From contig JANWVQ010000011.1 in the NCBI GenBank assembly GCA_025056745.1, forward strand, positions 1-51,986: DNA of 51,986 bases, given 5' to 3'. The position numbers were made by a program, and so were the translations under genes. Shown here piece after piece: positions 1-51,986 of the stretch (its first letter is position 1; every line of letters starts with the position of its first letter). Source of the DNA: Ignavibacterium sp. (GTDB lineage: Bacteria; Bacteroidota; Ignavibacteria; Ignavibacteriales; Ignavibacteriaceae). Below the pieces are notes generated by a model that saw only the letters and a program-made list of their open reading frames with translations, had not been told where the DNA came from and ran no database searches.

Positions 1-264
1 AGCAATTTGTAATTTATTTTTTAATGACTGACTATAAATCATAATAGGAGAACCTTCTTCAGTCCAAAGCATTTCATAAAGCTTTGCAGACTTTGGTGCG
101 CGAAAAGGAACGATGATAAAGTTTACAAGAAAAAATCTCAAGAGTGATGGAATATCAATAACTCTATTATCATTTAAGAACTCAAAAAGATATTTTCTCA
201 CATCACTTACTTTTGGACTATCGGGAGTCCCAAGATTTACTAACAATACAGCAGTTTTATTCAT
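1..264 (-). CDS. hemH: Ferrochelatase, N-terminal part (cut by window edge)
   Basis: The ATG at 264 on the minus strand opens 88 codons that run off the left edge without a stop. The product begins MNKTAVLLVNLGTPDSP, continues DVRKYLFEFLND and RVIDIP, and contains EEGSPIMIYSQ. This is the classic N-terminus of ferrochelatase, which inserts ferrous iron into protoporphyrin IX (or coproporphyrin III in some lineages) in the last steps of heme synthesis. The family is usually about 310-340 residues, so only a quarter is present and the catalytic His and Glu lie outside. It is divergent from the lipoprotein gene at 324. A TATTTTTG element (minus strand, 297-304) could be its -7 promoter box, but no clear -33 element is seen. 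Heme use fits the cytochrome c gene at 22099. Confidence 0.93.
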   Translation of the reverse strand, partial: MNKTAVLLVNLGTPDSPKVSDVRKYLFEFLNDNRVIDIPSLLRFFLVNFIIVPFRAPKSAKLYEMLWTEEGSPIMIYSQSLKNKLQIA

Positions 265-323
265 TAGTTTTATATTATTTTTACGTTAAAGATGAACAAA
301 AATAATCACTTTGAAATTATTGA

Positions 324-716
324 ATGAAAATAATTTTCTTAATACCACTGGTTTTACTTCTAATTATTGGTTGCAAAGATAATAAACGAGCTGATTGTAT
401 TTGCACGCAGGAATTCAGGATGATAACTGTCGAAATTACAGATTCATTAAACAGACCATTGAATAATCTCCAGACAAGAACTATTGATATGTTTGGCAAC
501 ACTATTATTCCACTGAATAAGAAATTAGACTTCCTGCCAAATCATTATGTTATTGCAGATGATTCAAATGTGAAGTTTCTCTCAACATCAGCATTAAGTG
601 TTGTTTTCATTGTAACAGATTCAGTTAAATCGAAAAATTATAATTTTGTTATAAATACGGATGACTGTAAATGTCATATCAATAAAATAGATGGGCCTAA
701 TAAAATAATTTTCTAA
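324..716 (+). CDS. Small lipoprotein with two CxC motifs, function unknown
   Basis: This is a 130-residue product I do not recognise. It starts with a lipoprotein signal peptide: MK, a run of hydrophobic residues, then LIIGC, so Cys17 should be lipidated. The mature part has a CIC motif (Cys25, Cys27) and a CKC motif close to the C-terminus (Cys115, Cys117). It also has a segment TVEITDSLNRPL that resembles the start of a carboxypeptidase-regulatory or Ig-like beta domain. The paired cysteines could form disulfides or bind metal; this is inference. No good ribosome binding site precedes the ATG. The next gene starts 14 bases after the stop, so the two may be co-transcribed. Confidence 0.7.
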   Translation: MKIIFLIPLVLLLIIGCKDNKRADCICTQEFRMITVEITDSLNRPLNNLQTRTIDMFGNTIIPLNKKLDFLPNHYVIADDSNVKFLSTSALSVVFIVTDSVKSKNYNFVINTDDCKCHINKIDGPNKIIF

Positions 717-730
717 AATTCGGAGATATT

Positions 731-1708
731 ATGGCTGAAAAATTTATTGTCAGCATTGATATGGGTGGAACAAAAATTCTTGCTTCAATTATCAACTCCA
801 AAAATGGAATCATTGCAAGAGAAAAAATTTCAACAGCCATTGGTAAATCTGCCAAAGAATATGTTTTAGATATTGCAATGGTTTATGAAAAAGTAATTCA
901 GAAAGCTGGTTTAAAGGATAATCAAATCGTTGCTCTTTGTCTTGGAATTCCGGGTTCAGTCAATCCGTACAAAGGAACAATTGGAATTGCACCTAATCTC
1001 GGATTAAAAAATTTCGATATTAAATCAAATCTTGAAAAATTAGTCAAGCATAAAGTTTTAATTGAAAATGATGTTAATCTTGCAGCTTTAGGAATCAAAG
1101 AATTTGGAGTTGGTAAGAATGCTAAAAATATGTTAGCAGTTGCAATTGGAACCGGAATAGGTGGAGGTATAATAATCAACGAAAAAATTTATCGTGGCTC
1201 AAATTTTATTGCTGGTGAAATTGGACACATTGTTATTGATAAAGATGGACCCATTTGTGGTTGCGGTAAAAAAGGTTGCTTCGAAGCTATTGCGAGCAGA
1301 ACTGCAATCGTAAGAAATATAATCAGTGATGTAAAAAAACTCAAAAAGAAATCAATTCTTGAAAAACAAATTAAGGCTGGAGAAAGAATTAAAAGTAAAT
1401 CACTATTAAATGCTATTGAGAACAATGACAAGGTAGTTATCAAAAGAATTAATGAATCAGCAGAAACAGTGGGAAGGACACTTGGCAGTATAAACAACTT
1501 GATGAACTTTGATTTAATAGTTCTTGCAGGTGGACTTATGGAAGCAGTTGGTAAACATTATTTACCAATAGTAAAACAATCATTTAAAGAAACATCTTTG
1601 AAAGAATCAATTAAAACAACGAAAATCGTTTTATCAAAGTTAGCAGATGATGCAGCTATTTACGGTGGGTTAGCTCTTACAAAAGAATTTCTTGGGATTG
1701 ATGTTTAA
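731..1708 (+). CDS. ROK family sugar kinase (glucokinase-like)
   Basis: A 325-residue cytoplasmic kinase of the ROK family, probably phosphorylating glucose or a related hexose/amino sugar with ATP. The N-terminal phosphate loop is DMGGTK (residues 10-15). The predicted catalytic base is Asp114 in ENDVNLAA, and GTGIGGG follows at about 140-146. The ROK zinc site is complete: His166 in EIGH and the CGCxxxxC motif with Cys176, Cys178 and Cys183, followed by FEA. Length is normal for the family. The start is supported by CGGAG nine bases upstream. Family membership is certain; glucose specificity (glk) versus N-acetylmannosamine or other sugars cannot be decided from sequence alone. Its stop codon shares bases with the convergent ABC-F gene (TTAA at 1705-1708). 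Confidence 0.92.
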   Translation: MAEKFIVSIDMGGTKILASIINSKNGIIAREKISTAIGKSAKEYVLDIAMVYEKVIQKAGLKDNQIVALCLGIPGSVNPYKGTIGIAPNLGLKNFDIKSNLEKLVKHKVLIENDVNLAALGIKEFGVGKNAKNMLAVAIGTGIGGGIIINEKIYRGSNFIAGEIGHIVIDKDGPICGCGKKGCFEAIASRTAIVRNIISDVKKLKKKSILEKQIKAGERIKSKSLLNAIENNDKVVIKRINESAETVGRTLGSINNLMNFDLIVLAGGLMEAVGKHYLPIVKQSFKETSLKESIKTTKIVLSKLADDAAIYGGLALTKEFLGIDV

Positions 1709-3654
1709 CTTATTTTCTCTAATATTTCATTTACCTTATTATTCTTTTCTTCCCAAACCTGATAAAGATTTTCTAAATCTTTTTCTATCTCTTTTAACCT
1801 GATAGATATATCCTTAATTGTATTTGGATCAGAGTAAATTTTATTGTCATTCATTTTATTATGTAACTCACTTTGTTCATTTTCTAACTTTGAAATTTGA
1901 TTTTCTAATTGCTCAATTTCTTTATACAAATCCTTAGTTGCTTGATACCTCTTATTTCTTAATTCAGCTTCTAATCGCTTTTGCTCTTTGCGTGTGATTG
2001 AAGAATCATTTTTTCTTGAATTGTTTGTATTTGATATATTCTCTTCAACCTGAGATTGATGCTTCTCCAAATAATAATCAATGTTTCCAAAATAGATTTT
2101 TATGTTTTTATTTCGCACATCTACAATCTTATTTGCAATAGGTCTTAAGAAATCAACATCGTGTGAGACGATAACCAAAGTTCCACTAAAGTCAATCAAT
2201 GCTTTTTGAAGAATTAACTTTGAGTCAATATCAAGATGGTTTGTAGGTTCGTCAAGAACAATCAGATTCGCTTTGGTGAGTAGGATTTTACAAAGTGCAA
2301 CTCGACTTTTTTCTCCTCCTGATAAAACTCCAACTTTCTTAAAAACGTCATCTCCAGAAAATAGAAAAGAGCCTAAAAGTGTTCTCAATTCACCGAGAGT
2401 TTTTTCTTCATTTATTCCTGAAACAGAATCAATTATGTCAAGCTCAGGATCAAGGTTATCAGCAACATCTTGAGCATAATATGAGATGAAAGTGTTATAT
2501 CCAACAATTCTTTCTCCAAAATCGTAATCAATTTCACCAGCAATAATTTTTGCTAAAGTAGTTTTACCTGCTCCATTGGGTCCGACAAATGCTATTTTCT
2601 CTCCTCTTTCAATTGTCAAGTTAATATTATCCAAGACTAATTTTCTATCGTAACTTTTTGAAATATTCTTCAATTGAATAGGAATTCTTCCACTTTGAAT
2701 AGGCTCAGGAAATTTTATTTTTATATCATCTTTTTTCTCAGGAATTTCTACAAGTTCAATTTTTTCTAATTGTTTAATTCTGCTTTGAACCTGTCTAGCT
2801 TTTGTAGCTTTGTATCTAAATCTTTCAATAAATCTTTGTGTTTCCTGAATTCTTTTTTGTTGAAGTTCATACTGATGAATTAATTGCAAATCTCGCTCTG
2901 ACTTATACTTAATATATGAATCATAATCTCCTTTGAATGAATAAACTTTTCCGAGATAAATTTCTAAAGTTTTGTTAGTTACCTGATTTATAAAGTTTTT
3001 ATCGTGAGAAACAACAACTAAAGCTCCTTGATAAGATTTTAAAAAGTTTATCAACCAATTCAGTGAATCAAGATCGAGATGATTTGTTGGTTCATCAAGC
3101 AATAAAATATCATTTTGAGCAATTAGAATTTTAGCAAGAGCAATTCTCATTTGCCAACCACCGGAGAAAGTATGCGTTGCTCTATCAAATTCATCTTGCT
3201 TAAATCCTAATCCTAAAAGAATCTTTTCTACTTTCGATTCTGCACTGTATGAATCCATATCAATAAGTTTGTGATGAATTTCGCCAAGTTGATGAATTAA
3301 ATCATCTCTTGTTTCTTCATCTAAATTATTTTCTTCAAGTTTTCTTTGAATATCTTTTTCTTTTTTTTGTAACTCAATTACATCTGTCAGAGCCGATAGA
3401 GCTTCATCTAAAAGAGTTTTTTCAGAGTGATAAATTAGTTCCTGAGGCAAATAACCAATTGAAATGTTTTTTTGTCTTTGGACAATGCCTTCTTCTGGTA
3501 AAAGTTCACCTTTTATAATTTTTAATAATGAAGATTTTCCTGTGCCATTTGCGCCAACTAATGATATTCTATCACCAGATGAAATTTTATAATTTACATC
3601 CTTGAAAAGATATTTGCCATTAAATTGCAAAGAGATATTTATTAAATCTATCAT
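1705..3654 (-). CDS. ABC-F family ATPase (translation factor-like, Uup/YheS type)
   Basis: 649 residues with two ABC ATPase domains in tandem and no membrane segments, the ABC-F architecture. Domain 1 has the Walker A GANGTGKSS near residue 34 and the signature FSGGW. Domain 2 has GPNGAGKTT near residue 358 and LSGGEKSR. Both have LLDEPTNHLD or VLDEPTNHLD Walker B/D-loop motifs. A charged linker between the domains (RFIERFRYKATKARQVQSR) is the P-site tRNA interaction motif region of this family. The last ~100 residues form a Lys/Glu-rich coiled coil, as in Uup. ABC-F proteins act on ribosomes; some give antibiotic protection, others resolve stalled complexes. Which subfamily this is cannot be settled by eye. 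It starts 5 bases after the upstream propeller gene and is last in the minus-strand run. Confidence 0.93.
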   Translation of the reverse strand: MIDLINISLQFNGKYLFKDVNYKISSGDRISLVGANGTGKSSLLKIIKGELLPEEGIVQRQKNISIGYLPQELIYHSEKTLLDEALSALTDVIELQKKEKDIQRKLEENNLDEETRDDLIHQLGEIHHKLIDMDSYSAESKVEKILLGLGFKQDEFDRATHTFSGGWQMRIALAKILIAQNDILLLDEPTNHLDLDSLNWLINFLKSYQGALVVVSHDKNFINQVTNKTLEIYLGKVYSFKGDYDSYIKYKSERDLQLIHQYELQQKRIQETQRFIERFRYKATKARQVQSRIKQLEKIELVEIPEKKDDIKIKFPEPIQSGRIPIQLKNISKSYDRKLVLDNINLTIERGEKIAFVGPNGAGKTTLAKIIAGEIDYDFGERIVGYNTFISYYAQDVADNLDPELDIIDSVSGINEEKTLGELRTLLGSFLFSGDDVFKKVGVLSGGEKSRVALCKILLTKANLIVLDEPTNHLDIDSKLILQKALIDFSGTLVIVSHDVDFLRPIANKIVDVRNKNIKIYFGNIDYYLEKHQSQVEENISNTNNSRKNDSSITRKEQKRLEAELRNKRYQATKDLYKEIEQLENQISKLENEQSELHNKMNDNKIYSDPNTIKDISIRLKEIEKDLENLYQVWEEKNNKVNEILEKIS

Positions 3655-3659
3655 TCAAC

Positions 3660-5894
3660 TTACTGCCTAATTACTACAACTTTACCTACTTCTATTTCAT
3701 TACCCTCACGATCAGAAGCAACAACTAAATAAATACCACTATTTACTAAATTTCTTTGGTCATCTCTTCCATCCCAGTAAGCTACTCTACCTCCGGGTGT
3801 TTCAAGTTTTCTTACAAGGTAACCTGAGATTGAAAGTATTTTAATTTCACTATCTCTTACAAGTCCGTCTATGGTGATAAGTTGCGATCCATCTTTTATA
3901 ATGAATGGATTAGGATAAATAAATAATCCTTCAAATTTATCTTTTGGTTTGATTGCTGGGGTTTCAAAAATATTCAATCCAAGAGACGTTCCGACATAGA
4001 CTTTACCTGTTTTTTCATCAACTGTAAGACTTTCAATTCGATCATCAAGCAATGGTGAATTTTTCGAGTTTAGATTTGCTAAAACTTTGGAACCATCAGA
4101 ACTAACTAATAATAAACCTTCAGCTGTTGCAATCCATTTTTGATTTAATGGATCGACAGCGATTGCTTTAACAATTTGTTGTCTCAAGGGAAAAACAGAA
4201 GTAATTCTAAATTGAGGATTTGCTTGATTAACAACAGATGAAATATTTGAAATAATATTAGCACCTCTACTACTACCAACCCAAATATCTCCTCTTTTGT
4301 CAATTTTGATATCGTAAATATCTGTGCTATTTAATCCATTTGCCTCTGTTAAAATTCCACTTTTATCATCAGATAAATTGTTAAGAGTTTTATTCTCATT
4401 AAAGTAAAATATGCCTCTTAAATTACCAGCATCGAGATGCAAAAACCATTTGGTATCGTATTGATCAATTACAAGATTAAAAAGTTTATTTAAAACTCTT
4501 CCTTGTGCTGCGGCTACTTTGAATAAATACCAAGAGCTATCTGCTGTCAACAATGCGAGTTGATTGCCATCGCCTGCCCAATGATTTAATATCCAAAGAT
4601 TCTTTTTAGAATCATTTGCTAAACCTGTGATTACTAAAAAACTTGAATCGCCGGGAATTCCAACCATTGGAGTATTTGACACATCGAATCTTATAGTTTT
4701 GTTTGTTCCAATCTTTGTAAATCCAGAACCCCAACTTCCTGCATAGATAATGTCATCACCGGCAGAAAAAATTGAATAATAATCATCTGTCAGTAAGTTT
4801 GGATTATTTTGACGGTTGATATTATTCCATTCTTTCCCATTAAATTTCATTATTCCCTTTCCAATTCCATCTTTTCCAGTGGCAACCCATAAATGTCCAT
4901 TTTGATCAACTATCATATTTGCGAACTGATTTGCAACAGGTCCATTTGGTAATAAATACTTATTCTCCTTGAAGGAAAATATTCCTTTATTAGTTGATGC
5001 GGCTAAATCAAATGAACTATTGAATAAAATTTTTTTGAATTCTAAATCTCCAACATAAAGAGTTGTAAGATTGTTATTACTGAATTGATAAATCTTGTTT
5101 GCAGACAAAATGAATAATTTATCCTGAAAAACTTCTAAATCGGACACAGCTATATTATTTAGTTCGCTGATAAAAGGCACCCAATTTTGATTTAAACTAC
5201 TAAACTTAAAACAACCCCTATTAGTAGCTATTATTATTTCATCATTAAAATTTACAAGATCATTTACTCTTGTAACTCCAATTGATGAATTAGTAAAAAC
5301 ATCCCAAGATTCTGGTGCAGATAAATTAGTGGCATTTTGTTTTTGGATGGCTATTCCGTCATTTGTGATAGCATAAACTCTTTTATAATAAAAAACTTTG
5401 TTCACTTTCTGATTTGATGAGAATGTACCGAGTTTAAAGTAAGAGTCATAAAAGAAATAGTTATTTGTGTTTATGAGAGATATTCCATAATCTGTTGCGA
5501 CAAAAACAGTATCACCTTTAAGAAAGAAATAATTAATTCCCTTGTTAATTTTATCTGAGTTAAAAATATCACTAATGTATGAAAATTTGTTCGTATTTAA
5601 ATTGAGTACATCAATCATTCCGGATTTACTACCAAACCAAATTTTATTTTTTGAGTCAATTGTTATTGCGTTTAGATCATTACCTAACAGACCTTCAGCT
5701 TTACCGAACGTTTGATATATTTTTTGTGAAAAATTATAGTTGAACGCGCCTCCGCTTGAAGCTGCCCAAACTCCATCATTAGTAAAAACGAAATCTCTAA
5801 TATCTTTCAGATCAGAATAATTTTGCCAATTATATGTTGATTGAGCAAATGATATATTGCAAAACATTATAACATTAATTAATAACTTCTTCAT
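3660..5894 (-). CDS. Exported beta-propeller protein with C-terminal YPNPF module (probable type IX cargo)
   Basis: About 744 residues. I place the start at 5894 because AGGTAA lies just upstream and translation then opens with a clean signal peptide (MKKLLINVIMFCNISFAQ). An upstream in-frame ATG at 5960 overlaps the ribH stop and would add 22 residues ahead of the signal. The body consists of repeated two-component-regulator-type propeller blades (IWFGSKSGMI, LWVATGKDGIGKG, IWVGSSRGANI, KVYVGTSLGLNIFE). The tail has YPNPF, then a FlgD-like/Ig fold (SGYLVRKLETPGG, YWDGRD, NSGIYLVVA) ending GKVVVIRQ. That pattern marks proteins exported by type IX secretion, or homologous PorZ-like factors. 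PorZ-type proteins have the same propeller plus C-terminal domain layout, so a role in the type IX surface-attachment complex is possible. Confidence 0.82.
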   Translation of the reverse strand: MKKLLINVIMFCNISFAQSTYNWQNYSDLKDIRDFVFTNDGVWAASSGGAFNYNFSQKIYQTFGKAEGLLGNDLNAITIDSKNKIWFGSKSGMIDVLNLNTNKFSYISDIFNSDKINKGINYFFLKGDTVFVATDYGISLINTNNYFFYDSYFKLGTFSSNQKVNKVFYYKRVYAITNDGIAIQKQNATNLSAPESWDVFTNSSIGVTRVNDLVNFNDEIIIATNRGCFKFSSLNQNWVPFISELNNIAVSDLEVFQDKLFILSANKIYQFSNNNLTTLYVGDLEFKKILFNSSFDLAASTNKGIFSFKENKYLLPNGPVANQFANMIVDQNGHLWVATGKDGIGKGIMKFNGKEWNNINRQNNPNLLTDDYYSIFSAGDDIIYAGSWGSGFTKIGTNKTIRFDVSNTPMVGIPGDSSFLVITGLANDSKKNLWILNHWAGDGNQLALLTADSSWYLFKVAAAQGRVLNKLFNLVIDQYDTKWFLHLDAGNLRGIFYFNENKTLNNLSDDKSGILTEANGLNSTDIYDIKIDKRGDIWVGSSRGANIISNISSVVNQANPQFRITSVFPLRQQIVKAIAVDPLNQKWIATAEGLLLVSSDGSKVLANLNSKNSPLLDDRIESLTVDEKTGKVYVGTSLGLNIFETPAIKPKDKFEGLFIYPNPFIIKDGSQLITIDGLVRDSEIKILSISGYLVRKLETPGGRVAYWDGRDDQRNLVNSGIYLVVASDREGNEIEVGKVVVIRQ

Positions 5895-5956
5895 TTGATT
5901 ACCTAAAAGCTTCTCAAAAAATTTATAATTCAAAAAGTAAAAAAGAAGCGATAAAC

Positions 5957-6424
5957 TCATCCCTCGAGTTGATTAAAAAGATTTGACATTTCAATTGCAG
6001 CAAGCGCAGCATCCCACCCTTTGTTTCCAGCTTTTGTTCCTGCTCTTTCTACTGCTTGCTCAATTGTATTTGTGGTCAATATTCCAAATGTGATTGGTAA
6101 TGAATATTTAAGAGAAACTTGAAGTATTCCGCTACTTGCAGATGACGCAACATATTCAAAATGTGGAGTTGCACCTCTGATAACGACACCCAAACAAATT
6201 ATAGCCGAATATTTTTTCAGAGAAGCTAATTTTTCGGCGGTTACAGGAATTTCAAAAGCACCGGGCACTTTAATTATGTCTATATTTTCTGAAGAGACTC
6301 CGTGTTTTGAAAGACAATCAATTGCGCCTTTGAGTAAGTTTTCACCGATAGCTTCATTGAATTTACTTAAAATAATTGCGAACTTATGTTCACTCGCTAA
6401 ATATTTTCCTTCAATTAATTTCAT
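5957..6424 (-). CDS. ribH: 6,7-dimethyl-8-ribityllumazine synthase
   Basis: 155 residues, standard length. It condenses 5-amino-6-ribitylaminouracil with 3,4-dihydroxy-2-butanone 4-phosphate, the penultimate step of riboflavin synthesis, and normally assembles as a 60-mer or pentamer. Diagnostic segments are SKFNE, VPGAFEIP, CLGVVIRGATPHFEYV (with the catalytic His), PITFGILTT and AGTKAGNKGWDAALAAIEM. It sits between the PHP phosphoesterase (1-base gap) and the propeller gene. No other rib genes are visible, so the riboflavin genes are dispersed in this genome. No FMN riboswitch is seen upstream. Confidence 0.97.
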   Translation of the reverse strand: MKLIEGKYLASEHKFAIILSKFNEAIGENLLKGAIDCLSKHGVSSENIDIIKVPGAFEIPVTAEKLASLKKYSAIICLGVVIRGATPHFEYVASSASSGILQVSLKYSLPITFGILTTNTIEQAVERAGTKAGNKGWDAALAAIEMSNLFNQLEG

Positions 6425-6425
6425 A

Positions 6426-7253
6426 CTAAGCTCTGTTTCTAATTAAAAAATTTCTCATAGCATCAACCTTGGAACCAGAAACATAATATTTTCCAAGATT
6501 GGAAAGATCATTTCTCTCTCCTCCGTGAAAATCAGAACCGCCACACTCCAATAAAAAATATTCATTAACTATCCCTCTAAAATATTCTGTTTTGTTTGGA
6601 AGATTTGAAGGATGAATTGTTTCTATACCGTCAATTCCTGAGTCAATTAACATTTTAATAATTTCATCACTTAGATTATTCGGATGCGCAATAAAGGATA
6701 ATCCACCAGCGTCATTGATTATTTTACAAGCACTTTGTGGTGAAAGATGAACTTTTTTTTCATAAGCTACACAACCATTGCCGATGTATTTATTGAAAGC
6801 CTCATAATAATTAGAAACTAATCCTTTATTAACCATCGCTTTTGCTATGTGTGGTCTTCCAATGGTTGATTTACCAGCAACTTCAAGAACGTCTTCGATT
6901 GAAATTGATTGGCCGATTGAATTTAATTTATTTATTATTCTGACTGCGCGCTTATATCTTTCAGCTCTAAAGAAATTGAGATATTCATCTAACTCTTTCG
7001 AATCAATATCAAAGAAATAAGCTAATATGTGAACTTCAGTATCTAAAAAATCAGAGCTGATCTCAAGTCCAGGGATAATTTCAACCCCGTAAAATTTACC
7101 AATATCAATAGCTTCTTTGACTCCATCAATAGTATCGTGATCTGTTATGCTAATTATATCTAATCCAGCTTCTTTTGCTAATTTAATGACTTCTTCAACG
7201 CTATAAAAACCATCCGATTTATTAGTATGTAAATGTAAATCAGCTTTTCTCAT
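6426..7253 (-). CDS. PHP-domain phosphoesterase (YciV/RNase AM-like)
   Basis: A metal-dependent hydrolase of the PHP superfamily. The product opens MRKADLHLHTNKSDG, giving the first metal motif HLH near the N-terminus. ITDHDT follows near residue 40, then GLEIS, an AHPNN motif, and a C-terminal GGSDFHG. This pattern matches the YciV/TrpH group, which includes nucleoside 3',5'-bisphosphate phosphatases and 5'-3' exoribonuclease RNase AM; the precise substrate is not shown. I chose the start at 7253 because the PHP motif normally begins right at the N-terminus, and this ATG lies 4 bases past the crp stop. An alternative ATG at 7289 overlaps crp and adds 12 residues. Neither has a strong ribosome binding site. 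Confidence 0.88.
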   Translation of the reverse strand: MRKADLHLHTNKSDGFYSVEEVIKLAKEAGLDIISITDHDTIDGVKEAIDIGKFYGVEIIPGLEISSDFLDTEVHILAYFFDIDSKELDEYLNFFRAERYKRAVRIINKLNSIGQSISIEDVLEVAGKSTIGRPHIAKAMVNKGLVSNYYEAFNKYIGNGCVAYEKKVHLSPQSACKIINDAGGLSFIAHPNNLSDEIIKMLIDSGIDGIETIHPSNLPNKTEYFRGIVNEYFLLECGGSDFHGGERNDLSNLGKYYVSGSKVDAMRNFLIRNRA

Positions 7254-7257
7254 AAAA

Positions 7258-7938
7258 TCATTTGCCGTATAACTCTCTGAATTGCTCATAATTCAGAATT
7301 CTGATTTTAGACCCTTCTATTTCTATGAGACCTTTTTTAGCAAATGAGTGCAAAGTTCTCGATATTGTTTCCCTTGAGGTACCCGCCATATTGGCTAACT
7401 CTTGTTGATATGGCAAATTGTCTATCTCAACAACACCTTGTTTAATTCTTCCAATATCATCTGCAATTTGAAGTAGAACTGTTGCAACCTTACCTTCTGC
7501 ATCTTTCAATGAGAGCGCTTTTATTTTGTTCGTTGCATTTCTTAATCTGATTGATAACTCTCTCAATAAACTTACTGAAACTTCCGGATAAGAGTAAAGT
7601 AAGTCAAGAAATTCATGTCTTTGAAGTATGAATAGCTTTGAATCTTCGACTGCAGTTACAGTAGCAGAACGACCCATTCCATCGAGAATGGACATTTCTC
7701 CAAAAAATTCTCCGGGACCTAAAAGCGAAATGATAATTTCCTTATCCTCATCACTTCTTATCACTTTTACTTTGCCCTCAACAATGAAAAACATTGAGGT
7801 GCCTGATTCAGACTCAGAAAGTATTGTATCACCTTTTTTGTATGATTTGATATAACCAGAATTGTAAATTTTTTCAAGAGTATTGTCCTGAAGTTCAGAA
7901 AATATCGGAACATCTCTTAAAAAGTCAGTCTTGTTCAT
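7258..7938 (-). CDS. Crp/Fnr family transcription regulator
   Basis: 226 residues. The N-terminal half is a cyclic-nucleotide-binding beta-roll (GDTILSESESGTSMFFIVEGKVKVI, then GPGEFFGEMSILDGMGRSATVTA, the phosphate-binding cassette-like segment). A long dimerisation helix follows. The C-terminal winged helix has a recognition region reading LANMAGTSRETISRTLHSF. No FNR-type cysteine cluster is visible, so oxygen sensing by an iron-sulfur cluster is unlikely. The R-S-A-T segment resembles the cAMP pocket of Crp, but the ligand is not proven. GAGGGT lies 7 bases before the ATG. It heads the minus-strand run to ABC-F and is divergent from the esterase at 8168, so it may control either side. Confidence 0.92.
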   Translation of the reverse strand: MNKTDFLRDVPIFSELQDNTLEKIYNSGYIKSYKKGDTILSESESGTSMFFIVEGKVKVIRSDEDKEIIISLLGPGEFFGEMSILDGMGRSATVTAVEDSKLFILQRHEFLDLLYSYPEVSVSLLRELSIRLRNATNKIKALSLKDAEGKVATVLLQIADDIGRIKQGVVEIDNLPYQQELANMAGTSRETISRTLHSFAKKGLIEIEGSKIRILNYEQFRELYGK

Positions 7939-8104
7939 ATTTTTACCCTCAAAGGAATTATTTACTCTTTAAAGTTAAATTTTAGAATTAAGAAAATCAA
8001 ACATTCAAATTTTTTTATACCCTAAAAAAGTTAAAACTCAAAGGATTAGAAATTATTTTAAGTTGTCTTTAATTATCTATTTTATTTTTTGCTGGATAGA
8101 TATT

Positions 8105-8137
8105 TTTGATTTTTTCTCAAAAAGTTCAATATCTTTG
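8105..8137 (+). promoter_or_regulatory. Candidate Bacteroidota/Chlorobi-type promoter for the esterase-crt run
   Basis: TTTG (8105-8108) is followed after 21 bases by TATCTTTG (8130-8137) and then CG. This matches the -33 TTTG / -7 TAnnTTTG pattern used by the primary sigma factor in Bacteroidota and relatives. Transcription would start near 8144, so translation must begin downstream. This favours the ATG at 8168 over an upstream in-frame ATG at 8063. Confidence 0.5.
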
Positions 8138-8167
8138 CGAGTAAAATATCATTCTTGCAGAAGTCAA

Positions 8168-8959
8168 ATGAAAAACTTACTTCTAAAATCAAAAAAAGAA
8201 ATTAGTGATTTCAAAATAATCGGTCATTTAGATACCTATGAAGACTTTTATTTAGGAAAAGATCTTCTTCCAAGAAAAGTTTTAGTTTGGTTACCACCAG
8301 ATTATCATTCGAAAAGAAAATCAGAAGCACGATATAATGTGATTTATATGCACGATGGTCAAAATTTATTTGATCCAAGAACTTCTTATGCAGGTAAACA
8401 TTGGAAAGTTTCTGAGACAATTTCAAGATTATTAAAGCAAAAAAAAATTTCTGATCTAATTGTAGTTGGTATTTACAACACTCCCGAAAGATTGGATGAA
8501 TACGATTGGTCAAACAAAGGGAAAATATATTTGAGCGGAATTGTTAATTACTTAAAACCTTTTATCGATCAAAATTATAGAACAAATTCTTCTCGTGAGA
8601 ATACAGCTATGATTGGATCTTCTATGGGTGGACTTATATCTTTTTATGCTGGATGGTTCTTTTATGATATTTTCTCGAAAGTTGGATGTATGTCAAGTTC
8701 CTTTTATTATCACAATGATCAAGTACTTAAAATGGTAGAAGAATATAAAGGAGATAAAATTCCTGTAAAATTTTACATTGATCACGGTGAAGATGGTTTA
8801 ATACGAAGTCAAAAAATGTTCTGTTTGCTCACTCAAAAAGGTTATATAATCGGGACGGATATTGATTATTTCTATGCACCCAAAGCTGAACACAACGAAG
8901 CAGAATGGGCTGCGCGTTTTGAACGACCATTATTATTCTTTTTCAATAATTCAATTTGA
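8168..8959 (+). CDS. Putative esterase, alpha/beta hydrolase (esterase D/enterochelin esterase-like)
   Basis: About 263 residues of the PF00756-type esterase family. It shows VLVWLPPDY, NVIYMHDGQNLFDP, the nucleophile elbow GSSMGG, and a late His in APKAEHNEAEW. A ten-residue stretch around YIDHGEDG carries a likely catalytic Asp. There is no signal peptide, so it is cytoplasmic. The start at 8168 is preferred because a promoter lies at 8105-8137 and the upstream extension (from 8063) is low-complexity hydrophobic sequence. It is followed immediately by a second esterase-family gene, then crtI-crtB. The substrate is unknown; the location suggests, but does not prove, a link to carotenoid or glycolipid esters. 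Confidence 0.85.
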   Translation: MKNLLLKSKKEISDFKIIGHLDTYEDFYLGKDLLPRKVLVWLPPDYHSKRKSEARYNVIYMHDGQNLFDPRTSYAGKHWKVSETISRLLKQKKISDLIVVGIYNTPERLDEYDWSNKGKIYLSGIVNYLKPFIDQNYRTNSSRENTAMIGSSMGGLISFYAGWFFYDIFSKVGCMSSSFYYHNDQVLKMVEEYKGDKIPVKFYIDHGEDGLIRSQKMFCLLTQKGYIIGTDIDYFYAPKAEHNEAEWAARFERPLLFFFNNSI

Positions 8960-8973
8960 TGAAAGGAAGTTTT

Positions 8974-9705
8974 ATGAGTAGAGAAATCCATAAATGGTAT
9001 AGTCCAAACCTTAATAAAGAGATGGAAATTGTTGTATATGGACACTACGGTTATGCATTGCTAATGTTTCCGACAGCTGCAGCTGATTATTTAGAATATG
9101 AAAGATTTCATCTAATTGATCAAATAGGTGGATTTCTCGCTAGTGGTAAACTTAAAGCTTTTTCAATAAACAGTATAAATAATGAAAGCTGGCTAAACAA
9201 TAGAATGCATCCTGCTCATAAGGCTATTAGACATCAACAATACAACAGATATATAGTGGAAGAAGTAGTTCCTTTTATCCATCATCATTGTAGAGGATTA
9301 GTTCCAATAATAACAACTGGTGCATCTCTTGGAGCTTTTCACGCTGCTAATTCTTTCTTTAGAAGACCTGATATTTTCTCCGGAACAATAGCAATGAGTG
9401 GAAGCTATGATTTGAAATCTTACACCAAAGGTTACTATGACGAAAACGTTTATTTCAATTCCCCTGTTGATTACCTGCCAAATTGGAATGATGAATATAT
9501 GTTAAATCATATGAGAAAAGGGAAAATAATAATTGCAACTGGTCAGGGAAGTTATGAAGATCCTCAGGCATCAATAGATCTCTCTAATATACTTAACGCC
9601 AAAGGCATTAGACATTGGTTAGATTTGTGGGGACACGATATGCCGCACGATTGGCCTACTTGGAGAAAAATGCTCCCCTATTTTTTAAGTCATATTCATT
9701 TTTAA
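8974..9705 (+). CDS. Second putative esterase (PF00756-like)
   Basis: 243 residues. The product begins MSREIHKWYSPNLNKEMEI and has LLMFPTAAADYLEYE, a TGASLGAFHA nucleophile elbow, an AMSGSYD segment, and WGHDMPHDWPTW near the end supplying the catalytic His. The start at 8974 is chosen because AAAGGAAG lies just upstream; reading from a TTG at 8956 would overlap the previous stop. It is related to but clearly different from the preceding esterase, so the pair is not a recent duplication. Proteins of this type are often annotated as esterase or as a transposase-like misnomer. No signal peptide is visible. It precedes crtI by 77 bases and is probably co-transcribed. Confidence 0.82.
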   Translation: MSREIHKWYSPNLNKEMEIVVYGHYGYALLMFPTAAADYLEYERFHLIDQIGGFLASGKLKAFSINSINNESWLNNRMHPAHKAIRHQQYNRYIVEEVVPFIHHHCRGLVPIITTGASLGAFHAANSFFRRPDIFSGTIAMSGSYDLKSYTKGYYDENVYFNSPVDYLPNWNDEYMLNHMRKGKIIIATGQGSYEDPQASIDLSNILNAKGIRHWLDLWGHDMPHDWPTWRKMLPYFLSHIHF

Positions 9706-9782
9706 TTGATTATAACAAAAAATTGAACTAAACTACCAAGCAGCCTGTTATAACTGAAGTTCGTTTAATAAAAATACATTAT

Positions 9783-11261
9783 ATGAAATCAGTTTTAATA
9801 ATAGGCTCTGGTTTGGGAGGTTTGTCAACAGCACTCAGACTTTCTAACCTTGGATTTGATGTTACAATCTTAGAAAAACATCAAACTCCTGGTGGAAGGC
9901 TTAACATTATAGAGCAAGATGGATTTCGTTTCGATATGGGTCCTTCATTTATGAGTATGACTTATGAGTTAGAAGAACTTTTTAATAGTATTGGCGAAAA
10001 ATTACCCATTGAATTAGAAGAATTGGAACCTCTTTATCAAGTATTTTTTGAAGGACAAGACAAGCCAAGATTAATCTATAAAGACTTAAAAAAACTAGCT
10101 AAAGAATTTGAGGATATTGAACCAAATCTTGAAGAGAATGCAAAAAAATATTTAGATAAAGCTGGACAATTTTTTAATGATACAATTGATAAAGTTGTAA
10201 AAACAAATTTCGACAGCAAACTTGACTACATTCTAAAACTAACAAGAGTTCCTCTTAAACATCTTCCCTATCTTCAAAAAACAATGTGGAGTGAAGTCGA
10301 AAAACATTTTAAGTCAAATGAAGTTAGAATAATTTTTTCACTTGTTGCATTCTTTTTAGGCTCAACTCCATTTCAAACCCCGGCAATTTATTCTTTACTT
10401 AACTATACAGAGATGAGACACAATGGTTATTGGAAAGTTAAAGGAGGAATGTATCGTCTTGTCGAAGAGATAATGAAATTACTATCAAAGAAAAACGTTA
10501 AAATTTTCTTTAACACCGAAATTGTTGGCATATCAAATAACAACGGTAGATTATATGAAGTTATCGATCAAAACGGGAAAATATGGAAAGCGGATATTTT
10601 TATCTCAAATGCTGATGCAGCTGCATTTAGAGGTCAGATTCTTAAAAGAAAAAATTTTTCTGAGAAGAAATTAGATTCAATGCATTGGACTTTAGCTCCA
10701 TTTACAGTTTATCTTGGTGTTAAGGGTAAAATAAATAATTTATTACATCATAACTACTTTTTAGGAAACAACTTCAAAGGATATGCTGATACTATATTCA
10801 CATCTTCTATTAGTCCGCAAAAGCCTTATTATTATGTAAATGTTCTATCTAAATCAGAACCAAGTTGTGCACCAGAAGGTTGCGAGAACTTATTCATCCT
10901 ATGTCCAGTTCCTGATCTCAGATTTAAAAATAATTGGGATGACAAAGAAGAATTAGCAAATAATATAATTCAAGATTTGTCCAAGAGAGTAAATTTTGAT
11001 ATTAATAAAAATTTAATCACGAAAAAAATATTAGCACCTGATGATTGGGCAAAAACATTAAATCTCTACAAAGGCTCAGGACTTGGTCTTGCACACGATA
11101 TAAATCAGGTTGGCGCCTTCAGACCTAAAAACAAAGATGAGTATTTCTCTAACTTATATTATGTTGGTGCTTCTACAACTCCAGGCACTGGACTACCAAT
11201 GGTCATAATCAGTTCTAAACTAGTAACAGAAAGAATAAAAAAAGATTATGGAATTATATAA
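9783..11261 (+). CDS. crtI: Phytoene desaturase (CrtI/CrtN family)
   Basis: 492 residues, normal for the family. The N-terminal FAD-binding Rossmann motif is IIGSGLGGLSTALRL, followed by EKHQTPGGRLN and GFRFDMGPSF. The C-terminal signature is YYVGASTTPGTGLPMVIISSK. It introduces double bonds into phytoene (C40) or diapophytoene (C30) at the membrane surface. The overlap of 14 bases with crtB shows tight coupling. No cyclase, ketolase or hydroxylase is in the window, so the end product cannot be told from this locus alone. A GTTATAAC palindrome and a related ATTATAAC lie in the 77-base gap upstream, possibly regulatory. Confidence 0.93.
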   Translation: MKSVLIIGSGLGGLSTALRLSNLGFDVTILEKHQTPGGRLNIIEQDGFRFDMGPSFMSMTYELEELFNSIGEKLPIELEELEPLYQVFFEGQDKPRLIYKDLKKLAKEFEDIEPNLEENAKKYLDKAGQFFNDTIDKVVKTNFDSKLDYILKLTRVPLKHLPYLQKTMWSEVEKHFKSNEVRIIFSLVAFFLGSTPFQTPAIYSLLNYTEMRHNGYWKVKGGMYRLVEEIMKLLSKKNVKIFFNTEIVGISNNNGRLYEVIDQNGKIWKADIFISNADAAAFRGQILKRKNFSEKKLDSMHWTLAPFTVYLGVKGKINNLLHHNYFLGNNFKGYADTIFTSSISPQKPYYYVNVLSKSEPSCAPEGCENLFILCPVPDLRFKNNWDDKEELANNIIQDLSKRVNFDINKNLITKKILAPDDWAKTLNLYKGSGLGLAHDINQVGAFRPKNKDEYFSNLYYVGASTTPGTGLPMVIISSKLVTERIKKDYGII

Positions 11262-12087
11262 CAAAATCTCATTCGGTATCAGCAAATTGATAACAAAAAA
11301 GTATAGCACTTCATTCAGCCTCGGAATAATGGCTTTTGATAGAAAATATCGTGATGCAATATACTCGATTTATGGATTTGTTCGATTAGCTGATGAAATT
11401 GTTGATACTTTTTTCGGTTTTCAACAACGTGAATTACTTAAAAAACTTCGGCAAGAAACAGAATTAGCAATCAAAACTGGAATATCAATCAACCCTATTT
11501 TACATTCTTTTGCAATAACAGTAAAAAAATACAACATAGACTATCATTACATTGATGCTTTTCTCAACAGTATGGAAATGGATTTAGATAACTCATATTA
11601 TAATAAAAAAGAATATGATCAATACGTTTATGGCTCTGCTGAGGTTGTTGGTTTGATGTGCCTTAAAGTTTTTTGTAACGATAATGAAGAGCTTTTTAAT
11701 AAGCTTATAAAACCAGCGCGTGCATTGGGCTCTGCATTTCAGAAAGTAAATTTCTTACGAGATATTAAAAGTGATTTAACGGAACGTGATAGAATTTATT
11801 TACCCGGAATAAATAGCGTTCAAAAAATTGATGACGAAAGTAAGAAGAATCTTGAAAATGAAATTGAAAATGAATTCAATGAATCTTTAGTTGGAATTAA
11901 ACAATTACCAGATGGAGTCAAACTTGGAGTTTACTCTGCATACCTTTATTACTTATCTTTATTCAAAAGAATTAAAAGGAAAAAAGTTAAAGAGTTGATG
12001 AAAAAAAGAATTAGAGTTCCTAATGGAATTAAGATGGCTTTATTACTAAGGGGAATAATTGAATTGAAGTTATTGAAAGAATTTTAG
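11248..12087 (+). CDS. crtB: Phytoene/squalene synthase family (CrtB)
   Basis: 279 residues. It condenses two geranylgeranyl (or farnesyl) diphosphates head to head to give phytoene or a C30 analogue. The first Asp-rich motif reads FVRLADEIVDT and the second, LRDIKSDLTERDRIYLP, holds the D-x3-D metal site. KYSTSFSLG matches the substrate-binding start of the family. The ATG lies inside the end of crtI, giving a 14-base overlap. The stop is 1 base from the end of the convergent mgtE gene, with no visible terminator between them. Confidence 0.92.
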   Translation: MELYNKISFGISKLITKKYSTSFSLGIMAFDRKYRDAIYSIYGFVRLADEIVDTFFGFQQRELLKKLRQETELAIKTGISINPILHSFAITVKKYNIDYHYIDAFLNSMEMDLDNSYYNKKEYDQYVYGSAEVVGLMCLKVFCNDNEELFNKLIKPARALGSAFQKVNFLRDIKSDLTERDRIYLPGINSVQKIDDESKKNLENEIENEFNESLVGIKQLPDGVKLGVYSAYLYYLSLFKRIKRKKVKELMKKRIRVPNGIKMALLLRGIIELKLLKEF

Positions 12088-12088
12088 A

Positions 12089-13468
12089 TTAAAGAACTTT
12101 TCCTTTTAATAGTGACATCGCAATTGAAAAATAAATCAAAATTCCAGTAACATCAACCAATGTTGCGACAAAAGGTGTGGATGATGCTGCTGGATCAAAA
12201 TCAAGTCTTTTCATCAAAAAAGGTAACATAGAACCGATTAAAGTTCCCCACATTACAACTCCAATCAATGAGAAGGAAACAACTAAAGTTATAATTATCC
12301 AATACGTTTCAAATCCGTCATCTGGAGCTGGTAAAATATTAAATCTTAAAAATCCGATTAAAGCAAGAATCAACCCTAAACTAAGCCCTGTTAACAACTC
12401 TCTTTTAAAGACCTTAAGCCAATCATTTAATGTAATTTCGCCTAAAGCCATAGCACGAACAACAAGAGAAGCTGCCTGTGAACCTGAGTTTCCTCCGCTC
12501 GAGATAATCAGCGGCACAAATAAAGCAAGCACTACAGCTTTCTCAATTGCATCTTCAAAATATGCCATAGCTGTTGCGGTGAACATTTGTCCAACAAATA
12601 AAACCGAAAGCCAACCGACTCTTTTTTTAATCATCTTTAGAATGGGAATATCAGAATAAGGTTCTTCCAAAACGCCTACTGCTGCCTGTTTTTGAATATC
12701 TTCAGTTGTTTCTTCTTCAGCAACATCCATAACATCATCAACTGTTACGATACCTAATAAAACACCTGAATTATCAACGACAGGTAGAGCAACTCTATCA
12801 TATTTTTTCAAAACTGAAACAGCCTTTTCCTGATCATCATATACATTTAATGCTACAAAATTTTCATCCATAAGTTCGTAAACTTTTTTATCGAGTGGCG
12901 CAAGTAAGAATTCTCTAATTTTAATATCATCGATTAATCTGCCTTTTCCATCTACTACATAAACTACATTAAGAGTTTCTTTGTTTTTTCCGTTTTCTCT
13001 TATGTAATCTAAAGCTTCTTTTATCGTCCAACTTGAATTTACAGCAACGTAATCTGGAGTCATCAATCTACCAATACTGTTTTCAGGATATCCAAGGAGA
13101 TGTAGCGCAATTTTTCTTTCTTCAGGAGAAAGTAATTGAATCAATTGTTTTGCAGCAGATGCGGGTAATTCTTCAAAGAGTGCAGTTCTATCATCAGGGT
13201 CCATTTCATTAAGAATTTTAGCAACTTCTTCATTGCCCATAGATTTAAGTAACTCTATTTGAGTATCGAAATCTAAGTATTCAAAAGTATCGGCTGCTAT
13301 TTCTGTATGTAATAGACGGAAAAGTATTACTCTTTCTTTTTCTTCAAGATTAGTTATTAAATCTGCAATATCTGTCGGTGTCCATTCTTGAAGTATATCC
13401 TTTAGAATTCCAAATTGTTTATTTTCAATTAAGGATTTTATCTCTGGTTGTAATAGACGGCTTAACAT
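12089..13468 (-). CDS. mgtE: Magnesium transporter MgtE
   Basis: 459 residues in MgtE order. A cytoplasmic N domain comes first (superhelical repeats, MDPDDRTALFEELP near residue 90). A CBS pair follows (about 135-255; SIGRLMTPDYVAV, VLLGIVTVDDVMDVAEEE). A long connecting helix then leads to five C-terminal membrane segments (about 285-459) containing GGNSGSQAASLVVRA, the conserved pore-lining motif. The N and CBS domains act as an intracellular magnesium sensor in this family. No ribosome binding site is obvious and no M-box riboswitch is seen in the short upstream gap. Confidence 0.95.
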   Translation of the reverse strand: MLSRLLQPEIKSLIENKQFGILKDILQEWTPTDIADLITNLEEKERVILFRLLHTEIAADTFEYLDFDTQIELLKSMGNEEVAKILNEMDPDDRTALFEELPASAAKQLIQLLSPEERKIALHLLGYPENSIGRLMTPDYVAVNSSWTIKEALDYIRENGKNKETLNVVYVVDGKGRLIDDIKIREFLLAPLDKKVYELMDENFVALNVYDDQEKAVSVLKKYDRVALPVVDNSGVLLGIVTVDDVMDVAEEETTEDIQKQAAVGVLEEPYSDIPILKMIKKRVGWLSVLFVGQMFTATAMAYFEDAIEKAVVLALFVPLIISSGGNSGSQAASLVVRAMALGEITLNDWLKVFKRELLTGLSLGLILALIGFLRFNILPAPDDGFETYWIIITLVVSFSLIGVVMWGTLIGSMLPFLMKRLDFDPAASSTPFVATLVDVTGILIYFSIAMSLLKGKVL

Positions 13469-13531
13469 AAATTAAATAATTCTTTTACTGTCAATTTTTT
13501 ACAAAATTATATTATGAAATTAAATATACAA

Positions 13532-14638
13532 TTACTTGAATATTTCTTTATATAAAGTAAATTTATTTAACAACCGCTCATTAACTTCAACAGAAATTCC
13601 TTTTTCTTTTGGGACATTCATTGTTCCATCTTTGTTAATTACAAATTCAGGTTCAACAATATCTTGCTCAAAATATCTCCTGCTGGCAGAGATGTCGCCT
13701 GGTAAAGAAAAATTTTTCAAAGAAGCAAGAGCAATGTTTCCAGCTCTTCCTATTCCTGTTTCCAACATTCCTCCACACCAAACTGGAATTTTTTTCTTCA
13801 TACAATAATTGTGAATTTTAATGGCTTCGTTAAATCCCCCTACTCTTCCTGGTTTTATATTTATGACTCTGCAAGCGTCAAGTTCCACTGCTGAAGTTGC
13901 ATCGTCCAATGAATGTATACTTTCATCTAAACAAATTGGAGTAGTTAATTCTTTTTGAAGCTTTGAATGCTGATAAATATCTTCATATCCTAAAGGCTGC
14001 TCTATGAGTAACAAATTGAAATTATCTAATTTTTTGATTTTATTTTTATCATTTAATGAATAAGCAGAATTAGCATCAACTTGGAGCAGAATACTTGGAA
14101 AATATTTTCGTATTGATTTTACTGGCCGAATGTCGTACCCCGGTTGAATTTTGATTTTAATTCTTTTATAGCCTTCTTTCAAATAAGTTTCTACTTTTTC
14201 TATCAAATCTTTTTCAGACTTTTGAATTCCAATACTTACACCGACATCGATTTTATTTCTTGTCCCTCCCATCAACTCAGATAATGAAATGTTTTTCCTT
14301 TTGGCAATCAAATCCCAAATAGCGGCTTCAACTCCTGCCTTTGCCATTCTGTGTCCTCTGATTTGATTCCAAATTTTTATAGCGTCCTCCACCTTAAAGA
14401 TTTTTTTTCCAATCAAATTTGGAATTATGAAATCTTTAATTATATGATAAGATGTTTTTACCGTTTCATAACTATAAAATGGATTTGCTTCTGCAACACA
14501 TTCTCCCCAACCTGAAATTCCTTCTGAAGTTATTTTTATTATCAAATGCTCAACAAAATGATCCGTCCCCATTGAGGTTTTGAAAGGCGTGATAAGTTTC
14601 ATCTTAATATGCCTGAGCTCGATTAAATCTAATTTCAT
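13532..14638 (-). CDS. menC: o-Succinylbenzoate synthase (N-acylamino acid racemase type, enolase superfamily)
   Basis: 368 residues. The enolase-superfamily barrel is complete: the catalytic KIKI segment near residue 162, metal ligands in QVDANSAY, LLIEQPL and CLDESIHS, and the second catalytic Lys in INIKPGRVGG. Strong family marks are GWGECVAEANPFYSYET, IRGHRMAKAGVEAAIWDL and VWCGGMLETGIGRAGNIALASL. This matches the MenC/N-succinylamino acid racemase group, which makes o-succinylbenzoate for menaquinone; some members racemise N-acylamino acids. No other men genes are nearby, so the assignment rests on sequence alone. It is divergent from the cupin gene at 14721. Confidence 0.88.
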   Translation of the reverse strand: MKLDLIELRHIKMKLITPFKTSMGTDHFVEHLIIKITSEGISGWGECVAEANPFYSYETVKTSYHIIKDFIIPNLIGKKIFKVEDAIKIWNQIRGHRMAKAGVEAAIWDLIAKRKNISLSELMGGTRNKIDVGVSIGIQKSEKDLIEKVETYLKEGYKRIKIKIQPGYDIRPVKSIRKYFPSILLQVDANSAYSLNDKNKIKKLDNFNLLLIEQPLGYEDIYQHSKLQKELTTPICLDESIHSLDDATSAVELDACRVINIKPGRVGGFNEAIKIHNYCMKKKIPVWCGGMLETGIGRAGNIALASLKNFSLPGDISASRRYFEQDIVEPEFVINKDGTMNVPKEKGISVEVNERLLNKFTLYKEIFK

Positions 14639-14663
14639 TTTATATCTTAGTTAATTATTCAGT

Positions 14664-14671
14664 TATTTTTG
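14664..14671 (+). promoter_or_regulatory. Candidate -7 promoter element upstream of the cupin gene
   Basis: TATTTTTG followed by CA fits the TAnnTTTG -7 pattern and lies about 50 bases before the ATG at 14721, in the gap between divergent menC and the cupin gene. A convincing -33 TTG is not visible, so this is weak. Confidence 0.25.
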
Positions 14672-14720
14672 CAAGTATAAAATAATTATAATAGTTATAA
14701 AAAATTATTTGGTAGTATTT

Positions 14721-15086
14721 ATGATTAAATTTATAGAAGAACCATCGATAATTCCTTCTTCAGGTAACAAACCCAAAATAATTGAAGAATTTTTTGGAAG
14801 AGTAAACTCTAATTCTGATAAAATCAGTATTGCCAAAATGAAAAGTCCAAAAGGATGGATAGAGCCACCTCAACAACCAGAATTCGATGAATACACTTTA
14901 GTTATTAAAGGAAAACTAAAAGTTGAAACCAAAGAAGGAATTTTTGAAGTAAACCAAAATCAAGCTATACTGATTGGAAAAGGTGAGTGGGTTAGATATA
15001 GCACCCCTTATGAGGGTGGTGCAGAATACATTGCAATATGTATTCCTGCATTTTCAACTGAAACAGTAAACAGAATTGAAGATTAG
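14721..15086 (+). CDS. Cupin-domain protein (EutQ-like)
   Basis: About 121 residues forming a single small beta-barrel. The middle carries WIEPPQQPEFDEYTLVIKG, then VNQNQAILIGKGEWVRYSTP and AEYIAICIPAFS. That resembles stand-alone cupins such as EutQ C-terminal domains. The usual metal-binding histidines are not conserved; Glu and Gln occupy the equivalent positions, so the molecule may not bind metal in the classic way. I chose the ATG at 14721 over a TTG at 14709 because the cupin begins MIKFIEEPS and nothing upstream is conserved-looking. It overlaps or abuts the methyltransferase gene that follows, so both are probably one transcript. Function is unknown beyond the fold. Confidence 0.75.
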   Translation: MIKFIEEPSIIPSSGNKPKIIEEFFGRVNSNSDKISIAKMKSPKGWIEPPQQPEFDEYTLVIKGKLKVETKEGIFEVNQNQAILIGKGEWVRYSTPYEGGAEYIAICIPAFSTETVNRIED

Positions 15087-15090
15087 AATT

Positions 15091-15789
15091 ATGAAAGAAT
15101 ATTTTCTTCAGATTGTAAAATTCTTGATAACAAAAATTGGGGAATTACTACCTGATAAAATTGTTTATCGTTTGCAAACTGTAATTTATTATTTCCGTTT
15201 AGCAAAATGGATGAAACGAAATAACTTCATCACAAAAAGAAGATTAATAAATCGTGAAAAAGTTTTTGATTCGGTTATTCAGAAAATATACGACAAAAAG
15301 GTTTTATACCTTGAATTCGGAGTTTACAAAGGCGACAGTATTAAATATTGGTCTAAAGCACTAAAAAATCCAGAATCGAACTTACACGGATTCGATAGTT
15401 TTGAAGGACTGCCGGAAGATTTTGAATTTGACGGCATATTCAAAAAAGGTACTTTTGATCTCAAAGGTGAAATTCCTAAAGTTGATGATAATCGAGTTAA
15501 ATTCTTCAAAGGTTGGTTCAACGAAACTTTGCCAAACTATACTTTGCCATCTTATGAAGTGCTTGTAATAAATATGGATGCAGATTTATATTCATCAACA
15601 AAATATGTTTTGAATTTTCTTCAGCCTTACATTATAGAAGGTACTTATATTTACTTTGATGATTTAGCAAGACCAGATCACGAACCAAAAGCTTTTGAAG
15701 AATTTATGAAAGAAACTGGATTAAAATTCAAAGTTATTGCCGTTGATTATTCCTTAAATAATGCATTTTTTGAGTGTATTGGGAAATAA
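15091..15789 (+). CDS. SAM-dependent methyltransferase, TylF/MycF (macrocin O-methyltransferase)-like
   Basis: 232 residues. The SAM-binding motif reads YLEFGVYKGDSIKYWSKAL, followed by LHGFDSFEGLPEDF, the signature of the TylF-like class I methyltransferases. INMDADLYSSTKYVL and YIYFDDL provide the later acidic metal and substrate residues. These enzymes methylate hydroxyls of sugars or other small molecules, often with magnesium. The start at 15091 is an ATG; a TTG at 15076 would overlap the cupin end. There are no sugar-biosynthesis genes adjacent, so the substrate is open. The 167-base AT-rich gap after the stop shows no clear terminator. Confidence 0.8.
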   Translation: MKEYFLQIVKFLITKIGELLPDKIVYRLQTVIYYFRLAKWMKRNNFITKRRLINREKVFDSVIQKIYDKKVLYLEFGVYKGDSIKYWSKALKNPESNLHGFDSFEGLPEDFEFDGIFKKGTFDLKGEIPKVDDNRVKFFKGWFNETLPNYTLPSYEVLVINMDADLYSSTKYVLNFLQPYIIEGTYIYFDDLARPDHEPKAFEEFMKETGLKFKVIAVDYSLNNAFFECIGK

Positions 15790-15956
15790 TTTATCTGATT
15801 TGAATTTTAATTAACTATTATTCTCATTTTTGAATTTATTAGAAAAATGATTCTAATTATTTAGAAAGATAATTTTTGATAATAATTTTTTTGAATGAAA
15901 TAAAAAACAATTTTTGGAATATAATTTGCTGAAAACTATCAAAAATTGAGAGGAAT

Positions 15957-17099
15957 ATGTTTGAATTTAAATTTACCGAAGAGCAATTAATGCTCAGAGA
16001 AACCGTTAGAGATTTTGTCAACAACGAAATAAAACCAATCGCAGCACAAATCGATCAACAAGGAGAAATACCTAGAGATTTAATAAACAAAATGGCAGAG
16101 CTTGGATTTTTGGGAATTGCCTTTCCTGAAGAATATGGAGGCGGTGGTTTTGGTGAGGTTGGTTATTGCATTATGCAAGAAGAAATTGCAAGAGGTTGTA
16201 TGTCAACAGCAACCTTTATTGGAGCTCATCAATCAATTGGAACTAATGCGATTTACATTGGTGGAACAGAAGAACAAAAAAAGAAATTCTTACCACCTTT
16301 GACCTCAGGACAAAAGATAGCTGCCTTTGGATTGACAGAAGCTCAAGCTGGTTCGGATTCATTCCATCTTAAAACTTATGCTAAATTAGATGGCGATGAA
16401 TGGGTTATTAATGGAGAAAAACTCTGGATAACTAACGGTGGAATTGCTGATATTATTTCACTTTTTGCAAGAACTGATAGAGGAATTTCTTTGTTTGCAG
16501 TAGAAACTGATAGGCCGGGCTTTAAGGCTGGTCCACCTGAAAAGAAAATGGGAATCAAAGGAAGTGTTACAAACGCACTTAGTTTCGATAATGTTCGCGT
16601 TCCAAAAGAAAATTTAATTGGTCAAGAAGGTAGAGGTTTTATTTATGCTATGAAAACTCTTGATGCCGGAAGACTTGGCTTAGGAGCTGCTTGTCTTGGT
16701 GTATCTAAAGAACTTCTTGAATTATCTACTAAATATTCAAAAGAAAGAGTTCAATTCGATCATCCAATTGCTCATTTCCAAGCAATACAGTTTATGCTCG
16801 CTGAAATGGCAGTAATGATTTATAATATGGAAAGTATTGTTTACAGAACCGCAGTTGATTATGATTTAGGAAAAGATATTTCAAGACAATCTGCGATTGT
16901 CAAATATTATTGTTCAGAGTCTCTGGATAAAATTGTTGATTATGCAGTTCAAATTCACGGGGGTATGGGTTATTCACAAGAACTGCCGATTGAAAGAATC
17001 TATCGTGACTCAAGAATCAATAGAATTTTTGAAGGAACAAACGAAATACAAAAAGGAATAATCGCCCGTGAAGTGATAAAGAAAAACGGAAAACTTTAG
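15957..17099 (+). CDS. Acyl-CoA dehydrogenase (short-chain/butyryl-CoA type)
   Basis: 380 residues, full length. It oxidises acyl-CoA to trans-2-enoyl-CoA with FAD, passing electrons to ETF. The sequence carries FTEEQLMLRETVRDFV at the N-terminus, AAFGLTEAQAGSD and WITNGG in the middle beta domain, and YAVQIHGGMGYSQELPIERIYRD near the end. RIFEGTNEIQ holds the catalytic Glu, as in butyryl-CoA dehydrogenases. GAGAGGAAT just before the ATG gives a good ribosome site. No other beta-oxidation genes are adjacent. The exact chain length preference cannot be read from the sequence. Confidence 0.95.
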   Translation: MFEFKFTEEQLMLRETVRDFVNNEIKPIAAQIDQQGEIPRDLINKMAELGFLGIAFPEEYGGGGFGEVGYCIMQEEIARGCMSTATFIGAHQSIGTNAIYIGGTEEQKKKFLPPLTSGQKIAAFGLTEAQAGSDSFHLKTYAKLDGDEWVINGEKLWITNGGIADIISLFARTDRGISLFAVETDRPGFKAGPPEKKMGIKGSVTNALSFDNVRVPKENLIGQEGRGFIYAMKTLDAGRLGLGAACLGVSKELLELSTKYSKERVQFDHPIAHFQAIQFMLAEMAVMIYNMESIVYRTAVDYDLGKDISRQSAIVKYYCSESLDKIVDYAVQIHGGMGYSQELPIERIYRDSRINRIFEGTNEIQKGIIAREVIKKNGKL

Positions 17100-17116
17100 A
17101 AAACAGGAGAATCATT

Positions 17117-17377
17117 ATGCCAAACAAAAAAGAAACCTCAACCAAAACAAAAACTACAAAACCTAAAAAAAGAGTCACAAATTATTATAAAATATTTTTC
17201 GATGATAACGAGAGTGTTAATTATATGAAAAGCAAATTAACACCAAAAGAAGTAGCAAAGTACTTAAAGCTATATGAAAAGACTCATCAAAAATTTTATA
17301 ACAAAGAATTTGTACAATTTCTTAAAAAGTATGACAAATATGCTCAGTTAATCGAAATTCACGACGTTTCATATTAA
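17117..17377 (+). CDS. Small basic protein, function unknown
   Basis: 86 residues. The first ~20 are almost all Lys, Thr, Ser and Pro (KKETSTKTKTTKPKKR), a disordered positively charged tail. The rest is a compact alpha-helical segment rich in Lys and Tyr (TPKEVAKYLKLYEKTHQKFY, FLKKYDKYAQL). A strong ribosome site (ACAGGAGAA) precedes the ATG, and the gene is 17 bases after the acyl-CoA dehydrogenase, so it is expressed. The charge pattern suggests nucleic-acid or ribosome binding, but no family is recognised. Confidence 0.7.
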   Translation: MPNKKETSTKTKTTKPKKRVTNYYKIFFDDNESVNYMKSKLTPKEVAKYLKLYEKTHQKFYNKEFVQFLKKYDKYAQLIEIHDVSY

Positions 17378-17413
17378 TCCTCTTTAAAAAATTAAAATTC
17401 ACAGAAAAGTGCT

Positions 17414-18217
17414 ATGAAAAGGATTCTGTTCTTTTTTGTGATTTTTAATTTCTTTGCATTATCTCAAATTCATTGGGTAAAATTAGGAAAAGGGATTAAT
17501 TACGGAGTTACAAATAATCAATCTGGAAATGATATTGCAATTCTGTTCGGCGGATGGCAAGCAAAACAAGAATGGGTCAATAAGTGGTGCGAAGAATTAT
17601 TTAAAGCCAAATTAAAAGATTTGAGAGTTCAACATCTCTTAACTGTAAAAGGACCTGATCAAGTTTGTTATACAAACAAAGAAATCGATTTAATGACTTT
17701 AGCTGGATTTGTTAAAAATATAATCTATGCGACTTACTTCATTGATAAAGTTATCGTTATTGCTCATTCAAGTGGCTCATTTGTTGCACACGAATTTCTA
17801 AACTTAATGTATGGTTCCAATGGAATTGCAAAAGATAGTTTCTATGTAAACAAAGTTTACTATTTCAATCTTGATGGTGGTATTGGAGACTTGGATTGTG
17901 GGGTTCAAATTGATACAAGTGTTATCAAAAACATAAAAAAAATTTATGCCGTTGCAGTCTATGATTCTTTATCAAATTCTTACTCAGCAAACTATGAGAC
18001 AATGCTGAAATTATCAAAAATGTTTGAAGAGAAATCAGATCTTATATTGTTAAATTCAAATGGTAGCGGTTGTTTAGATAAATGGTGCTTACACGATGTA
18101 GTAATTAATATTGTCCCCCATAATTCTAAAAAATATGACTTAGAAAAAGACTATCAGTTTTTTGATGATAAAAGAAAGGTTCAAACGAAGTATTTAGAAG
18201 TTTTAGCAAAAAAATAA
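17414..18217 (+). CDS. Exported alpha/beta-hydrolase-like protein, function unknown
   Basis: 267 residues beginning MKRILFFFVIFNFFALSQ, a signal peptide. The mature part has ILFGGWQAKQEW, VIVIAHSSGSFVAHEF and YFNLDGGIGDLDCG. AHSSGS looks like a lipase-type nucleophile elbow (Ser in x-H-S-x-G), and the late CLDKWCLHDVV could supply the catalytic His. The overall fold looks like an alpha/beta hydrolase, but I cannot assign a substrate or named family. Four cysteines in GDLDCG and GSGCLDKWCLH suggest disulfides, in keeping with export. Its stop codon is immediately followed by a strong terminator. Confidence 0.72.
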   Translation: MKRILFFFVIFNFFALSQIHWVKLGKGINYGVTNNQSGNDIAILFGGWQAKQEWVNKWCEELFKAKLKDLRVQHLLTVKGPDQVCYTNKEIDLMTLAGFVKNIIYATYFIDKVIVIAHSSGSFVAHEFLNLMYGSNGIAKDSFYVNKVYYFNLDGGIGDLDCGVQIDTSVIKNIKKIYAVAVYDSLSNSYSANYETMLKLSKMFEEKSDLILLNSNGSGCLDKWCLHDVVINIVPHNSKKYDLEKDYQFFDDKRKVQTKYLEVLAKK

Positions 18218-18250
18218 GGTTGACTCAAAATTTTTTGAGTCAACCTTTTT
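18216..18250. terminator. Strong bidirectional rho-independent terminator
   Basis: A 15-bp perfect stem (AAGGTTGACTCAAAA pairing with TTTTGAGTCAACCTT) with a tiny T-rich loop is followed by a T run. It overlaps the end of the plus-strand hydrolase gene and lies 10 bases before the end of the minus-strand yceI, so it can stop both transcripts. Confidence 0.93.
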
Positions 18251-18260
18251 TCAAATAATT

Positions 18261-18785
18261 TTAAGCTTTTACTAATTCAACATTAATTTCAATTTTAACT
18301 TCCTCACCGACAACAATTCCGCCAGCTTCAGTGAGTGCATTCCAATGTAAGCCATAATCAAAGCGATTAATTTTACCATAAATTTCAAAAGCCGCAACAT
18401 CATCGCCAGTAAAACCTTTAACAACACCATTGAATACAACATCAAGTTTAACTTCTTTAGTTGTACCTCTGATAGTTAAATCACCTATTAATTCATATTC
18501 ATTATCAGACTTTTTATTCATAGATTTAGAAACAAAGGAAATCTTAGGATAATTTTCTGCATCGAAGAAATCTGCTGATTTTAGATGACCATCTCTTTGT
18601 TCATTTCTTGTATCGATGCTATTAACATCAGCTTCAAAAGAAATTTTTGCATCAGAGAAATCATCACTATTTGTTTCAACAGAACCCTCAAAGTTTTTGA
18701 ATTGCCCTGTTACTGTTGAAACAACTAAGTGTTTTACCTTAAATTTGATTTCAGAATGTGATTGATCAATTTTCCAAAGTGCCAT
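18261..18785 (-). CDS. YceI family protein
   Basis: 174 residues from the ATG at 18785, which has AAAGGAGTAAT directly upstream; an in-frame ATG at 18839 would add 18 residues lacking homology. The product reads MALWKIDQSHSEIKFKVKHL, VTGQFKNFEGSVE, FEADVNSIDTRNEQRDGHL and YPKISFVSKS, the hallmarks of the YceI lipocalin-like fold. It ends VGEEVKIEINVELVKA. YceI proteins bind polyisoprenoids or other hydrophobic ligands; many are periplasmic, but this copy has no signal peptide, so it is probably cytoplasmic. Confidence 0.93.
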   Translation of the reverse strand: MALWKIDQSHSEIKFKVKHLVVSTVTGQFKNFEGSVETNSDDFSDAKISFEADVNSIDTRNEQRDGHLKSADFFDAENYPKISFVSKSMNKKSDNEYELIGDLTIRGTTKEVKLDVVFNGVVKGFTGDDVAAFEIYGKINRFDYGLHWNALTEAGGIVVGEEVKIEINVELVKA

Positions 18786-18988
18786 ATTACTCCTTTCTTT
18801 TTTATAGTTAACAACTATTAATCCATAAAAAAGGTTCAAAATAATATTTTCTGTAAGTTAATTTTGTAAAATTTTTAACTAAAAATGATCAGTTTAGAGC
18901 TATTATATAAACCTTTAATTAAAATTCTAAATTCATATTACCACCAATCAAACAATCATTCATTCATCCAATCATCCATTTCTAACTA

Positions 18989-19017
18989 CTTAGTGCCTTT
19001 GTGTCTTAGTGGCGAAA
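18989..19017. repeat. Dispersed-repeat relic of the TTAGTG...CTTTGTGTCTTAGTGG type
   Basis: CTTAGTGCCTTTGTGTCTT followed by AGTGGCGAAA matches a short, near-repetitive sequence that recurs between genes in many Bacteroidota, Ignavibacteria and other environmental genomes (established by general familiarity, not searched here). Only one copy is in the window. Confidence 0.5.
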
Positions 19018-19045
19018 GTATTTTTATCAGCGATAAAGAAATTAT

Positions 19046-19070
19046 TTGATCCACTAATTGCACTAATTAA
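19046..19070. repeat. Short relic containing internal near-repeat CACTAATTG/CACTAATTA
   Basis: TTGATCCACTAATTGCACTA and the bases after it hold two near-identical 9-mers. Similar sequences (on the other strand, TTAGTGCAATTAGTGGATC) recur between genes of related genomes, as far as I recall. It probably belongs to the same repeat debris as 18989. Confidence 0.4.
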
Positions 19071-19119
19071 AACTAAGTTTAACTTTAAGGAAACCTGTTC
19101 TTTTTCATTTCATTTATAA

Positions 19120-19139
19120 GGACACTTTGAGACAGCTTT
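19120..19139 (-). repeat. Solo half-site resembling the end of the palindromic element at 28545
   Basis: On the minus strand this reads AAAGCTGTCTCAAAGTGTCC, sharing GCTGTnTCAAA with the end of the 28545-28654 palindrome (GGCTGTATCAAAAC). No inverted partner lies nearby, so it could be a decayed half of the same family. Confidence 0.35.
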
Positions 19140-19145
19140 AAAATT

Positions 19146-21227
19146 TTAATATAATTTCAATATCTTCAATGCATCTTCAATATTATCAACTGGATTATTG
19201 CAAACGAAATTATTACAGACAAATATTTTCAATTCATTTTCTGTTTTATAATTTCTCAAATGAGGTAATATTTCAAATAATTCATCCTGATTAGACTTTG
19301 TTAAACATATTAAGGTTTTATTTGGCAGATAAAATTTGAATATCTCATTTCTTGCTTCGACTACTTTTATGTCATTTCCATTAATTACTATTTCGATTGA
19401 TGGAGAATTGTAGTTAACAAAAGCTGTTAAAAAGTTCGAGTAAGCAGAAGGATATCGTTGAATTTCACCGGAGAAAGATTCAATTTGTTTTTCAATAAAA
19501 TCGTTGTAACTCGAATCATTTGTTATTCTTGCTAGTCTTATCAGATTCATAAATTGAACCGAATTCCCTGATGGAATTGCACCATCATAAATTTCTTTCT
19601 GACGTGAAATTAGTTCTTCAGAATCAGAACTTGTAAAGAAATAACCTCCGTTTCCATTATCCCAAAATTTTTCATTAAGAATACTATTAAGCTGTATTGC
19701 AAATTTTAGGTAACCTGATTTGGAAGTTGCTTCAAATAAATCAAGATTTGCTTGAATGAAAAATGAATAGTCATCGAGATTACCATCAAATTTCACCTCA
19801 CCATCTTTAAAGCGATGAAATAATCTATAACCATTCCATAATTTTGATTTAATAAAGTTATAAGCATTTTCAGCTCGTTGAAGGTATTCTTCATTATTAA
19901 AAATTAAATATGCTTTAACTAAAGCAGAAATCATCAAAGAATTCCAGTCAGTAAGAATTTTTTCATCTCTTAAAGGATGAACTCTTCTCTCTCTTTGATT
20001 AAAGAGTATTTTTCTACATTCTTCAACTTTTTTAATGAGAACATCATAATCCAGACTTATTTCTTTAGATATTTCCCTAAGGCTTTTTTTCAGATGAAGA
20101 ATATTTTTTCCTGTTCGAATTCCTTTTGCTTCATCGTGGTAATTGCCACCACTTTCGATATTAAATATTTTTATAAAATGTTCAGAAAAATCTTTTGGTA
20201 AAATCTCTTCAATTTCTTTTTTAGTCCAAAGATAAAATTTCCCTTCTTCACCTTCGCTGTCGGCATCTTCTGCACAGAAGAAAGCACCATCTTCTGAAGT
20301 CATTACTCTTGAAACGTAATCAATAATTTCTTCTGAAGTTTGTTTGAACAATTGATTGTCTGTTATTTGATAAGCTTCTGAATAAGCCATTAAAAGCATC
20401 GCCTGATCATAAAGCATCTTTTCAAAATGAGGAACTAACCAAAACCTATCCGTCGAATATCTATAAAAACCGAATCCAATATGATCGTATATTCCACCTA
20501 GTCTCATTTGAGTTAAAGTTTTTTCAACCATTTGGAGAGGTGGAATTTGAGTAGTATTATTTGTGTAACAATATCTCATTAAGAAAATTAGATTGTGTGG
20601 ACTTGGAAATTTTGGAGCTTCACCAAATCCACCATAAGTCTTATCAAAACGATTTTCAAATTGTTGATATGCTTTTTGAATTACATCTTTATCTAATTTA
20701 CCTTCAATCTTACGATTCGAGATTTGGTTTAAGCTTTTTGTTATCTCATCTGCACTTTGGAGAATTTCATTTCTTTTAGAAAGCCAAAATTCTTTGATTT
20801 TAGGAATCAGCTCCATCATTCCTATTCGATTAAATCTTTGTCTTTTAGGAAAGTAAGTCCCTACAAAAAAAGGTTTTTTATCAGGAGTCATAATAACCGT
20901 AAGAGGCCAACCACCGCCACCCGTAATCATCTGACAAACTTTCATATAAATTCCATCAATATCTGGGCGCTCTTCTCTATCAACTTTAATCGAGATAAAG
21001 GTATCGTTCATCAATTTTGCAACTTCTTCATCTTCAAAAGATTCTTTTTCCATTACGTGACACCAATGACAAGTAGAATATCCGATCGATAGAAAAATCG
21101 GTTTATCTTCTAATTTTGCTTTTTCAAAAGCTTCATCACACCAAGGATACCAATCAACAGGATTATATGCGTGTTGAAGTAAATATTGACTTTTTTCTTT
21201 TATTAATCTATTGTGCTTCTCAAACAT
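19146..21227 (-). CDS. DUF255 thioredoxin-fold protein (YyaL / spermatogenesis-associated protein 20-like)
   Basis: 693 residues, full length. The N-terminal thioredoxin-like DUF255 domain (about 1-165) has [38 protein letters not shown] with the redox-type CHWC motif, DREERPDID and GGGGWPLTV. The remainder is an (alpha/alpha)6-barrel like that of sugar epimerases and unsaturated glycosidases ([61 protein letters not shown]). The family is widespread, but its biochemical role is unknown; names such as thioredoxin domain-containing protein are descriptive. It stands alone, divergent from the SIMPL gene. Confidence 0.93.
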
Positions 21228-21282
21228 TTGATGCTCTTTTTATTAAACTAATTTAATTAATAATTAGATAGTTCAAATTAAG

Positions 21283-21313
21283 TTGTTTAAATACCTCTTT
21301 TTTGATATGTTTA
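21283..21313 (+). promoter_or_regulatory. Candidate promoter for the SIMPL-to-lipoprotein run
   Basis: TTG (21283-21285), 20 bases, then TATGTTTA (21306-21313), close to the TTG / TAnnTTTG pattern with the last base changed. It lies 33 bases before the ATG at 21346, in the gap between divergent genes. Confidence 0.35.
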
Positions 21314-21345
21314 TCATTAAATTAAATAAAAATTAGTTATTGAAA

Positions 21346-22074
21346 ATGGATCAAAAAAGTAATTTTTATGGATTTGTTGTAATTGGAATAAGCCTAATAA
21401 TTAGCGTGTTGATTTTTGCTGCAGCGTGGAAAGCTAATCAGAGCTCCAATCAGACTATAACAGTTACAGGTTCTGCAAAGAAGGAAATTATTTCTGATTT
21501 CGGAATTTTAAGAGGGACAATATCTGTAACTCACCCTTCCCCAGAAAGTGCATTTAAAGAGCTTGAAAATCAGAAAAAAACTTTGCTAAAATTTCTTGAC
21601 AAAAATGGTTTTCCAAGTGATAAAGTTGAATTCTTTACAATCACAAGTTATCCAATTTATGAAATCTCATCCTCAGGAGTTTCGACCGGGAAAATAATTG
21701 GATATTCATATAATCAACGAATAGAGGTTTCTTCAAAAGATGTAAATAAAATTAAAAAATTATCTTTGGACATATCATCAATAATTGAACAGGGAGTAAA
21801 TTTTTCTGTTGAACCACCTGAATATCATTACACAAAATTAGCTGATTTAAAAATTGAAATTCAGGCAGAAGCAGCAAAAGATGCAATGATACGAGCAAAA
21901 AAAATCGCAGAAGCCACTGATAGAGAATTAGGTCCGATGAGAAGTGCCAGAATGGGAGTCTTACAAATCACTCCTAAATTTTCTAATGCTATTTCGGATT
22001 ATGGAATTAACGATTTAAGCTCTATAGAAAAAGAAATTGTTGGAGTTGTTACAGCCTCTTTTCAAATACAATAA
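21346..22074 (+). CDS. SIMPL (DUF541) domain protein, membrane-anchored
   Basis: 242 residues. One N-terminal membrane helix (about 8-28, FVVIGISLIISVLIFAAAW) is followed by a SIMPL/DUF541 domain exposed outside the inner membrane. Typical features are ITVTGSAKKEIISDFG, KNGFPSDKVEF, GYSYNQRIEVSSKDVNKI and EAAKDAMIRAKKIAEATDRELG. Relatives include the mouse IRAK-interacting protein SIMPL and bacterial proteins linked to oxidative stress or cell-envelope integrity; no reaction is known. The ATG at 21346 is preferred to the in-frame TTG at 21340. First gene of a long plus-strand run. Confidence 0.88.
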   Translation: MDQKSNFYGFVVIGISLIISVLIFAAAWKANQSSNQTITVTGSAKKEIISDFGILRGTISVTHPSPESAFKELENQKKTLLKFLDKNGFPSDKVEFFTITSYPIYEISSSGVSTGKIIGYSYNQRIEVSSKDVNKIKKLSLDISSIIEQGVNFSVEPPEYHYTKLADLKIEIQAEAAKDAMIRAKKIAEATDRELGPMRSARMGVLQITPKFSNAISDYGINDLSSIEKEIVGVVTASFQIQ

Positions 22075-22098
22075 TCAAAAACAAACTTAGGGAAGCAA

Positions 22099-22518
22099 AT
22101 GACAAAACCTCAGATTTGGGTAGCAGCATTTTTATTTTTATTCATAGCTCTTTTTATTTTACAAAAAGCAACAAAAAAAACAGATACACCACCGATTGTC
22201 ATAAACGAATCTCCAATGATGAATCAGGAAGTGAGTGCTGAACTTTCTGGATATGATTTAATGAGCAAACACGGATGCTTAAATTGTCACGGAGCTGCTT
22301 TAGAAGGCACTCCAATGGGACCTGCACTCGAAAATCTAAAGAAATATTGGAAAGACAGAGATATGTTAATTAGTTATTTGAGAAATCCAAATTCTTTTAT
22401 GGAGCAATCAAGATTTAAGGAATACAAAGAAAAATATCCTAAGATGATTATGCCAGCCTATAATAATCTTGATATTAAAGAATTGGGTAAGATGGCTGAT
22501 TACCTATTAAGTAAATGA
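22099..22518 (+). CDS. Membrane-anchored monoheme cytochrome c
   Basis: 139 residues with an uncleaved-looking N-terminal membrane helix (about 6-22). After a linker, the cytochrome c domain holds one CLNCH heme site (near residue 60) followed by MGPAL. A Met in KMIMPAYNNL, late in the domain, is the likely sixth ligand, giving His/Met coordination. MADYLLSK closes the C-terminal helix. This is a small electron carrier on the periplasmic side. TTAGGGAAG supports the ATG. It lies 24 bases after the SIMPL gene and 16 before the thioesterase. No oxidase genes are adjacent, so the partner is unknown. Confidence 0.9.
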   Translation: MTKPQIWVAAFLFLFIALFILQKATKKTDTPPIVINESPMMNQEVSAELSGYDLMSKHGCLNCHGAALEGTPMGPALENLKKYWKDRDMLISYLRNPNSFMEQSRFKEYKEKYPKMIMPAYNNLDIKELGKMADYLLSK

Positions 22519-22534
22519 TTTCCCTTTGTTTAAA

Positions 22535-22957
22535 ATGATGAAATTCAAATCTACTGTTCGAGTACGTTACGCTGATACTGATCAGATGAAATTTGTCTAT
22601 AATGGGAAATACTTTGAATATTTTGAAATTGGTAGAACTGAAATGATGCGTGAGATCGGTTTACCATATAAAGTGATAGAAGGAAATGGAATTTTAATGC
22701 CAGTAATTGAGACAAAAATTACTTATCTATCACCAGCATATTATGATGAATTATTAGAAATTTATACTCTTGTTCCAGAATTTCCGAAAGTAAAAGTTCA
22801 TATTGATCATCTCATCAGATCATTAGATAGAAACGTTGACGTTGTTGAGGGATATGTTGAACTAGCGTTTCTGAATTCAAAAACTATGAAACCAACTCGC
22901 GCTCCAAAAATTTTCCTTGATGCAATTGAAAAATTCTATAAAAATGAAATGGAATAA
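22535..22957 (+). CDS. Acyl-CoA thioesterase, 4HBT/YbgC family
   Basis: 140 residues with a single hotdog fold. FKSTVRVRYADTDQMKFVYNGKYFEYFEIGR carries the 4-hydroxybenzoyl-CoA thioesterase signature, with the catalytic Asp of YADTDQ and the substrate-pocket Tyr-Asn. The family hydrolyses acyl-CoA thioesters; acyl specificity is not readable. I start at 22535 (ATG, next codon also ATG at 22538) rather than a TTG at 22526. The end overlaps the start of nadC by 14 bases. Confidence 0.9.
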   Translation: MMKFKSTVRVRYADTDQMKFVYNGKYFEYFEIGRTEMMREIGLPYKVIEGNGILMPVIETKITYLSPAYYDELLEIYTLVPEFPKVKVHIDHLIRSLDRNVDVVEGYVELAFLNSKTMKPTRAPKIFLDAIEKFYKNEME

Positions 22958-23792
22958 AAATCTTGATGCTGTCCTTAATTTAGCTATTAATGAAGATATT
23001 GGCAGCGGCGATATAACTACAAATTTTACTATTCCATCATCAAAAAAAGCAGAGGCAATTTTATTAGTTAAATCGGAAGGTATAATCTCTGGTTTAGAAG
23101 TAGCCAAGAGAGTTTTTGCATTTTTAGATAAGGACATCTCTTTTCAAAAATTTTTGGAAGATGGTGATGAAGTTTTTTCCGGAACTGTTGCAGCAATCGT
23201 ATATGGTAATGCAAGTTCAATTCTCACAGCAGAAAGAACAGCATTAAACTTTCTCCAAAGAATGAGCGGAATTTCTACTATAACAAAAAAGTTTGTTGAT
23301 GAAATTTCTCACACAAAAGTCAAAATACTTGATACAAGAAAAACAGCACCTTGCTTGAGATATTTTGATAAATATGCAGTAAAAGTTGGGGGCGGAGAAA
23401 ATCACCGTTTTGGTCTATTTGATATGATTTTAATAAAAGATAATCACATTGTTGTAAGTGGTTCAATTACAAATGCAGTTAAAACTTGTCGAGAAAAAAT
23501 GAAACAGTTGAAAAAGAAATATTTGATCGAGGTTGAAACAAAAAATTTACTTGAAGTTGAAGAAGCGCTTGAAAATAGAGTTGACATTATTATGCTTGAT
23601 AATTTTTCAATCAATCAAATGAAAAAGGCAGTCAATCTCATCTCAGGTAAATGTAAAGTTGAAGCATCCGGAGGAATTACTCTCAAAAATGTTAAGAAAG
23701 TTGCAGAAACTGGAGTTGATTTTATTTCAATTGGTGCTTTGACTCATAGTGTAAAAGCACTTGATATTTCTCTTGACGTAAGGGTTTTATAA
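22944..23792 (+). CDS. nadC: Nicotinate-nucleotide pyrophosphorylase (carboxylating)
   Basis: 282 residues from the ATG at 22944, which overlaps the thioesterase end by 14 bases; the frame could open further upstream at a TTG, but the NadC N-terminus (NEDIGSGDITT) is complete without it. It converts quinolinate and PRPP to nicotinate mononucleotide, carbon dioxide and pyrophosphate in de novo NAD synthesis. Marks are TAERTALNFLQRMSGISTIT, LDTRKTAPCLRYFDKYAV, GGGENHRFGLFDMILIKDNHI and VEASGGITLKNV. nadA and nadB are not in the window. Confidence 0.95.
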   Translation: MKWNKNLDAVLNLAINEDIGSGDITTNFTIPSSKKAEAILLVKSEGIISGLEVAKRVFAFLDKDISFQKFLEDGDEVFSGTVAAIVYGNASSILTAERTALNFLQRMSGISTITKKFVDEISHTKVKILDTRKTAPCLRYFDKYAVKVGGGENHRFGLFDMILIKDNHIVVSGSITNAVKTCREKMKQLKKKYLIEVETKNLLEVEEALENRVDIIMLDNFSINQMKKAVNLISGKCKVEASGGITLKNVKKVAETGVDFISIGALTHSVKALDISLDVRVL

Positions 23793-23794
23793 TA

Positions 23795-25252
23795 ATGTTT
23801 GAAAAAATAAAAGAACTTAGTAAAGACACGTTGATTTATGGAATTAGCACTATTGTTGGTCGGTTGTTGAATTTTTTATTTGTTCCTTTTTTCACCAACG
23901 TTTTTGCTCCAAACGAATATGGATATATTTTTATTATCTACTCTTACATTGCAATTTTCAATATCGTTTATATCTATGGATTAGACTCTGCTTTTTTGAA
24001 ATATGCAGCATTCAAGGACGCTGCCGACGATAAAGATAATTTCTCTACTCCATACATAAGCGTTTTTATTACTTCAGTTATTTTAAGTTTAATGATAATT
24101 TTATTTAGCAGAGATATTTGTAGTTTCATCGAAGTTCCTCATAATTATTCAAATCTAATTGTAATGGCTTCTTTAATTTTGTTCTTCGATTCAAATGCAA
24201 ATATTCCTTTTCTGAAATTAAGACTTCAAAGGAAAGCTAAATTGTTTTCGTTTTTAAAGGTGCTTAATATTTTCATTAATCTTTTGGCAAACTTTGTCTT
24301 AATATTTTACTTGGATTATGGAATTGAATCAATCTTAATTAGTAATCTCATCGCTGCAGCATTGACCTTAGTTTTTCTTATACCCACGATAGTTAAAAAT
24401 TTCAGAATGAAAATAAATTATATATTATTGAAAAAACTACTGAAGTTTGGATTACCTTATTTACCAGCGGGACTTGCATTGATGTTTGTCCAAGTAATTG
24501 ATGTTCCAATTTTAGAAAGATTAACTGATGTTGATACTGTTGGAATTTATAAAGCAAACTATAAACTTGGAATATTTATGATGCTTTTTGTTGGAATGTT
24601 TCAATATGCCTGGCAACCATTCTTCTTGAATAACTCTCGTGAAGAAAACATAAAGGAAGTTTTTTCAAAAGTGCTGACATACTTTTGTTTTGTTAGTAGT
24701 ATTCTTTTGATTTTGGTTTCATTATTTATTGAAGATGTTATAAGAATTAGTTTTTGGGGCTATCATTTAATAGGTGAGAAATATTGGGCAGGTATTCCAA
24801 TCATTCCAATAATTCTTCTGGGCTATTTGTTTAACGGGATGTATGTAGTTTTTTCAGCAGGAATTTATATTAAAGAAAAAAGTATTTATGCCCCTATTGT
24901 TGCTGGAATTGGTGCTGCCGTAAATATAATAGCAAACTTTATTTTAATTCCAAACTTAAATATTATTGGTGCTGCATTAGCTACTTTAATGAGTTATTTT
25001 ATAATGGCTCTGGGATATTACATTGTTACGCAGAAATATTATAAAATTGAATATGAATATTCTAAGATTGGTAAGATATTTTTATCAATTGGAATAATTG
25101 CAATGATATATTATGGATATTTAGTTGAATTAGAGAATGCATTTGCTTTGAAAGTTATAATTTTTATTTTGTTTTTAGTTTATTTGTTTGTTGTAGTTTT
25201 AGATAAAAAAGAATTAGATTTTATAAAAAAGAGAATTCTTTCTTTAATTTAG
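23795..25252 (+). CDS. Oligosaccharide flippase (MOP/PST family, Wzx-like)
   Basis: 485 residues with about 12-14 membrane helices and short loops. The start, LSKDTLIYGISTIVGRLLNFLFVPFFTNVF, is typical of polysaccharide-synthesis flippases that move undecaprenyl-linked saccharides across the inner membrane. No glycosyltransferases flank it, which is unusual for a Wzx locus. The gene starts 2 bases after nadC and is followed 11 bases on by a sensor kinase gene. Specificity is unknown; a lipid II or other lipid-carrier flippase is possible. Confidence 0.88.
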   Translation: MFEKIKELSKDTLIYGISTIVGRLLNFLFVPFFTNVFAPNEYGYIFIIYSYIAIFNIVYIYGLDSAFLKYAAFKDAADDKDNFSTPYISVFITSVILSLMIILFSRDICSFIEVPHNYSNLIVMASLILFFDSNANIPFLKLRLQRKAKLFSFLKVLNIFINLLANFVLIFYLDYGIESILISNLIAAALTLVFLIPTIVKNFRMKINYILLKKLLKFGLPYLPAGLALMFVQVIDVPILERLTDVDTVGIYKANYKLGIFMMLFVGMFQYAWQPFFLNNSREENIKEVFSKVLTYFCFVSSILLILVSLFIEDVIRISFWGYHLIGEKYWAGIPIIPIILLGYLFNGMYVVFSAGIYIKEKSIYAPIVAGIGAAVNIIANFILIPNLNIIGAALATLMSYFIMALGYYIVTQKYYKIEYEYSKIGKIFLSIGIIAMIYYGYLVELENAFALKVIIFILFLVYLFVVVLDKKELDFIKKRILSLI

Positions 25253-25263
25253 TTTGTTTTCAA

Positions 25264-27009
25264 ATGTGTTTCTTAAACAAAAAATTTTACTTCGCAATTT
25301 TTATCTTCACTTTTATATGTAATGCTCAGGTAACTGAAAAACAAATTGATTCAATAAATTCCATTCCCTTCGAAAGAATTGTTGAAAATCTTAGACAATC
25401 AGTTACAATCTTCTCACAAAATTTAGAAAATGCTAGAAAAATTAATTATAAAAGAGGTGAAGGAATAGCATTAAGTAATCTTGCATTAACCTACTACCTC
25501 TTAGGTCAATACGACAAATCAACAGAATATCATATTAAATCCTTCGAAATATTCTCTACCAATAATATGCTAAAAGAATTAGCAGCAGCTTATGGAGAAT
25601 TTGGATATCAGTTGAAAAGAAGAGATTTAGAAAAAGCTAATGAATATATGCAAAAAGCAATAGCACTTGGTCGAAAGCTAAAAGACAATAATTCTTTGCT
25701 TGCAAAAATTTATGACAATTATGCAGTATTAAAGGAAATGGAAAATAAAATAGACAGTGCATTATACTTTTGTAATTTAGCTCTGGATATAAAGTATAAA
25801 CTGAATGATTCACTTGGAATTCCCTTTAGTTTGAATAAGATAGCAGGCATTTACGCAAATCAGAAAAAATTTAAAGAAGCATTTAATTATCTGAACCTCT
25901 CGGACTTTTATCGAAAAAAAATGAATTGGTCTTTTGGTATCGCAGAAAATTTAGCTCTTCGTGCTGATTTTCATTCATATCAAAACCGTTTAGATTCGGC
26001 TATATACTATTACAAATTGACATTGAGGACAGCTGATTCACTGCATTATAATTACCTGATCAGTTACGCTTTAGAGAATCTAAGCAACCTATATTCAAAA
26101 AAAGGTGATTACAGAAATGCTTTTGAAAACCTAAAGATGTTTATCAAATACAAAGATAGTCTGGATAATATCGAAAAAAACTCAAGAATTGCCCAACTAG
26201 AAATTGCTTATGAAACTGAACAAAAAGACAAAATTATAGCTCAGAACAAATTGGAATTACAACAAAGAAATTTATGGTTAGTAATTTCTTTAATTTCGAT
26301 TGTTCTTATTGTTTCATTTACTACTTTTTCGTACTATCATCTCAAAAACAAAAGAGAGAGAGAATTAAAAGAATTAGAGTATAAAAAAGAATTGGAGAAA
26401 GCACAACTTGAGAAAAAACTTCTTGATGAAAAGCTAAGAATATCAAGAGAGCTGCACGATAACATTGGTTCACAACTTACATTTATAATCAGTTCAATTG
26501 ACAATCTTGAATATTCAAACAAATCAAATTCAAACTTAAATCTTTCGGGACTAAAGGAATTTAGTCAAATGGCTCTATATGATTTAAGAAATACAATCTG
26601 GGCATTGAAAGAAGAAGAAGCTGACTTCGAAAAACTATTCCTCAAAACAAATGATTTTATTCAAAGGCTTAGATCAGCAGAATTGGGTATAGAATTTAAT
26701 ATTCAAAACACAATTGAAGAAAATTTTTCTCTTACCTCAATTCAAATGTTAAATTTATTTAGAATCATTCAAGAAGCCGTTCAAAATTCTGTAAAACACG
26801 CTTCTGCAAAAAATATTTCATTACTATTTCACACTAAAGAGAAAAAGCCAATAATAACTATCACAGATGATGGAAAAGGATTTAATATAAAAGATTGTAG
26901 ATTAGGAAATGGAATAGAAAATATGAAAAATCGTGCAGAACAATCGAATGCTAACCTCGAAATAGTATCTGGAGAAAAAGGGACCACTATTCAACTCATA
27001 TTAAATTAG
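25264..27009 (+). CDS. TPR-containing sensor histidine kinase (HisKA_3 / NarL-type)
   Basis: 581 residues. A signal peptide (MCFLNKKFYFAIFIFTFICNAQ) leads to a periplasmic array of tetratricopeptide repeats (about 60-310; GEGIALSNLALTYYLLGQYDKS, SLYYLNLS-like helices). One membrane helix at about 336-356 (LWLVISLISIVLIVSF) and a Lys/Glu coiled coil follow. The HisKA_3 dimerisation box ISRELHDNIGSQL carries the phosphorylated His, and the HATPase part has IIQEAVQNSVKHA and ITDDGKGF with GNGIENM. This layout is common in Bacteroidota and relatives and pairs with LuxR-type regulators such as the one 65 bases downstream. The signal sensed is unknown. Confidence 0.93.
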   Translation: MCFLNKKFYFAIFIFTFICNAQVTEKQIDSINSIPFERIVENLRQSVTIFSQNLENARKINYKRGEGIALSNLALTYYLLGQYDKSTEYHIKSFEIFSTNNMLKELAAAYGEFGYQLKRRDLEKANEYMQKAIALGRKLKDNNSLLAKIYDNYAVLKEMENKIDSALYFCNLALDIKYKLNDSLGIPFSLNKIAGIYANQKKFKEAFNYLNLSDFYRKKMNWSFGIAENLALRADFHSYQNRLDSAIYYYKLTLRTADSLHYNYLISYALENLSNLYSKKGDYRNAFENLKMFIKYKDSLDNIEKNSRIAQLEIAYETEQKDKIIAQNKLELQQRNLWLVISLISIVLIVSFTTFSYYHLKNKRERELKELEYKKELEKAQLEKKLLDEKLRISRELHDNIGSQLTFIISSIDNLEYSNKSNSNLNLSGLKEFSQMALYDLRNTIWALKEEEADFEKLFLKTNDFIQRLRSAELGIEFNIQNTIEENFSLTSIQMLNLFRIIQEAVQNSVKHASAKNISLLFHTKEKKPIITITDDGKGFNIKDCRLGNGIENMKNRAEQSNANLEIVSGEKGTTIQLILN

Positions 27010-27073
27010 TGCATTTGACGTATTTATCTTTTCGGAAAAATAAAATAGTTTTCAATTAGAATTAAAAATTAAT

Positions 27074-27724
27074 ATGATAACAGTAGCACTTGCCGAAGAT
27101 AATGACTTTCTAGCCAAATCAATAAAAGAAAAACTTAGCTTTTTCTCCGATGAGATTAAACTACTTTTCAGAGCTAAGAATGGAAAAGAGTTTATATCAA
27201 TACTTGAAACATACAAAGAAGTTCAAGTTGCCTTAATGGATATTGAAATGCCAATAATGGATGGCATAACAGCAACAGCTGAGTTATCAGAAAAATATCC
27301 CAATATAAAAGTTATTATGTTAACAGTTTTTGATGATGATGAAAAAATCTTCAAAGCAATTCGTGCCGGTGCAATGGGTTATCTATTAAAAGAAGAGTCA
27401 CCTCAAAAAATAGTAGATAGTATTAAACTTGTTTTAGAAGGTGGCGCCCCGATGTCTGCAACAATTGCATCTAAAACTCTTCAATTATTAAGAAATCCAA
27501 TTAGTATTGATAAAAAAAACTCTGAGCAAGATTTTAATCTATCCTCTCGCGAGATTGAGGTTCTTGAGTTATTGAAAAAGGGTTATGATTACAATAAAAC
27601 TGCCGAACAGTTATTTATTTCTCCATATACAGTCCGTAAACATATTGAAAATATTTACAGAAAATTACAGGTTCACAATAAAATAGAAGCTGTTCAAAAA
27701 GCGATACAAAATCGAATAATTTAA
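27074..27724 (+). CDS. Response regulator, NarL/LuxR family
   Basis: 216 residues. The receiver domain (about 1-125) has AEDNDFL for the acidic pair, ALMDIEMPIMDG with the phosphoacceptor Asp, MLTVFDD and LLKEE with the conserved Lys. The C-terminal LuxR helix-turn-helix reads LSSREIEVLELLKKGYDYNKTAEQLFISPYTVRKHIENIYRKL. It should be phosphorylated by the TPR kinase encoded just upstream and then bind DNA. Target genes are unknown; the lipoprotein gene that follows is a natural candidate. Confidence 0.94.
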   Translation: MITVALAEDNDFLAKSIKEKLSFFSDEIKLLFRAKNGKEFISILETYKEVQVALMDIEMPIMDGITATAELSEKYPNIKVIMLTVFDDDEKIFKAIRAGAMGYLLKEESPQKIVDSIKLVLEGGAPMSATIASKTLQLLRNPISIDKKNSEQDFNLSSREIEVLELLKKGYDYNKTAEQLFISPYTVRKHIENIYRKLQVHNKIEAVQKAIQNRII

Positions 27725-27758
27725 TAAATAATTGTTCAAAAAAAATTTTGGAGGATAT

Positions 27759-28508
27759 ATGAAAAAAATATTTATCATTTTTTCACTCATTTTAATTGGA
27801 CTTATTGGTTGTAAAAAGGATGAAAATCCAGTAAGTCCATCACCTGGTGGTCAGAATACAAATCCAACAGGTCAACCTATCCCGACATTCAGTGAAGCAA
27901 ATAATGGAGTTTTGGCATCAATCAAGTATAAACAAAACGTTATGGGATTCCCTATTGAAATGAAGATGGCTTTTGCAAATTTAGGTGAAGGTGGCAAAGA
28001 TGCCGGAAATGTTTACGTAAACACAACTCAACTTAGCAAAGTCACAATGGCAAATACTACTTACTATATGGCACCTTATCAGAATTCTCCCGAGCCTAAT
28101 ATTGATTTCAATGGTCAAACACATCGTTGGGAAGTTGGAGGTAACAGTGCATCAGGAATTCCATCTTTCTTTGTTGATGTGGTAAGTCCAACTAACTTTC
28201 AAATTATTGAACCAGCAGCTAATGCGAATGTTTCTAAATCTTCGGGATTTACAATAAGGTGGGGAACAGCTACTAACACAAAGATAATGATAAATTTAAC
28301 AAGTACAGTTGGAAATGCTGTATTTACAAAAGTTGATTTGCCAGATAATGGTAGTTATTCAATCACTGCACAAGATTTATCAAGATTCCCAGCTGGAAAA
28401 GCTTTACTGCAAGTTGTGAAATACAGATACTCAATCAAAAGTGTAGATGGTAAAAACTATATAGCTGTTTCTGAAATTATTGAATCAATAGATGTCAATA
28501 TAAATTGA
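27759..28508 (+). CDS. Lipoprotein, function unknown
   Basis: 249 residues. TTGGAGGATAT precedes the ATG at 27759, and the product opens MKKIFIIFSLILIGLIGCKKDENPVSP, a lipoprotein signal with the lipidated Cys in LIGC. A Pro/Gly/Asn-rich spacer follows, then a beta-rich body (TYYMAPYQNSPEPN, SFFVDVVSPTNFQIIEPAANA). The C-terminal half resembles an Ig-like fold (SGFTIRWGTATNTKIMINL). No enzyme motif is seen. It is 34 bases after the response-regulator gene and is the last gene before the palindromic terminator element, so it may be an output of that two-component pair. Confidence 0.78.
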   Translation: MKKIFIIFSLILIGLIGCKKDENPVSPSPGGQNTNPTGQPIPTFSEANNGVLASIKYKQNVMGFPIEMKMAFANLGEGGKDAGNVYVNTTQLSKVTMANTTYYMAPYQNSPEPNIDFNGQTHRWEVGGNSASGIPSFFVDVVSPTNFQIIEPAANANVSKSSGFTIRWGTATNTKIMINLTSTVGNAVFTKVDLPDNGSYSITAQDLSRFPAGKALLQVVKYRYSIKSVDGKNYIAVSEIIESIDVNIN

Positions 28509-28544
28509 TTCGAAAAATTAAGATTTTCTAATTAATTATTATTT

Positions 28545-28661
28545 AAAGAGGCTGTATCAAAACTCTGTATTGACTAAGTTTAAGCTGTTAATTTTATTGA
28601 AAGTCTTTTTCTTAGTCAAAAATAATTCCTGAGGCGTTTTGAAGCAGCCTCTTTTTTTTTT
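28545..28661. mobile_element. MITE/REP-like palindromic element doubling as terminator
   Basis: A 110-bp imperfect palindrome. The outer arms are AAAGAGGCTGTATCAAAAC (28545-28563) and GTTTTGAAGCAGCCTCTTT (28636-28654), pairing at 17 of 19 positions. The inner arms are perfect: TTGACTAAG (28570-28578) and CTTAGTCAA (28611-28619). A T run follows (to 28661). The GAGGCTGTnTCAAAA end is the sort of terminal inverted repeat seen in small non-autonomous elements and intergenic palindromes of Bacteroidota-like genomes (recall, not searched). It also makes a good terminator for the run 21346-28508. Confidence 0.6.
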
Positions 28662-28677
28662 ATTGATAACAATTCTT

Positions 28678-28685
28678 TAGTTTTG
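28678..28685 (+). promoter_or_regulatory. Candidate -7 promoter element upstream of dut
   Basis: TAGTTTTG followed by CA matches TAnnTTTG and lies 22 bases before the dut ATG, directly after the palindromic terminator. A clear -33 TTG at the usual distance is not seen; the region is a T run. Confidence 0.4.
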
Positions 28686-28707
28686 CACCAAACTTCCAAT
28701 ATTAACA

Positions 28708-29163
28708 ATGATAGAAAAGATCAAATTAAAATTTAAAAGAATAAATCAAGAATATAATGATATTCCTCTACCTGAATACCAAACAGACGGAAGTTCAGGT
28801 ATGGATATCAGAGCAGCATTGAATGAGGATTTGATTATTAATCCGATGAAAATTGGAATAATACCAACAAATCTTCAAGTTGAAATACCAGAAGGTTTTG
28901 AACTACAGGTTAGACCAAGAAGTGGGCTCGCTGCTAAAAATGGAATAGGGATTCTGAATTCTCCAGGCACTATTGACTCTGATTATAGAGGAGAGATAAA
29001 AATCATTTTGATAAATTTTGGTGAAAAACCTTTTAGAGTCAAAAGAGGTGATAGAATTGCTCAACTGATTTTGAGCAGATATTATAAAGCAGAAATCGAA
29101 TTAGTTGAGGAACTAAATAACAGCAAAAGAAGTTCTGGTGGTTTTGGACATACAGGAGTTTAA
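28708..29163 (+). CDS. dut: dUTP diphosphatase
   Basis: 151 residues, the trimeric dUTPase length. All five motifs are present: TDGSSGMDIRAA, PRSGLAAKNGI, NSPGTIDSDYRGEIKI, RGDRIAQLIL, and the C-terminal RSSGGFGHTG that closes over the active site. It hydrolyses dUTP to dUMP and pyrophosphate, keeping uracil out of DNA and feeding thymidylate synthesis. Short upstream sequence lacks a strong ribosome site. It is followed after 30 bases by the type IX secreted protein. Confidence 0.97.
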   Translation: MIEKIKLKFKRINQEYNDIPLPEYQTDGSSGMDIRAALNEDLIINPMKIGIIPTNLQVEIPEGFELQVRPRSGLAAKNGIGILNSPGTIDSDYRGEIKIILINFGEKPFRVKRGDRIAQLILSRYYKAEIELVEELNNSKRSSGGFGHTGV

Positions 29164-29193
29164 TTAAATGAAAAAGATTTTAGGAGGTCATCA

Positions 29194-30036
29194 ATGAAAA
29201 TTTTTACAACTTTGGTTTTATCAATTACTTCATTGGTATTTTTAGCTTTAGGTATTTTACGAAGTAACGGTTATGTTGGCGCAACTGAAAAAAATGGTGG
29301 TGCTGGCTGTAATTGTCATAGTTTTTCTCCATCCACTCAAGTTTCTGCTGGAGTAATAGGTCCTGATTCTGTTTTTGTTGGCTCTACTGTTAATTATAGA
29401 CTTTTTGTCACTGGGGGACCTCGCGTAACAGCAGGTTTCAACTTAGCTGCAAGAACAGGAAGAGTAGGCTCTGTCGATAATTTCACAAAGTTGATGCAAT
29501 TTGTCCCTGGCGACTCGCAACTAACTCATACTTCACCTAGAGCCTTTTCTTCAGACACGCTTTTCTGGAATTTCCGTTATACAGCTCCTAATTCAGTTGG
29601 TCTAGATACAATTTATTCAGTTGTTAATAGTACCAACGGAAACGGTCAAGCTGATGGAAATGATAGATGGAATTTTGGAAGGAAGTTCGTCGTTAAAATT
29701 CATAATAACCCGGTTTCTGTTGAAAATGAAAATATGATCTCTGATAATTTTATTCTTTATCAAAATTATCCTAATCCCTTCAACCCTTCAACAAAAATCA
29801 GATGGTATTCTCCAACCAGTGAAATTAACAAATTAAAGATTTACGATATCACAGGAAAAGAATTAGTCACATTAATTGACGAATTTAGGCAAGCAGGCTT
29901 TCACGAGGTTGAATTCAATTTAGACAAGTCTCTCTTGAATAAATCAAATAAATTTTCTGTTTCGAACGGAGTTTACTTCTACAAACTAACAGTTGGTAAT
30001 TATAGCGAAGTTAAAAAGATGATTTTACTTAAATAA
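29194..30036 (+). CDS. Type IX secreted protein with choice-of-anchor V-like domain and single CxxCH motif
   Basis: 280 residues. AGGAGGTCATCA before the ATG is the best ribosome site in the area. The product has a signal peptide (MKIFTTLVLSITSLVFLALG), then NGYVGATEKNGGAGCNCHSF, in which CNCH is a c-type heme-binding CxxCH. The arrangement GYxGA...C-x2-CHS is the start of choice-of-anchor V/Reeler-like domains (VSAGVIGPDSVFVGSTVNYRL, AGFNLAAR). The C-terminal ~80 residues are a type IX sorting domain (LYQNYPNPFNPSTKI, LKIYDITGKEL, GVYFYKLT, KKMILLK). It should be exported across the outer membrane. Whether a heme is really attached is untested. Confidence 0.88.
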   Translation: MKIFTTLVLSITSLVFLALGILRSNGYVGATEKNGGAGCNCHSFSPSTQVSAGVIGPDSVFVGSTVNYRLFVTGGPRVTAGFNLAARTGRVGSVDNFTKLMQFVPGDSQLTHTSPRAFSSDTLFWNFRYTAPNSVGLDTIYSVVNSTNGNGQADGNDRWNFGRKFVVKIHNNPVSVENENMISDNFILYQNYPNPFNPSTKIRWYSPTSEINKLKIYDITGKELVTLIDEFRQAGFHEVEFNLDKSLLNKSNKFSVSNGVYFYKLTVGNYSEVKKMILLK

Positions 30037-30243
30037 TTTTGATTTAACCAAATCATTCCTTCAAAGCTTTAACTTTTAGGGAATATTAGAAAAATTCGTA
30101 TTAAATGTGAATGACAAAATTGGAAGGATTAATTTAATTGGTTGAATATCGCTTTCATTATTTTTTGAAATAGGCTTACTCTTAAATTACCTTTTTTCAT
30201 TTCTTTTGAAATTTATTTAATAACAAAATATATCGTTTAAAAT

Positions 30244-31377
30244 ATGACCTTATTCTTCATAACATTCTTTACACTATATACTGCATTAAACTACTACGTT
30301 TTTATTAAAGCCTATGTTTTATTACCTAAAATCCTGTCAATACGAATATTATTTATCATTGTTTTTATCTTAATTTCTTATGGATATGTAATAAGTAAGA
30401 TTTTATACAAATTTTTACCCATACTTATTTATGATATCTGGCTAACTATAGGTGCTTTGTGGTTTGCAATGCTAGTTTATTTTGTTCTAAGTCTGTTCGC
30501 TTTAGATATTATATTATTGCTAAACAAGTTTATAAACTTCATTCCAAGTAAACTTTTCAGTATCAGAAATAAAGAATTTTTGGCAATTTTTATATTCATA
30601 TTAGTTGTATCAATGGTCGGCTTTGGTAACTTAAATAAGAGAGATATCAAAGTAAAAAAAATTGAGATTGATATTCCAAGATATAATAGTAAAATTGATA
30701 GTCTGAATTTGGTGTTTGCATCAGACATTCACTTATCTCCTATTGACGGCGAAAAATTATTACCTAAAATCGTGGATAAAATTAATTCAATCCAACCAGA
30801 TATAATTTTATTCGGTGGAGATATTGTTGACGATAAAGCTGAAATTTTAGAAAAACAGAGTATTGGAAAATCATTTTTAAGATTAAAAAGCAAATATGGA
30901 ATATTTACAGTAAATGGAAATCACGAATTCATTAACGGTATTGATGGTTCTATCAACTATGCTGAAAAGTTAAAAATGAAAGTTCTGCGAGATACTGCCG
31001 TTTTGATTGATCAAAGTTTTTATATCATAGGAAGAGATGATACAACCAAACTAAGATTTGAAGGTAAAAACAGAAAAAGTCTCGGAGATATTATCAAAAA
31101 CTTAGATGCCCATCCCAAAATATTAATTGATCACACTCCATTAAATTTATCTGAAGCGGAAAGAAATAATATTGATTTGCAATTATCAGGACACACTCAT
31201 CACGGGCAAATTTGGCCGGGAAATCTTATAACCTCTTTAATTTATGAAGTTAGCTGGGGATATAAAAAGAAAGGCAATACACATTTTTATGTAACCTCAG
31301 GTGCTGGAACTTGGGGTCCCCCTGTTAGAATCGGAAGCAAAAGTGAAATAGTGCAAGTAAAAATTAATTTCAAATAA
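30244..31377 (+). CDS. Membrane-bound metallophosphoesterase
   Basis: 377 residues. The first ~130 hold four hydrophobic helices. The C-terminal calcineurin-like domain carries the full metal set: SDIHLSP, FGGDIVDD, VNGNHEF, IDHTP and SGHTHHGQIWP. This resembles YkuE/YaeI-type membrane phosphoesterases, some of which act on lipid phosphates (for example UDP-2,3-diacylglucosamine-like substrates), but specificity is not shown. The 207-base upstream gap has no clear promoter; the 158-base downstream gap is AT-rich with no terminator. Confidence 0.9.
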   Translation: MTLFFITFFTLYTALNYYVFIKAYVLLPKILSIRILFIIVFILISYGYVISKILYKFLPILIYDIWLTIGALWFAMLVYFVLSLFALDIILLLNKFINFIPSKLFSIRNKEFLAIFIFILVVSMVGFGNLNKRDIKVKKIEIDIPRYNSKIDSLNLVFASDIHLSPIDGEKLLPKIVDKINSIQPDIILFGGDIVDDKAEILEKQSIGKSFLRLKSKYGIFTVNGNHEFINGIDGSINYAEKLKMKVLRDTAVLIDQSFYIIGRDDTTKLRFEGKNRKSLGDIIKNLDAHPKILIDHTPLNLSEAERNNIDLQLSGHTHHGQIWPGNLITSLIYEVSWGYKKKGNTHFYVTSGAGTWGPPVRIGSKSEIVQVKINFK

Positions 31378-31535
31378 GCTGGTAAAGTTTTAGTTTTGAT
31401 TCAAAATGAAACGAAAAATATTTTTGATACATATTTCGGATAACTCTCAAGAAGAAAAATTCTTTTTTTAAAAAAATTTAATTCTTTAATGGCATAATTT
31501 TTTCTCAACATTTTGGTTAAAACTATAATTACGAA

Positions 31536-34500
31536 TTGAAAGAAAAATTAAAAAAATACTTTGCTTTAGATTCTCAAGAAATTCTTGATGAGCTTTCTGT
31601 AGGGGTTATAATTTGCAATAACCTCTTTGAAATAATTTTTATCAATAAAACATTTTTTGAAATAGCTCAATTTTATGAATTGAATTTTGAAGAAAGTGGT
31701 GAAATTAAAAATTTATTTGATATAAAGTTTTTTAATGAGGATTCAATAAAGCAAGAATTATCTTCTCTTCAAAAAGGTTTACCATTTGAGAATGAAATTT
31801 CATCATCTGATTTTTCTAAAAGAGGTTTAATTAAACTCATCCTTAAAGCAACTCCTTTGATGGAAAATGGCGTCTTTGGAGGAGCGATTTTTATTATCGA
31901 AGATTTAAGAGTAGCTATTGAAACTACAACTGAATATATAAAACGAAATGCTGACCTTCAAAAAGTTATAGAACAATCCTCAGATTTCTTCGTAATTATT
32001 GATAAAGAAAATAATATTACTCAATATTCTGTAAACATTCCAATTAATATCAAAGATGAAATCTCCAAACTTGAGAATCCTTACATCTTTAACATAATTC
32101 ATCCTGAAGACCAAAAGACAATTAATTATTACCTTAATTACGCAAAACTAGAAAAAAAATTAACCAGATTTGTTATAAGATTAAAAAATGAGTTTGAATA
32201 CAGTTGTAAAATAATTCCAGTTACTAACAGAGCATCTGATGTTAATTATTGTTATATATTTTTTGACAAAATAGAGTCAAAATTACTCTCGTTTAAGTCA
32301 AATCTAATATTCCAAACACCTAATGATATTCTACTAAAACAAATAAACTTAAACTATATCCTTTATGATAAAGATTTTAATGTTATTGAAATAAGCGAAA
32401 GCTTTAGAGAATATGATAATCAGTCATCAAGTGAAGTCAAATCAGAAAAAGTATTTGACAGATTCAATTTCATCAAAGAGGAAGTTTTTCAACAAGCAGA
32501 AGTAGAAATCTCTAAGCATCAACCATTTCGAACAAAAGCCATTTTAGAGACTTCAAACAGAAAGAAAAAAATCTTCAGATTGACGTTTTACTTAGTAGAT
32601 AATGATAAAAGAATTTTATTAATTGATGACATCACCTCATACGAACTAGAAGAACAAAAATTAAAAAATAAAATAAGTATCTATGAAAATACACTTAACA
32701 ATTCTGAACAAATGATTTTAATTTTGAAGTTAGGTGGAGAAATAATATTTGCTAACAATAGCTTTTGTGATAACACTGGCTATGAAAGAAAAACATTACT
32801 TTCAAGATCCTTTTATAGTTTAATTGATCCTAATTATTTAGAAAAAAATGTATTTGATTTAAGTGCTTTTTCCCAACGAAAAACAATTAATTTAGAATTA
32901 CCTCTTGTAAAACTTAGCGGCGAAAAAATTATTGTTCAATCTTCATTCAATCCAATAAAATTGAATGAAGGAGCATTAATTCTTCTTTCAGCATATTTTA
33001 CAGAATATGAAAAACTTAAATCAAAAGAGATTGAACTAAAATTTTATACATCAATCATTCAAAATTCATTTGATGGCATTGCTTTACTCGAAAATTCAAA
33101 ATTCATTAAAGCAAACATTTCATTTCTTAAAATGTTTGGTTTTGAAACTGAGAATGAATTAGAAGAAAAAAGCTTTTTAGATTTGATTTCTGATGATGAT
33201 ACAATTAGAGTTTCAGAATTCATAAGATTAGTTGAGCTCAATAAACTTCCTCCTGGCAAAATAGATTTTACAGGTAGAAGAACAGATGGATCTAAAATAA
33301 ATGTTGAACTATCAGTTAGCTTATCGAGTGTTGATTCAAGAAAAATTTTAGTTCTATCCGCAAGAGATATAACAGAAAAAATCAAATCTCATAGAGAATT
33401 AAGAGAATCAGAAGAAAAATATCGAACCTCTGTAGAAAATATAGAAGATTGTCTATTCCTTTTTGAAAAAGTTGGTTTTGGATTAAGACCTGTTTTTTGT
33501 AGCTCGGCTATTAAAAACATTACAGGTTATAGCGTATCTGATTTTTTATCGGATTCAAAATTTCTTTTCAGAATAGCTCACCCCGATGACTTTAAAAAAG
33601 TAAAACCCAAATTAGATGATATCCTCAAAAGTAAAATCAAAAAATCTGGCGAATTAGATTTCAGGATAATTAACAAAGAAGGAAATATAGTGTGGGTTTC
33701 CGTAAAACTTAGTTTACAAAGATCTATAAGTGGAAATATTCAAAAAGTTCACGGTCTTTTGTCAGATGTAACAATTACTAAAAAGAATGAAGAAGAACTA
33801 ATTAAAGCCAATAGTGAACTTAAAATTCTAAACGAAACTAAAGATAGATTTATCTCCATAATCTCACACGATTTAAGAACACCATTTACATCAATTCTTG
33901 GATTTACAGATATTTTGTTAAATGATGAAGGTTTATCTGATGCAGAGAAAAAGCAGTATATAAAGTTTATTAACGAGTCTGCTCAAACAATGTTCTCGCT
34001 TGTCAATTCAGTTTTAGATTGGACAAGAATTCAAACAGGAAGAGTTAAGTTTGAACCAGTTAGAACAAATGTTACTGAAATTATAAATCAAGCAATAAAT
34101 GCATTATCTGGTGCTGCGCTGAAAAAGTCAATCAAAATATCAAATCAAGTCAATAGAGAAATATATCTTTACGTTGATAAAAACCTAATAACACAAGTTT
34201 TTTACAATCTGATATCCAACGCAATAAAGTTTACAAGAGAAAATGGTAAAATTGAAATATCTGCAACACCAAATTCTAACTTCACTTATTATTATTTCAG
34301 CGTGAAAGATGATGGAGTGGGAATAAAACCAGAGGATATGAATAAATTATTTTCAGTTGATTCAAAATTTACTACCGAAGGAACTTATGGTGAAAAAGGA
34401 AGTGGATTGGGACTCTCATTGGTTAAAGAGATAATAGAAAAACACAATGGTAAAATATGGGTTGAAAGCCAGTATGGGAAAGGCTCGAACTTTCAATTTA

Positions 34501-34907
34501 GCATACCAATATCATCAACTACAATTTTAATTTTAGAACCTGAAAATGCTGAAAGAATGCTTATTAGTAAAATTATTAAAAACTTTAAACCTGACTTTAA
34601 TATACAATCAGAAATGCGGGTTCAGGAAGCCTTGCACAAAATAAAACAATTAAATCCTCCAATAGTTTTAATTAATCATTATCTTGATGAGAAGACAGGA
34701 ATAGAATTTATTAAAGAGGTTTTCAAACTAAATCTTCCTAATAAAATTCAATTTATTGTTCTCGCATCTAATCTTGATAAAGCTTTAGCTGATGATTATT
34801 CTAAATTGGGAGTTGAATTTATACTGAATAAACCAATAAATGTAAACTACCTGCAACAAGCTATTGAGAAATCATTAATAAAATCTTTCCAAAAAACTAA
34901 ATTCTAA
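31536..34907 (+). CDS. Hybrid-like multi-PAS sensor histidine kinase with pseudo-receiver
   Basis: 1123 residues starting at a TTG (31536); the next in-frame ATG is over 100 codons in and would cut the first PAS domain. No membrane segment is seen, so it is soluble. About six PAS-like domains fill residues 15-750 (for example GVIICNNLFEIIFINKTF, SDFFVIIDKENNITQYS, QMILILKLGGEIIFANNSF, DGIALLENSKFIKANISFLKMFGF). Then come HisKA (FISIISHDLRTPFTS, His near 776), HATPase_c (NAIKFTRENG, GVGIKPEDM, KGSGLGLSLVKEI) and a C-terminal receiver fold (994-1110). In that fold the phosphoacceptor position is Asn1047 (VLINHYLD) although the Lys (LNKPI) is kept. The kinase should work; the last domain cannot be phosphorylated normally. 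Confidence 0.9.
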   Translation: MKEKLKKYFALDSQEILDELSVGVIICNNLFEIIFINKTFFEIAQFYELNFEESGEIKNLFDIKFFNEDSIKQELSSLQKGLPFENEISSSDFSKRGLIKLILKATPLMENGVFGGAIFIIEDLRVAIETTTEYIKRNADLQKVIEQSSDFFVIIDKENNITQYSVNIPINIKDEISKLENPYIFNIIHPEDQKTINYYLNYAKLEKKLTRFVIRLKNEFEYSCKIIPVTNRASDVNYCYIFFDKIESKLLSFKSNLIFQTPNDILLKQINLNYILYDKDFNVIEISESFREYDNQSSSEVKSEKVFDRFNFIKEEVFQQAEVEISKHQPFRTKAILETSNRKKKIFRLTFYLVDNDKRILLIDDITSYELEEQKLKNKISIYENTLNNSEQMILILKLGGEIIFANNSFCDNTGYERKTLLSRSFYSLIDPNYLEKNVFDLSAFSQRKTINLELPLVKLSGEKIIVQSSFNPIKLNEGALILLSAYFTEYEKLKSKEIELKFYTSIIQNSFDGIALLENSKFIKANISFLKMFGFETENELEEKSFLDLISDDDTIRVSEFIRLVELNKLPPGKIDFTGRRTDGSKINVELSVSLSSVDSRKILVLSARDITEKIKSHRELRESEEKYRTSVENIEDCLFLFEKVGFGLRPVFCSSAIKNITGYSVSDFLSDSKFLFRIAHPDDFKKVKPKLDDILKSKIKKSGELDFRIINKEGNIVWVSVKLSLQRSISGNIQKVHGLLSDVTITKKNEEELIKANSELKILNETKDRFISIISHDLRTPFTSILGFTDILLNDEGLSDAEKKQYIKFINESAQTMFSLVNSVLDWTRIQTGRVKFEPVRTNVTEIINQAINALSGAALKKSIKISNQVNREIYLYVDKNLITQVFYNLISNAIKFTRENGKIEISATPNSNFTYYYFSVKDDGVGIKPEDMNKLFSVDSKFTTEGTYGEKGSGLGLSLVKEIIEKHNGKIWVESQYGKGSNFQFSIPISSTTILILEPENAERMLISKIIKNFKPDFNIQSEMRVQEALHKIKQLNPPIVLINHYLDEKTGIEFIKEVFKLNLPNKIQFIVLASNLDKALADDYSKLGVEFILNKPINVNYLQQAIEKSLIKSFQKTKF

Positions 34908-34996
34908 TATCATTAAAAACTCAAAAATAATTTTCAGAATAGATTCAGATTTAGTTAAAAGAACAAACTAATAATTTAGTTTCGATTTGAATAAAA

Positions 34997-35710
34997 TTAT
35001 TTTAAGTCACCAGTTATTGGTTTTATAACTAATTCTTCAACGACTGAATTACCTTCTTGAAGATATGCCCAAACAATTGCTCTTGCAACATCAGATGCAG
35101 ACATCATTTTGGATGAGAATTCTTCTCTAATTTTTTTAGGCCACATTTGAGTTTCTGTTGCTCCAGGTAAGACATTTATAACTCGAATATTATACTTTCT
35201 AACTTCTTCCCTCAATGAATTTGTGTATGCTAACAAACCAGCTTTGGAAGCTGAGTAAGCAGAGCTTTTTGTATAAACTTGTTTTGCAACAACAGACAAA
35301 ACATTAATTATAGTGCCACCTCCATTTTGAATAAAATGAGGAAGCACTGTTTTTATTGTATAAATCGAACCTAAAAGATTTGTACTGATAATATCATCAA
35401 TTTCTCTTATGGAATTTTCTTCTGCAAGTTTGAAAGTTGTAATGCCAGCATTATTAACAAGACAACCTAATTTAGTCTTTGCTAAAATTTTTTTGAATGA
35501 ATTATCTACGTTTGAAAAGGAAGCAACATTACAAGGAATAATTTCTACCTCGCACTTATCTTTTTCTAATTCTTGATTAATTCTCTCTAAATCAACGTTG
35601 TTTCTTGATGAAGCAAAAACTTTAAATCCAATTTTTGCGAATTCAATTGATAAAGCTTTGCCAATACCGCTACTTGCTCCTGTAATCCAAATACCGAGTT
35701 TTTTATTCAT
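34997..35710 (-). CDS. Short-chain dehydrogenase, sepiapterin reductase-like
   Basis: 237 residues. The Rossmann motif is TGASSGIGKALS, followed by NNAGIT, a catalytic Ser in INVLSVV and the YSASKAG active site (Tyr-x3-Lys). The C-terminus, VVEELVIKPITGDLK, and the preceding SDVARAIVWAYLQ resemble the end of the Chlorobium tepidum sepiapterin reductase as I recall it. With 6-pyruvoyltetrahydropterin synthase and GTP cyclohydrolase I directly upstream (1-base overlap with folE), reduction of 6-pyruvoyltetrahydropterin to tetrahydrobiopterin is the natural role. The SDR family is large and NADPH specificity is likely but unproven, so this is moderate confidence for function and high for family. 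Confidence 0.8.
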   Translation of the reverse strand: MNKKLGIWITGASSGIGKALSIEFAKIGFKVFASSRNNVDLERINQELEKDKCEVEIIPCNVASFSNVDNSFKKILAKTKLGCLVNNAGITTFKLAEENSIREIDDIISTNLLGSIYTIKTVLPHFIQNGGGTIINVLSVVAKQVYTKSSAYSASKAGLLAYTNSLREEVRKYNIRVINVLPGATETQMWPKKIREEFSSKMMSASDVARAIVWAYLQEGNSVVEELVIKPITGDLK

Positions 35711-36276
35711 TATACGTTTTTGATTTTTATGAGGTTAAGAAATTCATTTCTTGTTTTTTCATCATCCTTGAAAATGCCGTGCATTGCACTGGTGGTTGCA
35801 GAGGAATTTTGTTTCTCAACACCTCGCATCATCATACACATATGATATGCCTCTGAAACAACTGCTACACCAATAGGTTCAAGATATTTGTCAAGAGTGT
35901 CAGCAATTTGCTGAGTCATTCTCTCTTGAACTTGTAATCTTCGAGAAAAGACTTCAACTATTCTTGGTATTTTACTTAAGCCAACGATTTTCCCGTTCGG
36001 TATGTAAGCAACGTGAACTTTTCCATAAAACGGAAGAAGATGATGTTCGCACAAACTATAAAAGTCAATGTTCTTAACTAAAACCATTTCATCATATTTC
36101 TCGGTGAATATAGCATCATTTAATACTTGTTCAATGTCCTTTGTATAACCTGAGCAGAGAAATTGGTATGCTTCAGCAACTCTTTTAGGTGTTCTTATTA
36201 ATCCCTCTCTGTTTGGATCTTCACCAATTTCAGAAAGAAGTTCTTTTATGAGAATTTGAATATTATCTAAGTTCAA
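35710..36276 (-). CDS. folE: GTP cyclohydrolase I
   Basis: 188 residues. It opens GTP to 7,8-dihydroneopterin triphosphate, the first step of folate or biopterin synthesis. Zinc ligands lie in [11 protein letters not shown] and in [11 protein letters not shown]. Other family marks are [27 protein letters not shown] and [18 protein letters not shown]. Length is typical of the decameric type I enzyme. It sits two bases after the PTPS gene and overlaps the SDR by one base, so the three are co-translated. No folB, folK or folP is nearby, which favours a biopterin role over folate. Confidence 0.96.
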
Positions 36277-36278
36277 AA

Positions 36279-36683
36279 TTAACCTCTGTATTCAAAGTAA
36301 TTGTTTTCAGTTTCGTAGAGTTTAACAGAAAATAATTTTCCATTAGGAATTTTATCTTCAAGCTGTTTCCAGATGGCGATACAAATATTTTCTGAAGTTG
36401 GAATTAAATTTTTCATAAAATCTGTATCGATATTCAAGTTTTTGTGATCAACTTTTTGAATAACGTTCTCGTGAATTATTTCTTTTAGTTTTTTTATGTC
36501 AAGAACGAATCCAGTTTTGGGATCGACTTCGCCAGCAACTGTTACTTCTAAAGTGTAATTATGACCGTGCCAGTTTGGATTGCTACATTTACCAAATATC
36601 TCAAAATTCTCTTCATCAGATAATTCTGGGATGAATAATCTATGTGCTGCAGCAAAGGTTTCTCTTCTAGTAATATAAATCAT
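36279..36683 (-). CDS. 6-pyruvoyltetrahydropterin synthase (PTPS-I type)
   Basis: 134 residues. Zinc ligands are His14, His39 and His41. The catalytic cysteine is Cys33 in [15 protein letters not shown]: the C-x5-HGH spacing matches animal and Chlorobium-like PTPS, whereas QueD enzymes have C-x3-HGH. VDHKNLN (Asp79-His80) supplies the proton relay, and the C-terminal [12 protein letters not shown] closely resembles the human enzyme's tail. It converts dihydroneopterin triphosphate to 6-pyruvoyltetrahydropterin. Generic annotation would call it QueD (queuosine), but the spacing and the neighbours folE and SDR point to tetrahydrobiopterin. Its start overlaps the bcp stop (ATGA), tying it to the peroxiredoxins. 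Confidence 0.88.
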
Positions 36684-37141
36684 AATTCTTTTAATGCTTC
36701 CTGAACTTCAATGTGATGATTTGGAACCTTTACTTTTTCAAAAACTTTTTTCACTTTACCGTCTTTCCCTATTATATACGTTGTTCTCTCAACACCCATA
36801 TATTTTTTGCCATACATACTTTTCTCTTTCCAAACACCATATTTCTCAACTACCTTTTTTTCTGTATCTGCTAAAAGATTAAAAGTAAGATTATACTTCT
36901 CAGCAAATTTTTTATGCGAATCAATAGTGTCTGGACTTATTCCAATAACAACAGCATTCAACTTCGATAGTTCGGATAATGAATCTCTAAAGTTACAGGC
37001 TTCCTTGGTGCAACCGGAAGTATTATCTTTTGGGTAGAAATAAAGAACAACATTTTTACCGGCGAAGTCTGATAATTTTACTTTTTTGCCATCCTGATTA
37101 AACAAAGTAAAATCAGGTGCTTTTTTACCAACTTCTATCAT
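36680..37141 (-). CDS. bcp: Thiol peroxidase, BCP/PrxQ type
   Basis: 153 residues. A thioredoxin-fold peroxiredoxin that reduces hydrogen and organic peroxides. [19 protein letters not shown] holds the peroxidatic Cys and, five residues on, the second Cys that makes the PrxQ intramolecular disulfide. [26 protein letters not shown] and [21 protein letters not shown] are standard BCP segments. Second in the run 37626-34997; its stop overlaps the PTPS start by 4 bases. Confidence 0.95.
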
Positions 37142-37146
37142 ATTTC

Positions 37147-37626
37147 TTATTTTATTTTTTCTAATGTTTCTTTGATTGCTGAGTAATTAGGTTCTTCACC
37201 AGCATTCTCTAAGACTTCTGCGTATTGGATAACGCCATTTTTATCAATCACAAAAGCACTTCTCTTTGAGACACCTTTGAAATCAAACTTTCCTGGGACA
37301 AACACATCATATAATGCACCATAACTTGCAGAGACTTCTTTGTTGAAATCACTGAGAAGAGGAAAAGTGTAATTATTTTTTTCAGCAAACATTTTTAGAG
37401 CAAATGGACTATCTACGCTTATTCCAATTACCTGAGCATTTAGATCTTCATAGACCTTTAACTCATCACGAAATGTGCACATTTCTTTTGTGCAAACAGA
37501 TGTATTAGCAAGCGGGAAAAATAAAACAACGACGTTTTTTCCTCTGAACTGCTCCAATGAAACTTTTTCTGTGTTTTGATTGAACAGCTCAAAATTTGGT
37601 GCAACATCTCCAACTTTTAATGGCAT
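37147..37626 (-). CDS. Peroxiredoxin (AhpE/PrxQ-like)
   Basis: 159 residues, a paralogue of the downstream bcp but clearly distinct. [19 protein letters not shown] carries the peroxidatic Cys with a second Cys five residues later. [53 protein letters not shown] and [13 protein letters not shown] complete the fold. AGGAGGTAAT abuts the ATG and a good candidate promoter lies 34-64 bases upstream. First gene of a five-gene run that ends with the tetrahydrobiopterin enzymes, so peroxide defence and pterin synthesis appear to share a transcript. Confidence 0.93.
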
Positions 37627-37659
37627 ATTACCTCCTAAAAAAATTATAAATCTTTTTAT

Positions 37660-37690
37660 TAAACTTAGAAATTATGATTGTAACAACAAA
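37660..37690 (-). promoter_or_regulatory. Candidate promoter for the peroxiredoxin-biopterin run
   Basis: Reading the minus strand: TTTG (37690-37687), 19 bases, then TAAGTTTA (37667-37660). This matches TTTG / N19 / TAnnTTTG except for the last base. It lies about 34 bases before the ATG at 37626 and is the only good promoter-like site in the gap. Confidence 0.45.
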
Positions 37691-37721
37691 CAATAGTTAA
37701 ACAATATTTTTGTGTATAAGT

Positions 37722-38066
37722 TCATTTATTTAATTCAATCCAAGTTTTCCAAACTTCAGGTTGATATCCAACAGTTACAAATTTGTTAAATCTCACAATT
37801 GGAGTTTTTATCAAAAGCGGTTCATTAAGTAACTCTTCAGCTATATCGAATTTCATATACATCATTCCCTTTTGTTTATAGATTTTACTTTCAACATTTA
37901 ATAAATCTTCTAAAGAAATTTTTTGTGAAATGTTTTCAAGTTCACCTTTAGTTAATCCTTTTTCATTCAAATCTCTAAAGTGAACTTTGATTCTTCTTTC
38001 TTTGAAAAATCTTTCTGCTTTTTGAGTTTCTTTGCATTTTCTTGTCCCAATTATTTGAACTTCCAT
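37722..38066 (-). CDS. ArsC/Spx-like thioredoxin-fold protein
   Basis: 114 residues, the size of Spx and single-Cys arsenate reductases. The N-terminus MEVQIIGTRKCKETQKAERFF has one Cys (residue 11) at the ArsC active-site position but no second Cys close by (CKETQ rather than CxxC). FKERRIKVHFRDLNEKGLTKGEL, LEDLLNVESKIYKQKG and LLIKTPIVRF follow the family. It could be an arsenate reductase-like or bacilliredoxin-type protein; the run also contains bshA, which suggests a thiol link (inference). The RNA-polymerase contact of true Spx is not evident. Confidence 0.8.
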   Translation of the reverse strand: MEVQIIGTRKCKETQKAERFFKERRIKVHFRDLNEKGLTKGELENISQKISLEDLLNVESKIYKQKGMMYMKFDIAEELLNEPLLIKTPIVRFNKFVTVGYQPEVWKTWIELNK

Positions 38067-38103
38067 AAAATTTTAATCTCACTTTAATATTTGAAATTGG
38101 GTT

Positions 38104-39537
38104 TCATTTTAATTCAATTTTCTGAGTTCTTTTAGTTTTTGGAAATTGACTCTTTAAACCATCATTCGATTTAGTTGCTGTTCCAAGAGGATAATTTTCA
38201 TACATTATTAAATACTGACCAAATTCTAACTCATCAACCTGCAGTTTTGAACCTGAGATGTATTTTTCCAATTCATCATAATTTTTCAGATGATATATTT
38301 TCTTCGTGATATACTCGGATAGAATTTGTCCAGCATTTGAATGTAAGGCTAAGTTGTTTCTATTATCTACACTTCCAAGCTTTAATCCGATTCTGTTGAA
38401 TATATTCAGATTCTCATCATACCAATTTCTGTCCGTTAAAAAGATATCTTTTCCTTTATGAATAAAATTAAAATTTTTGAAAACTTCTAGATTAATTCCA
38501 AAGTAATCTGAGAGTTGAACGATATACTTATTTATGTGTTTATTCTTATAATTCATTAATTTAATATCAGATTTTGGCAACTTGAGTTTTTCAAGAGGCT
38601 CTGTTGAATCGGTTTTGAGAAGTTTAGCAATAAAGAAACCATCAGAGTTTATTTCCCAAGGTAAAATTCTATGAGTTGATTCTATTTGATCATTTAGTTT
38701 ACTTGAATTGAATTCTGTTTTACCAGGAATAGTCTTGAAAGGAAGATTAATTTCTTTTACTTCAACTGGATAATTTTTCAAAACTTTATCAATAACTAAT
38801 TCATTTTCCTCAACAGATAAAGTGCAAGTTGAATAAACAATTTCTCCACCAACTTTAGCCATCTTGATTGCTGAAATAAGAAGTTTTAATTGAATGTTAT
38901 GTAATCTTTCTGAATGTTCAATAGACCACCAACTTGTAACCTCGCCGCGTTTTTGAATTATTCCTAAACTCGAGCAAGGTGCATCTACTAAAATTTTATC
39001 AAAGTAGTTATCGTATATTTTACTCAGTATCTCCCCTTTGTTATTGATTACGCCGATATTTAAAAGATTTAGTCGATCAATGTTAAAAACCAAAGCTTTA
39101 ATTCTGTCAATATCAATTTCATTAGCGATTATAGTTCCTTTATTATTCATCAATTCTGATAATTGAGTAGTTTTAGAGCCAGGTGCAGCACACAAATCAA
39201 GGACTATATCATTTTCAGTTGGAGCTAATATAAGTGCTGGCAACATCGAAGAAAGGCTTTGTATGTAATAATAACCAAGTATGTGCTCTAAAGTTTTTCC
39301 AATCAAATTATTCTCATCAGAACGAACTAGTGCAGCATTCGGAATATTCTCTACTTTCTGAATCTCAATTGAATATTTTTTATTGAGAATAATTTTCAAT
39401 TGATCGAAATTTGTTTTTAATGGATTTATTCTGATGTAATTGGTTGGTGTTATATCAATGAATTCTTTATACTTTAATGCTGGCGTAGAACCAAATGTGT
39501 TTTCAATGTATTCGAATGCTTTAGAATCAAAATTCAT
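38104..39537 (-). CDS. RsmB/NOP-family RNA (cytosine-5) methyltransferase, RsmF-like
   Basis: 477 residues. The SAM site is VLDLCAAPGSKTTQLSELM, the first catalytic Cys is in DAPCSSLGIIQKRGE and the second in VYSTCTLSVEENE, the two-cysteine arrangement of m5C RNA methyltransferases. The N-terminal ~90 residues carry YIRINPLKTN and a YYIQSLSSMLPALIL segment as in RsmF. The C-terminal ~170 residues (HKGKDIFLTDRNWYDE, LALHSNAGQIL, QYLIMYENYPLGTATKSN) form the RsmF-type PUA-like extension. Probable substrate is rRNA. The start overlaps the upstream gene's stop by one base. Confidence 0.92.
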   Translation of the reverse strand: MNFDSKAFEYIENTFGSTPALKYKEFIDITPTNYIRINPLKTNFDQLKIILNKKYSIEIQKVENIPNAALVRSDENNLIGKTLEHILGYYYIQSLSSMLPALILAPTENDIVLDLCAAPGSKTTQLSELMNNKGTIIANEIDIDRIKALVFNIDRLNLLNIGVINNKGEILSKIYDNYFDKILVDAPCSSLGIIQKRGEVTSWWSIEHSERLHNIQLKLLISAIKMAKVGGEIVYSTCTLSVEENELVIDKVLKNYPVEVKEINLPFKTIPGKTEFNSSKLNDQIESTHRILPWEINSDGFFIAKLLKTDSTEPLEKLKLPKSDIKLMNYKNKHINKYIVQLSDYFGINLEVFKNFNFIHKGKDIFLTDRNWYDENLNIFNRIGLKLGSVDNRNNLALHSNAGQILSEYITKKIYHLKNYDELEKYISGSKLQVDELEFGQYLIMYENYPLGTATKSNDGLKSQFPKTKRTQKIELK

Positions 39538-39980
39538 TATAGCCTTATAAGATTTAAATTTTGAATTATTTCATTTGTTAATTTCATTTTAATGTTACTT
39601 AATCCTCTATGCTCTATATCAGTTTCAATTTTTTTTACTAATTCGTCGAAATACTTTTCATAATTTTTAACAACGTTGATTAAATCGGATTTGTTTGATG
39701 GAATTTTTATGTAAGTTTTTCTTTGCAAAGAAGAATAGACATAATATTTAGCCAATGAAAAATCATCCACAAACTTAAAAAATTCACCATCTGAAGTTGA
39801 GATCTCATATTGACCGAACAATTCAGATGCAATTACTAAAATTTTACTTGGTATGTTTTCAATTTCATAATTTAAATCATCAATAAAGTCATCAGGAAAT
39901 TTTTTCAATCCTTCAATTTTTATTTTGTCTATGATGTCCTTGATTAGATTTAATTCGTAATTTGATTTCTCTAAGTTCAT
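39537..39980 (-). CDS. Unknown protein between bshA and RsmF-like gene
   Basis: 147 residues with no recognised motif. It is acidic and helical, rich in Lys, Asp, Glu, Ile and Asn, with no signal peptide, membrane helix or cysteine. Segments such as IDKIKIEGLKKFPDDFIDDLNYEI, VVKNYEKYFDELVKKIETDIEH and MKLTNEIIQNLNLI are predicted helices. It lies 19 bases after bshA and its stop overlaps the RNA methyltransferase start by one base, so it is very likely translated. No function is proposed. Confidence 0.7.
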   Translation of the reverse strand: MNLEKSNYELNLIKDIIDKIKIEGLKKFPDDFIDDLNYEIENIPSKILVIASELFGQYEISTSDGEFFKFVDDFSLAKYYVYSSLQRKTYIKIPSNKSDLINVVKNYEKYFDELVKKIETDIEHRGLSNIKMKLTNEIIQNLNLIRL

Positions 39981-39999
39981 AGAGAATATAAGATGATGT

Positions 40000-41121
40000 T
40001 TAGTTCAATAATCTATAATATAAGTTTTCATACATTGGAATGATCTTCGATTTATCAAATTTTTCGATTGCTTTTTTCCTTGCATTTTTAGAGAACAGTT
40101 CATACTTCTTATCGTTAGTTAAAAGCTCAATTGCATATTTTGCCATTCTATCAACATCACCTATTTCAGATATGAAACCACATTCATTATGTTTTATCAA
40201 TTCAGGTAATCCACCAACAGAGGATGCTATAACTGGTAATCCACAAGCCATAGCTTCAAGTGCAGCTAATCCAAAACTTTCAGATTGAGATGGAAGAAGA
40301 AACAAATCGCTTGCATTTAAAATATCCACAATAGCTTCTTGTTTGCCAAGAAATTTTACTTTGTCTGCTATATTTAATTGTCTGGTCAATTGTTCGCATT
40401 CAAATCTGTCAGGACCATCTCCAATTAACAAAAGTTTTGATGGAATTTCTTTATTTACTTTATCAAAAATTTTGATTACATCTGTTACTCTTTTAACAGG
40501 TCTGAAGTTAGATGTGTGAATTAAAACTTTTTCACCATTTGGAGCTATATGCCCACGATATTTTGAGTTAGGATTGGGCTTGAATATTTCAGTATCGACG
40601 AAATTCGGAATTACTTCTATTTCCTTTTTTATTTCATATTGAGTGATTGTCTTCTCTTTAAGAAATCTTGATACTGCAGTGACGGCATCACTTTTTTCAA
40701 TACTAAAATTAACTAGTGGTAAAAAGTTTGGTTCTAATCCAACTAAAGTTATATCTGTCCCGTGAAGTGTAGTTATGATTTTTATGTCTCTTTTTTCTTT
40801 CAATATTTCTTTAGCTAAATATGCAGATACAGCGTGTGGTATTGCATAGTGAACGTGTAATAGATCAAGATTTTCAAACTCAGCGACTTCAGCCATTTTA
40901 CTAGTGAGAGACAAAGTGTATAGTGAAAATTCAAATAATGGATAGTTACTTGACTCAACTTCGTGATAAATAATATTCTCAACATATTTATTTAATCTAA
41001 AAGGGACAGCATAGCTAATGAAGTGTATTTCGTGCCCCCGTAAAGCAAGTTCCTTACCGAGCTCCGTTGCTATAGCACCGCTTCCTCCGTATGTTGGATA
41101 GCAAGTTATTCCGATTCTCAT
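40000..41121 (-). CDS. bshA: N-acetyl-alpha-D-glucosaminyl L-malate synthase
   Basis: 373 residues. A GT4-family glycosyltransferase that joins GlcNAc from UDP-GlcNAc to L-malate, the first step of bacillithiol synthesis. MRIGITCYPTYGGSGAIATELG, LHVHYAIPHAVSAYLAK, TTLHGTDITLVG, SNFRPVKRVTDVI and ESFGLAALEAMACGLPVIAS are characteristic of BshA rather than other GT4 enzymes. bshB and bshC are not in the window. Chlorobium is known to use a methylated bacillithiol, so this fits the lineage. Starts divergently from the PfkB kinase; a TATATTTG box lies in the shared gap. Confidence 0.93.
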   Translation of the reverse strand: MRIGITCYPTYGGSGAIATELGKELALRGHEIHFISYAVPFRLNKYVENIIYHEVESSNYPLFEFSLYTLSLTSKMAEVAEFENLDLLHVHYAIPHAVSAYLAKEILKEKRDIKIITTLHGTDITLVGLEPNFLPLVNFSIEKSDAVTAVSRFLKEKTITQYEIKKEIEVIPNFVDTEIFKPNPNSKYRGHIAPNGEKVLIHTSNFRPVKRVTDVIKIFDKVNKEIPSKLLLIGDGPDRFECEQLTRQLNIADKVKFLGKQEAIVDILNASDLFLLPSQSESFGLAALEAMACGLPVIASSVGGLPELIKHNECGFISEIGDVDRMAKYAIELLTNDKKYELFSKNARKKAIEKFDKSKIIPMYENLYYRLLN

Positions 41122-41144
41122 ATAAATTCTATTATTCTTTTGAA

Positions 41145-41152
41145 CAAATATA
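41145..41152 (-). promoter_or_regulatory. Candidate -7 element for bshA
   Basis: On the minus strand this is TATATTTG followed by TT, matching TAnnTTTG, 24 bases before the ATG at 41121. A matching -33 TTG is not obvious. Confidence 0.35.
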
Positions 41153-41166
41153 ACCTTAAAGATTAA

Positions 41167-41184
41167 TCTCTCTTAATTGAGAGA
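41167..41184. promoter_or_regulatory. Inverted repeat between divergent bshA and PfkB genes
   Basis: TCTCTC-TTAATT-GAGAGA gives 6-bp arms around a 6-base spacer, midway in the 103-base divergent gap. A dimeric regulator could bind here; with only one site this is a guess. Confidence 0.3.
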
Positions 41185-41224
41185 AAATAATTTTTGTAAA
41201 TTTACACAATAAGATTTACATCAA

Positions 41225-42082
41225 ATGCTTATGAAAATATTAATTATAGGTAGTTCCGTTGTTGATAAAATATTAAATAAAAATGGATATAGAATCTCTG
41301 CTGGGGGTATTTACCATTCTGTTCTGAAACTCAGTGAGATTAAAAATTCTGATGATGTTATTTCACTATGTACTCTCGTTGATAAGAATAACTTTCATCT
41401 ATTTGAAAAAATTTTTGAAAACTGCAATGAAAAATTTTTTACTGAAGTAAATGAAATTCCTAATGTTACTTTAGATGAGTCCAATTGTTGTCATAGAAAA
41501 GAGATTTATTCTAATGAAGTATTTTCTTTAAAAGTAGATAACATCGATTTTAGTTCTTTTGATGGAATACTTATTAATATGATAACAGGTTATGAAATTG
41601 ACGTTGATACACTTAAAAAAATTCGAAATAAAACAAAGTCTTTGATTTATTTTGATGTTCATACATTAAGCAGAAAATCTGATAAACCAGGGCTCAGAGA
41701 ATTTCAAGTGATACACAATTTTGAAAGTTGGGCTTTGTGCTTGGACATTATACAAGTTAATGAGTTTGAGTTAAATTCCCTATTTGATATTAAAGATGAA
41801 TTTAAAGTGGCAGAAAAGTTATTTTCATTAGGAGTAAAAATTTTAATAGTTACTAAATCTGAAAAAGGAGCAACAATTTATTTCAAAAAAAATGGTGAAA
41901 TAAATTTTTATCATAAAAAAGCAAGAAAAATCATTGATGTGGAAACTATAGGTTGTGGTGATTACTTCGGTTCATCATTTTTTTATAAATATTTAATAAC
42001 AAAAGATGAAATTATTTCACTAAATTTTGCTGTCAATGAAGTAGAGAAAAGTCTAGAAAGAAAATTAAATGCAGTTAAATGA
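41225..42082 (+). CDS. PfkB-family carbohydrate/nucleoside kinase
   Basis: 285 residues, a little short for the ribokinase-like fold. The start MLMKILIIGSSVVDKIL (second ATG at 41231 equally possible) leads to SAGGIYHSVLKLSE, the usual N-terminal Gly-Gly site. IQVNEFELNSLF, ILIVTKSEKGATIYF and the C-terminal VETIGCGDYFGSSFFYKYL follow, the last being the anion-hole/catalytic Asp motif with Cys in place of the usual Ala (GCGD for GAGD). Substrate unknown; neighbours are a deoxysugar-type reductase and a HAD phosphatase, so a sugar is plausible. Its end overlaps the next gene by 14 bases. Confidence 0.82.
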   Translation: MLMKILIIGSSVVDKILNKNGYRISAGGIYHSVLKLSEIKNSDDVISLCTLVDKNNFHLFEKIFENCNEKFFTEVNEIPNVTLDESNCCHRKEIYSNEVFSLKVDNIDFSSFDGILINMITGYEIDVDTLKKIRNKTKSLIYFDVHTLSRKSDKPGLREFQVIHNFESWALCLDIIQVNEFELNSLFDIKDEFKVAEKLFSLGVKILIVTKSEKGATIYFKKNGEINFYHKKARKIIDVETIGCGDYFGSSFFYKYLITKDEIISLNFAVNEVEKSLERKLNAVK

Positions 42083-42980
42083 AATAATAAAAAGCAGAAT
42101 ATTAATATTTGGTTCAAATGGAATGCTTGGGCAAAGATTAACTGAATTCTTCCTAAATCAAAATGTTGAATTATTAACCTCCTCATTTGAAGAGTTCAGT
42201 TATATTCAAGAAGCCGAATACAAGCAATGCGACATAACTGACAGAATTAAAACTAAAAAGTTAATATTTGACTTCTATCCTGACTATATAATTAACGCAG
42301 CTGCCTATACAAACGTTGATAAATCTGAATTTGAAAAAGAAAATGCTTGGAGAGTGAATGTAAAGGCAGTTGAATATATATCACAGGCGGCAAGAGTTTT
42401 AGATTCTCATATAATTCATATATCATCTGATTATATCTTTGACGGAGAAAATGGACCTTATCTTGAAAATGCTACTCCTAATCCAATCGGCTATTATGGA
42501 AGAACTAAATTAGCAAGTGAAAATGTTTTGAAACTCTATGCTGTAAAACATACAATAATAAGAACTAATGTGCTCTATGGACCAACTCAATATGGTAGGC
42601 CAGATTTTGTAAAATGGGTTATTGATTCTCTAAAAAATAAAAATCAAATCAGGATAGTAACTGATCAAATAAATAATCCAACTTTCATTGATGATTTAGT
42701 TCAAGCCATTGCGAAAATTATTGAATTAAAAAAAGAGGGAATTTATAACATTGGTGGTCAGGACTTTTTATCGAGATATGACTTTACAATGATGATAGCT
42801 GACTATTTTGGTTTGGATAAAGATTTAGTTACACCAATTCTTACAAAAGATTTGAATCAACCAGCTCGAAGGCCTCTAAAATCAGGGTTAATCACAATCA
42901 AGGCACAATCTGAAATTGGATATCGTCCACATTCGTATCTTGAGACTTTTAAAATAATTAAAGAAGAATTTAATCTTTAA
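42069..42980 (+). CDS. dTDP-4-dehydrorhamnose reductase-like (RmlD) oxidoreductase
   Basis: 303 residues. An extended SDR with the NAD(P) motif GSNGMLGQRL at residues ~15-24, NAAAYTNVDKSE, the catalytic Ser-Asp of ISSDYIFDG, and YYGRTKLASE (Tyr-x3-Lys). PTFIDDLVQAI is also typical of RmlD. It would make dTDP-rhamnose or a related deoxysugar, but rmlA, rmlB and rmlC are absent here. Some RmlD-like proteins serve other roles, so the substrate is not certain. It overlaps the PfkB gene by 14 bases and is 3 bases before the HAD gene, forming a three-gene run. Confidence 0.87.
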   Translation: MQLNEIIKSRILIFGSNGMLGQRLTEFFLNQNVELLTSSFEEFSYIQEAEYKQCDITDRIKTKKLIFDFYPDYIINAAAYTNVDKSEFEKENAWRVNVKAVEYISQAARVLDSHIIHISSDYIFDGENGPYLENATPNPIGYYGRTKLASENVLKLYAVKHTIIRTNVLYGPTQYGRPDFVKWVIDSLKNKNQIRIVTDQINNPTFIDDLVQAIAKIIELKKEGIYNIGGQDFLSRYDFTMMIADYFGLDKDLVTPILTKDLNQPARRPLKSGLITIKAQSEIGYRPHSYLETFKIIKEEFNL

Positions 42981-42983
42981 GAG

Positions 42984-43763
42984 ATGATATTCAAAAAATA
43001 CAGAAACTTTATCTTTGATCTCGATGGAACAATTTACAAAGGTGAGAGCTTTATCGATGGAGCTATTGAAACGATAAATACGATAAAAGGATTTGCTGAT
43101 AAAGTAATCTTCGTTTCAAATAAAACAACTGATCTGCCTGAGGAATATTATTACCTACTTAAATCAGCTGGTGCTAATGTTGATGAAGCTGATTTTATAA
43201 CTTCATCAATGGTTATAAAGAATTTTTTAATTAAAAATTATGTTGGAAAAAATTTTTTCTCAATTAGTGAGCAAAAGTTTATTGACTATATTTCAAAATC
43301 AGGGTTACATTACACAAGTTTATTTGATAAAGTAGATATCGTTATAATAACTTTAGACAGAACTTTTAATTTTAACAAACTTGAAATAGCAGCAAAAGCA
43401 ATTGAGAATGGAGCAAGATTTTTCGCTGCAAATATTGATGATACCTGTCCAGTCGAAAGAGGAGAAATAACTGATGCTGGTTCAATTATCTCAGCTTTAG
43501 AAAAAAGAACCCATAAAAAACTCGAGCTTCATTTCGGCAAGCCATCAGTATTTATGCAAGATTTTATTAAAAGTAAATTCAATGGAAATCTTGATAATAC
43601 TTTATTGATTGGTGATAGAATAAATACAGATATTTTTATGGCTAATCAGATGAAAATTGATTCAGCTTTAGTAAGCACTGGTATAAAGAACTATGAATAT
43701 GATTCTCCACAATATCATCCCACATATAGACTAAATTCAGTTGTGGATTTAATTAAGTGGTAA
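42984..43763 (+). CDS. HAD-IIA phosphatase (NagD/p-nitrophenylphosphatase type)
   Basis: 259 residues. HAD motif 1 is FIFDLDGTIYKG, motif 2 region IFVSNKTTDLP, and the C-terminal IGDRINTDIFMANQMKIDSALVSTG holds motif 4 with the metal-binding Asp. The insertion of a cap between motifs 2 and 3 (residues ~85-180, FFAANIDDTCP) marks class IIA. Such enzymes dephosphorylate sugar or nucleotide phosphates. It closes the three-gene PfkB-RmlD-HAD run and is followed by the tRNA locus after 100 bases. Confidence 0.92.
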   Translation: MIFKKYRNFIFDLDGTIYKGESFIDGAIETINTIKGFADKVIFVSNKTTDLPEEYYYLLKSAGANVDEADFITSSMVIKNFLIKNYVGKNFFSISEQKFIDYISKSGLHYTSLFDKVDIVIITLDRTFNFNKLEIAAKAIENGARFFAANIDDTCPVERGEITDAGSIISALEKRTHKKLELHFGKPSVFMQDFIKSKFNGNLDNTLLIGDRINTDIFMANQMKIDSALVSTGIKNYEYDSPQYHPTYRLNSVVDLIKW

Positions 43764-43813
43764 GCATCACTTCAAAAAAAATTTTTATTTATTAATCATA
43801 AACTACACTTAAC

Positions 43814-43844
43814 TTGAAAGCAGAGGTAATATTTTTTAGATTTG
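43814..43844 (+). promoter_or_regulatory. Promoter of the tRNA-Arg / GIY-YIG locus
   Basis: TTG (43814-43816), 20 bases, then TAGATTTGC (43837-43845): an excellent fit to the TTG / TAnnTTTG pattern. Transcription would start near 43851, just before the decayed tRNA half at 43867. This is where the promoter of a normal tRNA gene would be, so it probably drove the tRNA before the nuclease gene was inserted. Confidence 0.6.
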
Positions 43845-43866
43845 CTCTTAGAAAATAAATTAATAA

Positions 43867-43925
43867 GTCTAATAGCTCAGTAGGATACCTGCCCGACGGC
43901 AAGGCGGGGAGCAGCAGTTTCCTAA
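43867..43925 (+). pseudogene. Decayed 5' half of tRNA-Arg(CCT)
   Basis: Aligned to the intact tRNA at 44168, the acceptor strand GCCCCGG has become GTCTAA (one deletion, all other changes C-to-T or G-to-A). The D arm TAGCTCAGTAGGATA and the segment AGCAGCAGTTTCCTAA through the anticodon loop are identical. A GC-rich 21-base sequence (43888-43908) interrupts the D loop. The copy ends right at the anticodon loop; there is no T arm. It cannot be a working tRNA. Confidence 0.85.
43888..43908. repeat. GC-rich palindrome inserted in the D loop of the tRNA relic
   Basis: Twenty-one bases beginning CCTGCCCGACGGC and ending GGCGGG; CCTGCC can pair with GGCGGG (5 of 6). It stands out in AT-rich surroundings and looks like a small REP-type palindrome found between genes in many environmental genomes (from memory). 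The intact tRNA lacks it at this spot. Confidence 0.6.
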
Positions 43926-43929
43926 GACT

Positions 43930-44190
43930 ATGAAGTTTTATGTTTACATATTACGAAGTAAAGTAAAAGATAAGTATTATGTTGGACATACGAATAACAT
44001 AATAAGACGATTAAAAGAACATAATTCTGGAAAAAGTAAGTTTACGAAAAAATATATGCCTTGGGAATTGCTTTATTATGAAGAGTTTGAAAGTCAATCA
44101 GAAGCAATAACAAAAGAGAAATATTTTAAGACAACATCAGGAAGAAGATTAATAAAAAAATTAATAAGCCCCGGTAGCTCAGTAGGATAG
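43930..44190 (+). CDS. GIY-YIG nuclease domain protein lying between tRNA copies
   Basis: 86 residues, a complete single GIY-YIG domain of the UPF0213/YhbQ-like group. YVYILRS is the GIY motif, KYYVGHTNNIIRRLKEHN holds YIG, the catalytic Arg and the conserved His-Asn, and AITKEKYFK supplies the metal-binding Glu. The ATG follows 4 bases after the tRNA relic, without a ribosome site. The stop codon lies within the D arm of the intact tRNA, so the last residues (SPGSSVG) are encoded by tRNA sequence; 23 bases overlap. All catalytic residues look intact. Family members have been seen beside tRNA and rRNA genes; a homing or mobile role is inference. Confidence 0.88.
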   Translation: MKFYVYILRSKVKDKYYVGHTNNIIRRLKEHNSGKSKFTKKYMPWELLYYEEFESQSEAITKEKYFKTTSGRRLIKKLISPGSSVG

Positions 44191-44206
44191 AGCAGCAGTT
44201 TCCTAA
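44158..44206 (+). repeat. Right direct repeat: upstream flank plus intact tRNA-Arg 5' half
   Basis: AAATTAATAAG followed by the tRNA from its first base to the anticodon loop (ending TTTCCTAA). Counterpart of 43857-43925; the two copies bracket the GIY-YIG gene. Confidence 0.85.
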
Positions 44207-44241
44207 ACTGTTGGTCGGAGGTTCGACTCCTCTCCGGGGTA
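44168..44241 (+). tRNA. tRNA-Arg (anticodon CCT)
   Basis: 74 bases. The acceptor strand GCCCCGG pairs with CCGGGGT (one G-T at the end) and the discriminator is A. The D arm is GCTC...GAGC. The anticodon arm GCAGT-TTCCTAA-ACTGT places CCT at positions 34-36, reading AGG for arginine. The T arm is GGAGG-TTCGACT-CCTCT. The 3' CCA is not encoded. It overlaps the end of the GIY-YIG reading frame. The gap upstream is that gene, so its nearest promoter is at 43814. Confidence 0.96.
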
Positions 44242-44262
44242 CAATTAATCAGATCATTACAG

Positions 44263-45867
44263 ATGAATATTTTGAACAATAATTATCAAACAACTTCTGA
44301 AATTATTCACAAAATCGATAAAAAAGTATTTGAGACATATCCCTATGAAAATATATTAAAGCAACTCGAATGTCTTTTTAATGGCTCATACTTTTTAGAA
44401 CTTCAACGACCTGCAACTGTTGGTGATGGAATAATCAGAATTGATGAATCACAAGAAAATTTACTTTATGAGGTTTTTGAAAAAGCTAAATCAGTTGGTA
44501 GAGTTTCTAAATTTATTCCTGCCTCTGGTGCTGCAACAAGAATGTTTTCTAAAATTCATTCAGCAATAAATGAACTCGAAGACTCAGATTTTCAAACCAT
44601 ATTGAAATTATCTGAAAAAAATAGAACTGCACACTTTGCAAAAACTATATTAGAAAATATAAAACTATTTGCCTTTTGGGATGATTTGTGTTTAGTAGCA
44701 GGATTGACTGAAAATCAATTTGATTATTTACTATCAAGTAAGCCAACAGAAATTCTTAAGTTTATTATAAACTCTGATGGACTTAATTATGATAATAAAC
44801 CAAAGGCATTAATTAAATTTCATAAATATGAAAATCACTCAAGAACAGCATTTATTGAACATTTGTATGAATCCACCTTTTATCAAGATGATACTTCAAA
44901 AATTATTTCAATTCATTTTACAATTTCAGAAAATCATTTTGATCTATTCAAAGAGGAAGAAAAAAATATTCAAAACTTCGATTTGTTGAAAAATTACGTT
45001 TTTAACTTATCCTATTCATTTCAAAAGAAGTCAACTGATTCAATAACACTTACAATTGATAATGAATTATTTTTAGATTCAGATGGACAACCCATTTTTA
45101 GACCAGCTGGACACGGTGCTTTACTTGAGAATCTCAACGACTTAAAAGCTGATATCATTTTTATAAAAAATGTAGATAACGTATGTGTTGATAGATTAAA
45201 ACCAATTACTGTTAAGTATAAAAAATTACTCGCAGGATTTTTACTTTTAATTCAAAGACAAGTTTTTGAATATCTTTCGATACTTGAAAAAAAATCTGAT
45301 GATGAGCAATTACGAAATCAAATTATAAATTTTTCAGACAAAATTCTTAACATCAAAAAGCCAAATGGTTATTTCAATTGGGATACTGAAAAACAAAGAA
45401 AATTTTTATTCGACAAATTAAATAGACCAATTAGAGTTTGCGGAGTTGTTAAAAATGAAGGTGAGCCGGGTGGTGCGCCTTTTTGGGTAAGGAATCAAAA
45501 TGGAGAATTGAATTTACAAATTGTAGAACAATCTCAAGTTAATCTTCTCGATGAAACTCAAAGATTAATTTTCAACAATTCCACTCATTTCAATCCTGTT
45601 GATATTGTTGCAGGACTTAGAGATTACAAAGGGAAAAATTTTGATTTGATGAAATTCAGAGATGAAAATTCATATATGATAGTTAATAAAACAATTGGAA
45701 ATGTTAAAATAAAATCTCTTGAATTACCAGGTTTATGGAATGGAGGGATGTCAGATTGGATATCAATTTTTGTTGAAGTCCCCTCCGAAACTTTTAATCC
45801 AGTTAAAGAGGTAACAGACCTTTTAAGACAAGGTCATATCGAAAAAATTGATGAAGGTTTTATATGA
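44263..45867 (+). CDS. DUF4301 family protein
   Basis: 534 residues. LQRPATVGDGIIRIDESQ, KFIPASGAATRMFSKI, FRPAGHGALLENLNDL, DIIFIKNVDNV and RVCGVVKNEGEPGGAPFWV match the DUF4301 family of Bacteroidota and relatives. The PASGAATRMF and PAGHGALLEN segments look like nucleotide-sugar-pyrophosphorylase-type loops, so a nucleotidyltransferase-like fold is conceivable; no function is established. It starts 21 bases after the tRNA end and overlaps the peptidase gene by 4 bases (ATGA), indicating coupled translation. Confidence 0.85.
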   Translation: MNILNNNYQTTSEIIHKIDKKVFETYPYENILKQLECLFNGSYFLELQRPATVGDGIIRIDESQENLLYEVFEKAKSVGRVSKFIPASGAATRMFSKIHSAINELEDSDFQTILKLSEKNRTAHFAKTILENIKLFAFWDDLCLVAGLTENQFDYLLSSKPTEILKFIINSDGLNYDNKPKALIKFHKYENHSRTAFIEHLYESTFYQDDTSKIISIHFTISENHFDLFKEEEKNIQNFDLLKNYVFNLSYSFQKKSTDSITLTIDNELFLDSDGQPIFRPAGHGALLENLNDLKADIIFIKNVDNVCVDRLKPITVKYKKLLAGFLLLIQRQVFEYLSILEKKSDDEQLRNQIINFSDKILNIKKPNGYFNWDTEKQRKFLFDKLNRPIRVCGVVKNEGEPGGAPFWVRNQNGELNLQIVEQSQVNLLDETQRLIFNNSTHFNPVDIVAGLRDYKGKNFDLMKFRDENSYMIVNKTIGNVKIKSLELPGLWNGGMSDWISIFVEVPSETFNPVKEVTDLLRQGHIEKIDEGFI

Positions 45868-47471
45868 AAAAATTTTTTCTTTCTCTCTCTTTAGTTTTTC
45901 TTCTCTCCAGTACAATTTTACCTCAACATCTTCAAACAAAAAATGAAGTAAAACCAGATTGGGAAGGCCTTTATCCTGATGGCTGTACTACAGTCGCAGT
46001 TGGAAAGCTCGCAAGTTATGATGGAAGTGTAATGACATCTCATACGGATGATAGTCATCGTACAAGAAGTGAGTTCGATATTGTCCCTGCGAAAGTTCAC
46101 CCTCCAAATTCAAAAATGAAATTATATAAAAGAGTTGTTGATAACTCTAAAAAGATGCCTGCATATAAATTTGTTGAAACTGGAGAAATTCCTCAAGTAG
46201 AGAAAACCTTTGGATACATCAACACTGCATATCCCTGCATTAACACAGAGCAATTAGCAATTGGTGAATCGACTTTCGGAGGCAGAAAAGAATTAAAATC
46301 AGATAAAGGACTTATAGATTGCACTCAACTTGTTACTTTGATGGTTGAAAGATGCTCAACAGCAAGAGATGCAATAAAAATGGCTGGAGAATTATTAGAA
46401 AAATATGGTTGGAACGATGATGGTGAATGCCTTTCGATAGCAGATCCAAATGAAGTTTGGATGTTTGAAGTGGTTGGGCCTGGTAAAGATAAAATCGGTG
46501 CTGTATGGGTTGCTCAAAGAGTACCAGATGATCACGTTAGCGTTAATGCGAATGCAAGTAGAATAAGACAAATTGATACAACTGATTCTGAAAATTTTAT
46601 GTTTTCAAAAAACGTTTTTCAAGTGGCGATTGATAATGGCTGGTGGAATCCTAAAAATGGACCTTTTGAGTTTTGCTATGCTTATGCCGATAGAAATTCT
46701 CTCGCAGCCAGAAGAAGAGAATGGCGAGTCTTTGATCTAGTTGCTCCTTCATTAAAATTAGATCCAAATTCAGAGAACTATCCTTTTTCAGTCAAACCAG
46801 ATGATAAAATAACTTTAGAGAAGATGGTGGAAATTTTTTCTGATTATTATGAAGGAACTGATTTTGATATGACTAAAAATTTGACTGTAACTGACGACAG
46901 TGGTAAAACAATAATCTCTCCATTAGCAAATCCTCAAATGCCTTATGATATGAATAAACTTTTCAAAATAAACGGCGGCTGGGGCTGGAGAGGTGAAAGA
47001 ACTATTGCTCGTTGGTATACAATGTATGCAACTATAATTCAATGCAGGAGCTGGCTTCCAAAAGAAATTGGTGGACTAGTCTGGCTCGCCTGGGATAATG
47101 TTGCTACTTCAATCTATACCCCACATTACTGTTCAATAACTAAAGTACCAGAGACAAGTTCAACTCCAGGGCGTGAAAATGGATTTACGAGAAAATCAGC
47201 TTGGTGGGCTTTTAATGCAATGAGTTCTCTGGCTCATCAACGTTGGGGCGATATGAGAAAAGATGTTCGCTCTGTCTGGGATCCTTGGCAAAAGGAATTA
47301 TTCGTGAATCAAAAATCTATCGAATCAAAAGCTTTAGATTTATATAAGAAAGATAAAAATCTTGCCATCGAATATTTAACCAATTATTGTTTTGATTGGC
47401 AAGTTAAAGTAGTTGATCGCTGCTGGAAACTTTTTGAGGAACTATTAACAAAATATGACGAGCTTTATTAA
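45864..47471 (+). CDS. C69 family dipeptidase (exported)
   Basis: 535 residues. A signal peptide (MKKFFLSLSLVFLLSSTILPQ) precedes the mature protein. YPDGCTTVAVGKLASYDGSVM contains the N-terminal-nucleophile Cys of the C69 (PepD-like) dipeptidases. STFGGRKEL, WMFEVVGPGKDKIGAVW, NANASRIRQID, GGWGWRGERTIARWYTMYA and NGFTRKSAWWAFNAMSS are further family segments. In the usual reading, the propeptide up to the Cys is removed to expose it. It hydrolyses a range of dipeptides. An export signal puts it in the periplasm or beyond. Confidence 0.93.
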   Translation: MKKFFLSLSLVFLLSSTILPQHLQTKNEVKPDWEGLYPDGCTTVAVGKLASYDGSVMTSHTDDSHRTRSEFDIVPAKVHPPNSKMKLYKRVVDNSKKMPAYKFVETGEIPQVEKTFGYINTAYPCINTEQLAIGESTFGGRKELKSDKGLIDCTQLVTLMVERCSTARDAIKMAGELLEKYGWNDDGECLSIADPNEVWMFEVVGPGKDKIGAVWVAQRVPDDHVSVNANASRIRQIDTTDSENFMFSKNVFQVAIDNGWWNPKNGPFEFCYAYADRNSLAARRREWRVFDLVAPSLKLDPNSENYPFSVKPDDKITLEKMVEIFSDYYEGTDFDMTKNLTVTDDSGKTIISPLANPQMPYDMNKLFKINGGWGWRGERTIARWYTMYATIIQCRSWLPKEIGGLVWLAWDNVATSIYTPHYCSITKVPETSSTPGRENGFTRKSAWWAFNAMSSLAHQRWGDMRKDVRSVWDPWQKELFVNQKSIESKALDLYKKDKNLAIEYLTNYCFDWQVKVVDRCWKLFEELLTKYDELY

Positions 47472-47512
47472 AAGAAAATTTTTAGTTACACTAAAAAGTA
47501 TGAGGTGTGACT

Positions 47513-50500
47513 ATGCTTGCTAGCATTTATTTCATTTCACTTACCAGTATATCAATTTTAAGTATTTATCTACTCGATAAATTTAATATTAATGAAAAAT
47601 TCAAACCTTTTGCCGAGGGACTAATCTTTGGTTTGATCGGTGTTATTGGTATGAATATTCATTATACTTTCATAGAGCCAACAGCATTATTTCCAAAAAT
47701 AAATATCTTTTTAAGTCACGCTTTTTTAGTATCAATCTCTTTTTTCCTTTTCGGATTAAAATCCGGTTTGATAACCCTATTAATGTTATTCACAGCACGA
47801 ATTTTTTTAACAAATGAATTTTTAATACCATCACTTTTTTTACTCGTTTTGTCATCATTAAATGCTTACATTTTTAATAAAAAATACTATTCAGAAATTC
47901 AAGAGTATGTATCACTAAAGAAAGTTATTCTATTTCTGATGTCCCAAGTTTCTATATATGTTTTAGTTTTTTTCTTGGGACCAGTGAGTGAATTTTACGA
48001 CAAATTATATCAAATGTTGATTTTTTTGATTTTAATTTCCTCTTTCGTGACTGGTGTAATAATCCTTTCTATTTCTAGGTCTCGAATTCAAAGTAATCTA
48101 ATTCTAAAATTAAAATATGGTGATGCAGTTTTCACAAATTTAATTTATAATCTGAGTGAAGCTCTTATCATAGTTGATGAGAAGTGTAGAATTCTAAGAA
48201 TAAATAATCTTGCTGAAAAACTTCTAGGTATTAATTCTAAAGAAGTTGAAAATAAGAATTTATTTCAAATATGTTTGATAAAAGATGAAAATAAATCTGC
48301 CGAATTCAGATCTAAAATTACCAATTTTAATGAATACGATGTTCTAAACTATTACGATATTGAAATTATTTCTAAAAATGGCGAGGAGATTTCAGTTGAT
48401 TGTAAAGTATCTACTTTTTATGAAAAAAGTAATAAACAAAAAGTAATTGTAATTCTTTTTAGAGATATAAGAGAATTAAAAAAGTCAAAGAGAATACTCG
48501 AAGAATCTGAAAAAAGATTCCGACAATTTATAGATTTTTCTCTAGAGGGGATTTACAGATACGAAATAACAAAACCTGTTGATATAACTTTGCCACCCGC
48601 TGAACAGGTTAAAATGTTCTTTGAATATGGATACTTAGCTGAATGTAATGATGTTTTTGCAAGAATGTATGGTTATCAATCTAAGAATGACTTAATAGGA
48701 ATTCCACTTACTGCAACCTTAATTCCTGATGATGAAAATAATGTAGAGTATCTTAAAAATTTTATTATTAATAATTACAGAATTTCAAATGCCGAATCGG
48801 TAGAAAAGGATAAAGCTGGTAATGTTAAATATTTCGTTAATAGCTTGTATGGTATCATAGAAAATGGATTTATTGTTGGTGCATGGGGAATCCAGATTGA
48901 TGTCACCGAAGATAAACTAACTACAAAACAAATAAGAGACAATAATAGATTATTACTTTCAATTCTAAATGCTCCACGGGGAATTATAATCTTCTCTCTT
49001 GATAGAAACTATTGTTATACAGCTTTTTCAATCTCACATAAACAAACTATGAAAAAAATATGGGGCGTTGATATCGAAATAGGTATGAATATGCTCGATG
49101 CAATTAAATCTGAAAATGATAGGATTAAAGCTAAAAATAATTTTGATACAGCATTGAATGGTGAGTACTTAAACTTAGTTGAAGAATATGGCGATGAAAA
49201 TCTTCAGCGTTCATATTGGTTAGATAATTACTCACCAATTTATGATGGTTCTGAAATTATTGGTGTTGCAGTTTATGTTACAGACATTAGTCTTCAAAAA
49301 GAATTCGAAGAAGAACTGAAAAAGAAAAATCTTTTGCTTAATACATTAATAAACACTTTACCAGATTCAATTTACGTCAAAGATAAAGATTTAAAGAAAA
49401 TCCTTACTAATAAAACAGATCTACTTTGGATGGGCTATAAAGATGAAAAAGAAGTCTTAGGTAAACGTGATGATGAAATTTTCGGAGAAGAATTTGCAAA
49501 AGCAGCAATAGAGGACGATTTGAAAGTTATTCAAGGAAATCCAATTATAAATCGTGAGGAGAAAATTATTACAAAAGATAATAGGGTTATTTACATTTCA
49601 ACCACAAAAGTTCCTATGTATAGCGACGAAGGAGAAATAATTGGACTCGTTGGTGTAGGTAGAGATATAACAGAATTAAAAAATTATATGAATCAACTTG
49701 AAGAGAGTCAGCAGAAATTAAAAATATTATTTAATCAATCATTTCAGTTCGTTGGCCTACTTGATTCTAAAGGTATCTTGCTTGAAGCAAATAAAACAGC
49801 TTGTGATTTCATTGGTGTTAATGAAAATGAGGTCAAAAATAAACCTTTTGTCGACACTCCTTGGTGGAATCATTCAGAGGAAGAGCGAAAGAAATTGATA
49901 AATGCCATAAAATTTGCTTCTAATGGGAATTTTTATCGAATGGAAACAACTCATCCAAATAAAAATAATGAAATAAGAATTGTAGATTTTTCATTAAACC
50001 CAATCTTTGACTCGCAAGGTAAAGTAATTTATTTAATAGCTGAAGGTAGAGATATAACTGATATAAAAAAACTAGAATTAAAATTAGAAGAAAGTGAAGA
50101 GAAGTATAAAATCTTAGTTGAAGCATCAATGGACGCTATTTCAATCATAAACCCAAATGGAGTAATCCTATTTTCAAATGAAAAACACAAAGAGTTATTT
50201 AAATATTTCGAAGTAGAACAAAATCAACATAATTATTTAGATTTCATTCATAAAGATGATACTTCAAAGTTTGATAATTTAATAAAATCGGCTTTTGAAT
50301 TAGGTTCTGTAACTTTTTCTTCTTTGAAATTTATGAAAAACAAAAATGATTTCTTCTGGGCTGAGATAAATTTGAAGAAATTTAAAGACATCGAACAACA
50401 TGACTTATGTATATGTGTTATAAGAGATATTACTTATAGGAAAAATATTGAAGATGAAATGAAAAAGAGAGTTTATGAACTTGAGAGAATTAATAAAATG

Positions 50501-50605
50501 ATGGTCGGTCGCGAAATGAAAATGGTTGAACTGAAAAAAGAAATAAATTCATTATTAAAACAATTAGGAAAACCACCTAAATTTACTGAAGACGATTTAA
50601 TATAA
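47513..50605 (+). CDS. Membrane multi-PAS protein without kinase domain
   Basis: 1030 residues. I start at the ATG (47513), which has GAGGTG upstream, over a GTG at 47507. The first ~195 residues hold 5-6 membrane helices resembling a 5TM sensor module. About six PAS/PAC domains follow (around 203-325, 335-470, 480-605, 605-735, 735-865 and 865-985), for example EALIIVDEKCRILRINNLAEKLLG and DAISIINPNGVILFSNEKHKELF. It ends with a short coiled coil, ELERINKMMVGREMKMVELKKEI, the linker that in other proteins leads into a histidine kinase, but the stop comes directly afterwards. No HisKA, HATPase, GGDEF or methyl-accepting domain is present. It probably works through a partner. Confidence 0.88.
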   Translation: MLASIYFISLTSISILSIYLLDKFNINEKFKPFAEGLIFGLIGVIGMNIHYTFIEPTALFPKINIFLSHAFLVSISFFLFGLKSGLITLLMLFTARIFLTNEFLIPSLFLLVLSSLNAYIFNKKYYSEIQEYVSLKKVILFLMSQVSIYVLVFFLGPVSEFYDKLYQMLIFLILISSFVTGVIILSISRSRIQSNLILKLKYGDAVFTNLIYNLSEALIIVDEKCRILRINNLAEKLLGINSKEVENKNLFQICLIKDENKSAEFRSKITNFNEYDVLNYYDIEIISKNGEEISVDCKVSTFYEKSNKQKVIVILFRDIRELKKSKRILEESEKRFRQFIDFSLEGIYRYEITKPVDITLPPAEQVKMFFEYGYLAECNDVFARMYGYQSKNDLIGIPLTATLIPDDENNVEYLKNFIINNYRISNAESVEKDKAGNVKYFVNSLYGIIENGFIVGAWGIQIDVTEDKLTTKQIRDNNRLLLSILNAPRGIIIFSLDRNYCYTAFSISHKQTMKKIWGVDIEIGMNMLDAIKSENDRIKAKNNFDTALNGEYLNLVEEYGDENLQRSYWLDNYSPIYDGSEIIGVAVYVTDISLQKEFEEELKKKNLLLNTLINTLPDSIYVKDKDLKKILTNKTDLLWMGYKDEKEVLGKRDDEIFGEEFAKAAIEDDLKVIQGNPIINREEKIITKDNRVIYISTTKVPMYSDEGEIIGLVGVGRDITELKNYMNQLEESQQKLKILFNQSFQFVGLLDSKGILLEANKTACDFIGVNENEVKNKPFVDTPWWNHSEEERKKLINAIKFASNGNFYRMETTHPNKNNEIRIVDFSLNPIFDSQGKVIYLIAEGRDITDIKKLELKLEESEEKYKILVEASMDAISIINPNGVILFSNEKHKELFKYFEVEQNQHNYLDFIHKDDTSKFDNLIKSAFELGSVTFSSLKFMKNKNDFFWAEINLKKFKDIEQHDLCICVIRDITYRKNIEDEMKKRVYELERINKMMVGREMKMVELKKEINSLLKQLGKPPKFTEDDLI

Positions 50606-50617
50606 TTTGAATTATTT

Positions 50618-51406
50618 CTAAAAATAACTCTGTATTACATCTGCTAATCTTTGGCAACTTACTTTAAGAGATAAAACATCATCTATATTTTTAGGTAAAT
50701 TACTTTTGTCTTGACTTAAGAAAAGTAAATTAGAGTCCTCTTCAACAAGATATATAAGTTTTGTATTTGGGGATGCTTCTTTCACTTTCTCAATAATCAA
50801 ATTATTGACAACATCAGTAAAAACACTTTCCAAAATCACAACTTTATGTAGTTTTTGAAGGAAAAGGTTAAAAGCTTTGTTAGGTAAATTACTAAAATCG
50901 GCAAAATCGATTTTATTTTTTATTAATTCTACTGAAGCCTCATAAAGAAATTTATTCGTGCCAATGAACAATATTGCATTTGAAATAGTCTGTGAGCCTT
51001 GAATCTCTTTTTTCTCTCTTGCATTTTTCAGGACTTTGACAACTCTTTCGTGAATGATTTGTGGAGATACAGGTTTTAAAATATAATCATCTACTTTAAG
51101 ACTAAAAATATCTTTGATAATTTCAGGATCATTTAAAGCTGAAAGAACTATAATTGGAATGTTTTTGAATTTTTCATCTGCTTTTAACAAAGTGATAAGA
51201 TCTTTACCTGTCATTATAGGCATCATATAATCTACAATAATTATATCTGGAATTTCCTGTTCAAGATGAGAAAGAGCATCTTTTGCACTATTAGCTTCTT
51301 TTACATCCATTTGCATTCTTTTAATTAAAACCCGTGCAACAACTTTTGTGATTGTCGGGTCATCATCAATAACAAGAGCTTTGAGTTGTTTTTGTTCACC
51401 AAGCAT
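50618..51406 (-). CDS. Response regulator with C-terminal pseudo-receiver
   Basis: 262 residues. The N-terminal receiver is complete: LVIDDDP (Asp14-16), phosphoacceptor Asp59 in IIIVDYMMPIMTG, a Ser in IIVLSAL and Lys111 in YILKPVSP. Residues ~140-262 form a second domain of similar predicted fold (NAILFIGTNKFLYEASVEL, VVILESVF, KLIYLVEED) whose acidic site is absent and in which Glu replaces the phosphoacceptor. No DNA-binding or enzymatic output is seen. It is convergent with the multi-PAS gene (12 bases between stops), so a functional link is plausible but unproved. Confidence 0.88.
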   Translation of the reverse strand: MLGEQKQLKALVIDDDPTITKVVARVLIKRMQMDVKEANSAKDALSHLEQEIPDIIIVDYMMPIMTGKDLITLLKADEKFKNIPIIVLSALNDPEIIKDIFSLKVDDYILKPVSPQIIHERVVKVLKNAREKKEIQGSQTISNAILFIGTNKFLYEASVELIKNKIDFADFSNLPNKAFNLFLQKLHKVVILESVFTDVVNNLIIEKVKEASPNTKLIYLVEEDSNLLFLSQDKSNLPKNIDDVLSLKVSCQRLADVIQSYF

Positions 51407-51535
51407 TATTATTCCACTGAAATTGGTTCAAAAATAGACAAAATTTATCATAGTTAAAAATTTAGCAGATTATTAGAACTATTCATCTTCAAATCTTTTT
51501 AAAGGATGAGTTGTTTTGTTAATAAATTTTGCTTG

Positions 51536-51973
51536 TCAATTTCTACAAGCACATTCGTGATTTCTTTGGATATAATCAATAGTAGTTTTGCAGATTTTTT
51601 CTAATACATCAATATTAAGGTCTTCCAATTTTTTGAAATAAATACAGGCTTTTCCCATTTTATATTTTCCGAGACTATCGAGAAGCTCTTTATTATCTTT
51701 TCCGGGGACAGTAACGTAAAGCGAGAATTCATTCTTTCTTGGTGAAAAGCCGATTAAAGGAGCATCGCCCTCGTGTCCACTCGCGTATTTGTAGTGATAA
51801 CTTCCAAAACCAATTATAGTCGGTCCCCACATTTTAGGTTCAAATCCTGACCATTTTTTCATTAACTCAATTAGTTTGAAACTGTCTTGTTTTTTCTTTT
51901 CATTATCAACAAATGAATTAATGAAGTTAAAAGGATTGACTTCTGTTTCTTTGGTTTTGTTTTTATTTGCCAT
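51536..51973 (-). CDS. DUF1801 (YdhG-like) domain protein
   Basis: 145 residues. EPKMWGPTIIGFGSYHYKYASGHEGDAPLIGFSPRKNEFSLYV and LLDSLGKYKMGKACIYFKKLEDLNIDVLEKI are characteristic of the DUF1801/PF08818 family, relatives of iron-binding-like small folds, whose function is unknown. It ends HECACRN, placing two Cys near the tail. It begins at 51973, close to the window edge, with AGAGATTATCAC upstream. The 129-base gap before the response regulator shows nothing definite. Confidence 0.88.
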   Translation of the reverse strand: MANKNKTKETEVNPFNFINSFVDNEKKKQDSFKLIELMKKWSGFEPKMWGPTIIGFGSYHYKYASGHEGDAPLIGFSPRKNEFSLYVTVPGKDNKELLDSLGKYKMGKACIYFKKLEDLNIDVLEKICKTTIDYIQRNHECACRN

Positions 51974-51986
51974 AGTGATAATCTCT

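Follow-up and report, generated by a model that had tools for sequence, protein, structure and literature searches.

The window analysed here, a 51,986-nucleotide stretch of DNA from an Ignavibacterium sp. genome (assembly GCA_025056745.1, contig JANWVQ010000011.1), contains an intact tRNA-Arg(CCT) gene that is preceded by a partial copy of itself and by a small GIY-YIG nuclease ORF. The partial copy, the ORF, and the intact tRNA (43866–44242) share one direction, and the locus is composed of the following features.

43837–43844, + strand: TAGATTTG, which fits TAnnTTTG and probably served the ancestral tRNA-Arg gene as its promoter, now upstream of the partial copy
43866–43887, + strand: partial tRNA-Arg copy, positions 1–22 ('A'), with the acceptor part diverged and the D-arm part identical
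43888–43908, + strand: hairpin-like insert H, CCTGCCCGACGGCAAGGCGGG, 21 nt and G+C-rich, in the D-loop of the partial copy between positions 22 and 23
43909–43925, + strand: partial tRNA-Arg copy, positions 23–39 ('b'), identical to the intact gene
43930–44190, + strand: bare GIY-YIG nuclease ORF (Pfam PF01541) of 86 aa, the nuclease domain being the first ~80 aa
44168–44242, + strand: intact tRNA-Arg(CCT), uninterrupted

The region from 43866 to 43925 is a copy of the first 39 positions of tRNA-Arg, located ~300 bp upstream of the intact gene and matching it at 15/15 positions in 43873–43887 and 17/17 positions in 43909–43925. The front flank is also alike in both copies over 10–20 nt (20 nt at 85%). 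Acceptor positions 1–7 have diverged, and the 21-nt insert has no counterpart in the intact tRNA-Arg and is unique in the window genome. The copy is thus both decayed and interrupted; the original prediction had recognized the decay and overlooked the hairpin. The gene had also been described as nested exactly between the two copies. It is indeed the sole gene there, but the ORF overlaps the intact tRNA by 23 nt, such that its last seven codons and its TAG stop (44188–44190) are situated inside the tRNA. Neither a tyrosine nor a serine integrase is encoded between the copies. The region 43700–44330, which includes the leader, contains no structured RNA known to Rfam besides tRNA, which, together with the uninterrupted state of the functional tRNA, rules out a group I intron in the tRNA gene.

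The window ORF encodes a member of the GIY-YIG nuclease domain family. It matches the Pfam model at 4e-20, and the AlphaFold prediction consists of a single confident GIY-YIG domain (pLDDT 94.5) with no further domain; a separate DNA-binding domain is absent. The catalytic residues are intact, as originally proposed (Tyr6, Tyr17, Gly19, Arg27, His31, and Glu63), and across 45 relatives Tyr17, Arg27, His31, and Glu63 are invariant and Tyr6 and Gly19 near-invariant. The nearest solved folds are those of UPF0213 proteins (BH0048, 1zg2; EF2693) and SLX1, with I-TevI a weaker match. The nuclease is under purifying selection, with dN/dS values of about 0.07–0.15 in pairs with measurable dS, including about 0.13 between the window nuclease and that of a second Ignavibacterium locus (L096).

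The original prediction called for an empty site in related genomes, and the downstream gene (DUF4301) served as the query to locate the orthologous locus within the genus. In genome G041 (locus L048), which encodes the DUF4301 protein closest to that of the window, the order is HAD gene, tRNA-Arg, and DUF4301 with nothing between, and the promoter-like block known from the window, here AATATTTTTTAGATTTG (TAATATTTTTTAGATTTG-like), precedes the intact tRNA. This empty site supports the proposal that an element inserted without an integrase and that the tRNA stayed functional. The same locus in G060 (L049) contains a nuclease-less scar, a 3′ part-copy that lies downstream and carries an insert in its T-loop, and in G019 (L050) an array in which a tRNA 5′ part, a hairpin, and a nuclease gene are repeated three times ahead of the intact tRNA. 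At L096, where the upstream gene order is as in the window, there are at least two units, the second starting at the contig end. A single locus thus occurs in four states: empty, scarred, with one unit, and as an array. The 21-nt H of the window is an abbreviated version of the H found in L096 (30 nt) and G019 (~61 nt). The nucleases of the window and L096 are 70% identical, as are the neighbouring HAD genes (70%), and this equal similarity suggests that the nuclease pair was vertically inherited. The restored tRNA-Arg is identical in the carrier G019 and the nuclease-free G060. A recognition site wholly inside the tRNA would consequently be cut in the carrier too, so that recognition would need the flank or structure, or else cutting of the donor would be weak. 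The tRNA-Cys locus shows the opposite pattern, with a full nuclease gene in G041 and a truncated gene in the window genome (G000).

Association with tRNA genes is not confined to this locus. In the window genome, 3/3 small GIY-YIG genes are at tRNAs. The second follows tRNA-Asn (L002, G000:C136, 1190–1806) amid three part-copies that all bear TCCGTCAGYYGACGGA-type palindromes, more copies of which are also present there. The third is the truncated gene, a 29-codon remnant directly after tRNA-Cys (L005, G000:C184, 1–410) whose longer, full counterpart is found at L052 (G041:C130); the tRNA-Gly beside the remnant has a part-copy with TCCCAGTGGGA. Sites of TCCGTYRRYYRACGGA in this genome fall within tRNA part-copies or the tRNA-Asn cluster in 10 of 11 cases. 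The complete genome G019, from the same genus, encodes 16 small GIY-YIG genes in six clusters, each 6–49 bp from an intact tRNA (Leu, Ser, Pro, Asn, Arg, and Ser), and two long GIY-YIG proteins at 6 and 29 kb from a tRNA. By way of comparison, 0.6% of random 213-bp features in G019 would be placed no more than 150 bp from a tRNA, and the recurrence at tRNAs therefore excludes chance placement. Other genomes of the family contain some GIY-YIG genes away from tRNAs, many of them in other clades.

A search of 84,980 species genomes with the window protein alone, blind to tRNAs, yielded 80 loci. An intact tRNA is situated within 150 bp in 61/80, on the same strand in 61/61, and most of the remaining loci are array members or are at contig ends. 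The hosts include Bacteroidota, Ignavibacteria, Chlorobiota, Cloacimonadota, Planctomycetota, Patescibacteria, Neomarinimicrobiota, WOR-1, and a Thioalkalivibrio MAG. Many further GIY-YIG genes bracketed by tRNA part-copies, a search for which had been suggested, were found. The observation of a GIY-YIG gene between a partial and an intact tRNA-Arg 5′ half is real, and this kind of arrangement recurs at many tRNAs. Array units are identical in G026 and in G001. On a protein tree of 85 columns with many unresolved forks, 29 changes of target amino acid are counted, as compared with a mean of 50.1 and a minimum of 45 in 500 shuffles; judged from this tree, target tRNAs are conserved within nuclease lineages. 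Of the YhbQ-like proteins from the same genomes, which form an outgroup clade, 0/6 are at tRNAs. Carriage by phages or plasmids was considered and rejected, as annotated phage and plasmid records gave distant matches only (≤44% identity) and viral contigs gave three weak loci. A defence system was likewise rejected, the PADLOC matches being weak and partial.

Inspection of the loci reveals two layouts. In the 5′-type, one or more units of 5′ part, H, and nuclease precede the intact tRNA; in the 3′-type, the intact tRNA is followed by one or more units of nuclease and part-copy with H. At 25 of 29 5′-type tRNA-Arg loci, the partial copy is split by H at one D-loop site (ATA^G, between positions 22 and 23), where GGATA precedes H and the tRNA resumes at GAGC or its equivalent, and most of the exceptions are shifted or doubled forms of this break. 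Similarity to the tRNA stops before the ORF at a variable point, about 10 to 60 nt. The original prediction of entry at the anticodon loop, where the window copy happens to end, thus does not hold: the fixed junction is in the D-loop. The sequence of H varies while its self-complementarity is kept, with at least 4/5 terminal pairs in 45/66 inserts vs 3.3% of controls. Nor is there support for the suggestion that the element brought a foreign 5′ half. The A segment (first 21–23 nt) comprises 25 different sequences across the 29 loci and is exactly the host's own tRNA in 20 of them, unlike H and the ORF, which are similar between hosts. This suggests that the tRNA part is host-derived, by duplication, or is kept identical by gene conversion.

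The TAnnTTTG motif is the Bacteroidota-type −7 promoter motif. Similar motifs are situated upstream of 16/34 partial copies vs 3/34 intact tRNAs at 5′-type loci, which suggests that the intact tRNA at such loci probably needs transcription through the nuclease. At 3′-type loci, the ORF often starts right after a terminator-like hairpin and T-run (T-run in 20/37). At L161 (1959–2601), the intact tRNA-Ala is preceded by six nuclease-less part-copies of 95 nt, every one of them bearing a TCCCGAT..ATCGGGA hairpin, and is followed by nuclease units. L106 is composed of an intact tRNA-Arg, the gene, and then a full tRNA copy broken only by the hairpin; the order is reversed at L105, which carries the sister nuclease. 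An 18-nt T-loop insert, TCCGAAGGATGCTTTGCA, occurs in tRNA-Pro part-copies, and its reverse complement in tRNA-Ser(TGA) part-copies (L034 1914–1962, L029, and L079); this insert is a mobile double mini-hairpin.

Taken together, these observations favour a homing-like, tRNA-targeted selfish element that consists of a bare GIY-YIG gene and the short hairpin H and that makes a second copy of the tRNA half of its host, a reading to which we assign a probability of about two in three. As read from the genomes, the comparisons establish the layout, the fixed site of H, and, for the orthologous locus, its empty, scarred, and tandem forms, and likewise the retention of the target tRNA by nuclease lineages, the same-strand orientation, the purifying selection, and the position of the apparent original promoter upstream of the partial copy. 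The element would sit at a fixed site of a tRNA gene (in the window, the D-loop between positions 22 and 23), giving the order A-H-b-ORF-A-B, in which A and B are the two tRNA parts, the displaced part is interrupted by H, and the downstream A-B is seamless and functional. The nuclease would cut tRNA-gene DNA, perhaps at hairpin-forming arms, and repair of the break would involve either homologous recombination with a copy that carries the element or a duplication of the tRNA half of the host. Such repair would install H and the ORF, and its repetition could yield the arrays. The old tRNA promoter probably drives transcription of both the nuclease and the intact tRNA, in which case loss of the transcription unit would cost the host. 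To judge by its layout, the element leaves a functional tRNA with the displaced part remaining, a feature of integrative elements in tRNA genes. Additionally, the empty allele in relatives and the apparent retention of the target by each lineage are two characteristics of homing endonucleases, and we infer that the element works like a free-standing homing endonuclease, although no loss of its own target site upon insertion is evident.

How a protein of this size would find its site may be considered tentatively. In a widespread and so far undescribed class of mobile elements, the bare SLX1-like GIY-YIG domain could locate tRNA genes via nucleic-acid structure, in place of a DNA-binding domain in the protein, acting on tRNA-arm hairpins in DNA, while H, or a leader RNA of tRNA half and hairpin serving as a guide or protein-binding scaffold, marks or protects the displaced copy; we regard this proposal as unlikely.

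An alternative, raised already with the original prediction, is tandem duplication in situ, in which quasi-palindromic tRNA genes give rise to part-copies through replication slippage or recombination, palindromes gather in the redundant copy, and the GIY-YIG gene is a passenger that was captured once and then inherited. In line with this explanation, 20/29 loci have a part-copy with the sequence of the host tRNA, and there is microhomology between the flank and the 3′ end of the ORF. Part-copies without a nuclease, which had been named as an outcome that would speak for simple duplication, do occur (arrays at L060, L089, and L161; the scar at L049), indicating that duplication can arise or persist without the gene. 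Single cases are accommodated, but the recurrence, the hairpin at one site, and the conserved target are not. A passenger gene would not stay with its target tRNA across numerous phyla, hold one orientation in 61/61 loci, show strong purifying selection, or bear H at one D-loop site in hosts of different phyla, and we consider this explanation improbable.

A comparably poor prospect is that the hairpin itself is the mobile unit, REP- or MITE-like, and that an SLX1-like nuclease mobilizes or cuts hairpins; tRNA arms would then be hit, and the survivors would be those with a duplicated tRNA part. Several sequence classes of H are self-complementary, H is found in ORF-less arrays and away from tRNAs, the 18-nt T-loop insert is present in both orientations (tRNA-Pro and tRNA-Ser copies), and SLX1, a branched-DNA nuclease, is among the nearest solved structures. 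The idea that the palindromes are exclusive to tRNA loci had to be rejected, since like palindromes were found elsewhere: 39/72 sampled TCCCGACNNGTCGGGA sites have no detectable tRNA-like flanks, and CCTGCCTGCCGGCAGGCAGG-type (CCTGCC-type) palindromes, noted among L226–L241, occur at 17 places in Paucihalobacter (G062), most of those sampled not near a tRNA. H may therefore have its own mobility. However, in palindrome-rich genomes (such as G051, 0/6 at tRNAs) the palindromes away from tRNAs have no tie to a nuclease gene, and the target-specific nuclease lineages suggest a preference for tRNA sequence. A domesticated host function, with the nuclease or its tRNA-like leader serving in regulation or protection of the tRNA operon, would be in keeping with the purifying selection and the probable co-transcription with the tRNA but is highly implausible in view of the patchy presence at orthologous tRNAs in one genus, the empty sites, the decayed copies (truncated at tRNA-Cys in G000 and full in G041), and the identical arrays.

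If the selfish-element reading is correct, a recurrent class of ~300-bp elements resides inside essential tRNA genes in many phyla, which would account for tRNA part-copies and for GIY-YIG proteins with tRNA-encoded tails and would provide a system for asking how an 80-residue nuclease picks one tRNA gene and how its carrier survives. A search of the open PMC library yielded no account of chromosomal GIY-YIG elements embedded in tRNA genes and none that connects GIY-YIG nucleases to partial tRNA copies, to palindromes, to REP sequences, or to Ignavibacteria. The recurrence in many phyla suggests that selfish elements inside tRNA genes form a class that has received little attention.

The element shares features with several known systems. 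UPF0213/YhbQ and SLX1 provide the nearest solved folds, but the YhbQ-like clade is not linked to tRNAs (0/6) and SLX1 acts together with SLX4. REP/RAYT and MITE-type repeats are likewise short dispersed palindromes tied to a small nuclease gene; the window element, in contrast, encodes a GIY-YIG rather than a Y1 tyrosine nuclease and occupies a fixed place inside tRNA copies. Integrase-dependent islands and prophages also insert at tRNA genes, restore the functional gene, and leave a displaced part, whereas the window element lacks an integrase and an att core, measures ~0.3 kb with the nuclease only, has a hairpin at its junction, and forms arrays. The closest parallel is SegB, a free-standing GIY-YIG homing endonuclease whose gene adjoins tRNA genes and which cuts within tRNA genes. 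In phage T4, segB lies between tRNA-Arg and tRNA-Ile (PMC2988022). In phage T6, GIY-YIG breaks in tRNA genes lead, via microhomology, to tandem repeats of tRNA and segB, which arise by recombination between the tRNA 5′ end and the nuclease 3′ end (PMC13096335). SegB of T6 thus offers a working precedent for the proposed cut-and-repair mechanism. The window element differs in being chromosomal rather than phage-borne, in its hairpin-interrupted tRNA copy, a feature not described for the tRNA genes at segB, in a protein reduced to the ~80-aa catalytic domain, and in having as its kin many tRNA-specific lineages across bacterial phyla. It is best read as akin to, yet distinct from, phage SegB.
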